This document shows, in pieces, positions 1 to 64,000 of a stretch of DNA of 64,000 bases (within the stretch, counting starts at the first letter, position 1; each line of letters starts with the position of its first letter). The DNA lies in the NCBI GenBank assembly GCA_027919835.1, contig JANVFP010000008.1:124001-188000 (forward strand), given 5' to 3'. The notes under the pieces were generated by a model that did no database searches, was not told the DNA's origin, and saw only the letters and a list, made by a program, of their open reading frames with translations. The DNA comes from Lentinula raphanica (Eukaryota; Basidiomycota; Agaricomycetes; Agaricales; Omphalotaceae). The position numbers and the translations under genes are program-made.

Positions 1-2956
1 AACGGTGCAACAGGCTCTAGAGGAACGCCACCGGGTCCAAAGGCAGCGCCAGGGTGGCCGAACTGTTGATGGTGTGCGCCGGAAGGAGCCTTGTTAGCAT
101 CGGTACGTTTGTCCCCGCGTTTGCTCCGAGTACGGCCAGTGTGTAACTGAGAGCCGGGTCCACCAGAGCTGGCAGTTCGTGTTAAGCCCTGAGGACGGAA
201 AGTCGCACCAGTACCACTCATGGACACAGTGCGGTTGGCATTGGCATTGGCAAATCTCTCCTCACTGGAGAGCTTGCTAGCGTTTCCAGCCGTTCCAAAG
301 TTGCCCATTCCACCGAAAGGAGGTGCACCTTTAAATCCAGATCCTATGCCAACAGAAGATGAACGCATGATATTCGTTTGTCGGGTACCTCGTCCAGACT
401 GAGTACGAGTCAATGGGAAAGGAGCTTGTGAAGGCGGCTCAAGACCAATAGCGTCAAGAGCAGGGAGATTGTCGGGTTTTTCTTTGCATATATTCATGAA
501 CTGTAGCAGGAACTCTCTGTCATATCTGGACGTCATATCAGTTAGTGATCATATCCATAGTACCATGAAGAAAACTTACCTGAACTTGCCGTCCTTCGCA
601 TTCGCATTGAGCTCAACTTTAGGACTTTGAACGCCTACGGGATAAGGTACGCGGCCAAGGTCATCAATGACACGAGCAGTGGCAAGGGCGGATGGAAGAG
701 GAGCGGGGATATTGGGTTTGCTAGCGACAGTGGAGAGGTCCAGGCGACCTGGTCGGCGCTTCGGCAGAGGTTCTGAAGGAGCTGCGGTGTCGATTCGAAG
801 AGGCCTCTGGTCTTCAGTCTTGGACTCAGCAGCTTTGTCGTCAATTTGTGGTTTGTCATTTTCCACGACTTCACCTTCCTCCTGCTCTTCAGCCTCGTTC
901 TCGTCTTGGCTATCCTGTTCGGCTTTCAACTTGGCTGCAGCTTCCTCCTCCTCCAAGATGCGTGCCTGTTCCTCCGCTCTCCTTTTCTCTTCTTCCTCTT
1001 GCCGCTTCTTTTCCGCCTCCAGTTTGAGTTTCTCCTCTCGTAGACGTTCTTCTTCCGCAATCCGCGCTTTCTCCTCCTCTTCTTCCTTCAATCTTTGTCG
1101 CTCAGCCTCTTCCTCCTGTGCTTTACGTTCGGCCTCTTCCTTTGCCTTAAGCTCAGCCTCTTCCTTGGCTTTGAGCTCAGCCTCTTCCTTTGCTTTGCGC
1201 TCGGCCTCTTCCTTGGCTTTACGCTCGGCCTCTTCTCTCTCCTTTCGCTCGAGATCTTCCTTCTCTTTTCTAATCCGCTCCTCCTCTTTGGCTTTCTTCT
1301 CTGCATCCTCCTTTGCTTTGCGTTCCTTTTCCAGAGCCGCAGCTTTAGCCTGACTTTCTTCCCTCTCCTTATCTTCACGCTTCTTCTTGGAATCGGGAGC
1401 AACTATAGGTATAGCGCGTGTCGCGGGCGAGTTAAGTCCGGACGGCGAAGGTGTAGGTAGAGAGGTATTGATGGAGGGAGAAGACTGATGACTAGGACCC
1501 TTTTTTAGGTTCTCGAGGTTCAATTCAGAACCATCAGCGCTTTTGATGGTGACCTTTGAGGATGGGCGAGGGACGAAATCCCTCGCGTTAGTATTCAGCC
1601 GACCACCGCCGGGTATTGTCGCGGATGAAGGCGTAGGAGGAGGCGAAGACACTGTATTTATGCTATTGGATGAAGAGTGCGTGAGAGGTGCGGGATGAGG
1701 ACTGTGCGGGGTAGTGGAAGCGTGCGAAAGGGTCGGAGTACCGGGTGGGCCGCTTTGTAGAGGGACGGGAATGTTTCGAGGGGACATTGTCATTGGGGCA
1801 TGAGGAGCCCCTTGGGATGAATGATGGTGCGGAAGGGGAGGATGCTGTTGTGGATGAGGTGGAGGCATTGGTTGCGGAGGCATGCCGTACCCCCAAGGTG
1901 GAGGATAAACATAGCCCTGATCTGAAGTCATTGGCATGTTATACTATCATCATGTTCAGTCCGTGATATTACTCATCAGTAGTCGTACAACTCACGTAGT
2001 AAGGAGTCCAATTCATTGGCATAGGAGGCTGCATTGCAGGAGATTGGACATTAGTCTGCTGCACTGGGTGTGGATGAGGACCGAGGCGAGGACTTCCCAT
2101 GGGTGGTTGTATAGGAGGTCCAGGAGGAGCATTGGCGCCATTGGGAGGGCGAGACGTATTCCCGTTTGCTATCTGTTGCCTGGGATAGTTCGGTGACCTA
2201 GGACCACCACCAGCAGAATTGGGTGGTGGACGCATAGTGACAGGAACGTATGGTGCGTAAGGCATACCGTTAGAGTTACCAGATGTCGAAGGCGGATGTG
2301 GTTGGTGAGGGAGATTTGATGATCGTGTAGAAGGAGAGGATGTGTCGGAGGATGTTTGAGGAGTAGACGGTGTGGTCATGAAAAATTTCCTGACGTCCAT
2401 CTTGGGTTTAGCGAGTGCAGAAGAGGGTGAAGAGGAGGATGATGACGTCGACACAGCAGAAATGGATGCTGAGGAGGATGTTTGGCTCAGCGGAGGTTTT
2501 GTCGTAGAGGAGACAGAAGATTTTCCATTTAGCTGATTCGGAGCTGCTGGAACAGAGCCAAAAGTTTTCACACTATCAGCCGAGGATTTGACAGCGGGTG
2601 TGGCCGCTGGAGAGGAGGATATCGGTGCTGATGCATCGTCTATGGATCCAAAAGAAACCACTGAGCCTATTTCCAGTGAGTTTTTACCAGAAAGAAACAG
2701 TCAAACATACACGCGTACCTGTTTTTGTTGCACCTACGTTGTTACGAGGTATACTGACGCCATCTTTTATGGGAACTCCTTGACCAAGAGTACTGGGACG
2801 TCTTGAGTGTGTAGGATGAGCTGGAGCTGAATTCGATGGTGCAGGAGATTGGGAGCGCGGCGAAGCACTTTGAGGTGGGCCGTTTAGCCAAGCCGACTTT
2901 GATGGTAGCTGGGTCGGAGGAATCTTTGATGTTGCAGCCACAGAAGATTTGCTCAT
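1..2956 (-). CDS. eIF4G: Translation initiation factor eIF4G, N-terminal part (gene runs off the left edge)
   Basis: Scaffold of the cap-binding complex eIF4F, joining eIF4E, eIF4A and poly(A)-binding protein. Exons on the minus strand: 2956-2719, 2666-1996, 1943-580, 525 to beyond 1; introns are about 52-54 nt. The start is the ATG at 2956. The first 450 residues are low-complexity Ser/Pro/Gln-rich. Then comes a long charged stretch made of near-repeats of a KAKEEAE-type unit (about 1030-1400), which should form an ER/K single alpha helix or coiled coil. The diagnostic piece straddles the 526-579 intron: DGKFRYDREFLLQFM, followed by a KP-LPALDAIGLEP motif. This is the conserved fungal eIF4G segment just before the eIF4E-binding/MIF4G region. 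The MIF4G domain itself lies outside the window. Identity is from family knowledge; the splice joins keep the frame in every case. The second acceptor (near 1944) could alternatively be at 1917, changing nine residues. Confidence 0.9.
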
Positions 2957-3588
2957 TCTAGAGCGAGAAAAACGTTTCATGCTTAGCTTCGCGCAGAGAG
3001 ATAGCATCGAAGACTCACGATTTTTTGTCGAAAAGAGTAAGCGTTGAGATTGTACTGATTTCAGATGATTTTTTGAGTGAGTTGGTCGTCAAAATTGACC
3101 TGCCAGCAGGCTAGGAAGCAGCTGGAGAAGATATGAGGTTGTTCTAAAAGAAAATAAGCACGGACGCTCTGTACAGCTAGTCCGGTCAGAATGTCTGTCC
3201 TGGGTGAGGAAGACGAAAAGAGCAGGATGAAAAACTAGCACCGCGTGGTGAATACAGTAGCCGGCGCTTCGGCATGCTCCGACCGGCCGATTGACTCACT
3301 CACGGTTCCGGTATCAGCCAAGCTCAAGTTGGATAGCTGATGCATCGATGAGTGCAGTGCAAATCAAGAAATTCATTCAAAATCAACCCTCAGGCCTTCA
3401 GCTTGAGGCCTTATCTTAGAAGGAACACAATCCATAAATATCGCCCGTTCTCAATGAAGACTCATAAAGCACAGTTGCTCTCGTAGGGGAAGAGTCGCTT
3501 GATTTCAGGTCGGGAAGTCACAGGGAAGTCAGGAGAGATTGAAAATAACTGCGCAAGCAGTACAACAAAGCCGCGGTGTCCTCGTACT
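2957..3588. other. Intergenic, eIF4G 5' side
   Basis: No gene supported. It should hold the eIF4G promoter and 5' leader and the 3' end of the neighbouring 7TM gene, which is arranged tail-to-head on the same strand. Confidence 0.5.
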
Positions 3589-4879
3589 CTAGATAGCAGT
3601 TTTTGCCGACTGCTTTGGCTTCAACTCCAAGAACATATGAGCATCTGCCTCTCCTGCTGCTATACGATCTTCTGTTTCTGGAAGTGAAACGCCTGTGGAT
3701 GAGAATGTACCCAGCCCTCGCCCTGTTACAAACTGGGGTCGAGATTCGAGAGCGCTCATTCGATTCCGAGTTGCGAGTTGTTCCTCAGAATTCAGGTCAG
3801 CCGATGTAAGCCCAAGACTGGTCAGTACAATAATTATAGTAGGTACGATCGCCTACGAACGGATTGAGTTCAAGGAAGAGGCATCAAGCAAGTCATCGAG
3901 CACTCACGGTAAGCTGGGCGATAGGGTCATAGATGATGTAGAATGCATTGTTGTTCAGGAAATAGAGGGTGATTTCAATGACCAATGCTGAAGAGTAAAT
4001 GGCACCGGACTCGATAACGAGAATCAAAACTCGACGATACTTGAAGGCGGAGTCGTGCAGAGGATTGATTTGACGGCTTACCCACCTGTGAAGGAATATT
4101 CAGGATATGACGTGAGCCAGTCGCAATCATCACAACGTACCATATGCGGGTAGCAATCAGAGTGGTGACAACAACATTGGTGGCGAGCGACAGGGAAAAG
4201 AGTGACCCATTCCACCTCTCTAGGTTGGACCCAAATGCGCTATGTGTCGTCCTTGCCTCCGCAAATATGACCGCTTGACCAAATCCACACACTGGTCGAT
4301 GAATTAGTCAGTCAAAACGAAATCAAACGACAGGAGTATATTACCTGCGGAAGCAATTATCAAGAGGATTGGGAGAATAGACGGCAACCATCTTTGACCC
4401 CATACATTATAGCACCTCCATACCTTCATTATGTCAACGCCCTTCTCTTAGTCCATATCATGAGTAGTGGTCAATGACACTCACCATGATACTGTCCCCG
4501 AGAATCGAGTTTACAGTGTGTATCGTCACTTTCGCGACATTTGCAGGGATAGACACATCGGAAAAGAATTCGATGGGTGTTCGAAGAACGATGAAGCCTT
4601 CTATCAAACGATAGAAACCCAAAGAAACGTGGACGGTAGAGAAGAGGAACATCATGATCGCAACGCCCACGATGATTTTACTGAGAGAAGTCCTTCTTTT
4701 ATACCGGACGATGAACAGATACGAGAAGAACAACAGAAAATTGATTCCTAGAATCAGCAGACAATATTCAGTGATGGAATGAGCTTGGATTTTTAAAAAA
4801 CTAACGAACCATAAAAGAGTGTCTCAAGCCATATCGCAGTAAGATAGGCTCGGTCGAGGGGAATCTGTGAACTCGCCAT
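3589..4879 (-). CDS. Uncharacterised 7TM membrane protein (Agaricomycete-specific family), 337 aa
   Basis: Six exons on the minus strand: 4879-4810, 4747-4485, 4423-4345, 4291-4086, 4039-3908, 3852-3589, all joins in phase. The start reads MASSQIPLDRAYLTAIWLET, the typical opening of a large Agaricomycete family of predicted seven-helix proteins. Later exons give several hydrophobic helices (for example LLFFSYLFIV, LPSILPILLIIASA, VVVTTLIATRIWYVV). The C-terminal tail of about 75 residues is hydrophilic and should be cytosolic. The layout (conserved GD..MV..Y/WRCY segment, tail outside the bundle) resembles orphan receptor-like proteins. No ligand or pathway is known to me for this family. 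Function is not assigned; a receptor role is only an inference from topology. Confidence 0.8.
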
Positions 4880-5723
4880 GCTCTTGGATTAGGGTAAGGT
4901 GGAAGATGAAAGTAACATTTGCGAGATGAACCTGATTTATGAGCAGAGCAGAAGATGGTTGACGTACGTTAACGATTTTGAACGGGAAGGAGCTTGACCG
5001 AAGGAAATTTCTTCAATTGAAACGGGCGCGGAGATCACGGCCAGTGTGAATTTAGACCACAATAGCTTTGCCAATGGAGTCGGTGCATCGCAAACCTTCG
5101 TTGACTCCAACGATTCCTTGGTCTAAAGAATTGATAAATGAGCCGACTGTGGCACTCTAAAGGACCTTCAAATTTCCTTGCAGAAGGCTGTATCTTGAAA
5201 TGCTTTGTTCATGATCATCATAGTTCTTGTGATACGACCCGGCCTAGCATGTGCTCCATAGTGATCCATCAACGACCTCTGAAGCTTTCATACTATATGA
5301 TTATTCATAGAAATTGGAAAGTTGGGACTAGACAGGACCTAGATCCGAGATTTCGACGATGTACATATGAAGCAATACTCATACTCACCTTGATGCAAGG
5401 GTGAATGAGAACGGACCGTCCTTCCAAGAAGTTATCGTATACTGGCGACTAACCGGATTTGCTGACACTTGAGCTTCGACGAAGATTGGAAGAATGAATT
5501 CAGAAAACACATTGTGTCTTAATCACTGATCGATTAGATATTCATATCCAATGCCTCGAGGTTTCGGCTCTATACGAATGTGCTCAACACGAGGATCTCA
5601 GCAATGTGGAATAGGCGAGGTAGTATTAAAACGATACCTTTTGACTCGTTGCAATATTTAACTCTTTACACTCTTGCTCAATCTGTCAATCGAATCTTTC
5701 ACAGACACTCAAACTCCTTCACA
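4880..5723. other. Intergenic, divergent promoter region
   Basis: Lies between the start codons of the minus-strand 7TM gene and a plus-strand gene at 5724, so it should contain both promoters. An AT-rich stretch near 5652 (aatatttaac) is the only core-promoter-like signal I see. No gene. Confidence 0.4.
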
Positions 5724-6496
5724 ATGGCAACCACAGTTCAAGAAGTATAACAGTTTCTCGTTGATGTCCTGCTGTCGTATCTGAATGGACAATGGCAGCA
5801 ATTTTCAATGGAACTTTGCGAGTTACTGCAAACTCTTTCGTTAAGTGGAACAAAATTAGATGTGAGCCATCAAGTTCTCGCCGTCACTGATCCTGATGGT
5901 TTTCCTGGAGATAGCGACAAGCCACCGACATCGCGTACATCCCAAAATCCATAAACGCGCAGGACGACGTTACGATGAGCGACGATCCGAGTTATCAGGT
6001 AAGGTTTCTGAAGTACAACATGATGAAATGTCGACTGAGATCCAATGGCAACCCTAGTCCGACGCAACAGAGTCGGATTGCTCCAGCATCAGTACAAAAA
6101 ACGAGCCCTTCGGATGTGCATACCTCCAAGCCATACGGTCCCAGTTGGACACGTACCCTACCACCGGAGGCGAATATCTCGAAGCCATCTTCACTCATCG
6201 AGAGATCCTTTCATCATATCCTACGGCACATCGGGATTGCGCACGGGGTTTCAGTGATATAGCATACTTGTTAGAGAAGCGGGCGTGGAGAGCAGATAGG
6301 GATGCGGACATAGAAGCCGTGACTGCTTTTAGACACGAGGCATGGCACATTGCTGCAACGATGTGAGCATACAACCTTATCATCGAGTGTCAACCTGATG
6401 AACACCCAATGTTCTAGGTCGCATTACGCGCCGACAGAGAACACCAGCCTTCCGTCAGCCAAGTCAGCAGTTTGCGTGATGCAACCAGCATGGTGA
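5724..6496 (+). pseudogene. Small hypothetical gene with in-frame TAA at codon 9 (possible pseudogene or downstream start)
   Basis: Four exons can be joined in phase: 5724-5861, 5915-5998, 6058-6362, 6418-6496, giving about 200 codons. The first ATG is at 5724 but codon 9 (5748-5750) is TAA, sitting between MATTVQEV and QFLVDVLLSYL. The frame on both sides is otherwise protein-like and the three introns have good GT-AG borders and branch sites. The next in-frame ATG is at 5808 and would give a 172-aa protein starting MELCELLQTL. The later part (about residues 100-170) is charged and helical with many Arg/Asp/Ala and no cysteine pattern. I do not recognise the family. Either the allele is dead, or translation starts at 5808, or the base at 5748 is a sequencing error (a CAA-to-TAA change would explain it). 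Confidence 0.5.
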
Positions 6497-6681
6497 CATC
6501 CTACATAGACGATGTTAAGTATTCGCCGGTATTTATGATTCGATCATATCTTGAGACATAAGCTCATTGACGAGCAGCGTGAGTTGGAAGTCCGTACGAT
6601 GAATCATTACTTCCTGGCAATTACAGAGTCCTCGTGAACACGCAGTGAAAGTGACAAATAGTATATTTCGAGGTGTATATT

Positions 6682-7117
6682 CTACTTTTTCCTGAAAGCA
6701 TACGTCAGTCGAGCAACGTAAAGGGAATCAGCTGTGATACGCACTTTCCAGAACCAGAAAATGCCTTCCTGGTATGCGCGAACTCTCCCAATTTATGGCC
6801 AACCATCTCCTCTGTAACCATAACTGGGAGGTAATTCTTCCCATTGTGAACCAGAAAGCGGATCCTATCACTTCAGTGAGAGGCATTTGGCTATTGGATT
6901 TCCAGAACGCATACCCAACGAAATTTGGCAGAATGGTACAAGACCTAGCTTGGGTTTTTATCGCGACATTGGAAGTTTGAGCTTCCCTGAGGTTGGGGAA
7001 GGCGACGAAGTATGGACCTAGAGACTATTTAGCCTCCGTATTCCATATTGAAGCATCAATGTCACCTTTCCAAGCAGAACGTCCGCCTCTTTTGAACAAG
7101 CTGAGAGTAGGTCGCAT
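6682..7117 (-). CDS. RSM19: Mitochondrial small-subunit ribosomal protein bS19m, 94 aa
   Basis: Structural protein of the mitochondrial 30S-like subunit head, nuclear encoded. Four exons on the minus strand: 7117-7066, 7017-6915, 6864-6745, 6691-6682, all in phase. The product has the S19 signature: a start [11 protein letters not shown], then [15 protein letters not shown], then [16 protein letters not shown], then [20 protein letters not shown] and GEFAHTRK. Length (94 aa) fits fungal mitochondrial S19. The last exon is only 10 nt, coding the final GKKK and stop. No other ribosomal protein gene is adjacent, as usual in fungi. Family assignment is secure; the mitochondrial location is inferred because the cytosolic homologue (uS19) is longer and diverged. 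Confidence 0.92.
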
Positions 7118-7941
7118 AAGAAACGGGACGAAACCCCTTGCTGCAAAAGCGCCGGTGCTCATTTTTGGCGCTTATCCAAGCGCCCAACTCGCTAGCTACT
7201 TTTCTCCTTCGACGATCAACGATTCGAGGATAGGGATACTAACTATAGTACTGTTCGGAATAGTGTACTGTGGTGAGTGCAACTTTTCATGTCAGCTTCC
7301 TCAAGGATGACAACTTCAAGTATCGGCAATATTTCTTGCTACAGTACGACGTGAAGCTTTGAAGGCGTTCACGAATGAACGATTGCATTATATCTTCTCT
7401 CTGATTCATATTCGCATGCTGTTGCATTTCTTATGGCTAATAGGCACTCATAACAGGCTGCAACGTCTGATTTAACTTGGGCCGCACCACCTGAAAGTCG
7501 GGACTCGGGAAGGATATACCCTGTGACAGTACTGAAATACAGCGGCGGCTAAGTACCAATTTTGCTCTTTCGTCACTTCTAAAAAATAGTGATACGCCAA
7601 AACGACGAAGTCAAGCTGGTTCACGAAGGAACAACTGTATCAAAGCAGTGTCTACGGATACACACACAAATGCAAAATAAGTAGCGAATTCCCTACAATC
7701 CGGAACGCCTCCAGCAAGGCCAATTCCCAAGCATAAGCGCTTTGCCAGAGTCCAACAAAAAATTTTACAAGCAGAAGAGAACGGTGGGGATATAAGGATA
7801 GGACTACTCGATATCAAATGAGATACAATTAAGTGTCATGAATGCAGCGCTATAAAATCAAGCAACGGCAGATTAGATGATAGAAATACAAGAAAGACTA
7901 AGGTGAGTATCGTGAATGCATGAAGTTGGTAAATGTCCACA
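7118..7941. other. Intergenic between bS19m and the STE3-like receptor
   Basis: No gene supported. I looked here for a small lipopeptide pheromone precursor ending in a Cys-aliphatic-aliphatic-X box and saw none. Confidence 0.4.
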
Positions 7942-9712
7942 TCATAATGCATGAGGCTGAGTAGAAGGGTACGTTGAAGAAGGTGACCAATCCAGTGGTA
8001 TCTCTTCAAGTCCTTCTGACTCATATTGCCTATAGTGTCCGTGTCCGTGCCCGCTTTCCAACGCATTGGGATTTAACGTGAGCGTGCTAGCAGCGGATAG
8101 AGTCTCGAATGACTGTTTGAGAGGGGTGTTACGCGCTGGTGCTAACCCACTCGCGCCCTTCCCTTGCAGCTGGGCAGCAAAGAATCCTGCCTTTCGCTCT
8201 GAATCGGCGAAGCTTGTCTGCCGAGAAGATGGCTGAGAGGATGTGAGATCAGAGCGAAGGAGCAAGGGTCTCAAGGACGATGCGCAGGAGGAACCCGGGG
8301 AGCATGGTGAGTTGAGAGCACTATCGCTTTGCAAGAGGTATGAGTCGTCGGGTGTGTATTTGTCGTGAACGGGGAAAGAGGATGGAGCGAGGGTAGAAGC
8401 AGCTGTAGAATTGGTCGATTTAGCCTTTGAAGAGATCGTGTTCCAAGCATTGGATGGACTAGATGAGATGAAAGGTTATCAGTTGTTGATCGTAATCGCG
8501 TACAGGCGTATGCTTACTTTGTCTTGGGATTGCCATTTGCTTTAGCCCTGCTCCCTCTACACCCGAATAGTCGTTTCAGACTTTCATACGCCTTCTGATA
8601 ATTCTTCTTGGCTTCCTCGGCGAATCCAAAGAACACGAAGAACACGAACGAGCAGAACACTGGTACCCAGTGGTTGATCTCAACCGCAGCACGACTGAGA
8701 CGATCAGCCTTCCACACGCTCGCTGGGACCAAGTCTATTTTGGCAAAGTCCACCGACTCGGACAAGGCGGAGAACGGCAACACGACAGCGCGCGAGGCAA
8801 CGATGATGGCGAAGACCCCGATGGGAGTGTTGCAGAACATATCAACGAAGACGAGAAGCATGAGTCGAATATATCGACTGGGAGACATGCCAGAATTAGT
8901 GGATGCGACTTTGGCAAATTCCACGCGGTGATTGTAGAAGTTTCGTAGCGTTAACACTACAGCAACATGTTAGCACCGACTAGTGTGGAGTACGGGAATC
9001 ACTGTTACCTGAGTATACACAGGAGCAAAGACCAATGAAGACTGGCCACATGAAATACAATATATAAGCTGCAACGGTGTTGAATGTCGCTGGTTGGCAG
9101 CCAATCTCTTCGAATATATCGAATCGTCGGGGTTGTACAATGAAATCTAGGTACGTGCATTATGTGAGGACTTGGACTCTAGAACCGAGAAGTAGATGTT
9201 ACGCACGAAGAGCCATCACAAGGAGGGGAATTCCGAACGCGATAATGCAATTAATGATTGTCTCCCGTCGTCTCTGGTTGTCAAACGGTCAATATCAATA
9301 GGACACGAGAGATTCGTGGCAAAGACGCACCTCCTGGGGTGTAGTCGAACGGCCGCTCATGGTGGATATATTGTATAGCTGTCTACTGATGACGAGGGTT
9401 GAGGAGGTGATTCCAACACTGGCGCCGATGATGGTCTGCGCAGCTGCAAAGGTCTTTAGCAAGATAACACGTCGATCCAAACGTGGAAGACTCACAGATA
9501 TCATACCACACAGGCGCAACATTATTGACATTATCCGCCCAGATGATGGAGTTGATGAACTCGACAAGCGAGTATAGTCCTGTAGATAGCATGTACGAGC
9601 AGGTCCCGATATTGCGAGCTCGGTAATGCCATGGAAAGGGAATGAAGCTGACAACTATGGCGAGGAAGGAGAGGATGGGATACAGCGGAAACGTTGGATC
9701 GGAGGCGTGCAT
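7942..9712 (-). CDS. STE3: STE3-type (class D) G-protein-coupled pheromone receptor, 496 aa
   Basis: Plasma-membrane receptor for farnesylated peptide pheromones, coupled to a trimeric G protein. Six exons on the minus strand: 9712-9496, 9443-9331, 9273-9207, 9146-9009, 8956-8518, 8458-7942. The family pattern is clear: an opening segment with PLYPILSFLAIVVSFIPFPW, then VWYDISAQTIIGASVGI in helix 3, RRRETIINCIIAFGIPLLVMAL in helix 4, then the loop with RRFDIFEEIGCQPA and helix 5 ending VYSVLTLRNF. Seven hydrophobic segments precede a cytosolic tail of about 200 residues rich in Ser/Pro. It is either the B-locus mating receptor or one of the non-mating STE3-like receptors common in Agaricomycetes. 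No pheromone precursor and no homeodomain genes are seen nearby, which favours a non-mating copy. Confidence 0.92.
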
Positions 9713-10164
9713 GACGGATTAGGGAACGGATGATTGATTGATTGTACGAGGGAGCGGGATGTTTAGGGAAGCAAGAAAGTAGGAAAAAAAACGTATAAAC
9801 GAACCGTATAAGCCATATTTATGGCCAGATGATCTCGGGACAATTGGACCTACTATTGTTGTTCTCCGAGAACAATAAGTTGTATACAATCAGCCCATGC
9901 TTAATTGAGTTGGCGGGTTGGAGACTGTTGGAGTACAGCGCGGACCCATACGCCACAAGCAATTATTGAACTTGCGGTTGTGTTTCGAGCTATGTCCCAG
10001 TCATGGCCGAGTGGGGACTCGGGAGGAGGTCCAAACTTGTTAGAGGCGCTCGAAACAAAAAAGGGAGATGAGCGCTAATTCTTGCATTATGTCATCACTA
10101 TGACACATCCCCTCACATCCCGGCAGGAAAAATTGTTCACTTCCTCACTCGCGCGTTCACGTCC
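9713..10164. other. Divergent promoter region between STE3-like gene and TIM22
   Basis: About 450 bp between two start codons on opposite strands. A run aggaaaaaaaacg at about 9781 and short AT-rich stretches are present. No gene and no pheromone-precursor-like frame seen. Confidence 0.4.
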
Positions 10165-10895
10165 ATGAACGGGCCCAACTTCCCTGGCCTAGTGCCAATA
10201 CACATACCTGGCAAGGAGCCCCTTCCTCCTGGAGTCTCTGAGGAAGAACGCGATGCATTCGACCAAATGAGAAAGACCGAAAAGTTCATGACTATGGCGT
10301 CGGAAACATGTGCGTTCAAGACGGTATTGGCCGGTGGAGGAGGTCTATATTAGCTTGCGTTCAACTTTCTGCTGCTTAGTTCTCATGTTTTGCATTCTCA
10401 AGGACTGGCTATCGGTGCCTTCTTCTCGTTGATGTCATCTTCATTCGCCTATGAAGATCCTCTCCTTCGAGAGCGTACCCAGGCTGGAATGAAAACACAC
10501 CAAAAGGCCAGTGCTATGTTCAAAGAAATGGGTAAAGGGATGTGGACGACTGGAAAGAGTTTCGGGAAAGTCGGAGCACTGTTTGCAGGTATCGAATGTA
10601 TAATAGAATCGGTACGAGTCATTCTCTGTGACCTTTCTATGACCTTCACTTATGCTTGCGATAATTGTAGTATCGTGCCAAAAATGATATATACAACTCG
10701 GTGTCTGCTGGATTCGTGGCAGGTGGTATCCTCGCTCGAAATTCTGGTCCAAGAGCTGTGCTTGGTGGCGGACTGGCTTTCGCTGCCTTTTCCGCTGTGA
10801 TAGATCTTGCTTTCATACGAAGAGAACCACCAGAGTAAGTTGCCTTCTGTTTTGGCTTTTGTTCATGTCCTGACTACCTTGCCAGGGAGGACTGA
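10165..10895 (+). CDS. TIM22: Mitochondrial inner-membrane translocase subunit Tim22, 186 aa
   Basis: Channel-forming core of the TIM22 carrier translocase, which inserts multispanning carrier proteins into the inner mitochondrial membrane. Four exons: 10165-10342, 10403-10611, 10671-10834, 10886-10895, joined in phase. The product belongs to the Tim17/Tim22/Tim23 family: an N-terminal soluble part ([19 protein letters not shown]), then glycine-rich helices with [33 protein letters not shown] and [21 protein letters not shown]. The two cysteines that bracket the first matrix/IMS loop in Tim22 (ETCAFK and IEC) are present. The final exon is 10 nt (completes the last codons, REPPEED). Length fits fungal Tim22 (180-200 aa). 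Confidence 0.95.
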
Positions 10896-11113
10896 CCATC
10901 ATACAGTACACATTCTATTCGACTTACTCTAATATACATACTCGCATCTTCAACTGTATACACATCCCAATTCATTCTGCTCATCATACTCTTCTGCATA
11001 ACGATGCAAGCTCGCCTACTCATCGTCAAATGGAACAAAGCCGAATTAAGATCTGATAATGGTCCTAGCGTACACAGTCATTGCAATAAGATAACAGGTT
11101 CAAAAGTGAATCG

Positions 11114-12074
11114 TCAATGGTACATGAACAAACGTGAACTTGGATCCTTTTGCTGAGGGAGGACAATGCAAACGCACGAGAGTAAGCACAGACAAATGCT
11201 CACGCTAGTGACGATAGCGACACTAGTAGCCTGACCATCCCATGCATAGCAGACAACTCCTACCATCGCCATGATGAATCCCAAAGCTGTCGTCACCAAG
11301 CAAAGCGTATGGCACCGACTCAATAAATTGATCGGTGGTTGTCGCTGGAAGGGACCAATCTGCACCAACTGAGGATTGGCGCTCCAGATCGAGGGCATTC
11401 GAAGGTTCTGCGGTGCTGGTCTTCCTTTCTCGTTAGGATATGTTCCGTGCCCGTCCGACATCGTGGAATGCGGAGACGTTGTAGGTGACCGAGTGATATT
11501 ATGGGCGGCCATGTCAAGGATAGTAGAACCTTTCGACGTAGGCACACGCTGATACGAAGCATCTGCAGCTTCGACCTGTTTTTCTTCCCGCTTTGCCTCC
11601 TGGACTTTGAAACGGACTAGGAAGAACGATGCGAAGAATGAAATGAAGGATGCATGGAGATGAAGGACGAGTGAGCCCATGAAGCCTGCATTGGCTGCTT
11701 GTGACCAGCGGGAGGAACTAGATGGATCATCGGGCATTGTTACTTGGAGCATACTGGCCTCAACTGAAGCGAGGAACGTCGTCTGCGATCACCATGCATG
11801 AGCGCCCGCATAAGTACTTTGGTGAGACTTGTACGTACGATTAGAGTTATTAACTGCAGGCGATCTTGCCATGACTGTACGAGGTCCTTCAACGCTTTAC
11901 GACGGGCTTCATCGTCGGCTTTGTCCTGATCCTCCTGCGTTTCTGGTAGAAGTAATTGAGCTATTCAGAAGCAGGTTTTGGAAGGGTTGTCATACTCTTT
12001 CTGGACGGAGCGGGAGTCATCTCGATGTTATCATTACGATCTTCATGCGTCAAGTGAGCTTGAGAAGCTGGCAT
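11114..12074 (-). CDS. Hypothetical multi-pass membrane protein, about 289 aa
   Basis: Proposed exons: 12074-11996, 11960-11839, 11782-11114. Exon 2 gives LVQSWQDRLQLITLI and exon 3 continues TTFLASVEASML; this amphipathic WQ.RLQLIT segment leading into a helix is one I associate with a family of Agaricomycete membrane proteins of unknown role. Hydrophobic segments follow: GFMGSLVLHLHASFISFFAS, then CLVTTALGFIMAMVGVVCYAW and VAIVTSVSICLCLLSCVCIV, so about four helices with a long hydrophilic loop of roughly 90 residues between the second and third. The first intron would be only 35 nt, so the N-terminus is uncertain; the exon 2-exon 3 join is firm. No function assigned. Confidence 0.6.
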
Positions 12075-12477
12075 CCGAGCTGAACCGTCCAAGCTGTAAC
12101 TGTAACTGTGGCCTGTACAATGGGTATGATAATGTGGAATGTATTTGACGAAGGAGACGAGACGTACGAGTGTATTTATGCATCCAGGTAAACCTATGCA
12201 CTTAGATCGCATTGGAAAGCTTATAAAGTATAGCCAACTCCAAGCTCCTCCAACGCTTCACAGCAAAGAGAACTGAATTGTGATTGACGTCCGAAGACGG
12301 CGCCATCGCGAACTGTTCGTGAGCAAGGCTAAGCGGCAGGCAAATGTACTTATAGCGTCAGGTGACCTTAATTCGGCAGTCTCCGTTAAACTGTACAGTT
12401 GAATGCCGGCTCTCGGCAGTCGTCTTTCATCCACCAAAAGTTTCGATTAGCGGCCATATCCCTCAAGACCCTCAAAA
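12075..12477. other. Divergent promoter region upstream of RPL23
   Basis: Between the start of the minus-strand membrane protein and the RPL23 start codon. No coding signal beyond a short minus-strand open stretch that may be the 5' leader of the membrane protein gene. Confidence 0.4.
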
Positions 12478-13228
12478 ATGTCCAAGCCCGGTTCGTCTGC
12501 ACACTACTCATTCATTATTGCTATCTGACTGTTATTGTATCCTCTCACTCTCTCTCATCTACGATCTGCAAACTACCGCAATCCCCTACTTCGGACACGA
12601 ATAATGGACTCTGCGATCACCCATTTTCTCTCCAGCACCCCCCGCCGGTACCAAATTCAGATTGACTCTCGGTCTTCCTGTTGGTGCAGTTATCAACTGT
12701 GCTGACAACTCTGGCGCAAAATCACTATTCCTCATCGAGCCATATGGATTTGGTGCCCATCTCAACCGTCTTCCCGACGCTGGTGTTGGTGATATGGTTG
12801 TTGCATCTGTGAAGAAAGGAAAGCCTGAGTTGAGAAAGAAGAGTGAGTATTGAAGAGATGGATACGGCTGTTTTATGATTGAGAATCTGTGGGATCTGAT
12901 ACCTCTTTTTTCCACTCATCAGCCATGCCTGCTATTGTCATCCGTCAACGCAAAGCATGGAGACGGAGAGATGGTGTTTTCCTTTACTTCGAGGTGCGCA
13001 TCCTTATCAATACACGGTCTATTCCCTTTGCTAATGGTGCCCCATCAGGATAACGCCGGTGTCATTGTCAACCCCAAGGGTGAAATGAAGGGCTCAGCAA
13101 TAACAGGCCCCGTTGCAAAAGAATGTGTACGTCCCGGCATTCCCCAGACAATCCTAAATCCACTGACCAACGTTCCACAGGCGGATCTCTGGCCGCGTAT
13201 CGCGTCCAACGCGGGTACAGTCGTTTGA
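12478..13228 (+). CDS. RPL23: 60S ribosomal protein L23 (uL14), 138 aa
   Basis: Core large-subunit protein at the subunit interface. Five exons: 12478-12490, 12636-12842, 12923-12993, 13049-13126, 13181-13228. The product is highly conserved: [20 protein letters not shown], then [14 protein letters not shown], then [20 protein letters not shown], then [41 protein letters not shown] and the end [11 protein letters not shown]. The first exon has only 13 nt (MSKP plus one base) and is followed by the longest intron of the gene (145 nt), a common place for regulatory elements in fungal ribosomal protein genes. A Thr (TMPAIV) stands where most orthologues have Val, and the loop [10 protein letters not shown] is somewhat diverged, but length and frame are intact. 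Confidence 0.96.
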
Positions 13229-13672
13229 ATGCCTGTCCGTAATTGTCTATGCATAGTGTATGAGATTATGTCTGTTTCTTCCTTTGATCGATTATGGAAA
13301 ATGCGTGAACAATTCCACGGTGCGAACATAGTAAGGACAACCAAACTTGAAGAGCCCACTCATTCCTTTTAGGTGCACAACACTTTACAGATTACACACG
13401 ATAGTGCAACTTGAATACTAGCGGAATTAAAGGGAGGGTAAGACGATGACTTAGGAATCCGCGCTCGAGAACATACATGGTCGAGAATATCTGCTCGTTC
13501 CTTTCACTCGAAATACTCATATACCCAGCTACTAATCAGTCTTCCTTCAAGTTTACACCCCACGCAGAACCACCCCCTAGCTCTACACAAAGCGGCAAAG
13601 ACCTACTCTATTTTTATATTTCAAGCAAGACTCTTTTCTCGTCCTCGGCGACGAGCAAGAAGCTGCGCGTGG
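13229..13672. other. Intergenic 3' of RPL23
   Basis: No supported gene; expected to hold the RPL23 terminator region. Confidence 0.4.
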
Positions 13673-14201
13673 GTGGTAAGACTCGGACTACGACCTGTTG
13701 TCCCTCAGCCGGTGTCCTTTCACAAGAAAGCACACAACGGAGCCCGCAAATTCAATTCCTGTGAATTTGTGGTGGAACAACGCATTCCGCTCCGGCTTGT
13801 AAGCTGGGTTTGTCGTCCTCGAAACTTGTGGTCACTGCAGCGGCATAAAACTGCAGAGCTAGCAAGTACTCGCAGGGAGGTTCAGTACATATCCTATTAT
13901 CAGAACATGAACTTCGTAGTATCACGAATATTCGTGGACCTTTCCCGCTGTTTTTCCGATGTAGAGGTAAGTTTTTGTTTTCCTGTGTTCTCTGAATATC
14001 AAAATGGTGAGAGTCTTCTTCTCACAGGCGGAGCTCTGGCTTCTCGATGGTGATTTCGCAAATGCCTCTACTGCATTCTATGACTTACCTCTTGCGCTTA
14101 TATGGAAAGCTGTACACAGTATCCTCTTCCCCACTTCCAAATTTCTTGCTCCCCTCGACCTTGGCATCTTCCCGGTTATCTCGAAACACTCACCCGGATG
14201 A
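13673..14201 (+). CDS. Possible two-exon gene or gene fragment of unknown function
   Basis: An open frame ending at 13966 can be joined across a convincing intron (13967-14027, GTAAGT donor, CTGAAT branch-like site, CACAG acceptor) in phase to a second exon ending at 14201. The joined region reads FVVSRIFVDLSRCFSDVE then AELWLLDGDFANASTAFYDL. The true start is not clear (no good ATG context; 13673 is a GTG). I recognise no family. It could be the 3' part of a decayed gene just upstream of the glyoxal oxidase, or a chance frame. Confidence 0.25.
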
Positions 14202-14339
14202 GAACAATCTGCTCCAATTGCAGGACACCCCACACAGAAAACAATATCATTCGACCTTCACCCGTAGGAGGGGATAATGTGTCATCATAATCTTGGACAT
14301 ATATATATGGTTAATTTCACGAACGCAAAAAAAACCAAG

Positions 14340-16515
14340 ATGCGATCGCCTTTGTTCCTGTCATCCTCTTTGCTTGCAGCTCTATACCTCTCTGTCCTTC
14401 AGGTTGCCTCAGTAGCACCTAAGGGAGAGTGGTCATTTGTTCAGAATGGCACAACCGGGATCACTGCATTGGAGGTGATCCTGGTGTCTCCTACGCTTAT
14501 CCTGATGTTCGATCGGGTTCTCGGTGACCCTCTCCAGATAGACGGGCACCAAGCATGGGTTGAGCTTTGGAATCTCGAGACCAACACTGGTTTCCCTCTT
14601 AATGCTATCACCGACACTTTCTGTGCTTCTGGCGCGCTTCTCAGTAACGGAACAATGGTATGTACTGCTTTCCAAACCACAAGCTGTTTCGATCAGCTCA
14701 GATAAATTCAATAGGTCAGCGTTGGAGGCCAGGCTTCAGAGCTTCCGCCGGGTGTGACTGTCCCTCCAGATGCTGATGGACGAATGGGTATCAGGATCTT
14801 CGAGCCCTGCGCTGACCCCGCCGGTCTCAACTGCACCCTGTTTGAAGATCCTGCTACACTGCATCTTGCAGCAAACAGGTGGTATACGTCCGCTATCCGT
14901 ATCTTTGATGGTTCTCTGGTAATTAAACGTCCTTCAGCTCAGCCAACCTCAGAAACTTACCCTGTCGTAGATGATCATTGGAGGAACCCATGAAGAAACA
15001 CCATTTTACAACACCGACCCGGAAAACTCCTTTGAATTCTTCCCTCCTAAAGACAATGGGCAGACCAGATTCTCACCGTTCTTGGCCCGAACTGTGCCCA
15101 CGAACTTGTTCCCTCGGTAGGTTGCGGTCATTTAGAAATCATAAGCACTAAACAAAACTACGTCCTCAGTGGATTCGCCCTTCCTGACGGCAAAGTATTC
15201 ATCGTAGCCAACAACCAATCCATCATCTACGATGTCGAAGCTCAAACTGAAACCATCCTTCCTACCATTCCAAACGGAGTGCACGTCACAAATCCCATGG
15301 ATGGGACTGCGACACTTCTCCCACTTTCACCGCCCGATTTCATCCCGGAGGTTCTCGTGTGTGGAGGGAGCAACTTCAGTGATGCTACCCCCTCCGAAGA
15401 CTTGTCATCTCAAGATCCCGCATCAGACCAGTGTACTCGAATCACACTCACGCCAGAGGGAATCGAGAAAGGTTGGGTTATAGAGAGGATGCCTGAAGGA
15501 CGTATGATGCCTGAGATGGTCTTGTTGCCTAATGGCCAGGTGCTCATCACGAATGGTGCTGGGACTGGATATGCCGCTATCGATTCGGTTTCCGACCCTA
15601 TAGGCAACTCGAACGCCGATCATCCAGTGTGGGTTTCTTGCTTGATCGCCGTATCTGAGTTGATCTGGACTTACACTTTGATCGTTCATCTAGGCTTACA
15701 CCTGTTTTCTATGATCCAGAGGCACCCCTTGGGAGTCGTTTCAACAGGGAAGGATTACCCACATCGGACATCCCGCGGTTGTATCATTCTGGAGTGACTT
15801 TGATACCAAGCGGGTATGTTCTTTCGCTATTTCAGGGCTATCCACTCTTACACTGAACTTTCTCCTCGATAGAGCGATATTCCTCGCCGGTTCAAATCCA
15901 AACGGTGGCGTAGTTGAAAATGCCACATTCAACACGTCAGTAGCGTCTCTTGAACTTTTCTTCATCGCTTTCGCTGAATTGATTCTATGTGTCTCAGTGA
16001 ATTCCGAGTCCAATTCCTTAATCCTCCATTCTTGTCACGCTCCCGACCCACTGTCAGTCGCATGCCGGAGCAGATAGCATTCAACGAGCCGTTTACTGTT
16101 GACATTGACATTCCGGAGGACCTTAATACGAGTGACCTGAAAGGTTCGACCCCACTGTGTTGCAGTCTATATCGTCTACTAACTTCCTTCTGCTTAGTGG
16201 CTCTGATGGACTTGGGATTCTCTACTCATGCTTTCCATGCAAGCTCTCGCCTTGTCTTCATGGAATCACAATTGTCTCTCAACAAGAAGTCGCTCACCAT
16301 CAGGGCGCCTCCCAATAATCGCGTTTACCCACCAGGCCCCGGTGCGTATTCAAGATCCTGTGTCTGATATCACTTTGACTGATGAAAGTCCAGCGTACAT
16401 ATTCGTGACTGTGGACGATGTTACAAGCACAGGAACTCGAGTGATGGTTGGTAACGGAGCGTCTCCTCCAGTACAAGACCAAGGAATACCCTTTCCGTTA
16501 GCGTCTGCAGCATGA
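14340..16515 (+). CDS. glx: Glyoxal-oxidase-type copper radical oxidase (AA5_1), secreted, 573 aa
   Basis: Extracellular enzyme that oxidises aldehydes such as glyoxal and methylglyoxal, producing H2O2 for peroxidases in white-rot and litter fungi. Nine exons: 14340-14657, 14715-14918, 14971-15116, 15170-15628, 15694-15813, 15873-15935, 15998-16143, 16198-16341, 16394-16515. An N-terminal signal peptide is visible ([18 protein letters not shown]). Predicted catalytic residues are all present: Cys95 (in DTFCASG) and Tyr163 (RWYTSA) for the Tyr-Cys radical cofactor, axial Tyr406-His407 (RLYHSG) and His496 (FSTHAFH). Their spacing closely follows the Phanerochaete enzyme (Cys70, Tyr135, Tyr377, His378, His471). 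Kelch-like repeats with GG turns ([24 protein letters not shown]) lie between. No WSC or carbohydrate-binding module is appended. A TATA-like tract (atatatatatgg, about 14299) lies close upstream. Confidence 0.93.
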
Positions 16516-16886
16516 ACGAGAGCTGTGTTTTTGTATCAATCCATCCACTGGGCTGAAAGAATTTTCACTGTACTATATAATCATTATCACGACTAGAACC
16601 AATGAAATGCACTTCGGAGAGGTCGTTCAAGACATTCAACGAGAAAGTAACCCATCCAAGAACTTTTCAGAATTAGTATTATTGTTATGATAACAACTAG
16701 ACAACATAGGAAATATAGAGAACATAGATCGAGAACCTCCATGAGAGACATCTACAGCAAGCAAGTAATCAAAGCATGGGAGTCCACATCTTGGACGAAA
16801 CAAATGCCAGCAACTCCTCATCAGACATTGAGCGAAGATCAGTGGAACGATCGACACCCTTTAATGGCCTTTAGTCAGTGTCCGCG
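16516..16886. other. Convergent intergenic, glyoxal oxidase / malic enzyme
   Basis: The two genes end facing each other; the stretch should contain both terminators. AT-rich, no gene. Confidence 0.45.
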
Positions 16887-18946
16887 TCAATTGTAGTGAA
16901 TCTCATAGCGACGTACAGCTTTCTGGGCAGCTCGTATGACCTCTTTGGCAATGAAGGCGCCTATTTCACGAACTTCGGAGGAGCAAAATCCAGATTAGAC
17001 TGATCAATGTAGCCACGAGTGTACAATAAATACTTACTTCGTTCAACCCTAGGGTAGAGCAAATCCACACTACGTTCGTCTGGAGTCAACGATTTCGCCA
17101 GGCCAAGCGATGAAGCTTCCACCATACTGTCGGTGACAGAGGTTGCTCGTGCTAGGATAGCACCGAGACCGAGACCAGGGAAGATGTACATATTGTTACC
17201 CTGACCAGGATAGAGCATCTTTCCATTCCATTCCATCTCTGGGAATGGCGAACCAGAAGCAAACAGGACCTGGCCATTGGTATGTATAACCGCATCTTGG
17301 AAGCTGCACTCCGAAAGCTTGACAGGATTAGAGAGCGGGAAGATGATAGGTCGAGGGTTCAGAGCTGCCATTGCTTGGATGACGCCGGTGTGGAAAGCGT
17401 TCTGGATATACCTGGATCAGACTACACATTGAATGCAGAAAAAAGATGAACTGACAGATATGGTTGAAAGGCCCAAGAGGGCGGTGGGTTGCACGTAATC
17501 TATGACTAGACCAGGACATCAATATCAGCAAAATGTGAGAATTCGTTATCCATACTATCGAGAAGATCCTTGATCGGTGGTCCAGCATAGTCTTTCCTAG
17601 AGAAATCTAACAATAGTATTAGTGGCTGGCTTTGAACGAAAGAGATACCGGTTCACATTTCTTATGTTCCGCCATGGGACCACGAGCATCGAAAACGAGG
17701 CCTTGAGAGTCAACCAACCAGATCCGCTCACGGGCCTCATCCTCTGAGAGGCCTTGCAAAGTGAAGAAACTCATGAGCTGCATGCCAACCCCAACCCCCG
17801 CGGAACCTGCACCGAAAAACAGGATCCTATGGGAGCTCAGAGGTTTACCAGAGGCTTCTGATGAAAGCTGGGCAGCGTTGAAGAAACCGCTCAAGACGAC
17901 AGCACCAGTGCCTTGGATGTCGTCGTTGAAAAGGGGATATTTGTTTCTAAACCTCTCTAACCACATAAATGCGTGGTCCGTTGAGAAATCCTGTAAAACG
18001 CAAATTCAACGCCGTGGACTATCGGACGGATCAACTATACTTGCCTCAAACTGAATCAACAGCTTAGGAAAGGCAGCTGACATTTCGTGCATGAATTCAT
18101 CCATAAACTCAGTCATCTCCTCATCTCCTATCCGACGTTGACGGAGACCCATGTACAATGGGTCGTCGAGGTACTTCTGGGTGTTTGTACCAAAATCCAA
18201 GCAGATAGGAACTGTCGAATGAGGTCGAATGCTGATGAAACGTTTTCAGTATGGACGAGTAGACATGGGTCAAATGTAACCAACCCTGCTCCTGCAACGT
18301 AGAGAGAAAGTTTGCCAACGGAGATGCCCATTCCATTAACCCCGAGATCTCCAAGACCGAGGATTCGAGAACCTGTAGAATCGTAATCAGTCATGAAGGT
18401 TGGTATTCGGCAAAGTTTGCTGCACCATCTGTAACTACAGCGATTCGAGCATCGTCAAGCTTAGGCCAGTTCTTCAAAACAGCGCCTATTTTTCCTTTAT
18501 CCTTGATAGAGATGTACTGTGGAAATATGAGTATTGAGCTGTATATACGGTACCTAATAAAATACGAACCATCCCTTCTGGTCGACGATAGATATGTGAC
18601 CATTTTTGACAAGCTTCACCAACGACAGGGGTGTATATGATTGGTGTGAACTCGGCCATGTTATCCAAGCACAGTTTGTAGAACATATCCGGGTTTTCAT
18701 TCTTGAGAGCAGATAGGTATATATACTTTTCGATAGCAGCTTCCTTAGATCGGAGCTGAGCCAGACAGCGGACGATGTGGATGTCATTATCGAGGACAGG
18801 TGGTGCTAGACCTTGTTTTGGCTTTGGAGGCGCTATCTATGGAGTCAGACCCGAGAGCTGATGATTTACAAAGGAAGCTCACGCTGAGGCGCCATCTTCA
18901 GCTTTTGAACACCATTAGACCAATAGGGAGTAAGGACGATAGTCAT
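16887..18946 (-). CDS. MAE1: NAD(P)-dependent malic enzyme, 525 aa
   Basis: Oxidative decarboxylation of malate to pyruvate with NAD(P)H formation. Ten exons on the minus strand: 18946-18883, 18832-18570, 18516-18426, 18372-18285, 18231-18045, 17990-17657, 17606-17556, 17505-17456, 17401-17038, 16972-16887. Family landmarks: [19 protein letters not shown], then [14 protein letters not shown] (substrate/metal region), [26 protein letters not shown] and the dinucleotide-binding [10 protein letters not shown]. The intron 17991-18044 begins with GC (GAG|GCAAGT) rather than GT, the only choice that keeps QFE-DFS in frame. The N-terminus ([14 protein letters not shown]) is short and lacks an obvious mitochondrial presequence, so compartment is open; an additional upstream exon cannot be excluded. 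Cofactor preference cannot be decided from sequence by eye. Confidence 0.93.
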
Positions 18947-20247
18947 GATTGAGCAGAAAAGTTGGGAAATGTGCAAGAAACGAAGATGAGAAAAGTCTAG
19001 AGGGAAGAAAGGGAACTTGAAGGAGGGCTTGAAATTTTGAGGACTATATACTCGGTTTGCGCCGGGTTTGCCTGGGTAACAACATTTAATGATCCTTTCA
19101 TCGCCTTTGGATGATGAGAGTCTAGATTCAAGCACTGCACGTGATGGCATCGCGTCGCGCCGCGACCATCTTCTTCCCGACTTTATCATCGCACTTACTA
19201 CGTAGGCTAACCTTGACCTTGCCATGGACAGTCGAGCCTCAGCCTCGAATACAGCATCTCCCTTTGGGCTTTGACTATTTAACTCCTGTAGAAATTCCAA
19301 GGTTTGAAAATTTACAATCAGTCACTGGTCAAAAATAGTGCAAATTTTCATCAAATGAGACGGATTAGTTTCCAAAGCGACTAACAACCTCTAACAACTA
19401 GGAACGTAGCTTCACACTGAACGCTGACAAGCTGATTGGCCAATCTCATGTCATTGGCCCGTGGGTTGTTGAACGCCAGTACTGCGAGTTCATCAATCTC
19501 CCAAACAATCAGTTATATGTACCGAGTAACATGAAAGCTGATGATTTTTCCTAGTAAGAGTATACATAGTCGATACAACCAACCAATGGAATCCGCAGAC
19601 ATAAGATATCGATACAGTGAGAACGCTAGGTATGGAAAGCGCAGGAAAAAGTAGATATGAAAGTACGATAGTAAAGTAGATGCAGAGACGAACGTGAACT
19701 CAGGATACAGAGAAAACGTTCGGAGGTAAATTAACTGATGATATAGGGTCCAATCACAAGCCAATCGATACACTATAATATCCACGATAGAACAGATAAG
19801 AAGAAAAACCCAGTCTGGCGGGAATCTTGGTCTCCGGGCATATGAAGAAAGATCTTAATGATTTCGTCCTCTCCGTGAAGATTCTTCCTGATCGAGATGG
19901 ACCAGCCAAGGGATTGAGCATAGATGTAATGAAACGAGAGTATCGGGTGAGATAGAGAGCGTGTGTAAGGGAGACACTGAATCCGGGTGAACGAGAGAGG
20001 TCCAAGGTCGATGATTCGGATAACCCTAACGCTTATGAGAATGATTCGAAAACGAGATAGACAACCAAATAGTGATACTTACAAAATTTTGCATATTGAA
20101 GATCGAACTTCGACAAGGCGCATGCATTAGAGACACGCCCAACGACCACACCCTCGCACCTGCGGTTGTGAAGCCGGAGTCTCGCTAGGACTGTCAGGCT
20201 GTGAGCCCATGATACGTGAGATCTGCCATTCTCGATCGTGACCTAAG
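18947..20247. other. Intergenic, 1.3 kb
   Basis: Upstream of malic enzyme on one side and downstream of a small secreted-protein gene on the other. Short open stretches on the minus strand (for example 19754-20005) have no family resemblance or supporting introns. No gene supported. Confidence 0.4.
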
Positions 20248-20684
20248 TTAGACACGCGCCTCCAGTGTCCTAAACTCAACGTCGACGGATGGGTCAACGT
20301 TGGGTGTCGATTCTGATATACTACGGGCCTCAGAGTCAAGAGGGGCCAAAGGAGAGTCTCCGATGAAGGGGAGCGTTCGAGCTTTGGCGTCTATGTTTAC
20401 CGAAGATGGATTAACCAACGCTGATACATCAGGAGTTTCGGCATCAACAGGCGTCAAGGGCGAGCCTCCAATCGCACGAGTCTCAATGGCCATCAGTGCC
20501 AGAGGTGAATCAACAGACTCTGGCAGAGGAACAGGAATCGGAGATGCTGCCACGAGCAGGATAACTAAGGGCAATCAGGGGCAATCGAGGCTGAGTATTC
20601 GAGAGAGTATTCGAGAGAGAATCGAGGATGCAAAGTAGACTCACCGTGGCTAAAGAACAAAACGGCGGAAAGTTGGAATTGCAT
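20248..20684 (-). CDS. Small secreted protein with internal SPLxPxD repeats, about 119 aa
   Basis: Two exons on the minus strand: 20684-20645 and 20564-20248. The start MQFQLSAVLFFSH joins across the intron to VILLVAASPIPVPLPES, giving one continuous hydrophobic signal peptide of about 22 residues with an Ala-Ser-Pro cleavage area. The mature part is acidic and repetitive: DSPLALMAIETR, GSPLTPVDAET and DSPLAPLDSEAR are three related copies of a 12-residue unit, with interspersed VNPSSVNID / NVDPSVDVE pairs. There are no cysteines. Small secreted repeat proteins of this kind in Agaricomycetes include Kex2-processed and cell-wall proteins. The SEARS and DAETP linkers carry no clear KR sites, so processing is not predicted. 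No known family. Confidence 0.6.
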
Positions 20685-21948
20685 GGATGGTTCGGACGGG
20701 GGAGATGTCTGCTAATGTGAAGAGAAAACTTGAAAGAGCGGAAAATGGCAGACGATAGTGAGAAAGTTTGAACTTGTAGTGAAGACTAGTGAGAGCGAAG
20801 TTCGCCCCGCTGGCCTTTATACGAGGGTACAAGAGCACCTTGGTTTGTCAACAAGGGTTCTGAAACAGGAAATATCAATGATTCATATTGGAGTACGCAC
20901 ATTGCACGTATCTAAAGAATATAAACTTACATTTGGCATATACATTACGCTGGAAAGCTATGATGAAGCATTCAAAAATGTTCCCCATCTAAGTACCGGG
21001 GCAGAAACAAGACACTCACTTGTACTCTTGTTGAGAAAGGTTTTCGTAAGTTCGACCCGTTGCACTCCTGTTGCCGAATATCGTCTTAGCGTCCGTTCAA
21101 AACGAAATGCCTCTTTGAGGCAGATTTACCATTTCAGGAAATTACGTAAAGCGAAGGCCTTGTCCTGCTTTTGGAAATGGACACATTGGTGCAGAGGGTA
21201 CAAAGAGGTACAAGGGGCCTCAGCAGTCGACAGGAACACCGCATGAATGGTGATGTTTCCATCGTGTAAGAATGTCGAGTGTTGCAGTTGCCTGCAGTTG
21301 GGTAACAATCTATGTCCAAGTCCAGAATTCGTCCACTAGCTTGTTCGAACGGTACCAGACGGTACCGAATTACCTGCGAGTAGAGTATATGATATCAGTT
21401 GTCTGCGGCGATTTTTGATCTCGCCACTGTTGCCGGTGGAGAGTACAAGGTGGCCGGTCTTGTAGCCGTTTGGGTAACAAGCTCTGCAGACGTAAGCTTC
21501 GCCAACGATTGGTGATTAATAATAGGTGGCATATGCATAAATGCTGCTTGGAGACCACGCATTGATTTCTGGACAGAGAGGTACGAGTCGTACTAGGTCG
21601 TACTGACCTCGAATGGTCTGCAAAAATATCTTCATCATCATCACCAAGGGAGCGCAGCGGCAACACGAACGGCGGGGCAGATACAAGGGCTGGATATGTA
21701 ACGCCTTTGTTCTGTAATATGTCTTTGAATCTTCCAGCTTCAAGCTTCAAGCTTCATATTTTGAAGTCTAGTCCAACTCGTGCCCGAGCACCCCGAATGA
21801 AGGCACCCTTCTGGCTTGGATACACATGAGAAGCTAGACAGATGGAAATCCGGATTGATCTATATTGCCGCGACGGAATAATCAGAATGAGATTCAAGAC
21901 AAAGTGTAGTATAGTGTTCATATGTTCGGTATTTTCTTCCGGCTTCTC
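20685..21948. other. Intergenic, 1.26 kb
   Basis: A plus-strand open stretch (20758-21246, 162 codons) and a minus-strand one (21370-21750) exist but neither shows family similarity, introns or codon pattern of a gene. Local small duplications occur: acggtacc twice at 21351-21367, and cttcaag/agcttc repeats near 21735-21755. Confidence 0.4.
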
Positions 21949-22694
21949 TTAAACGACTTGTTTGACCTGCAAAAGATACGCTTTCCGTCATACAATGCTG
22001 CTAAAAGAGAAAGTAAAGGCAGACCTCTCCATTTGCAGTGTCGTAAATCCAACCAGTGATCTTTGCCTCGTCGAGCACCAACAGATTATCCTTCAGGAAT
22101 TGAACATCCTGCTTTACACTTTTCTCTAGGTCACTGAACTCATAGAATTCCATCCCATCCACTGATTTTCCGATATACTCCTTCTCATTTTCGGGTCTGG
22201 ATTGAGCGTCAGACTTGACTATCTCACGAAGCTGAGGAGCCGTGAATGATTGCATGCCACAATTTGTGTGATGGAAAACGGCAACTTCACGAGTGCCGAG
22301 CAGACGCTGAGAGATAAGGATGCTGCGTAATGCATCACGACTGCAAAAGGATGAGAAAGAAAATCGAACCGGTATGAATAAAGAACGTACGCGCTACCGC
22401 CTGCATTCCGGACAACATGAGCTTCACCTAGTTCCAGACCTAGAGATTTGTAGCAGCTATCCGTGAAATCGTTCATTTTGGATTTCAGGCTGCAACAAAA
22501 GGTGACAGTAACTCACTCGATCCGCGCGTCCATGCAAGTTACTGAGTTCAATTGATGAATGTCGTTTTGAGGTTGACGCTGAAACACGACTCACCAATGA
22601 GCAACTTCTTCTGCGGAGGAACAGGCAGATCTCCTTTGTCGAAGGTCTCTACATACTTCGCGTTCTTTTGGACAAAGTCAAGGTGTGCAGACAT
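21949..22694 (-). CDS. Beta-class carbonic anhydrase, 174 aa
   Basis: Zinc enzyme interconverting CO2 and bicarbonate. Five exons on the minus strand: 22694-22595, 22541-22517, 22456-22391, 22340-22025, 21966-21949. The zinc site is complete: Cys36 with the Asp38-Arg40 dyad in TCMDARID, then His88 and Cys91 in VFHHTNCGM. The HVVRNAGGSA strand and SILISQRLLGTREVAV are typical of the short, Cab-like beta-CAs found in many fungi. The product ends ANGEVKQVV. Exon 2 is only 25 nt yet carries the first zinc ligand and the catalytic dyad, so any skipping would abolish activity. No targeting peptide is evident; cytosolic location is likely. Confidence 0.92.
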
Positions 22695-23078
22695 CTTTGT
22701 CGGTACCAGAGCGCTTCGTGGTGATCGTTGTGAGTTTTATATCCAGTGGAAGACCAATTCTGATGATTCTCGGAGCAAATTATGGAGCCAGATTGCGCAA
22801 TTGCTTGGAGATGATTCGATTTCTCTTCAGCGCATAGATTAGCGTGTACGTCGCGGACATAGAGGAACAATGACACGAACGACAGCCGGATGAGAACCAG
22901 GACAAGTGCCCGAATTAGTCCGACGACTTGCACAAGACACGAAAGGAACCGGAAGAGATGTGAAAATCAGTGGGAGTTACACTACAGGCGGAAATTTCAT
23001 CCAAACAATACGAGTTCTTGTATTGCACTAGCTGTTCAAAGACGCGATTTGAAGGAAGAATTGATATCAATTGGATGT
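22695..23078. other. Intergenic between VPS51 3' end and carbonic anhydrase
   Basis: No gene seen; holds the carbonic anhydrase promoter and the VPS51 terminator. Confidence 0.4.
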
Positions 23079-23783
23079 CTACGGAGTTCTGTTTTCAAAA
23101 TTAACTGCAGGTGTACTTCTGCGGCCGTTTACTTGATCCATCGAAGCAAGCTCACTGCTCAACCGGGAGATTTCGCTGAATGCGGCCTTCAGTAAGTCCA
23201 GATCTGCGTCCAAACTTTCTGCCTGAGATTTCATAGCACCAATAGTGTCACTAGCAGCGATGAGTTCATGGTGGTGGTTATAAACAAGGTTCTGACGCTC
23301 GGAATCCAGAAGGCGAATCTCGCCTATCAACTCGTTTTCCTTCTTGAGCAGAGTAGAAAGATTGGCTGTAGTGATCAATTGCGAGTAGTAAGCTTTGGCA
23401 TCGAAAGAAGGAGAGTCTGAGGAGAAAGTCTGTTTGATAAATGACTTCCACTATGTAGAAGATCAACGCTTGCCCATATTCATTGGATCTCGTTCATCAG
23501 GTGTATTCCTTCCACTAGAGCTTGGAGTACCCATTCCAAGCCCATAGTGTTTCCTCAGCAAATCTCTGGCACGCGTGGCTGTCCTTGCTGGCGGGGTTGA
23601 TGGCGCTTTCGGCACAGGCCGTGTCGGCGACGGTGTATTTGTTGTTCGCGTGGACGTAGAAGGGAGAGGAGGTGGAGTAGATGATGTTGGACGTAAGGGC
23701 GATCCTGTCGCAGCTGGGGGAAGTGACCGGCGGTGAAGGTCGTGGTTTGACATCAAGCAATTGTTCGGCGCTTTTCGTCCCAT
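23079..23783 (-). CDS. VPS51: Vps51, GARP/EARP tethering complex subunit (short fungal form)
   Basis: Vps51 links the GARP complex (Vps51-54) to SNAREs for endosome-to-Golgi tethering. Two exons: 23783-23474 (a second in-frame ATG at 23753 may be the true start) and 23416-23079; 216 or 206 aa. An N-terminal Ser/Pro/Thr-rich stretch precedes the conserved core ARDLLRKHYGLGMG, FDAKAYYSQLITTANLSTL, LLKKENELIGEIRLLDSERQ and YNHHHELIAASDTIGAMK, the Vps51/Vps67 helical domain. The intron 23417-23473 starts with GC (ATGG|GCAAGC), needed to restore the DSPSFDAKAYY frame. The protein stops shortly after the domain, as in other basidiomycete orthologues I recall. The start codon faces that of an F-box gene 21-51 bp away. 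Confidence 0.88.
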
Positions 23784-23804
23784 ACCTTGGTCTACCTTAC
23801 CACC

Positions 23805-25286
23805 ATGAGGTTGATGGATTTGCCCGACGATATCTTGTTGAACGTCCTGAATTTCCTCGATCTACCACAAATACTACTACTACGCAAGGTGCAAATACAA
23901 GCACTCTCAAACCCTGCTTGGTCGCAGTACTAACCTCTTTGATAACAGATTTGTAAACGATCTCGAGCTCTCACTTTCGAACACGCCGTATGGGTCAATG
24001 CTTACAGACACTCTGGATATTTCCTTCCCTCAGGGAATACGGATAACAGAACAGTGGAAGATCTCGAGCGCGCCTTAGTCCATGCTCATCGACTGCAGAC
24101 GGTTTGGGGCGACTTGAGCTCACTGCGAAAACGGCCGCCTCAACCTGTGGCATTCATCAAACCAAATATTCGGTTCTTGAAATTGCATCGCGGGAGATAT
24201 GTCGTTATGGGCACTACAACCTCTCTGTCCCTCTACGACCTACACGCTGAAAAAGAGCTTTTTCAACATCAAATAACCACCAAACCACTTTGGCTTCATT
24301 TCCAGCACGACACAACGCTCGGTAAAGACGGACTATTCATCCCATTTGCAAGACATCTAAGAAATAGCAGCGCTACTCCGCACTTCCAACTGTATGTTTG
24401 TATCTGTGCCATTTCCGGGATATAATACTCAACCGTTCGAAGCTGTATATGCAAACTTGACTCCCTCGACAATCCAATATTTGAGGATATAGTCGGTGCT
24501 CGAATTTATCATGACTGTATAGCCGGTGCAGGTCAAGAATTCTTCGTAGCCTCGCAGAAATCGGGTGGTACTTTGCTGCTACACGTTCCATCTCAGAGGG
24601 TATATATGATTGATGCTGGAACATCGGTACGATTTGCTTTCCATTCTGTTCACTCTTAACTTATACCATGCTCACAGCTTCCAAACCGTCTGACGAATGT
24701 GATTTTCATACCCGGACATGTCCTTCTGATCTTCATCGACTATGTGAATATGATGGAGGGAAAACTGTTCGAGCTGTACCCTCTTCCGGATCCGGCGTCA
24801 ATGGGACCAGATCTGAGGATGGTCCCAACGCACCGTGGATTGCTTTCCATGCACTTTTCCGAGGCCTCGTTATTCTCTACCGGTGTATCAGTCGCTGGAG
24901 ACGCATATATCTGGCTCGTCGTACTAGCCGGTCTTCAACTCTGGGCCCTCCGTATCACTTTACAACCTGACGGAAATATGGCCTTCCATAAACCGGTTTA
25001 TGACATTTACCGTTTTGATGAACATATCATGGCGCGAGCGTTCGATTTGCGTTTTACGACTAACGGTACGCAAGGAAGAGGCATCTCTAGATTCGCCAAT
25101 CCAAAGTTGAGTTGGCTGAAATATGATGTTCGTGGTGGTCCTGATGGAGATGTATCCATTGTGAGGACAATCATAGACAGCGATGTTCTACCGCCTTTTA
25201 CCTTGTATGATTTTGATGGTTTTGAAGGTTTGCTCTGTGGACTGTCTGGGGCTGATGACAACGAAATAACGAACCTTATTATGTGA
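23805..25286 (+). CDS. F-box protein with beta-propeller-like C-terminal region, 439 aa
   Basis: Four exons: 23805-23888, 23949-24391, 24443-24626, 24678-25286. The N-terminus MRLMDLPDDILLNVLNFLDL is a classic F-box, followed by LLLRKICKRSRALTFEHAVW, so the protein should bind Skp1 and act as a substrate receptor in an SCF ubiquitin ligase. The rest has repeating beta-strand patterns (RYVVMGTTTSLSLYDLHAE, NRLTNVIFIPGHVLLIFIDY, DAYIWLVVLAGLQLWALRI) like the loosely conserved WD/propeller F-box proteins expanded in Agaricomycetes. No recognisable WD40 consensus, so the propeller is inferred. Shares a very short bidirectional promoter with VPS51. Confidence 0.83.
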
Positions 25287-25806
25287 TCATTTATGTATGG
25301 ATCTAAGTATACCCGCTTCGAGCTCGGTGTTCATTCTAAGTAGATTCAGCCTTCCCAGTAAACAGTGCACAGTTCGACAACTCATGGAAGAGCAGAGATG
25401 AAGGGCGTTAGCATAGACTAGCTTCGTGTACATCTCAATAATATCCATTTCTGTGTGGACGTTCAAGAAACTTCACTATGTTCAGATACACGACGTGAGC
25501 AAGAGGACAATCCAATCTTCATGAAATTGGGAAGGCATTGGCATTGATGATTGATTAGAATACAGTGCATACAAATATTATATTCATGATAAAAAGGAAC
25601 GACGAAGGAGGGGAAACTCCACAGAAAGCACATAACAAGAGCAAGTTGAAAGAATGATACACACACGAGTCTGTTTTGAGCATCAATATGTATTCAAACG
25701 AACATAACCAAATTTCCTTGAGACTCCCTCTGCGTCTTTACTCGACGTCAGATCCTATCGGGGGGCTTTCGATCATTCGATGCCCATTCCCATGCTTTCC
25801 TGCCAG
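25287..25806. other. Convergent intergenic 3' region
   Basis: Between two converging genes; AT-rich with terminator-like sequence, no gene. Confidence 0.45.
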
Positions 25807-28800
25807 TTACAGAGCAAGATGTTCATACATGGGCGGTGCCTCTCCAGCTTCGTCCATATGTCCCGCCACAAGATCTTCGAACTCCCGGGAATAATGTAAA
25901 AGACCTTGGAGTCCTACACCATCCCCGAACGTTCCACTCCTTCCGCTTAAGTCAAATTCTGATCCGATTCTGGGGGAAGGAGATGCAGAAGTTAGCTGCC
26001 ATGACGCACTGCTTTGTGACCGCGTCGACTGGGATTGATATGATAGTTGAGAAACTTGGGAGAACTGTGAACCACCAGTCAACCTCCTGCTCAAAGCAGT
26101 CTGAGTTGGACGGGCGGTGATGATGCCTCCAAATCCAAGACCAGAGAACCCTGAAGCACGTTTCGTTTTACCATTCCGTAATATTGAGGGAGTACCGCTG
26201 ATGATACTGGCGTTGGTATGACTAGTATGGCTCGTATAGCTTGACCGAGTCGTACTTGCAGTGTTCAATGTGTAGGTCGTATTTGCAGAGGAAATCGATG
26301 TACGCTGATGAGGTGCCTCTTGGTTGCTGAAGAGAGGCGGATCCATGTGAGTAGGCGGAGGTGGAGGCAGGAGAGATAAAGGTGACCCTGTAAGCGAAGG
26401 CAGTGGAGGCGGCGGGGGCAATGGCATAGTCGGAGGCGAAGACAGAGCAACAAGTGCCTCTCGTCTTCTGATTCTAGCTTGCGCTCTCCGCTCACGCTCT
26501 GCATCTTGTACTCTTTCGAGTAGCTCTTCTTCTTCAGCGTCTTCAATGTGTTGTACTTCATCTTCTAGTCCGTCTCTGTCTCTGTTCCTTTCTTTATGAC
26601 CTCTTTGTTGATTCTCTACCTCGAGCATCCTGCTTCTCCTTCTTTCCATAAACTTTTGCAACTCTTTCTTCTGTTCCCGCAACTCTCGTCTGAGCTCCTG
26701 CCTTCGCATTTTCCTCTCTCTTCTTGCCTGTCGCAGACGAGCTTTTGCTATGCATGGGCATGCATCCGTTGCTATTGAGGCATAACTCTCGCCAGGATTA
26801 CTCAAAGATGACGAAGACTGATGCACAGGATTGTAATTCAAATTTGAGGGTCCTGCACCCGGTGTGGAGGGCACGGATGCAACGTTGAAGCTAGATGAAG
26901 TAGAGGCGGTAGAAGGTACAGATGAGGCTGGTATAGTTTCATGTTGATCGGTTTGCTGGTGGGGGGTATACTGTGGAAGTGAGGCGAATTCCGGATTACA
27001 TCGACACTGAAGAAGCATTACTTAGGACTTAGGAAACGAACAAGGGCAGTAGAGAGTCGCAAGAGCAACACTTACAGAAAGGATCTGGATAGGTGTCTGA
27101 ACCACTATATCGAACAGTTTTCTTTTCTTCTTCGCCTTTGGCTTCGACCGTGGGATGGGTTTAGAGGGTTCCTGTAGTCTGATTGTTCTCTCCCGAATTT
27201 CTCTCTCCATTCTGACTTCTTTGTTTGATTGGACATACTCCCATTCATCGTCCCAGCCGCTCCGATCCGCATCCGCTAATACTCCTGGCTCTCTTTCCCC
27301 TACACCACTCCTTGTCCCATTCGAATTAGCTAGAATGGAGACATGTGGTGAAGACGGCGTAGGCTGGTTGACAGGCTGCTCGTCCGGGTTCAACTCTTCG
27401 TCCTGAGCGTCATCATCTTCCAATTCCCCCCTTTCAACCCTAATAACACACTTGAGCAAATGGCTTATTGTAACGTTGCTCCTCTTGTTCTTGTTTGAGG
27501 GTAGCAGACCCCGTCCAACGTCTACTAATTCAGGCTTTTTCTCTTTCTTCTTTACACCTTTGTCCCAATTTTTATCCTTCCCTGTACCGCCACTGTCCCT
27601 CTTACTACGATATCCAAGACCTGATCCAAAGCCACCTCCAAAGCCACCTCCGGCACCAACTCCGTCAAATTCCTGCCCGTTTTGCTGTTGCTGACGATAA
27701 TCCTCCACCTTCGCCTCGTGCTCCTTCACTTGCGTTGGTGTGAGATTCGATGCATGGGTGATTGGGACGGGGAGTGAGAGGGAAAGGGTCCATGGTCCGG
27801 GACCCATAAGGGATGAGGCAAGGGAGGATATGGCGTTGGGAGGAAGCCTGCATCTCTTGTGTTTTCTTAAAATAGCGGCCTTCCTGAATGGTTGTTGGGG
27901 GCGTTCAGCGCCGCCAGATTCAGAAGATCCCAAGGAGTCAAGGTCCATGAATAGATCCAAATTCTCGTCGACATCATCACTTTCGTCCTCATCGTCATCG
28001 TCATCATCTTCATCTTCTAACTCAATCGCGTCGCTGGCCTCTTCAGCCTCATCTGTCTCAAAGTTCTCGTCGCCCTGATCCAATTCCATACACTCTCCCC
28101 TTCTTACGCTCCTCATCAGACTCTTCCTCATGATTCCATATAATGGACTTTTCCGTAACGCCTCTGGGTCGTCCGATTCAAGTGGTAAGATATGTTTGAG
28201 TTCCTTTGCCTTATCTTTCGACGACGACGACGACGACGGAGGAGACTCATGTTTGACAGACAGTAAAGGCACTGTAAGAAGCGGATCAGTCCTCTCGACT
28301 TTCTTGAACTGAGTATGGTATTCGATTTTCTCTGTTCGGACGGATGACATGTATGAGGACCAAAGTATGCACAAGAGAATGAAAATCACTGACGTTCAAT
28401 GACAACCCCAACTCGATGGACTCTCACCTTCTCCAGCGGCATCAGTGTAATCTCAATAGGTATTTCTCCGCCTATCGGGAATGAACGTCCACATATCGTT
28501 ATCATGTAGTGGAGACTTCCACTTCCATTGTCAGCCGCAGCTCTGCTCGGGAACGGAGGCGGCGGTAACGGCGAACGCAGAGGAGGATTCGGAGGTAGAG
28601 AAGAAGGAATCGCGGCAGAAGTAGGATTAGCGAAACGTGGAGAATCTTGAAAATCTAGGAAGGAACTGGTAGACGGGAGGAAAGTGACTGAGGTCGGCGA
28701 AGGAGGGATAGGCGAAGCGGTTGGCGGTGGAGGTGGTAATGGTCTTAATGGTCTTCCGCTGCGAGTCTGATTGTGTGTTCCGGTTTGAGTCGGGATGGGC

Positions 28801-31591
28801 GGAGGCATCAACGTCGTCGGTGGATCTCTGTTTAGTCTGCTATTAGAAGACGTATCTCCAGCGGCTACACCTCCATCCCAAATTCGTTCCACGATGACCG
28901 TCTCTCCGCCCCCACCGCCTCCTCCAGTACCAGTGCCATTCCCATCATCTCCTCCACCTCCGGCAGTGCCGTCGTCCTCAGAAGGACCAGAGACAACATG
29001 TATGTCATGAGTGACTTGCATCTGAATATGCAAGGGAGAAATCTTTCTTGAGAAAGCAGTAGGATGCACACGAGGATCAACGAACCTTGCTTGCAAATGC
29101 ACCGGGTCTATGCACACTCGCTTTCAGCTGCCACTTCAACGTACAGCGAGGCAACGCTTCTGTATTCGCTCCACCTTCTTTGTCGTCAAAATGATTATTT
29201 TCGGAATGTCCAGTAGAGCCTGCTTTCCCATTAATACCTCCAACACCCAAATCCTGACTTCCGTACTCCTTCCGATGCGCTGCAGCGGTATCCAAGCTTG
29301 GGGGTGCATGACCAGGGATAGGGAACAAGATGGGATATGTGTATATGCCTTTCGGGAATTCCCTCCATCCAGGACCGGACTCTTTGATCTTTTCACCATG
29401 ATTAGAGTCTTGGATTTTATCTTCATTGTTGCTACTACCCCGCTCTCTGGACCGGTCAGAATAGCGTGAGAGAACAGACGAAGGACGGGTGATAGAGGAT
29501 CCAATGGACGATAATATGGAAGGTGAGGGAGGCGTCGAAGGCACTATTCCATCTTGAGTCATTTCAGCAAAATCAGCAAAGCTGATGCTTATATGAGACC
29601 TAGCGTCTGATGATGGGGACCGTCTATTCATATGAGACGAAGACATGTCTGGGGAAGGACTCGTGCTACGAGGAGATGGCGAAACGGCATTCAGAGAAGG
29701 TTGAGAAAGGGCATGAGGGTTTTGTGTATGAGATTGTGTATGAGAAGCAGATGTGGAAGCCGAAGTTTCTGATGAAGTCGAGTAGCTCCGACTAGACAAA
29801 GGAGGCATAGGAGGAGGAGGGGAGGATGTCAGTCCGCGAGAAGATGATATATCCAGAAACCCAATTTCATCTGTCTGATTCGTAGTATGCGTCGTAGTAG
29901 TCGTGTTCGTACTCCCGATACTGAGCGCCGACATACCCGAAGTCGTGGTAGATGAACTTGCTCTTCTTCTGCGTCTCTTCCAAGGAAGCGAAAGCGACCT
30001 CTTGCTTTTCGTCGTATCGCTCGTATCTTTCGTGCTCGTGCTCATTGTCGTTATACCCGAAACGCCACTTCGAGTGCTCACTCGACTGGGACTGCGTTCC
30101 CCCGAATCTCCCAGTCCATTTTGGCTTTGTCCATTATGAGAGACCTCAGTGCCAGTCCCCCTCGATCTCGACCTTGATTTTGAGAACGCGCGGATGAACT
30201 TGCTTCCAAAACCGAAATTCGCAAAAGAGAATCTGGAACGCGTGTTCTTTCTCCCTCGGGTGGGCTCGTTATCTTCGTTATGAAAATCGTCGTGAGAGGA
30301 ATGAGAGTTATGGGGAGCATAAAGTTGAGGTTCAGATATTAAGCTCTGCTGCGTACGTGATGGTTCCGTGCGTGCTTGTGTGTAATGGTTGTTAATCATG
30401 TTACCACTACTTCGAGCAGCATTGTTATCGTCGTTCCCTCCGACTTCAGAAAGAGAAGTCGTAGCGGAAGGAGAAGCGTATGGATGCCTCGAGCTGGAAT
30501 TGGAAGGCTCTGGTACTTCAGGCAACGGTATATTGGGCTCTTCTCCTCGTGGTGGTGCTCTGTTTGCCAAAGACCTCGACCTATGGCCGTGATGGTGGTG
30601 AATACCACTGGGAGCGTGTGTCCTAGACTGATTGACACCAGGTTGGAAAGAAATCCGAGATTCAGTGTAGATTTGACGGTCGGTTCCTCCCCCTGCTGAT
30701 TCTGGAGATTCTGGAGAATTTGGAGATGCTTCTGCCGCGTTTAGATTGGACGGATCTATTTGCAGAGCCAGTTCAGGATGAGGATACGGTGGTGGTGGAC
30801 CTAAAGCAGAAGTAGAGCTATCATCCGGGATCGCAGGGCCAGAAGTTCTGGTCCAAGCGCTATCAGCGCTCAGCGCCCTTCTCGTTGTCGTGGGTGTAAT
30901 TGTTCCACTGGTGCCGCTCTGTATAGACCTGACATCAGACGATATCCATCCTCTCGTGCTGATGTTCGTTATCGTTGGACTCGACATTGGAGAAGCAGAA
31001 GGTGAATCGTCTTCGAGGGTGACAAAGGATGTGCCATTACTGATGTTGTGTGAGCGTTGTCGAGACGCAGACCGATCTCGAGCGGAGGTTGCAATCGCAG
31101 AGAATACAGTCTCTGATGCTGAAAACACTTTGTGTGTTTCCGTCAAATCTCGGATTCCATGTATAGCTAATCACAACAAGGAAGCAATCAATCAACCAAC
31201 AGCAATGGGAATGCGATCTAACTAACTCACCTTCAGGCCATATGGTCCCAACTTTTGCACCCAGTTCCAACACTATCCTACTGATCCTCGTCGGCTTCAC
31301 TAGTTCCAACCGAACAACACCACGCAAATAAGCTGGCCGAGAGTCTCCGTAACGATTTCTTCCTGTGAGGTCGTTGGTCCGGAGGAAGACAGCCGATTCA
31401 GCGAGGTGAATAGAGAGCGAATTCTTCAATGGACCTGGATTGGTCCCAGCGATGTTTGAAGGTGCGAACGAGATGATTGACTGGCCATCACCATGAGTGT
31501 TGTTGTGTTGTGAGTGTCGTTTGGAATTGATGGATTTGGTGGAAGAGATGATGGAGGTCGTGTCAAATGGTTGAGTTGTTTGTGCTTGCAT
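25807..31591 (-). CDS. Giant arrestin-related trafficking adaptor (ART-like), 1841 aa
   Basis: Five exons on the minus strand: 31591-31231, 31166-29086, 29021-28394, 28331-27076, 27006-25807. The arrestin fold is split by huge low-complexity insertions. The N-lobe begins with LKNSLSIHLAESAVFLRTND, YLRGVVRLELVKPTRISRIV and IHGIRDLTETHKVFSASETVF; after about 600 Ser/Thr-rich residues it resumes with LKASVHRPGAFASK. The C-lobe has MQVTHDIHVV, LHYMITICGRSFPIGGEIPI, VGVVIERQ-type and KIEYHTQFKK motifs. Two PPxY boxes (PPPPYPHP in the insert; PPMYEHLAL at the extreme C-terminus) are the docking sites for a Rsp5/NEDD4 ubiquitin ligase. An acidic Asp/Glu run and a basic coiled-coil-prone stretch (about 26450-26750) follow. 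Role: recruiting Rsp5 to plasma-membrane transporters for endocytosis. The size is well above most fungal ARTs (about 500-1100 aa). Confidence 0.88.
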
Positions 31592-33506
31592 CCGGCGTCC
31601 CTGAAATTCTTCGACTCTGTCAGACACGACCACTAAGCACCATCACAAATGTCACTCACCTCATACAATGTCCTATGCTATTCAACGAGTTCTCATATAC
31701 CTCTCTTTCGTGCGCTTTCAGAAGTCTCTACCTGCAATTCCCGAAGCCAACGACCAAGATCTTCAACAAAAGTTGTTAGAAGCGAACGAAACAAGATTTA
31801 TGGGAAGGAGGAAGTTATGTACCAGTTTAAAGGAGATATTCTTTCTCCAGAAGACTCCCGTGAGCAGTGAATTCTCTTATGGAAACTCAATACAGCTGCT
31901 TCCCGTTACCACCTGCAACCACTCGTAACGGCTGTTTTTGGTTCATCCTCAGTGCGTCCGCCCGTGTTAATATGTGTTAATCCGTGTTTATCCTAATTTC
32001 AGTATCGATATAGTCAAATATTTCGCCCCGGGCTCGTTATTTGCTCGGGCGCAGATCCGTAACCTTCGACAGTGGCAACTTCTCCCCGTCATCTCCACAC
32101 AACCGACAACCATGCTATCCCATATCCATTCGGTTTCAGTGGTCATAATACGCTGATTCCACCTTATTGATACGTCCCGAGGTTATCCTGTGTAAAGAGT
32201 CACGACAACCTCGAATATACTAACGATATATTAAATAGCTGGTGGAAGAATTCGGTATATTGAACGATACGCGCCTTGCGCTGCGTCGTGTGGTTGTGCT
32301 ACGTATGATGCTGTATATTGTTTGTCCCGGCCTCAGGTAAGTCCGTGTGGTATGTATACCATTACCCAAACGACTTCGGGTTTCTACTTCTCCCTCTCAA
32401 CGATCAACTACTTAGTTCTGTGCCAAGGGCTGTGTCCATAGCCTCACGAGTAACGATTGCCGATGTACGTGCGGATAGATGCGGACGCAAACAGAGTTGA
32501 TTTGGAATCATTGAATGTGACCGTCTTGGAATCCCCGACGCGACAATCTGCAAGAGTGGGTCCTCAATGAGAACAAGATCATCGCCGTTCAGGAAGAGAA
32601 TCAAACAACCTCAACCGCTCAAGCTGAAGGCTCCAAGCTCATACTCACACTTCGGGCGCTCTTCTGCACGGCCGTAGAACCAAGAGTTAAAGCTTAATAT
32701 CTATCAAATGGGACGCGGGAGAAAGCAAGCCAGATCAGGAATTATCGAACCATGGCGTAGCGTCGAGCAATGGGGAAAGTTCACACTCCTGCCTGGGTTC
32801 ATGTTCTAAGAGGCAGAACAGCGGCAACCAGCATGTGTAGAAGTCTGTAATTCTACAATATAAATTGTGTTCCACTTTCTGAGGAGTTGAATTCCTGAGG
32901 ACGGGTACGAAGACATTGATCAGAGATTGTTCAAGTCCATAACGACTGATTCGACTGAGAGGATATTTGGAGTACATATATGCGATGATTGTGTTCTGTT
33001 GGATCACCAGATCATCCCCCGCATGTTGCTTAACGGGTGGACGCAGAGACTGAAGTCTACAGCTTCATCTACATCAATACTCGGATGCATGCTCGAATGT
33101 AAAATTCGAGTAGCGTGTTTAAAAAACGGATTCCAAGATTATCAAGATCATTGAGGCTGCATTTGCTGGAAGGTCGGGACGAGAAACGTATTGAAGTGAA
33201 CGGTGAATTGAGTGTAGAGAGAGTAAAGACGTTGACTGCAGAACAAACATGAAAAACACCAGACGTACAATTAAGAAAAGACAAAAACAGATATCTGAAC
33301 AGAGATAACATATCAACTAAACAGCGATAGCAAAAAGTCTGGCATCCGTTAGGAAGGAAGAAGAGTAGAAAGACGGTTGTGTGGTTTGTAGGAATCATAA
33401 ATGCGACGAAAGGAAGGTATTTCGACAGCTCATCCCCTTGGGACGAGAAGCCCATCTGTCCACTAGGCTGCCTATTCAATAATCTAACCTTCTGTCCTAC
33501 TCCCGC
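31592..33506. other. Gene-poor interval, 1.9 kb
   Basis: Several 60-136-codon open stretches on both strands (for example 31668-31928 plus, 33069-33479 minus) have no recognisable domain and do not join into longer phased frames. I call no gene. The right end should hold the 3' untranslated region of the FHA-RING gene. Confidence 0.4.
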
Positions 33507-35598
33507 CTACCGTTTCCGTTTCGCACCCGCAGCACCAACTGCAGCTTCGGTCTCCCCACCACTGCCCGAACTCCTGCCTTCAAGTTCGACATCCCTTTGA
33601 ATCACCTCGGACACATCCACAATTTCCACATCCTCGTCATGATTCACAGCTTCAGTTTCAGCTGGAGCTTGATCAGCGGGATGATGGCCAAGATTGACGT
33701 TTGAGTCCGTGAACATCTCAAAATCATTCGCAAGTTCTGGCTCGTCCTGTTCTTCGTCCATGCCTTCAGTCGCTAGAGGATCTACCAGCTGAGCAGAGGG
33801 ATTCCGTCCATGTCCTCTCCGTGCATTTCTTGTGGGTCTTAACGTGGATCCACCAACGTAGTCACTCTCGACCTCCGTCTCTCCACCGTCTCGCATTTCG
33901 CGGGCGGAATTTTGCGCCACCATCTTCAAGAACGGGTTATTATTATTATGCGCCGATGTGTTCGCATTATTGTTGCCAAAGGGGTTCGTTAAACCAGGAT
34001 TTGTCATCGTCGGGTTCGCGGTAGCTCTCGATGCAGCTATCGCAGCATGAAGCTCGGGGTCATCAGACAATTCGTCCGAGGCCATATCTGCATCTTCAGC
34101 GACCGGTGCGCTAAGAACAGGTTCCGCAGCTGCACCGTTGAGCTCTGGTTGTTTACCCACAGCGTCAACTTCAGCTTCTTCTTCTTCCTCCTCTTCGATG
34201 TCAAAGTCCATATCTGCTTCCACCTCAACGTCTGCTTCTAGGTCAGCGTAACTTCTACACATTGGACAGCTCCAGCTCGGGTGATGTATTTCTATCATGG
34301 GCCGAATGCATTTGTAGTGGAAGGAATGAGAGCAGGGTGATATGAAAAGTGCTTGGTTGACTGCAATCGGGAAAAGGCCTGTGCGTGGTATAAATAAAGT
34401 GAAGCGGCATTTCAAAGTGAAGATACACACATATACAACAATCCGGCAACCCGACAGCCTTGGACTTAGAAGCACCAGGAGGTCCGGTCTGAGAAACTGC
34501 CTGAGCGAGCGATTTGAGGTTCTTGATGGCGGTTGTGCTGATGTGATGACAGTGAGCTGGGGAATGATAGGAAGATACAAAAATTGCCTACTTGAACTTG
34601 TTCGCACCAGATTGCCATTCTCTGCCGATTTCAACTCTGATCCTGACGCTCTTGTATATATCCTCGCTCCCACCTTGATAATCTACACCCAATTGTAGGA
34701 TATCACCATCTTTGATTTGATACGGGCGAGACTCTGTGTTGGCTGGCGAGAGCCTGACATGATTAAGGAAAGTTCCAGACGATGATTTGGTATCTTTGAT
34801 GAAAAACTTGACAGCGGAGCCGGGAGCGGTAGACGAGGGAGCAGAAGAGGATTCAACCCACAACTCGGCATGTGCTCTACTGACGACTTTGCTCTTGAAC
34901 GCTAGTTTGAACGAGTTGGGGTTGTTGTTGTTGACTCCTCCTCCATTCTGACTATTGCCTGATCTATCTGTGAAACGCCCAATCCGTAGAACAGGATCGC
35001 CAGTGCGCATGTCGCGAGTGATCGGGTCAAAGTGCAATGATCGACGAGATTCTAGGTGAGGAACAAGTCGCAGACGATGGAAGGGACTTGTTGCACCAGC
35101 AGCGACATTGGACGCGCTGCGAGCATTGATGGGCATTGTGGAGGGTGCGGTTGGTGGCCTTGAGGAAGCCGTTGTCGGTCTCGATGGCGCTCCTGCGGGC
35201 ACGGCGGGCACTGCTGCTATATTGGAGTTATTCGCATTCGCCATAGCTCCTGCAGACCTGCGCCTTCTGAGCATGGAAAAAGCCAGGCCGGTGCCTGGAG
35301 CCGAAGTGGACGGTTGAAGGCCAATTCCAGCATCGGCATTTATCATAGTAGTAGCGGGACCAGGAGCTGCACTGCCTGCAGGTCGCCCACGACGTTGATT
35401 CATCGAACCTTGGGTCTGACCACTAGGTGATGGAGGGTTCGGTGAAGGAGAGTTATCTCGGCGTGAAAGATCTCCATTAGGCGATGAGGCGTTGGCATGG
35501 GACTGTGATGAGTTTCTTGGTCTTCCTCTTCCGAGGAAAGAACCAAGGATAGTGGACCGTAGAGGAGGAGAGTCGCTCGAAGCGAATGGAGGGTCCAT
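33507..35598 (-). CDS. dma1: FHA-RING E3 ubiquitin ligase (Dma1/CHFR type), 661 aa
   Basis: Mitotic-checkpoint and septin/spindle-position ubiquitin ligase family. Three exons on the minus strand: 35598-34592, 34537-34431, 34378-33507. A long Ser/Pro/Ala-rich N-terminus (about 175 aa) precedes the FHA domain, whose phosphothreonine-binding strands read [21 protein letters not shown] and [16 protein letters not shown]. After the [12 protein letters not shown] linker comes a RING finger split by the second intron: DCCIC, then [12 protein letters not shown] and [10 protein letters not shown]. The C-terminal 260 residues are acidic, with a run of Glu and a lysine-rich end (GAKRKR), longer than in yeast Dma1/2. 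The ATG at 35598 is chosen because upstream codons run through a likely leader. The FHA-then-RING order identifies the family confidently. Confidence 0.92.
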
Positions 35599-37489
35599 TG
35601 ATGGGGATTTGTTGGATCTGATGAGAAAAGGAAAAGGTTCCTGATGACAATGAGTAACTAACAATCGTAAGGTAAGTCAGAACGCACTAGCAAAATTTCG
35701 GCGTGTGAATCGCTCTCAGCGTTCGTTTGAGTGAGAACAGTTATATTGTTCGTCAAAGTCACAGCCAAAGAAATTCGATGCTAACAATCGTAAAATTTCC
35801 GTGAGCGGCTATCGAATTGAATGTAGGACAGCTGTATGGCGGAGAGAATGGAAGATCTTCTAGAATCCTGTGAGCTTTGAGGGGGCAGAGAGAAAACGGC
35901 GAGTCAAGGTTGCTTGCAGGGACTGTCAAGATTATACAAGCAGTGAGAACAAGAGAAAATGAGTCAGTACAGGTAGATCCAAAAACAGCTACATGAAGCA
36001 AACCTTCGAGCTATGATAGACCTTCACTAGAGAGATCAAAGACGGCCAGAAATGGATTTCTCCACTGTCCAAGCAGTTGATGTTACTCAACTTGAACGTG
36101 AACGGCGGATGCTCGTCGCCGCCTTAGAGCGTGCTCGCACGTGACCAGCACAGCCACTCAGGCAACAGACAGAGTCTGGACTCTGGACGACTTGAATTTT
36201 GTTCCTCTCCTTCACGGTCTTTCCTGATAACCTAAGTACTGGCTGCTTTCTCTAAACAGGGTATCACTCTCGGTGTATGCGCGAACGATTCACTGACTAA
36301 GGCTACATCTCGCTGCAGTTATAAACGGATCACAGCTGTCTGAACGAGAACTTCGGACGATTATCGATACCAAACGTTGCTCTTCTTCTTTCTCCAGGCT
36401 GAGTTTCATATGCTCATATTGTACCCAATCCAGAACATATCCTTTGTTACCCGAGCCCGTTCTGAACGGACTCCTTTGGAAAATTCAGGAAAATCAAGCT
36501 TGATCACCATGTTATCAGAGGCTCTTTGGACATTCTACTTCATGCTCTGCAGGACAAATGCGACTGGCAATTGTCCAGATCGCTCAGGATTCATGGTCAC
36601 CACCGCCAATATCCCATTGTTCTTGGAAATCATAACCGCGAGTAACGATTCGAAGACCATAGCCGATTCTGTTCAATTGAGAGCCTATTCCAGTGATCTC
36701 CTTTGATGCTTCGGTCGTCGGCATTCCCCCATTCCACTTTGCCATTTGGCCTGCCATCATCGTTCATGAAGGAGTGCTTGCTGGCCTGCGCATCTTCTCC
36801 CCGAGATTTTCTGGTACCTGGCCATTGCCAACAGTCCACTGGCCATGATCCATGTCGCGTTTCCGAAAGACGTGTTCACTGTCAGCTCCTGTCCAAAATT
36901 GCAGCTCAGATGCAAGACAAGGATCTTGTGAGACTGTACAAACGATGCCCAGTTGGACTTCTAGGTTATATGGGATTTTGTGGGTCAGTCGATACACATA
37001 TTTCAAGGTTCCGCAATTTTACGGGATGCATATTGGATCGTGCCAGTAATGAAAGAACATGGAGAGGTCCCAGTCTTCGGTTGCTATGTCTCTTCCCATT
37101 CTGCATCACTTAGTACCACAGAGAAGGAGAAAGCCAATTGCAGCTTTGACCGACGAAAGCCGACAGATACCAAAGGATACCAAATTTCCGACTCAACGCG
37201 CCGCTACAGATGATGATATCCAGATGATATCATCTGCGCGTCATCGCAATCAGCACAGGCACACTCCGGATAACTCCAGCCAATCCCAGCACGTTTCCGC
37301 AGAGGGGCTTCGTGAGGAAGATCAGGGAAGACATCCACGCGTTTTTGGTTGAGGAATTTTTTAGATTCCGTAAACTGGCTGCGACAGGTTGCTTTTAACC
37401 TTCACCATCCTCGCTGCTGCTGCCACCTCTCTTGTCGTTCTCTGTCACTCACAAAACAGTACAAAGCTCGAGCCAGTCTGGTTATCACG
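35599..37489. other. Gene-poor interval, 1.9 kb
   Basis: Short open stretches near 36377-37350 on the plus strand contain some hydrophobic segments (for example VVGIPPFHFAIWPAIIVHEG around 36711) reminiscent of the last helix of Agaricomycete 7TM orphan proteins. I could not assemble an intact gene; a decayed copy is possible. Confidence 0.3.
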
Positions 37490-38516
37490 ATGGTCAAGTC
37501 CTCAGTTAGCTCTTTCTTCGTATGTTGTCCAAAGCATTTTGTGCTTTGATGAAATATTCAACCTCACCTTTCAGTTTGCCTGGTTGGCTCTCCTCGTAGG
37601 ACAAAGTGTCGCGCAGTCTTCCACATCCTCTGCAGCAGGTTCCGCACAGACTATCATTGTCACTGGTAAGTATCATGCGCGCAATATCCGCCAGGTTATC
37701 TCTTAAATTTCCATCCAACAGTCTCCAATTCTTCCTCTGCTTCAAACGCCTCTTCTGTCTTTAGTCCGGACCAAATATCCGCCAACGTTGGCGATCTGGT
37801 CCTGTTTAACTTCACAGAGGGGAACCACACCGCGACGCAGTCAGCATTTTTCGCCCCTTGCGAACCTGTGAACTATACGAACGGAACGAACGGGTTTGAC
37901 TCAAACTTTGTCGTCGTGCCCTCGAACTTCAGCCTGCAACAAGACGGCGCGTTCCCCATTCTGGCTGTCCCGATTCTAGAATCAAATGGGAACGAGACGA
38001 TGTGGTTCTACGACGTGAATACTTGTGCGGAAGGAGGTGTTGGTGTTATCAATCTGGTGGCTGGAGACCCGGCGACGAGTGGGGAGACGTTGGATGGATT
38101 CAGGGTGCGTGAATTGTTCGCCTTCTTCAAACTTCTATCTACTCCTGTACAACCTCTTACGGCATATAATTTATGCAAGATGAACGTTGATGAACGTGTA
38201 CGACGTTCATATCATACTTTCTTTTCATCTATCCTCCTATATGCAATTGCACCATTTCATTCCACTTTATATCGCACACTCAGAGTACAACATACTAATA
38301 CCCCTCTTCCAACAGCGTAACGCCATCCGTCTCAACGGCACTAGTACCTCTTCCTCAGCCAGTCACTCGTCTACCGGCTCAAGTAGCTCTGCCTCAGCTA
38401 CCACAAGCTCTAGCAGTCAAGGAAATGGCGCTGTGCAACGGTTCGACTTACGATCAGGCGCAGTCATGATCATTGGCCTGCTGTTATCGGTCGCGATACC
38501 ATTGTGCACGCTCTAG
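37490..38516 (+). CDS. GPI-anchored cupredoxin-like extracellular serine-rich protein, 234 aa
   Basis: Four exons: 37490-37519, 37575-37665, 37722-38104, 38316-38516. The signal peptide is assembled across the first intron (MVKSSVSSFF then FAWLALLVGQSVAQ). The mature domain reads VFSPDQISANVGDLVLFNF, EGNHTATQSAFFAPCEPVN and MWFYDVNTCAEGGVGVINL: the plastocyanin/cupredoxin fold of fungal extracellular serine-rich proteins. Of the type-1 copper ligands His (GNHT) and Cys (APC) remain, but the usual second His near the C-terminal Cys is not obvious, so copper binding is doubtful. A Ser/Thr-rich spacer leads to a hydrophobic tail (GAVMIIGLLLSVAIPLCTL), the expected GPI signal. Wall- or membrane-surface protein; these are often induced during fruiting or host contact, but nothing here shows that. 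Confidence 0.85.
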
Positions 38517-40575
38517 GTTGCTAGAATCCAGGGTCTGGCTACAAACAATAGACAGTCTGCTCTTACTATTATTGCCTTCCACTATGAGGCTTTGTCTGAC
38601 TTTATACCCACAACGTTCCGTGCTTTACTCAACTTGTTACTGATAATGCGCTCGAGGACTTATTATGCTTCACTTACGGTCTTCATCGAGAATTTTAGTT
38701 TGCACGATATTAGTTACTTACTATCTGCACACACGGTCTGCTGTACGTCGAGGTAGATATTATCATAGTTGTTGGACTCGACTCCTTCCCGAAGTTATTG
38801 ACTCAATCCTCGCTCAAATTCTGTTGTGAGTCTCAGCTTTGCAGTCCCATTAGAATCTCGTTTTTGGTTTGGGTTCCTCGAGTTTACACCACAATGACAC
38901 CAAGATTTGTTGTAGATTGGCATGAACAAGTAACCGTGGTCCAGAGCTGTGCACTACAACCCTCATGATTATTTGCCTTCCACCCTTACTATCTTTAGTG
39001 TCTTCCGTCCTCCAAATCGAAGCGAAGAGTCTCCCATCTGAGTTCCTATGTACCAGTAATCTTTGGCAGGAAGAATATCAAATTTTCTCGTACATTGTAC
39101 AAGATTCACCTTATCCACGGTGTCCTCTGCTACCGTAGTCTGCAGTCTGCCCACGGCTCGATCCGTTACATTGAGGAGTTTTTGTGAACGGGGATGCAGG
39201 AGACTTGACTTGTACGCCTTTCTATATCGTGCAAGCAAGCTCGAAAAACCTCCAGCTCATCACAGGAATCAGCCTTGCGTTTCGTAAAGTCCTGTCAAAT
39301 CACCCTCCACCAGCAAGCTGAATTCAAGTGGCAGGAAGGTAATAGCGGGAGTACAGTCGGAGATTTTAAGTAGATGGCAAATTTGGGATCGCATAGTTTT
39401 GTGGAGGGTACAGAAGGCGAGGAAGTTGTGACCTAGAATTCTGGTGGCATTCGGGCTAGCAGAAATTACACCAATCGTATAAAGGCCCAAGGCGCGTTGA
39501 GAACTGAACTCGAAGTTGGCATGTATTCCCTTCCAAAAGTTCCATTGACACGGTCTTCAACTGGTTCGGAGCACTGTACAATTCTCAGTCAGTCATTGCA
39601 AGCACCGGACTATAGGAATAGAGTTCAGAAAGAAGATAACATAAAAGTCTTCATGCGAGAACGCTTGGACAGCTTCACGTCGTAGCAACAGGTTGTCGAT
39701 ACTTGGGTTTTCATCGCAGTATAGACTGACATAAAAAAGGGTACTTACCCCAGTACACTACCCTTGCCAGCGTTCTTTTGAATCGCTGGTTGAAGACAGG
39801 TTGAAGATGAAGGGGTGAAGAGTTGAAGAGTTGGTGAATGAAATTGGTAGAGAAAAAAGAAGCGCCGGGCGCTAACTTCGATGCTCACCAGCGCCTATCA
39901 GCGCTTACCTTCACTGCCTACTCACGCTTTTCTTTTTGCTTTGCCATCATGATCCATATGACTCTCTCAGGTCAAGGACTCAAGTACCCAGACCTCAGGC
40001 CTCAGGCTTCGTTATTATCAACATGGGCACAGTCCGAAGACGCACGACCCCGGAATATTTGCGAGTCCACAATGAAACGTATCCTTGATTTGTAAACGAG
40101 GTCGGTAAACACACCCTCCTTAAGCCGTCACTATTACCCTTCAAACAATCATACGACAAGTCTTTCCTCCGTCTTTTCACGGAAAGTCAAGCATGATAGA
40201 TGGAAATGGAGGATCCAGAATCTCAATCGGTCGTTTGTTCTATTCATAGTCTGAGTTTGAGAGGCCTATACTGCTTGACAGGAGTAAGTACCATCTCATC
40301 AATTTGGTAATTACTCTAAAGCACCACTGCTAGTACGACGTCAAGGAAGCTCGCACATGTTGTTCAAACTTTCGTGCCCCCAGAAGGAAAGTGCAGAGGT
40401 TTACCACCGGAATCGGAATTCTCGAGTCCGAACCCGAGGTTTGTTGAATCATATCCGAAAATTAAGTGCTATATGCTACAGGATATAAGTCGAGCTATCA
40501 TGGCGAGTCTTTCACGATTACATCTGTTCTCTGCAGCACTTTCACTCATTATCTTACTCCGGCTTACCTAGAAAG
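38517..40575. other. Gene-poor interval, 2.06 kb
   Basis: A minus-strand pair of open stretches (39490-39269 and 39238-38969) looks somewhat protein-like (TRKFDILPAKDYWYIGTQMG) but I could not connect them by a phased intron and recognise no family. Otherwise empty by eye. Confidence 0.3.
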
Positions 40576-43173
40576 ATGCCAGTGTCCACATCGCCATCGG
40601 CAGATTCGTCCAAGATCTTCACCCCAAGAAGACACAACTTGAATAGAGGAAGAGCTTGTAGGCGTTGTAGGTCAGTATTAAACATATACTCGAGTCATCC
40701 AGTCGTCCTAACTTGATCTTGCACCGCGCAACGTCAATATAGGATACGCAAAAGCGTTGGTGAATCCATACACGTATTTTCATTCTCGATGCTCACTTAG
40801 TCATCTATATCATCATCTTCTCACACAGAAATGCGATGGCCAGTATCCCTCATGCTCTCAATGCCTTCGAGGCTCTAGGAAGAGAAGCACCACGAGCGTA
40901 GCATGTATTTACGAAGCACCCCAAGGCCATAAAGCGCCTTTGGAGGATACTCTACAGAAACTGGAAGCTCGGCTACATCAACTCGAAGAAGGTTTTGAGC
41001 ATGATAGACACCCTGCCGCTCACCCTTCGAGTTCACCAATCACCATGCCGTTACTAATTTCTGATATAGGTACGTCCATTCAGGACGCTTTTATGCATAC
41101 CATTCTAAGCTCGAGATTTGAAAGAAGATACTAACTCTATGGATTCCTCCTTCGATATGGCAACGATCGACGCATTGTTCGCGTCGTGTGGAAGTTGCAC
41201 GCTGGACATGAGCCCTTCACCAACATCGAGTGGTTTTGGGGACTCTGTGCCGCACGGGAATGATGCCCTCGAGGTTAGCAATTCAACAGAGATACTTTCT
41301 TTCGTAATTTCTTGTCTAATCCAAGTTTTGCTACCAGGAACCGACGAGCGAAATTTCGATGAACTTGTAGGTGCTTCATTCTTTCGAATTTCAAAAGAGA
41401 CTGGACTTGTCGCTTCAGAATACGCGCATTCTTACCTCATGCCCGTTCATTCGGCTTTTTCCTCGACATGGATCGATTCTGCGAGTCTGCTGCTTTGCCT
41501 CTTCCCATAGGACACTTTAGCCGACCATTCCCCGGTTTACTCAGCACCGTCTATCTCTTCGGCTCATACTTATCTAGCACTACACGTTCTACATCTTCTC
41601 TGAGTACGTCTTCAGAGTCAGAGGCAGCCACAGACACCACGTTATTATGTCGGGCCCTCTTCAATGTCGCAAACACCTTATCCTCTTCTCATCCCATGCG
41701 TATACTACATGGAATCCAAGCAGAGATCTTGTTAGCTGTCTTCTTTTTCCATACCGGGCGTATTATAGAAGGGAAGTATCATCTCAACTCTGCGGTCTCG
41801 TTGGCCTTGTGCGAGGGATATCATAATCTTGGAACCGGAGAAAACAAATCAAATGTGGTGTTGGCAAGACAAGAGATGATAACTCCCAACTCCGTCCCCG
41901 TCTTCCGCTCGCACTTTACCTCTACCGAAACCGCCTCTGCTTCTATCCCCAAATCAGTGTTGGAAAAGCCTATGCCCGTGTTTGCAGATGTGATGCATGT
42001 ACACGAAGAAAAGGTTCGCGCTTTTTGGATGACGTTCGCTCTGGCGAACTGCTGGGGAGTGGTGGTGGGTAGTATGCCGAGTATGGTGTTTGAGGGTCAT
42101 GGGGAGAGAATCAACACCCCCTGGCCTCGGAGTGATCTCAGGACTGAGGTGGGTCACATTAACACTATCCCTTTCTTTCCCTTGCTATTTGGAGTTCAAT
42201 GTCGGTCTCTTAGAAATCTTCGTATCTGCCTATACTTATACCACCCTCATCAACTGAGAGTCGATGTCAAACTTTCCTCGATCACCGACCCCTGATATCC
42301 GCCCCCTCATCGGCTTTTCCTTCTGCGATGGAACTGTACGCCAAAAGTTCACTGCTGTTGGAACGTGCAACGCAAGTCGCTGCCTCCTATTGCTCAGGTG
42401 AGCTTTCTTTGATCCCCATTCATGGAGTCATACTGAATTCGGAATTCAAATCGAAGATCCTCTCACCGACGAAGGACGCCGTTTTGCAAATGTATTTGCG
42501 TCTGTCGATTCCCTCATCAGCGATTTCTTCAAGAATCTTCCACCGTTCGATGCCCAAGCGCTGCAGTCAGACGTGGACTTTCCCATTGTTCTTGTCACTC
42601 ACACCATTGTGAACACAGCAGCCATCAATCTTCACGCCCCCTTCGGGGCCACGAATCCCCGGTCCCGAGGAAAGGCACTTGTGGCTGCTCATCGCTGCGT
42701 CGAGCTCGTCCGACAGACCAAAATGGTCAGTACAGTCTTGATCGGATCAAAGTCAGTACCAGACTTGGGCAGCGACTCTATTGTCAACCCATTCTTTGGA
42801 CCCATGTGGACGGCTGTGTGTCAGATCATCATTGAAGAGATGAGGCGCATCTCGGAAGGAATGATCAACGAACCTGAAGGATTGAATGCATCGTTTTCGA
42901 CGTCGCATTGGGTGGGTGCTCAAAATGAAGGCTCAGACTCAAAATTATCAATGTCAAAGCAAGATCTGGTTAGAATGCTTGAGGAGATGCTCGAAGTAAT
43001 GGGAATCATCGCTGTGAGATGTCCCTTGATTAGTGAGTACTTTCTGTGTTTCAAATTCTGCATTTATGCCTTTTCTGTCGACCTGTAACTCATGCCTCTC
43101 ATTTCTGACTCTTGCGTTTTCGCCAGAATATCAGCGTTTGAAGCTTCAGGACGCCTATCGATTGTTGTCATGA
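40576..43173 (+). CDS. Zn2Cys6 fungal-specific transcription factor, 677 aa
   Basis: Nine exons: 40576-40670, 40743-40755, 40829-41069, 41110-41273, 41338-41366, 41419-42148, 42259-42397, 42457-43032, 43127-43173. The binuclear zinc cluster is spread over the first three exons: RGRACRRCRIRKSKCDG then YPSCSQCLRGSRK and a last Cys in SVACIYE, giving the C-x2-C-x6-C-x6-C-x2-C spacing. Exon 2 is a 13-nt microexon coding only part of the cluster. A short coiled coil (LEDTLQKLEARLHQLEEGFE) should dimerise. The central fungal transcription-factor domain follows: NLIRAFLPHARSFGFFLDM, PGLLSTVYLFGSYLS, GRIIEGKYHLNSAVSLAL and ELYAKSSLLLERATQVA. C-terminus KYQRLKLQDAYRLLS. Nuclear regulator; target genes unknown, and no metabolic cluster is adjacent. 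The 40-nt third intron and the acceptor at 42258 are the least certain joins. Confidence 0.87.
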
Positions 43174-43723
43174 TTTTCATAATGCAGTACCTCCACAAAC
43201 CCGCCTCTATATCCCATTGGCGGAACGACGTACTTACTACTCTTTGCTCACGCGTTCGTGATGATCTCCGTTTGATACCGTCGCCCAAGGTTCACGCTGC
43301 TGTATTCTGAAAGTTGAACCGATTAAAGCATGCTCTTGTTGATGGAAGGCGAACATCCAGCGCTGAAGTTATTCAGAACATGCAGCAATCTTGATGGTTG
43401 TAGACATTCATATTGTCACATCATTCAAACGTCTCTTGCTGTTCATCATTCAGGTGACATAGCTTAATGAGACGATGGGAGCTCAGGTCACTGAGGATTC
43501 TCCAAATGATATCTCTTCCCGTGGTCTTTACCCTTTGCAAGATCTACTTATATCATCTTGATTCTGTCTTGTTCTTTATTGCCCTTAACTTCACCTTCTT
43601 GTCTTTCCTTAATCACATTTTCCCTTGACTCGCTGGTTGCCTGGTGGTTATACAGCTAACAGCCCTTTCAGATTTATATCAGGCCCAGGAGGCTAGACAT
43701 TCCTTCTCTTCGAGTTTGCAAAA
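43174..43723. other. Intergenic, 550 bp
   Basis: Tandem promoter/terminator region between two plus-strand genes; pyrimidine-rich just upstream of 43724. No gene. Confidence 0.45.
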
Positions 43724-46526
43724 ATGACCCAGTGTTTGCTGACGGTAATTGATGATTCAAGCCCATTGATCTCATACGAGCCCGTCGGATGGTGGAATTC
43801 TTACGGTGTTGCTTCTGAGGTGAACACAACAGAGTGCGTTTCGGTTGAATTTGCTATCTGAAGTCAGACAATCCGTCTAATTCCAGATTGTACGCTTGTA
43901 CGTATCGGTATTTCAGATACTACAAAAGCTCTTACACCTCTACATGGATGCATAATGCTTTCGCTACATTCGAATTCAACGGGAGCAGCATCTCCATCTT
44001 CGGGGGCAAACGAAATACCTATGGCAATTTCACCCTCACTCTGGACGGGGTCAACACCACGCTGAGCTCGTTCTCTTCGAATAACCAAGATCCTCCGGAC
44101 CTTCTCTTCAGAACACAAATGCAACAGGGATTCCATAAGGTCACAATATCAAATGACGGGCCCACGACGGGGATAGATATCGATTCTGTGAGCCAGCTAC
44201 CTCGATTTTACTTTCCTCTTCCCTTTTCTACGATCACCACGGTCACATACATCCCGAAGTAGAGTGGTGATTAAGCCAGCTCAAAAGCCAGTCGAGATCT
44301 TGTCCAGTGACATTGACTGATTGATTTGACAGATTTCTTGGACTTCAGAAACGGCGAGTGGAGTTCCTAGTTCTGACAAGAACTGTTCAAATTCAACGTC
44401 TACTCCCATGCCATCATCTAAAACATACACCGATAACATGACTGAATTTTCCTGGACTCCTAATGGTGCATGGAATGAAAGTTCTGATGGTGCGAACGGA
44501 AAGTAAGTACAGAAATTTGAAGGTGTCTACCTGGAGTTCACAATATCTTTTCCAAAGATCCACCATCACAGTCGGTGCTTCAATGAAATTCACATTCGAA
44601 GTGCGTACCATTGTTGACAAGATCGTATCAGAAATTTGGATTGATTTTGTATCATAGGGTAACAAACCTCCAATGCTGTCATGCCAATCTCGCAGGATTT
44701 GATCGAGGCATCATCTTACAGGTCAATCTATCTCCCTATTTGGTCCCATAGGACCCAACTTCACTACATCATACTCCGTTGCCGTCGATGACCTCTCTCC
44801 CCGCTACTTTTCTGCCAGGCGCATTGATGGTACAGCTGTTCTTTACCATGCAGACCATCTAGGGCCCGGGAATCACACCATCGCTGTTATCAATCACGGC
44901 GGTGGAAGTACCAGTGGGAGCGGTGATAGCTTCATTGGAACTCGAAGGCAAGCCACAGTCTCGGATACACAGGCTCGCTTTGGAATATACCATGCTCAAG
45001 TTTGGAAAGAGGAGCATATTTTCGAGATATCTCCGCCGGTAGCTAGTCAACAGGGACAGTGAGTCTTTCATCCTCGTTTTGGTATTTTCCAAATCAAACA
45101 ACCTACTCTAGAGAACTTTTAAGCACCGGTGCCATTGTCGGCATTTCGATGGGGTCTGTAGTGTTCGTGGCGCTACTGGGATTGATTCTAGTGCGTAGTC
45201 GTTTCAGTCAAGCCTTTAAAGTCATATCCTCAGCAGTCATACGAATAGCTACTTAATAGACGAAACAAAGCACTCTGGACACGTCTTCAAAACGGGTACA
45301 CTGTCCAGTCCCAATCCGACCTTCAACCTGGGGCCCCGACACGTTCAGCCTCACCTCCTATGGCTCAAAAAAATACAAGATACCACTGGTTTTCCCGAAG
45401 ACCAGCTACTATCGAGCCATACCCGTTTTTCAGCGGGGATCACACCAGATTTTCTCAGACTTTGGCAATGCCTACGCATCACAGGAATCAGACAGGGAGC
45501 GGGAGTTTGTATCAGCCATATGCAGGCTTCGGGAAATCCAAATATATACCGATAGGAGGAAGCAATGATGATCATACGAGCCGCGGTGAAGTACAACGAG
45601 AAAGTGATCCTCATGGGGTACCACTGTCTGCACCCCTCTCAAACTCGACGCATGAACCAACACCCCAACGTTCCGAAACTATTCTGACCACGGTGACGGT
45701 CTCGACTTTGGTGGCTGAGGATGGCAGGGAACCGCTCACAGATGAACTTGCTGATATGACATTCGTCAAAGTAAGGCTCTCCTAAGCTGTTTTAGCGCAT
45801 ATAGATATTGAACCATTCCCCAAGGATCCAGTCTGGGAAGCCAAACGCACGATCCGTCGCGGGGCAATGAATGTCACAACCCCAACACCCAGCCACTATA
45901 GAGTATCAGATTCTAACCTTGGATCCCACCGTGTGCCCTCTACGAAGCTGAATTCAAGACCCAGAAGCCGTTCCATCTTGTTGTCAGGAACACGTTCCTT
46001 CCGCCTTTCACAACAATCTTCCCGCTTTCCGACACCTCATCGCAGCCGTCATACTCGATCTTCTTCTTCTACAGAAGTTCATCTGCTGCATCGTGATGAC
46101 GATGGGAATCCAGCGGCTGGATCAGATTTGGGTTTTGATGAAGAGGATGATCATGACAGGGTATTCGAGTATGATGATTTCGAAGAGAGTGCTGATTTCT
46201 ATGTGCAAGATGTCCGAGAATTGGTTGCGAGACTTCGGTTGTCGACTTCGAGCGTTCCAAGATCACAATCAGATGCTCACACGCCGATTAGAGGACGGTC
46301 AGAGGAGTTTGATTATAGTGCTTCTGGACTACGATTTTCTAGACGCCTGACCGAGAGAGAGAACGTATTGGGCGCGAGCAGGCTCTCGCCAATACAAGCA
46401 GACTTCTCCCAGCATATCCAGTTGGATCCAAACCCTCACCGACAAACTTCGGACGATACCCTTCCTCCAAAATACACGAGCAGAGCACCCTCACTAGATT
46501 GTCCGCCTCCATTTGTAGTTGCATGA
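43724..46526 (+). CDS. Type I membrane protein with two tandem extracellular beta-sandwich domains, about 749 aa
   Basis: Exons: 43724-43833, 43887-44187, 44333-44502, 44558-44604, 44722-45058, 45112-45194, 45271-45770, 45825-46526. Two copies of one domain are visible. Copy 1: LISYEPVGWWNSYG, FATFEFNGSSISIFGGKRNT, NFTLTLDGVNTTL, GFHKVTISNDG. Copy 2: FSWTPNGAWNES, SISLFGPIGPNFT, SYSVAVDDLSPRYFS, NHTIAVINHGGG. This repeated F-x-GxxI-x-I/L-F/YG pattern marks an Agaricomycete family of surface proteins with a jelly-roll look. A single helix (GAIVGISMGSVVFVALLGLIL) follows, then a cytosolic tail of about 420 residues rich in Ser/Arg and acidic patches. No signal peptide is evident at the chosen start, which is unusual and could mean a missed 5' exon. 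The join 45194/45271 is a best guess. Ligand and pathway unknown. Confidence 0.72.
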
Positions 46527-46534
46527 ACTGTTTA

Positions 46535-46939
46535 TTACGCATATTTATTCTCGCCCAATTGTTTAGCGATAGCTTGATCATCCAACAGTGACCAGACCTG
46601 TCGAATTTTACCGTCTTCGAAACGATAAAAGACATGCTCTACAAAGGAGATCTTCTGTCCGTTGGGTGAGTGGCTGCGAAATTCCTTGACGGGTGTACAA
46701 TCGAATCGAATTCTGCAGGCCACAGAATCGCCGCAGATAAGAAGATGTTGGATATCAAAAAAGAGATCAGGGATGCGCGCAATGTCGTCTGCAATGTAGT
46801 TTTGATAATCCATGCGAGTCATGGGTTTATCGTTGTAAGTGAGCTCTTCGTGAACAAACTCGTGAAGGTCATCTGTCCTCCGTTCGTTGAGATAGTCGAT
46901 ATATCGTCGGTATTGGTTTTCCAGGTTCACAGGTTCCAT
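46535..46939 (-). CDS. SnoaL-like (NTF2-fold) protein, 134 aa
   Basis: Single exon on the minus strand. The sequence YRRYIDYLNERRTDDLHEFV, MTRMDYQNYIADDIARIPDL, DSVACRIRFDCTP, VEHVFYRFEDGKIRQVWSLL is the typical layout of the SnoaL-like polyketide-cyclase/ester-cyclase superfamily, a cone-shaped alpha+beta fold with a small-molecule pocket. Length is normal for the family. No polyketide synthase or other secondary-metabolism gene is close, so it is probably a stand-alone enzyme or binding protein. Its stop lies only 8 bp from the stop of the convergent membrane-protein gene, so the 3' untranslated regions must overlap. Confidence 0.75.
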   Translation of the reverse strand: MEPVNLENQYRRYIDYLNERRTDDLHEFVHEELTYNDKPMTRMDYQNYIADDIARIPDLFFDIQHLLICGDSVACRIRFDCTPVKEFRSHSPNGQKISFVEHVFYRFEDGKIRQVWSLLDDQAIAKQLGENKYA

Positions 46940-47262
46940 GGTGGTGATGGTGGTGATGGTGGCGGTGGTGGTTGACGTTGAGGTTAGGCATTGCTCTCAC
47001 GCCCAATGTCGACTCGGATCTTACACACACAGTGACAGTGCTGTCCTCTTGTCATCAACAAAAACGATAGCTTTCCTGAACTTTCGTGATATGTGATCAT
47101 TCGATGAAGATAGTCAATTCGTGAAGGTTAGTCGAGTCGAGAGGTAGATTACATAGGACATTAGTGTAGAATACTACATACTTACTAGGGAACACAGGAT
47201 CTACAACAGGGTATCTCCACAATGATATCTATAAATGAGTAACAATGTCTAGAGTCTAAAAA
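46940..47262. other. Intergenic with a GGT/GAT-type microsatellite
   Basis: Just upstream of the SnoaL-like start (46936-46975) is a trinucleotide-like tract, ggtggtgatggtggtgatgg and onward. No gene. Confidence 0.5.
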
Positions 47263-48198
47263 TCATCTCGTCAACTCCGTCCAGAATTTGCGTCCAACAT
47301 CTGAATCAGCACTTCGCCATTGTGATTCGAAATCGTCGTTCTTTCCTTGAACCAAACGAAGTCTCGCATCCTGCTCTGCAACTTCGTGCATCAAAGCCCA
47401 GACATCGCTTTCGCGAACATCTTCGTCTGTGACCCACAACTGAGGGTATATGATAACAACCAGGAGACCCAAAGATGGACGTGTCCGCAGGATACTATGG
47501 ACTTGTTCCTGGAACACCAAGTCATTGTTCACATTGGAATTGGTTCGACGAGAGAGCTGAAGATGAGTGAGGTTTCGAAGAGCACCAAAAGGGCGGAGGA
47601 TTTCTTCGGGCGACGTCCATCCTGAGCCAGGTTCGCAGATACGTAGATGGGTGACAGAATCGCTGAGTGCATCAGCAAGGCGTAGGCTTTTATCAAGGGA
47701 GGTTCCCATGCCAGTAGGAGACTGGAGGATGATCTCGGAGACACCGCCATCTGTTCTATCTTCCATGACAGATGCCAGGCATTCTATACCAAACCATCTT
47801 GAAAGAACGAGCGACCTGACACCACCGCAGATAGCGATGGTCCGCTGAACACGGTCAAGGTTGACTTCGTTATAGGTCTGGTGAGATACCACCAACTTCT
47901 TCACGTGGGAAGCAAAGAACGCTGGCGAACGGGAAAGAGTAGTGCGATGGAAAAGAATGAGTGATTCCTTGGAATGAAGCACAACGGTGCGATAGATGAT
48001 TATGTCCACAAAGCGACTGATCACTTTCGAGATAACGGATAGTGTGCTGGGCTTGGTTTCTAGAAGCACTGATTCGAGGATATCGAGCACGAGCTCCGCT
48101 GGCAGATTCAGCAACGGACTGGGCTTGGCTGAGACGAGAGAAAGGGAAAATCTGCGCGCACGAGAGGTTGAAGTGAGTGTTGTAGTAAGAGTCGCCAT
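47263..48198 (-). CDS. F-box protein, intronless, 311 aa
   Basis: One uninterrupted frame on the minus strand. LLNLPAELVLDILESVLLET followed by TLSVISKVISRFVDIIIYRT is an F-box-like helix set of the kind found in hundreds of lineage-specific Agaricomycete proteins. The remainder has leucine-rich stretches (VRSLVLSRWFGIECL, VTHLRICEPG, LRNLTHLQLSRR) suggesting irregular LRRs. Expected role: SCF substrate receptor with unknown target. Lack of introns contrasts with neighbours, as is usual for these rapidly duplicating genes. Confidence 0.75.
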   Translation of the reverse strand: MATLTTTLTSTSRARRFSLSLVSAKPSPLLNLPAELVLDILESVLLETKPSTLSVISKVISRFVDIIIYRTVVLHSKESLILFHRTTLSRSPAFFASHVKKLVVSHQTYNEVNLDRVQRTIAICGGVRSLVLSRWFGIECLASVMEDRTDGGVSEIILQSPTGMGTSLDKSLRLADALSDSVTHLRICEPGSGWTSPEEILRPFGALRNLTHLQLSRRTNSNVNNDLVFQEQVHSILRTRPSLGLLVVIIYPQLWVTDEDVRESDVWALMHEVAEQDARLRLVQGKNDDFESQWRSADSDVGRKFWTELTR

Positions 48199-48598
48199 TG
48201 TGGATGAGAATGGGCACGTCTAGTCTAAGATTGGCCCTCTATGTATGATGGAAGATAAGGTCTAAGTTAAGAGAAAAAAAAATCAGGAGCGGGGTATATC
48301 GGCAAAATGCCGGCGGGGTAAGAATGAGCCCGAATTGTTGCAATGGTTATATCTTGATTGCGTGACAATTTGATCCCGACTTTTTCCGAAAGCGATTCTG
48401 GATGGTACGGACAGTGAGTTGCACCGTTCTGTCGCCAGTAAATCGACAGGTCGAGAGAAGTCCAGCTCTTCATCGATACAGAACATGAGGTGGAGAACCG
48501 TGTTACCGGGTAGAACCCAATCACCCTTGCCGTTATATTTCACAGAGTCTGCAATACATGCAAATCATTCAAGAGGCTTCGACAGGTTTTGGGAAGCC
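48199..48598. other. Intergenic, 400 bp
   Basis: Upstream of the F-box gene and downstream of nagA, same strand. Contains an A-rich run (gagaaaaaaaaatc, about 48269). No gene. Confidence 0.4.
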
Positions 48599-50610
48599 CT
48601 AGTTTCGACTCCAAACCTGCTTCCCTTTGACCCATGTGCTCTGCACGACTCCTTGACTGTCAAATACAACCAAATCAGCATCCGCACCCGGCCGAAGAGT
48701 ACCCTTTTTCTTTTCAATCCCAAGGCATCTAAGAAAGCATGAGACGAATGGATAAATCTGGTCAGAAACGGCTTACTTTGCAGGATTGTATGTAGCGCAC
48801 TTGATGGCCTCCGCTAAAGTGCAGCCGGTGAAGCGAGCGAAATTCCTTACACATTTATCCAAAGTGACGACACTGCAAAGGTATAGTTAGATATGCACAG
48901 TCGAATATGGTTCGAAGACATGCCTGCCAGCAAGAGTGTTAGTACCTTCCAAATACAGCTTGTCACCCTCTTTCACGAATCGCTTTCCATCTCGCCATTC
49001 ATGCACACCATCCCGAAGATTAGGATCCAATATTTTCATCGCTGGGTGTACCGAATCAACAAAGCGTAAATTGGGGCGGGAAAAGGTACTCTTACCATCG
49101 GTTATCAAAATACAACCCTCAGGATAGGCCGAATAAGCCAGCTGGGGAAAATGTGTCGGGCGTGTTAAAAGCAGGACGGGGACCTATTCAACGGAAACCA
49201 CTAACCCTCACAGAATTAGGATGCGAGTGAATGCCATCCACAATCATCTCATAGAATGGTCTTACGAACTCGGACGTGGAATCCAGGCTGAAACCGGCAA
49301 TGCTCTGGGTTTTTTTCAGAGAGGCGCCTTTTCCACTAAGTGCCTTGAACATGGGTGTTTGTGGAGGAGTCTCCACTTCGTCAAATGCCTCTGAACCAAC
49401 AGGAGACTTGATGATTGTCTTGCTGTCAAATCGCGTCGGGGTAAGGGCAACAGGGGACATCGGACCTCCACTATAAAGGGCTTTTGATGTGATGGGTGAA
49501 AATGGGGAATATAGATGGGGAGAAGCCCCAAGTAAACCGATGATAGAAGGATCTCGGTGGTGAAGCTGTGGCATGGCATTGAACAGATGCGTAATCAGGC
49601 GTGCCCCATGTTGAACCGCTGAGGTAGCAATGTCAGAAGTAGCAATACTGCATAAAATCAATGAGCACAGTTGTCCTATGAAAGCAGAGAGGCATCACCT
49701 ATGGCCGATAGAGAATATCACCCCTCGTTTCGTCAGTTCTCCTACGGTACTCATAACACCAGTGACTTCTGGAGCAGCAGTAATAATTCTGACACCATTG
49801 TCTGCGCCATTGGACATCAACCAATCTTCGGAGTCTGCGAGATTTTCTGCTCCGTACAGTTCTTCGAAGGACTTCATACCTTCCGAAGCTGTGACAAGAA
49901 ATGAGGGGGCATGTGCCCCACGTTTAGCCATGTCGATGAAGGGTCCTTCCGCATGCCAACCAAGCACAGTAGCTGAAGTGGGAGTAGCAAAGGGTCGAAG
50001 AAGCCGCAGGATTTTGGGATATAAAGATCGCTCTTGAGTCTGCAAAGAGAATGAATGATTGCAACAAACTGTGTACAGAGCAAAGGTTCTAACTTACGAT
50101 TAGAGTAGGGACAAACCTGGATATCCGGGGTTATATCGGCTTCACACGAACGAAGACGGACGGAACTCACGAAGTTACACCAGTCTCGACAATCCTCTCT
50201 GCGACGTCTTGTAAACTAGTCTTGTAAGCATCATCGTCACCGTCAAACACAGAGAAATCGAATCCGTATGCTCCGTTGATTTGAATGTCAATAAGACCAG
50301 GACTGTAAGAGTCTATTGGTTTTCGCCTGTAGTCCCGGAATCAAGTCCACGAACCTCAAAATGTTTCCACCAAGGTCGATGATCTTGGCTGGCCTCTCTT
50401 TCATCAAGAAGAAAGTTCTCTGTCATTCATTTAATCAGCTTGAGTGACACAGTGAAGAAGGCCAATTAGATCCTTTACCTGAGCATCCAAGATAGCACCA
50501 CGACGTTCATCAATCCAAAGGTCTTTCTCTATCAGCGAACCATCTTCCTGAGGGAGAAAGCAGTTCGTGAAACAGACAAGGCCGTTGTGGGAGGTCATGA
50601 GGGAGGTCAT
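48599..50610 (-). CDS. nagA: N-acetylglucosamine-6-phosphate deacetylase, 524 aa
   Basis: Removes acetate from GlcNAc-6-phosphate, first committed step of amino-sugar catabolism (chitin recycling). Nine exons on the minus strand: 50610-50479, 50419-50355, 50302-50171, 50116-50098, 50039-49699, 49647-49206, 49141-48924, 48872-48777, 48728-48599. Amidohydrolase landmarks: [18 protein letters not shown], metal-binding [43 protein letters not shown] and the closing [15 protein letters not shown] fungal-type insertion of about 90 Ser/Pro-rich residues separates the LFNAMP loop from the GIHSH strand. Two oddities: exon 4 has only 19 nt, and the intron 48873-48923 begins with GC (GGCAG|GCATGT). The two nearby in-frame ATGs (50610, 50598) arise from a 12-bp tandem duplication. 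No GlcN-6-P deaminase or kinase adjoins it. Confidence 0.94.
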
Positions 50611-50994
50611 GAGGGCAGTGGATGATGAAAGTAGCAGATCAAAGCTTGTTTTGTCCTTTTCAGATGCTAAGGTGGACCACCATATGCATTCCCGATATAG
50701 TCCAATACAGGCCGCACCAAACTTCCAATTTTCGACGGGTTGGACAGCCTGGCAGGGGCATATGGTGAATTATCGTAGATGTCTTTCATTTCAAGGCCAT
50801 GGACCTAGGTCTTGCTTGCTCTCATGATTCATCGCAAGTTTGAGCTTGAAGCGCTTTCGCCTTTCGGGAGCGTGACGGTCGGGACTCGGGAGGACAACTT
50901 GCAGAATCATACGTGCCGGAATGCCGGCGCGACCAAACAGGACCAAATGGTGACAATGAATGGATGACTTACTACACTCTACTACTGTAGGTAT
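50611..50994. other. Intergenic flank of the DNA transposon
   Basis: Upstream of nagA; ends at the 9-bp target duplication. No gene seen. Confidence 0.4.
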
Positions 50995-51003
50995 GGATTC
51001 TGC
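50995..51003 (+). repeat. Left copy of 9-bp target-site duplication
   Basis: GGATTCTGC, repeated exactly at 54026-54034 immediately outside the other end of the inverted-repeat element. Confidence 0.85.
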
Positions 51004-51187
51004 TAATCTCGTACCCAGATGTTCTAGGGAACTCCGGCATCCCAGTGCCGCGAAAATACAAACGTAAATAACTGAACAAACAAAAAAACAAACATCGGGT
51101 CGTTCCCTAGAACATCTGGTGCGTTCTGCTACCAGGGGGGCGCCTCCTGGCGCCTCGATACACAGCCACCGCAAGCGTGACAGCCAA
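51004..51187 (+). repeat. Left terminal inverted repeat with internal 18-bp hairpin
   Basis: Pairs with 53850-54025 in inverted orientation with small indels. Contains its own perfect 18-bp inverted repeat, 51015-51032 against 51102-51119 (CCAGATGTTCTAGGGAAC and its complement), with a 69-nt loop. Confidence 0.8.
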
Positions 51188-51277
51188 CCGCGTTGGTCGT
51201 CCTTTCTTCCTTCCTGCTCGTCTCTCCCTTATCTTTTCCGTATCCGACGTCTTGCGGCTCAGCCGCTCGTGGGCCAA

Positions 51278-53392
51278 ATGGCGCCTGGCCATTCTCGATT
51301 GCAGGATCACGAGAAGGACTACAAGCGGTCTCAGAAAAAGCTGGAAATCGCTCGCATGGAGGCTTCAAGACGTACCGGTTACGATTCGAAATCAACGCGC
51401 GCTCTTCTTTCATCAGAGTTCACTCGTATTACTGGAGGCCTTTCTGCGTATACCTGGCAAATTGACACGGCCGAGGCACTTCTTCTGGGTCTGGATTGTT
51501 CAGTGATAGCGGGTACAGGAGCTGGGAAGACTATGCCTTTTGTGATGCCATTGTTTATTGAAAAAGAGAAGCGGGTAGTCATCATCTCTCCTCTCAATGC
51601 TTTGGAGGAAGATCAGGTAAGGAGATCATTAATATCACTCATTGACATGCTCTAAATTGTTCATCTCTTCATGTGTCTATCAACAGGCAGAACGGTTTAA
51701 TGATATGGGCTTATGTGCTGTTGCTGTCAATGGAGAAACATGGACTAATGAGATACATAATGTGAGTAACAGATATGTCTACTTCTTCGCTCTCTCATCT
51801 CCATCTCAGCGTATAGCAAATAATGAGTATAGAATCATAATTACATCCCCTGACATGGCGCTTGAACACGATCCATTTCGCTCCCTTCTAAGCAACCCAA
51901 AACTTGCCCAAAAAACGCTGTCAGTTATCGTAGACGAGGCTCACTGTATCTCTCAATGGGGTGACAAGTTCCGCCCCATCTACCAACGGCTCGGTACGCT
52001 TCGTGCGTTTGTACCCGCAAAAGTCCCATTTCTCGCTACATCGGCCACGATGCAACCTCTCGTCTTGGCCGAAATCCGCAAGGTTCTTCATATTAATCCC
52101 ATCGATTCTTTCCACCTCAACATGGGAACTGATCGCCCAAACATCGCGTGGTTCGTTCATCGAATGAAAGCTGCAAAATCTGATCTTAATGCCCTCAACT
52201 TTGCGTTAAGAAGAGACCTCGCAAGTAGTGAAATCACGGAGCTGGTTCAAACGATGATCTTCTTCGACGATATCAACGTCTCGATGGATGCCATGAAACA
52301 CCTTCGTGCATGTCTTCCTCCCCAGCTACGAGGACAAATTGTGGTTTATCATTCAAGGCGCTCATCGAACTCGAAACGCCGTGTTCTAGAGGAGTTCCGT
52401 TCAGGTAAAATCAAGGTTTTACTCACCACTGAGGCAGCTGGCATGGTAAGCTTGTAATGTTTTACATTCTTGTTGACATGTTTGCTCATTGCGCCAAAGG
52501 GTTGTGACTTGCCTTCAGTTCAACGTGTCATCCAATTCATGGTGCCGAAATCTCTGGCTATCTGGCTTCAGCGAGCTGGACGAGCTGCGCGCAGTCGTCT
52601 TATATGTGGAGAGGCTTTCTTATTGGTTCAACCTACAGTTTTTCAAGAGAAGAAATCCAAAGAATCCGACAACGCCGATATTGTAATGTTCAGAAAAGAC
52701 ATCGAGCCGGGTTTACGATTGTGGATTGAGGCTTCAGGTTGTAGGCGGGAAGTTGCCGCCGAGTACTTCAACGATGGTGTAACTCGATCAGGTATCGATC
52801 ATTTATTCACGATATACTCGCCCCTTCTAACATGCTCCTAGAACCTACTGGGCTATGCTGCGACAACTGCATACGCAAGTCAAATCCACGTCACCCTATG
52901 CTTCAAATAGAACAAGTCATACCTCCATCACAAAGTCCCGATAGCAACGGTGAAGAATCGTCGGAGGTTCGCGCCCCAGTCTCCAATCGTCGCCATGAGC
53001 ACCTCAGTCAAGTCCGGGTGTGTCTTGCTACTTGGCGCGATACGACCTTCAAATCAATGTACATCGAACAGCCGTGGGGTCCGCATGGTCTCCTGCCACC
53101 ATCCGTTCTTACTGCCATTGCAACAAAAGCTCGACTTCACACAGTCGAAGACTTGATCTCAGTTGCCGGATGGGGTAAAACCTTTGCACGGAAACACGGA
53201 GAGGAGGTGCTTGCTCTTGTTTCGTCTTTGGACCACGAACATCATGCCGTCGTTGAGCAAGAGAAGTCAAGAGGATCCGAAGTGAAAAGTGGTGCAGATA
53301 GATGGAGTTCTCGATTGACTTGTGAGGTGACACAGTCAAGAGCAAATTTTTCCATAACACTTGAAGCACCAAAAGGCCGGCGACTTTTCTAA
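51278..53392 (+). CDS. RecQ-like DNA helicase carried by the transposon, 630 aa
   Basis: Superfamily 2, 3'-5' DNA helicase. Five exons: 51278-51616, 51687-51761, 51810-52445, 52500-52791, 52842-53392. Motif I is GTGAGKT (residues 79-85). Motif II and the RecQ hallmark read DEAHCISQWGDKFRP (DEAH at 180-183), motif III ATSAT, motif VI QRAGRAAR. The RecQ zinc-binding part is kept: GCRREVAAEYF and CCDNC. After it a C-terminal region (LPPSVLTAIATKARLHTVED, VAGWGKTFARKHGEEVL) resembles an HRDC-like helical domain. The ATG at 51278 is chosen because it is the first after the TIR. The frame is intact, so the gene may be functional. It ends 4 bp inside the stop of a convergent minus-strand frame. Location inside a TIR element, not a host locus, distinguishes it from cellular RecQ/Sgs1, which are much longer. 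Confidence 0.88.
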
Positions 53393-53793
53393 CCACCAGG
53401 ACGCCTTGGCGGTTTGTGCCAGACCCGAACTATCCTAGGTAGCTCTTCACAAGTCATAAGTGAGTCTCGAGCATATCGACATCTCTGGTTGGAGTGACAA
53501 TCACTATCTCCATAAAACAAGGCATCCAGAAAGAGAGGAAGATCTAGACCCTGGGCAGCAATTGCATCCAAGACTGCCAGAACTGGATCTAGCCGAGAAC
53601 GACCTTTCCAAGCAAGCTTTGTTGTGCGATGGTTTGACAGTGCCATAGGCTCGGCTGGCTCCATTTCATCATCAGAGAAAATTTCCGCACAGCCATCAGA
53701 CTCATCATCTGAGATTTCATAAGGCTCGTTAGAGTTGTCATCGTATAGTTCGAAGATTTCATCAATGTCGGAAGGCGCATCGTCAGAAGACAT
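53389..53793 (-). pseudogene. Truncated N-terminus of a transposon-associated protein (DUF6589-like), 134 codons
   Basis: Single frame on the minus strand. It opens with an acidic stretch (MSSDDAPSDIDEIFELYDD) and then reads VLAVLDAIAAQGLDLPLFLD, ALFYGDSDCHSNQRCRYARD, LMTCEELPRIVRVWHKPPRR before stopping. From memory, this LDAL-x-x-GD-x-DC ... AR-x-x-LM ... ELP-x-I-x-x-W-x-KPPR pattern is the opening of large Agaricomycete proteins carrying a DUF6589 domain, often found beside RecQ-like helicase genes. There the protein continues for several hundred residues after KPPR; here it ends at once and abuts the helicase stop. This is what an internal deletion would leave. Family assignment is from memory and should be treated as moderate. 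Confidence 0.55.
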
Positions 53794-53849
53794 AGTTGAG
53801 CAGATGATGTTTGAAGACTATGTACAGACTACAGAAAACTGCCGGGTAA

Positions 53850-54025
53850 CACGGCTGTCACAGTGGCTGTGTATCGAGGCGCCCCCCTGGTAGCAGAATG
53901 CACCAGATGTTCTACGACGCAATGAGTTGTTTGTTTTTTTGTTTGTACAAATATTTACGTTTGTATTTTTCGCTGTCAACGCGGTCCGCGTTAGTCCGCG
54001 TCGTGAACATCTGGGAACGAGATTA
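53850..54025 (-). repeat. Right terminal inverted repeat with its own hairpin
   Basis: Inverted partner of 51004-51187. Contains a self-complementary pair, 53903-53919 and 53999-54014 (CCAGATGTTC then TACGACG; complement CGTCGT then GAACATCTGG), with one unpaired base. Confidence 0.8.
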
Positions 54026-54034
54026 GGATTCTGC
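54026..54034 (+). repeat. Right copy of 9-bp target-site duplication
   Basis: GGATTCTGC, identical to 50995-51003. Confidence 0.85.
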
Positions 54035-54313
54035 TGTGATACACCAGGATGCAGGATGCAGCTGTATCGAAACTGGCCTCTAAATCCCTCTTTACCCGGA
54101 TCAAATCGTAAGCGAACCCCAAGCCCTTCGGAAACGATTTCGGATTATCTAAATACCCAAAGGACGATTTCCATTATTCCCTCAGAGCTGGCTCTCCTCA
54201 CAACATCCACCAAGTCGCAAACCGATTGAAACTCCATACACTCCAAATCTATATTCAAGCAGAAGTCTCGTTATATCTGACATCTACCTTCATCGAACAA
54301 CATCCCAAGCGCT

Positions 54314-55102
54314 ATGGCTCTTTCCGTATTCGTCCTACCACTGGGAATCATCTTCGTCTTGTTCACATCCGCTGTCGCTCCTGAGGTCTTCGCTGCTCCG
54401 ACGAAGGCCTTCTTTGAAAGCGAGCTGGGATCGAAAGACATTCCTGGTTCTGCCTTGCCAAGTCGTCTCCCTAAATACTATCCTTCGTCTCCTTCAGTGG
54501 CCGGTGCTGATCCTCCTACCGGTGCTGGTGGTAGTTACGATGCCGTGGCTCAGCAGATGAAACGCGATATATTCTTCGATTCGGTCCTCAGTACTCGTGC
54601 CCTCGACGCCGACCTTCCGGGGCCCTATTGTTCTCCTTCATCTGTTACAGCTACTGCCGCTGCCGCTCTTCGACAGGGTAACGCCGATCTAAAATGGGGC
54701 CATCGTCGGCCTGTACTCAATGCCCGTGGGGAAGGTGTTTCCTTGGGACCAGTAAGTCCTACATAAAGATCATATTGTGACCCATTTTCTTATAACAACA
54801 AGCTGAAAAGTGACGATCCCAAGAGTTGGCACTTGGCCCTTTGCAAAATCTCAACTCACATCCAAATCATGAGCGTGGAAGTCAATGCTTGTAACGCAGA
54901 GCAGGTTTTAAATGTCAAACATGCTCGACTGGCAGCATTTTGTGATAACAATGAGGCTCTGATACGAAATCTCTTGCAGGAGGCCAAGGGAATGCAGGAG
55001 AAAGCTATCTCCTCCCCAGAGATTCTAGAGGACGTTTCTACAGCCATTACAGTTCTAACATTGTACAAACATACTTGTGAACATGTTCCTCGTGGAGCTT
55101 AG
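54314..55102 (+). CDS. Putative secreted protein of unknown family
   Basis: Exon 1 54314-54751 joins in phase across a 51-nt intron (GTAAGT ... AACAAG) to exon 2 54803-55102, about 246 aa. A clear signal peptide (MALSVFVLPLGIIFVLFTSAVA) opens it; the next 120 residues are Pro/Ser/Gly-rich. Exon 2 is helical: SDDPKSWHLALCKISTHIQI, MSVEVNACNAEQVLNVKHAR, LIRNLLQEAKGMQEKAISSP, AITVLTLYKHTCEH. I do not recognise the family. The true 3' end may lie further on: open stretches with similar character continue to about 55700 but no phased join was found. It sits between two mobile elements and may be lineage-specific. Confidence 0.5.
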
Positions 55103-55764
55103 TCGATGCTCCGATGTATAAACCTGGTGTTCATTTAAGTACTTACAGTATGATACTTATGGTTTCGTGCGTGCGAAGCATTGAAGCGGCAACTCGTTGT
55201 ATCAATGTATGTGGAGAGCGAATTTCTTCCAATCTGCAATCCTTCTTTTCTACTTTCTCATCACCAGTAGGTGCGACATCAATTTCACCCGTATCGGTAG
55301 TTCTTGACGCTTTGACTGACATACTGTATCAGCTACTACTACCTGCTAGTGTGCACGACAGATCGGTATGTCCAGTGGCATATTATGTGACCGTATGCCC
55401 CATCTGCGCACCTCGTTGATATTTTTGCCACCATTGGAGACTCGAACTATTCATCTACTTCATGGACATGCATATACCCAATCAGAGACCACTGGCAGAG
55501 CTTCGAAGGTGACTCCCAGCCTCGTGCTGCTGGTACTATCTTGATATCCTCACTCTTGGATATTAGCGAGCTTGCCATCTCGCATGAGTCTGCCTACGGG
55601 AGACTATCATCACACTGGGCAGTACATGATGCGTTCTATTTCTGGACAGTTCACCACTTGGGAGCAAGGCTCAGGTTGTGTCGTGAGGGAATCATTGAAG
55701 ACCAATAATTCGACTTGCCTCGCCGTTAATCCTGACTCCGTCGGTTGTCCAAGTAGCACTGCTT
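55103..55764 (+). other. Possible further or decayed exons of the upstream gene
   Basis: Two open stretches in different frames: 55114-55419 (IEAATRCINVCGERISSNLQ) and about 55392-55707 (IYPIRDHWQSFEGDSQPRAA, then HWAVHDAFYFWTVHHLG). They look coding but need a frame change around 55380-55420 with no plausible intron there. Confidence 0.3.
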
Positions 55765-56150
55765 ACCTGTGCTAGTATGCCACGACCAGGCTATCCGCAT
55801 TCCTTCCGACCATCCTTCCGACCATTCCGACCGTTAGGGACTTCACCTCGGTCTCGATCACTCACTCGTGCACGCAGGGCAAACATACGATCATTTCCGA
55901 ATCTATTCCGTAGAGTATAAAGGACTACGTACTTTGTATCTTACGGGGGGAACTTTTCGAATCTCACTACTTTATCCTGCTACTTCGCGTGCACTTAAGG
56001 ATTCCAGTTGAGTGAACAATCTTGAATTCTTATATCTCTTGTCGCGTTACCCTTATCTCGATAAGCTACCGTGACATATTTTTTAGCATCTTAGTGGTGT
56101 TTTTCTCTTACTAGAAGGTATCCATCCAGTCTGATCAACTGGACTCTCCT
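55765..56150 (+). repeat. Probable 5' LTR region (boundaries uncertain)
   Basis: Non-coding stretch directly upstream of gag. Contains TATAAAGG at 55916-55923 followed by a plausible transcribed leader. Without the 3' copy in the window the limits cannot be fixed. Confidence 0.35.
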
Positions 56151-56151
56151 C

Positions 56152-56163
56152 TGGTATCGAACG
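56152..56163 (+). promoter_or_regulatory. Candidate primer-binding site
   Basis: TGGTATCGAACG begins with the TGGTATC shared by retroelement sites that pair with the 3' CCA end of initiator tRNA, and lies between the presumed LTR and gag. The following bases do not match the usual initiator-tRNA complement, so this is tentative. Confidence 0.25.
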
Positions 56164-56215
56164 AAAGGTTTGAACAGAATTTTCATTCTCACACGAATTT
56201 TATTACTTTGAACAG

Positions 56216-57277
56216 ATGTCTAGTCGAATTTTGCGCTCTCGACGACGTGCTATGAGCGATCCGGCTGTTCCGGGTGCTCTGTCCCACTCTGAGGAGAACT
56301 CGGGAAATTCTCCTCGCCCCGAATCCCCTTTGACACCGATTGAGTCGGAAGGACCATCGGTATCCGTGCTGCCTGAGCCGGATTTGGCTGAGTTGAATGA
56401 ACCAGCGATTGGCCCTGTCGAGCCTTCACTGTCTGGTGAAGTGCCTGGGGGGCCAATGAACCCTGACGAGCTTCCACTCGGTGGAATGGCTGGAGGGCGA
56501 ATCACTTCTACAGGGAATAGTGCCCCTGAGAAGATCATTGATAATTATCCTATAGAAACGTTGAATGAAAACGTCTTGAGCCCTGAACAAGAGCTCACAG
56601 TAAAAATGGCTGAAGCCGCTTTGAATAACACACAGCGTGAAAATTTCACGCGCCGTCAAAACTCTGTAAGGGTTATGGATGACGACGAGGACTCCCATGG
56701 GGAGGGAATGTCATCAGGAAAAGGAAAGGGAGTAGACCCGAAGAACTGGGGAGCTACCCATTTGAATGATGATGAGATGAACCCTGAGGTTCAAGCTCAG
56801 ATCTTGAATAGTCTGGGAAAAGCCAGGAAGCCGAAAGAGGATTCAAGGGAACGGCGATCCCAGATGCATGAGATGTTCGAAGAATTCCAGGCCTGGCAAC
56901 ACCAGGAAGCGGAACGCTTCGAAGCGAAGATGAACGAACAGCTTCAAGAGTTGAAGCGGGAGTTGTTCGAAAGAAAAGTGAAACGGGAACTTGAAGAACC
57001 TGAGGTTCTTCGGGATATTCCTATCGTTCTGGATGAACCTGAGCCCAAGCGGGTCCGGATTTCTGTTGATAATGGGCGCAGATTGCCTGGGCGACCATCT
57101 GAATTGATAGCCCCGTCTAGCCATGTTGGAAAGCTATTCAATCAAATGAGAATCGCCGATAGGGAGTACTATTCTGATTCTGACAAGGAGAATGAACCTT
57201 GGCCGGAAGAGAAGCCTACTTGGAAGGCCTGGCAAGGGGATGAATATCAAGCCATTGAAGCCAACGGAAATCTTTGA
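56216..57277 (+). CDS. Retrotransposon Gag, N-terminal frame, 353 aa
   Basis: Starts MSSRILRSRRRAMSDPAVPG and is Pro/Glu-rich, then charged and helical: a coiled-coil-like stretch (MHEMFEEFQAWQHQEAERFE, MNEQLQELKRELFERKVKRE) suits self-assembly. It ends PWPEEKPTWKAWQGD... just where the capsid domain of the next frame begins. The overlap (57192-57277) and the direction of the shift (+1) suggest the two were one gag frame. The likely point is the GGGG run at 57236-57239, where loss of one G would fuse them. Confidence 0.75.
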   Translation: MSSRILRSRRRAMSDPAVPGALSHSEENSGNSPRPESPLTPIESEGPSVSVLPEPDLAELNEPAIGPVEPSLSGEVPGGPMNPDELPLGGMAGGRITSTGNSAPEKIIDNYPIETLNENVLSPEQELTVKMAEAALNNTQRENFTRRQNSVRVMDDDEDSHGEGMSSGKGKGVDPKNWGATHLNDDEMNPEVQAQILNSLGKARKPKEDSRERRSQMHEMFEEFQAWQHQEAERFEAKMNEQLQELKRELFERKVKRELEEPEVLRDIPIVLDEPEPKRVRISVDNGRRLPGRPSELIAPSSHVGKLFNQMRIADREYYSDSDKENEPWPEEKPTWKAWQGDEYQAIEANGNL

Positions 57278-59816
57278 TGGGTCTGCGAACTTGAGATCCT
57301 TCCAACGAAACATGAGGGAGATCATCGCGTATATGGAAGATGGTCGCGTCCCAGATTACCGACAAGTGGAAGTCGCTTCGAGGTTTCTGAAAGGGAAGGC
57401 TTACACCTTCTTCGAACGAATCTGCGGAGAGAATGCGAGTCAGTGGACCTTGAAGGATTTCTATGAAAAACTGTATGATTTTACCTTCCCAATTGACTTT
57501 CGAATGGAGCAATGCCGTAAGCTTGTGAACCTGCAACAGGCTAACCGCCGAGTTCGTGAGCATGTCGGTATTTTCAATGACCTTTGCAACACGGCTGGGA
57601 CGTTAGACGAACGTCACAAAATCATATTCTTGTGGGATAGCTTCCAACCCACCATCACGAAGGGCCTCTTGCGAATGGGCCATACCCCAGAGACCAGCTC
57701 GTTGCTGGACATAATCGAGGACGCCAAAAAAGTTGAGTTGATTGAGAATGTAGGGAAACCTACAACGAAGACGGAAAGTTCAGGGCAGAATGGCTCGACT
57801 TTCAACTCTAGACATCGATTCGGAGGGCGAACCTTTGGTGTGAATGAGAAGGAAAGCTGGAAGGTTGAGCCTGATAGTTCTCATGAGACAGCGTCGAAGT
57901 GGAACACAAATGCAAAACGAAACCAGAACGCTGGTCGAGACAAAGCTCCGGAGAGTGGGAACAGGTTCTCTTCTTCCCGAGGAGCAGACAGAGGCAACAG
58001 GCTCTCTGAGCAACAAAAGAATGAATACCGGGCGGCTGGAAAGTGTTTCGATTGCGGTGAAGCTGGACATCGCTCCCGCGATTGCCCAAAGCGAAACTCT
58101 GTACCGCCGGACTCAAAGAAAGCTGGGGGGCCTCCAGGTCTCTCCACCTACAACATGGAATTTGAACTCGTAGAGAATGAGTCTGATGACGGTGAGGTGG
58201 TGGAACTGAGCCTCAGCCAGATTGACTGGTTCCAAGATGTCGAGGATACCTACTTTTCCGATGAGAGTGGGAGTGATGTGTCCATGCAAGATCTATTCCC
58301 AATTGAGGACTCCGACGATGCAGAGTCAGTGTCCGAGCATGATATCCAAGGGTATTATGGCTTGGAGGGCGATTCGGCGGAAGTCGAAGCGGAAGACGTG
58401 ATAGTTCACGCAGTAAACTTGGCAGTCGCGAGTTTCTATTCGGAAGTGGATAATCCTTCCGGACGCGAATCGAGTGACGCCTCGGGAACTGACTCGTGCA
58501 CTACCGACTCCGAATCAGATGAGGAAGCTCTTGTTAATATGTGTCAGCTTCACCTTCATCCTGAATGGAGGGATTCCTCTTACCAGTTCCATAAGCTGAG
58601 AATCCACTATGATCCAGCAGTGGTTCGAAGTGTTAGGAATTCTACAGGGAACCACCCCGTCTTTGCCTTGAAGAAGGAGCACCTTGGATTCTGGAAGAAA
58701 GAATTGAGAGGTCGAGGACTTCATAACGAGCTGAATAACTCACATTTCGGGTATAGAAATGACCCTCAGCAGTGTTGTTTCGGAGACCCAGTAGCCGAAC
58801 AGCTTGAGTATATCCTGCACAAAGGAGCTCCCTATCCAGGTGAGGATGACGAGGACGAATCCTTTATGGATGTCGAACGATTCTGTGCAGTACGAATTTC
58901 AGAATATGAATATGTCGTCCTGGATTCCACATGGGATGAGAGCACCTTTATGATTGATACGAAGACTCTGCTGGATCCTGACTTCCGGCCGGTGGAGTGG
59001 TTCAATCGAGTGAAGGAGCATCCGGACGAATTCATCCTTCACATGCAGAGCGGATCCACGAAAACTATGGGGGACCCGAGAGGAAAACGAGTTGCCCAGA
59101 TATTGAATGGGTCCGAGGAATACCCTGGTCGATATCTCTCTTATCTGACAAGGGATCACTACCTTTTTAGGGAGACTGGAGAACAGCGTTTCAATTGCTT
59201 CGAGTCAGTCTCCTGCCAACGACACTATGTCGTTGACGACCGCCTGCTGGGGTTACGATGGCCACTCGCGATGTCCTTGATAAATGACCCTCGTTTTGAC
59301 GTGTACCGATGGTACTGCAAACAGTTGGTGGGCTTGTTCCGCACGTGTTTCGCCTGGGACTTCTGGAAAGAAACACCATTCCTCGAGGACTTCCTGAGTC
59401 TATTGGATGGAGAGGAGAGAGTGGGATCTCAGACTGGAGACCAGTACCTCCTTCGTCAACTGATGGTCTGTCCTTACGGTGATATCGCGGACTCCATACA
59501 GCTCAATGGTATTCAAGTCCAGACTGATCAATATCCCAGTTTGCAACGGAACGCTGCGCGAGTGAGAGACCCAGGAAGGAAGGTTGCTCGTCCTATTGTG
59601 ATCGTGGTACGAATTGGAGGGAACCCAGTTACAGCTCTCCTCGACTCCGGATCACTGGGGACGTTCATGAGCACGACATTGCTGGACCAATTGAGATTTC
59701 GGGTAGAGACACTCGAACCGCCGCTTACCTTGCAGCTCGCAGTACAAGGATCTCGTTCCAAAATCAATCGACGAGTTCACGCTCGTTTCGAATACCAATC
59801 GATCGACGAGGAGTGA
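57192..59816 (+). CDS. Retrotransposon Gag capsid, CCHC knuckle and aspartic protease, 874 codons
   Basis: Residues about 18-200 are a Ty3-type capsid (NIKPLKPTEIFDGSANLRSF, DFRMEQCRKLVNLQQANR, REHVGIFNDLCNTAGTLDER). A zinc knuckle C-x2-C-x4-H-x4-C is at residues 285-298 (CFDCGEAGHRSRDC). A long acidic spacer of about 450 residues follows, then the pepsin-like protease with VTALLDSGSLGTFMS (active Asp818 in DSG). The frame stops at TGA 59814-59816, inside the protease, and continues immediately in the same frame with YFDVANINYPLILGTDW. In related elements I recall an Arg at the stop position, so CGA-to-TGA is the simplest explanation. The usual start of translation would come from the upstream gag frame rather than the ATG at 57192. 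Confidence 0.85.
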   Translation: MNLGRKRSLLGRPGKGMNIKPLKPTEIFDGSANLRSFQRNMREIIAYMEDGRVPDYRQVEVASRFLKGKAYTFFERICGENASQWTLKDFYEKLYDFTFPIDFRMEQCRKLVNLQQANRRVREHVGIFNDLCNTAGTLDERHKIIFLWDSFQPTITKGLLRMGHTPETSSLLDIIEDAKKVELIENVGKPTTKTESSGQNGSTFNSRHRFGGRTFGVNEKESWKVEPDSSHETASKWNTNAKRNQNAGRDKAPESGNRFSSSRGADRGNRLSEQQKNEYRAAGKCFDCGEAGHRSRDCPKRNSVPPDSKKAGGPPGLSTYNMEFELVENESDDGEVVELSLSQIDWFQDVEDTYFSDESGSDVSMQDLFPIEDSDDAESVSEHDIQGYYGLEGDSAEVEAEDVIVHAVNLAVASFYSEVDNPSGRESSDASGTDSCTTDSESDEEALVNMCQLHLHPEWRDSSYQFHKLRIHYDPAVVRSVRNSTGNHPVFALKKEHLGFWKKELRGRGLHNELNNSHFGYRNDPQQCCFGDPVAEQLEYILHKGAPYPGEDDEDESFMDVERFCAVRISEYEYVVLDSTWDESTFMIDTKTLLDPDFRPVEWFNRVKEHPDEFILHMQSGSTKTMGDPRGKRVAQILNGSEEYPGRYLSYLTRDHYLFRETGEQRFNCFESVSCQRHYVVDDRLLGLRWPLAMSLINDPRFDVYRWYCKQLVGLFRTCFAWDFWKETPFLEDFLSLLDGEERVGSQTGDQYLLRQLMVCPYGDIADSIQLNGIQVQTDQYPSLQRNAARVRDPGRKVARPIVIVVRIGGNPVTALLDSGSLGTFMSTTLLDQLRFRVETLEPPLTLQLAVQGSRSKINRRVHARFEYQSIDEE

Positions 59817-61598
59817 TACTTTGATGTAGCCAATATCAACTATCCCCTGATTCTCGGGACTGACTGGATGTATCAGCACAGCGTCACCATTGGCTTTAAC
59901 CCAGCCAGAGTTGTTGTGGGAAGTAACGAGTGTTTACCCCTGCGAGGCCCGACAATTTCGCAAATTGCAGCCCAGGCAATGGAAGTTGGGAAAGATGTTT
60001 TGGAACGAGCACGGGAAGAGTTAAAAAGGTACGCTAGACCCTTGTGTCGAACGATGGCTGAAACTGACCTGCCGCCTCTTCGTGAAATCAATCACAGCAT
60101 CCCTCTCATTGACGAGTCCTTAGTGATTCCATGGAGGCCTTCTCGACTGCCTGAGAAGTTTAGGGAGGATTGGGTCGAGAAACGCGATGCTTACATTAAA
60201 AGTGGTAGGTGGCGAATCACTACCTCTAACAATACTGTGCCTCTCTTGCTGATTCCGAAACACGGTTCACAGAAAAACCGCCTTCGTGTCGTAGCCGATT
60301 TACGTCGCAGGAACGCGAATACGAGGAAGCTGGCGTCGCCTCTCCCGGATATCGACGGTATTCTTCGTTGTGCTGCACGAGCGAAGTTCCGCTCGACCAT
60401 GGATGGCAAGGACGCCTATGAGCAAATACGGATTCGTCCTGAGGACGTGCACAAGACTGCAGTTTCGACACCTGATGGCAATATGGTTAGCTTAGTGATA
60501 CAGCAAGGGGACTGTAACGCACCTTCTACATATCAGACTTTAATGAATTACCTGTTCTCCTCTTACTTGGGTCGGTTCATGGATGTCTACCTGGACGATA
60601 TCATTGTCTACTCGGAGACACTGGATGACCATGTAAGACACGTCAAGCTCATCATCGACATCTTGGTCCGGGAAAAACTGTACCTGAGCGAGTCAAAGTT
60701 GAACTTCCTTGCAAACGAATTGCGAATTTTGGGCAGAATAGTGGACAACGATGGAATTCGTATGGACCCGGACAAGGTGGATGCTATATCTAAGTGGAAG
60801 ACGCCGACAAATCGTGACCTCTTGAGAGGGTTCCTCGGTTCCGTTGGCTACTTGGCTGACGACATTGCCAGCGTGCGAATCCCTATGGGCCACCTGAGTG
60901 CAATCACTGGTGATAATGTTCCCTTCAGATGGGGATTCAATGAGGAGCGCGCCTTTCAGCAAATTAAAGACCTCACTTGTCGGTCAAGGAGTCACCATCG
61001 AGTGCCTTTGGATTATTCTGAAAACACTTTCCCAATTTGGTTGGTCACCGACGGTTGCGCCACTGGTATATCGGGATGTGTTCTTCAAGGAAAGTCTTGG
61101 AAAGACTCAACCACTGTAGCTGCGTTTTACTCGGCCAAGTTGAATCCTGCACAGCAGAATTATCCTACCCATGAGATTGAGATGTTAGCAGGCGTAGAAA
61201 CGATGCTGAGACATAGGGATATCTTACAGGGGGTCGCTTTCACCTGGATTACAGATCACAAAGGTCTAATCCACCTTATAGAACAGAAAGAATTGTCCGG
61301 TCGACAAGCCCGTTGGATGGAAAAAATATCGGAGTTCGATTTCAAGGTGGAACATGTGCCCGGCTGCAAGAATGTTTTCGCTGATGCTCTATCGCGGATT
61401 TATTCGAACGACGCACCTGGAACCGTGCGCGCTCGATCTGAGTACACTTATTTCGACGTGATACCCAACGATGCGTTAGGAATCTCGTCCATAACAATGC
61501 CCCTCCTGGTTGGCTCTGAGGCGGCTTGCTCGCTACCGGACGCTGTATATCTTAACAAGATGGAATTAAGAGCGAACAGACGGCCTTCTGCAAAATGA
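59817..61598 (+). CDS. Retrotransposon reverse transcriptase and RNase H segment
   Basis: Same frame as the protease; first ATG is at 59868. It begins with the protease C-terminal strand (LILGTDW) then RT: PLLLIPKHGSQKNRLRVVAD, STMDGKDAYEQIRIRPEDVH, the catalytic YLDD (MDVYLDDIIVYS, codons at 60588-60599) and LGRIVDNDGIRMDPDKVDAI. RNase H follows from about 61030: WLVTDGCATGISGCVLQGKS, HEIEMLAGVETML, WITDHKGLIHLI and the closing VPGCKNVFADALSR. YLDD replaces the commoner YVDD/YIDD. Ends at TGA 61596-61598; translation resumes in frame straight after (AEMEERTRQE), so this is a second internal nonsense codon. Confidence 0.88.
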   Translation, partial: YFDVANINYPLILGTDWMYQHSVTIGFNPARVVVGSNECLPLRGPTISQIAAQAMEVGKDVLERAREELKRYARPLCRTMAETDLPPLREINHSIPLIDESLVIPWRPSRLPEKFREDWVEKRDAYIKSGRWRITTSNNTVPLLLIPKHGSQKNRLRVVADLRRRNANTRKLASPLPDIDGILRCAARAKFRSTMDGKDAYEQIRIRPEDVHKTAVSTPDGNMVSLVIQQGDCNAPSTYQTLMNYLFSSYLGRFMDVYLDDIIVYSETLDDHVRHVKLIIDILVREKLYLSESKLNFLANELRILGRIVDNDGIRMDPDKVDAISKWKTPTNRDLLRGFLGSVGYLADDIASVRIPMGHLSAITGDNVPFRWGFNEERAFQQIKDLTCRSRSHHRVPLDYSENTFPIWLVTDGCATGISGCVLQGKSWKDSTTVAAFYSAKLNPAQQNYPTHEIEMLAGVETMLRHRDILQGVAFTWITDHKGLIHLIEQKELSGRQARWMEKISEFDFKVEHVPGCKNVFADALSRIYSNDAPGTVRARSEYTYFDVIPNDALGISSITMPLLVGSEAACSLPDAVYLNKMELRANRRPSAK

Positions 61599-64000
61599 GC
61601 GGAAATGGAGGAACGTACGAGGCAAGAGACCATCTTGAAGTCGTCGAAACTTGGGGGCAGTTCGAGTCAACGAGAAACCTACCGTGATAATGATCACGTT
61701 GACAATATTGACGGGGATCAACATCCCAGAATAGGTCCCGCGGATGATCTGCATTCCTCGGCCTCGGCATCAGTTACCAACGAAACTCCGTCTAAGCCTG
61801 TTCAGAACGTTCCACGTCAACTTTATCCAACACATGTTGATTCCTCTCTAGTGCATATGCTCGCTGATTCGTCCCCTGGACTGGATATTCTCTCGCTAGT
61901 TCGCAATAACTACCAATCTGATCCTGTTTTCACTGCCATTTTGGATAACCCAAAGCACTTCCGAAACTTCGTCGTCGAAGATGGACTCATCTTCAATGAT
62001 ATGGGGGATCGCCGGCTACTATGCATCCCAAAGCTCATGCATAAAGGACGAAACCTGCGTGAGCACATCATTGATGAGGCTCACTCGATCCTGGCTCATC
62101 TCAGCAGCCGGAAGACACTCGCGTACTTACGCGACCACGTTTGGTAGAAGTCAATGGCATCTGATGTTCAGTCGTTCTGTGAGTCTTGTACAACCTGCGC
62201 AATGTCGAAACCTTCTAACCACAGGCCCTACGGGTTACTGAAGAATTTGCCAGTTCCAAAAGAACCATGGGAAGTGATTGGAATCGACTTTGTGGGACCT
62301 CTTCCGCTTAGCTCAAACAGAGACGGTTCGTTTGATTCTATCACGACAATCGTCGACCATCTAACAGGGATGGTTCACCTGGTAGGGAGCCGTATCGACT
62401 ACGGTGCAAGCGACGTCGCTGAGCTCGTTTTTGCGGAGGTTTACAAGCATCACGGATTGCCAAAAGTGATTGTTAGCGATCGCGATTCCCTTTTTACATC
62501 GCGCTTTTGGAGCCACCTCCATAAACTAATCGGTACCCAGTTGAAGCTATCGAGTTCTTACCATCCTCAGACTGACGGATTGACCGAGCGGGCCAACCGG
62601 ATGATAACTCAAATGTTGAGGCAATGTGTGAATAGCTTTCAGAATGACTGGATCACTCGCTTGCCAGCAGTCGAATTCGCCATCAACCTTGCCAGGTCAG
62701 AAACTACTGGTTACGCACCATTCTTCTTGAATACGGGACGCATCCCAAGGTCGTTCATCTGGGATAAGCCTCAACAATCGGAGTTCCCGGGCGTTAGACT
62801 TTTCGCCGACAGAATGAAAATGGCGATTATTGCCGCTCACGATAGTTTGCTCGCCCATCGTGTAAAGCAGACTAGAGACGAAAATCGTAAAAGGATTCCG
62901 TCACCCTTTCAACCAGATGATCTGGTTTACTTGTCCACTGCCAACATCTCCTTCCCTAAGGGTCTGGCGAGAAAACTCCTGCCCAAGTTCATTGGGCCCT
63001 TCAAGATTCTCAAAACACTGGGAGAGACATCGTACAAACTTGACCTTCCGCCGGATCTCAAACGACGGGGAATTCATGATGTATTTCATGCTTCTTTCTT
63101 ATGCATACACATTCCAAGTGACGACCGCCTTTTTCCTGGTCGTTCTTACCAGCAAGTTCTGGGAAATGATGAAGGTGAATGGTCTATTGACCGTATTCTA
63201 ACTCATCAGGGTGTTCGCTCAGATTCTATGTTCTTGGTACTCTGGAAAAGTGGAGATCGAACATGGCTTCCATATTCGAAAGTGGAGAATTTACAGCCCC
63301 TACGGGAGTACTTTGAGACGATTGGAATATCCACTGTCTCTGAGCTCGTTGGAGTTCCGGGCGGTGAGGTACCGATTGAGGGTGCCGACTCCCTTTTTGT
63401 GGGATCGATCGCCTTTGGTACCCATATAAACAGGACTCCTGTTTGGTCAATATGCACTAACGCTATGTCTGTCGAGCCCCCTGCTCCAGCTCCAGCTCCT
63501 ACCCCTTCTCCGTTGACTCCGCAGGCTCAAGTTCCTGCATCTTCATTTTTCTTGCAAAGCCTCCCTGAGGTCTCTACCGACGTGGAAAAGCAGCTCTTTA
63601 CTATCACTAGGCGAGGGAACGCTCAGCCTCTCGAAGTCTCTTTTGAGGAGATGATTGAGTGTGTACTCGCGTCTCTTGCTATAGGTCGTCGATGGAAAAT
63701 GGAACAAGGTGCTCCACCCCGATACGATGAAATCGTGAAAACCCTCTTCGCATACATCCCTACCACTTCTCCTGCTAACTTTTCCATCATTGCTGACGGG
63801 AAAGTCGAGAAAACCGACTCGCCGGTTACCTATGACTGTATCTTCTCTCCCGAACAGTTGAAGATTCTCATCAATATTGACGCGATCTCGGGTAATATCT
63901 TTACGGATGTGAAGAGGGCCTATCCTAAGCCTTCTCGCGCATCGTCGTCTGCTAATTCCCGCAATGAGAAAATGCACAAGTTGATCGACATGTACAACTT
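61599..64000 (+). CDS. Retrotransposon integrase with chromodomain and C-terminal extension, broken by TAG, open at window end
   Basis: The frame runs from 61599 through a TAG at 62145-62147 and then without any stop to 64000. Integrase N-terminal HHCC zinc site: DEAHSILAHLSS before the TAG, and CESCTTC after it. The core has D (IGIDFVGPLP, 62286), D (VIVSDRDSLF, 62478) and E (GLTERANR, 62586), a D-D-35-E spacing. The region WSIDRILTHQGVRSDSMFLV ... WKSGDRTWLPYSKVENL is a chromodomain-like module, the basis for chromovirus assignment; it would bind modified histones and steer integration into heterochromatin. After it the frame continues at least 210 codons (Pro/Ala-rich linker near 63478-63530, then a globular-looking part, FEEMIECVLASLAIGRRWKM). 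Confidence 0.85.

Follow-up and report, generated by a model that had tools for sequence, protein, structure and literature searches.

A helicase-bearing element of Lentinula raphanica as a probable internal-deletion derivative of a two-gene DUF6589 transposon

A stretch of 64,000 nucleotides from the basidiomycete Lentinula raphanica, hereafter the window, harbors a helicase gene enclosed by long terminal inverted repeats (TIRs), which raises the question of what kind of mobile element owns such a gene and how it would move. The element occupies positions 51004-54025 (3022 bp), and its boundaries are as precise as the preliminary description of the locus had stated. The tips TAATCTCG and CGAGATTA sit exactly inside two copies of the 9-bp target duplication GGATTCTGC, read directly at 50995-51003 on the left and at 54026-54034 on the right. 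The left TIR (51004-51188, plus strand, tip TAATCTCGTACCCAGATGTTC) and the right TIR (53841-54025, minus strand) were delimited by aligning the two ends. Over the first 185 bp, 147 of 171 ungapped columns are identical (199 columns with gaps), in agreement with the inverted repeats of about 180 bp first reported. The left TIR also contains an inner inverted repeat (51015-51119), the 18-nt arms of which (51015-51032 and 51102-51119) are 100% identical and repeat part of the tip; it is a candidate second transposase-binding site.

The helicase gene lies on the plus strand and was modeled as five exons with GT-AG borders and an ORF of 630 aa. Exon 1 (51278-51616) encodes the Walker A region GTGAGKT of the DEAD domain and is followed by exon 2 (51687-51761), by exon 3 (51810-52445), which carries the DEAH box and contributes to both DEAD and Helicase_C, by exon 4 (52500-52791), with the motif QRAGRAAR of Helicase_C, and by exon 5 (52842-53392). 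Pfam returns DEAD and Helicase_C, with HRDC below its cut-off. Among the best 60 of 140 matches, the best solved structures are RecQ-family helicases, and the closest is the RecQ-type 1oyw (E 6e-36). The ORF has a 100% database match in the L. raphanica protein P0002. Its core motifs are intact, and a single comparison with a helicase copy on contig C2, giving a dN/dS of 0.22 over 580 codons, shows apparent constraint on the gene. This C2 copy (G000:C2:1208615-1210650; L053, L056, L057), with 80% DNA identity across 2056 columns, has no TIRs; its DEAH box is changed to NETH, and it is flanked by two direct repeats of about 420 bp that are 80% identical to each other. Proteins similar to it are found in L. 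raphanica (P0001, P0004).

The preliminary description had regarded this gene as a complete, intact five-exon SF2 helicase. The exons and the SF2 domains stand; completeness does not. Seven relatives (P0003, P0006 and P0008-P0012) are 709-868 aa long, and their BLASTP alignments stop at window residues 596-627. Their identity to the window protein is 33-73% at residues 500-587 and falls to 15-33% beyond 587. Exon 5 is helicase-derived only to about base 53259 (codon 587). P0001 and P0004, which are copies from other assemblies, terminate close to the residue at which the window helicase stops.

From base 53260 on, the helicase frame is antisense to the 5′ remnant of a DUF6589 transposase gene (53260-53793, minus strand), which is convergent with the helicase and was delimited by protein matches carrying PF20231 and by tblastn. 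The remnant comprises 178 codons with one in-frame stop (53389-53391), and represents a DUF6589 protein up to about codon 175; relatives of that protein reach approximately 820-840 aa. The 134-codon minus-strand ORF that it contains (53389-53793) matches only itself when used as a query in its own genome, and a likeness seen by eye to the DUF6589 N-terminus of the C26 group is not significant by BLASTP, phmmer or hmmsearch. The deciding protein search scored ORF residues 45-134 of a query lengthened by padding, which made full-length proteins eligible. Six proteins were returned at E<=10, the weakest at E 6e-15, and PF20231 (DUF6589) is present in all six. Identity to the remnant is 94% for P0183 and 87% for P0184 and P0185, all from L. 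raphanica, and 49-50% for three Mycena proteins. P0183-P0185 bear other locus prefixes and are taken as coming from other L. raphanica assemblies, in which the DUF6589 relatives of the remnant measure 657-819 aa. In tblastn, the likeness to these three proteins passes the in-frame stop and reaches base 53260, and the remnant covers residues 1-172 of P0184 and 13-172 of the 819-residue P0185. Searching the window's own genome with P0185 retrieves the remnant and nine matches of 23-32% identity. The preliminary description was right that the element shows no MULE, hAT or KDZ transposase, none occurring in the scanned ORFs, but it had missed the DUF6589 N-terminal remnant. An element type devoid of transposase is rejected on account of this remnant and of the truncated helicase.

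The point at which helicase similarity ends and transposase similarity starts, 53259..53260, was located with P0183-P0185 (tblastn) and by helicase comparison, and is placed only to within some bases. Base 53260 corresponds to helicase codon 587, so that about the last 43 codons before the stop are antisense to transposase DNA. When the window element is aligned with the C2 copy, 77 of 97 bases match before the junction and 16 of 24 after it, and the latter figure counts against a clean junction. Since both similarities end at the same place, it appears that one internal deletion took away the 3′ portions of both the helicase and the DUF6589 gene, which converge, a reading drawn from comparison with other proteins. 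In this genome, neither an undeleted copy bearing the TIRs of the window element nor a second insertion of exactly its deleted form was seen.

What an undeleted element might look like is indicated by more distant relatives in the same genome. The PF20231 search yields 37 matches that cluster to 18 loci, and a convergent RecQ-like helicase lies within 4 kb of DUF6589 at 16 of them; at the other two, on C14 and C21, no helicase was found within that distance. In their main matches, identity between these helicases and that of the window is about 24-31%. Conversely, 20 of 36 helicase loci have no adjoining DUF6589 gene, the window element and the C2 copy among these. Both ends were read in three two-gene elements: C26:632709-638563 (5855 bp), with GTGCTGAGG on both sides as a 9-bp duplication; C5:350242-356112 (5871 bp), with the 9-bp duplication CAAATTTGT; and C27:366879-372718 (5840 bp), with the exact 8-bp duplication TGTATTCC. 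The C26 ends were located by scanning for a duplication together with a tip, and the C26 tips then served to find the C5 and C27 ends, at which the duplications were read. The two-gene elements begin with TAGTCT, compared with TAATCT in the window family, and the C26 transposase is a conceptual protein of 1086 aa.

Taken together, the remnant, the truncated helicase and the two-gene relatives indicate that the window element is very probably non-autonomous and derived, by internal deletion, from a two-gene AcademH-type TIR transposon, in which a DUF6589 DDE transposase is paired with a convergent RecQ-like SF2 helicase. The preliminary description had named, as the outcome that would undo its own reading, a deletion derivative of transposase-bearing MULE copies. 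The derivative part of that proposal is borne out by way of the related two-gene elements and of proteins from other assemblies, while the transposase is DUF6589 and not that of a MULE. MULEs do have long TIRs and 9-bp duplications, as the window element has, and a MULE that captured a host RecQ helicase gene would have the same appearance. However, the transposase remnant is DUF6589, and a full DUF6589 relative, P0187, matches PF20231 alone in Pfam at E<=0.01. Moreover, the recurrence of a RecQ-like helicase at 16 of 18 loci implies a standing part of such elements and not a single capture, so that a MULE origin is extremely unlikely.

The ends of the window element define a multicopy family. 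The left 197 bp has at least 44 matches in the 49-Mb genome (match counts being lower bounds), the window's own two among them, and the family was surveyed through 30 of the 44 matches with loci and twenty further stretches. Both tips were located in 19 copies, the window element counted, which bears out the expectation that other copies share these TIRs. The 9-bp duplication is exact in 15 of the 19, again counting the window element, and matches at 8 of 9 positions in one (L045); three copies, at L041, at L046 and on C19, lack it. The 19 do not include the weaker matches to the left 197 bp, nor the ends that have no partner, of which L040 and L049 hold one apiece and C44 holds two, 17.8 kb apart and with no common duplication. 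Fourteen of the 19 copies measure 0.2-1.14 kb, and the longer ones are the window element together with nested copies or copies filled by other sequence. At L043 (G000:C30:89791-98799), two 712-bp copies, 7.3 kb apart, both carry the duplication GCAGAAACC; this pair, counted among the 15, probably goes back to a single insertion that was doubled along with its flanks by local segmental duplication. L045 (G000:C14:1024505-1025537) is a 1033-bp member with a helicase fragment, located just upstream of ORFs leading into a DUF6589 gene that has no helicase partner.

Empty-site comparison became possible on C16, where a 3165-bp family member is nested within another member, the insert being flanked by two copies of TACTTCACC. 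In L039, a relative without the interruption, TACTTCACC stands only once at this position, as the preliminary description had anticipated for empty sites, here in a family copy. At the same position in the 720-bp copy L037 (G000:C36:79221-80893), close to its right tip, the sequence reads TACTTCACC-C-TACTTCACC, which is likely an excision footprint, though it may be a plain tandem duplication.

It had further been asked whether longer copies carry an additional gene between the TIRs; no transposase of the element's family was found in those available, namely L031, the C4 copy and the L036 insert. L031:1001-6942 (G000:C3) is a 5942-bp copy whose interior is a Copia-type LTR element, in which RVT_2 and a copia-type gag pass the Pfam cut-off; the 426-bp LTRs of that element are identical, which points to a young insertion. 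The C4 copy L032/L033 (G000:C4:757911-769336) is TIR-bounded over 11,426 bp, with the exact duplication GTGGAAGAC and other sequence inside. Four of its ORFs were tested and gave no Pfam match; by eye, some ORFs of this copy resemble a KDZ-type transposase and a TET/JBP-like protein. Three ORFs of the 3165-bp insert in L036 likewise gave no Pfam match. When the minus-strand ORF and the six DUF6589 proteins were run by tblastn against the collected loci, the only hits were the remnant in the window itself and, weakly, L071 and L073.

These copies also bear on whether the window element could be a functional new type, moving by its helicase alone or by a host transposase, with the remnant irrelevant. 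Its perfect target duplications, the intact core motifs and the dN/dS of 0.22 against the C2 copy would fit such a type. Yet the helicase is truncated at the deletion, and copies without any helicase similarity keep the same ends and duplications, so that the helicase is not needed in cis. There is very little probability that the element moves in this way.

As a deletion derivative, the window element would descend from a parent of about 5.8-5.9 kb, a size judged from the related elements of the same genome. The DUF6589 transposase would bind the TIRs and excise the element by cut-and-paste, and its insertion at target cuts staggered by 9 bases would generate the 9-bp duplication. Transposase provided in trans would mobilize the window copy as well as the 0.2-1.1-kb members. 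The helicase would most likely open the duplex at the cut ends or in the donor gap, and this unwinding could aid the gap-repair synthesis that copies the element back; abortion of such repair typically produces internal deletions such as that of the window element. Gap repair of P elements requires the RecQ-family helicase BLM, and gap repair that breaks off early is known to generate internal deletions. By analogy with this requirement for BLM, a role of the element's helicase in excision-gap repair is suggested.

The transposase itself belongs to a family, DUF6589 (PF20231), that Pfam lists as of unknown function. Its structure model resembles the P element, Hermes and RAG1 transposases and is closest to the P element and hAT transposases, at middling Z. 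The residues D301, D470 and E715 are conserved, and by our own assignment on the model they are predicted to form the catalytic triad, with an all-helical insertion before the E. DUF6589 proteins of mushroom genomes are most likely the transposases of helicase-carrying DNA transposons. No report of DUF6589 as a transposase was found in the literature searched, where a PF20231 query gave only an unrelated optics paper; the excerpts available from PMC12730594, PMC12210899, PMC9674265 and PMC8290104 hold nothing on DUF6589, and the term is absent from PMC12510652. A role is thereby suggested for a widespread, uncharacterized family, and Agaricomycete genes annotated as 'hypothetical' or 'DNA 3′-5′ helicase' may often be transposon parts. 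The two-gene elements read to both ends, such as C26:632709-638563, provide material for testing what a transposon-borne RecQ helicase does. As for the element in the window, its puzzling union of a helicase with TIRs most likely marks an ordinary deletion derivative from a transposon type already known.

The combination of helicase and TIRs is indeed not an undescribed or little-known one, as had first been proposed. Passages of PMC10045372 describe AcademH as making 9- or 10-bp target-site duplications (TSDs), a feature related to its helicase, and passages of PMC10799480 place DEAD and Helicase_C among the domains of AcademH, KolobokH or Helitron and report AcademH from Basidiomycota, Ascomycota and Mucoromycota. 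Within the literature searched, AcademH and RecQ occur together only in PMC10799480. In Marasmius oreades, putative non-autonomous MULE and Academ elements are widespread, according to a passage of PMC8290104. The window family and its two-gene relatives resemble AcademH, as portrayed in those passages, in their TIRs, in their target duplications (9 bp here and 9, 9 and 8 bp in the relatives, compared with 9 or 10), in a superfamily-2 helicase that combines DEAD with Helicase_C (its C-terminus being cut off in the window copy), in the DDE-type transposase of the two-gene relatives, so classed by predicted fold and D301/D470/E715, and in their basidiomycete host. They differ in what is missing from the window copy, namely the helicase C-terminus and the greater part of the transposase. 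In the features that these published descriptions cover, the window element and its relatives fit AcademH. The AcademH lineage of Academ DNA transposons was reportedly defined by Kojima in 2020 (Mob DNA 11:15).

One may ask instead whether DUF6589 elements form a superfamily of their own, outside Academ, with an independently acquired helicase. The unknown function given by Pfam, the literature searched, which offers no paper naming DUF6589, and a model nearest to the P element and hAT transposases at middling Z would suit this idea, while TSD length, TIRs, the DEAD and Helicase_C pair and the basidiomycete host all match AcademH as described in passages of PMC10045372 and PMC10799480; we consider it unlikely. 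Similarly improbable is its fuller form, in which a DUF6589 DDE transposase convergent with a RecQ-like helicase would found an Agaricomycete superfamily distinct from Academ that brings its own BLM/RecQ-type enzyme for excision-gap repair.

The AcademH assignment can finally be set against the other known systems. With the P element and hAT elements (Hermes), the predicted model has in common an RNase H-like DDE fold and an all-helical insertion before the catalytic E. However, P and hAT elements make 8-bp duplications and carry no helicase gene, whereas the window family makes 9-bp duplications and P0187 has no Pfam hAT or P match. Mutator-like elements share the long TIRs and the 9-bp duplication, but no MULE transposase is present in five scanned stretches of the window element or in P0187. 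Helitrons also carry a helicase, yet they have neither TIRs nor target duplication and encode a Rep/Pif1-type protein. The window element, with its TIRs, its 9-bp duplication and its RecQ-like helicase, is not a Helitron, as the preliminary description had already recognized.
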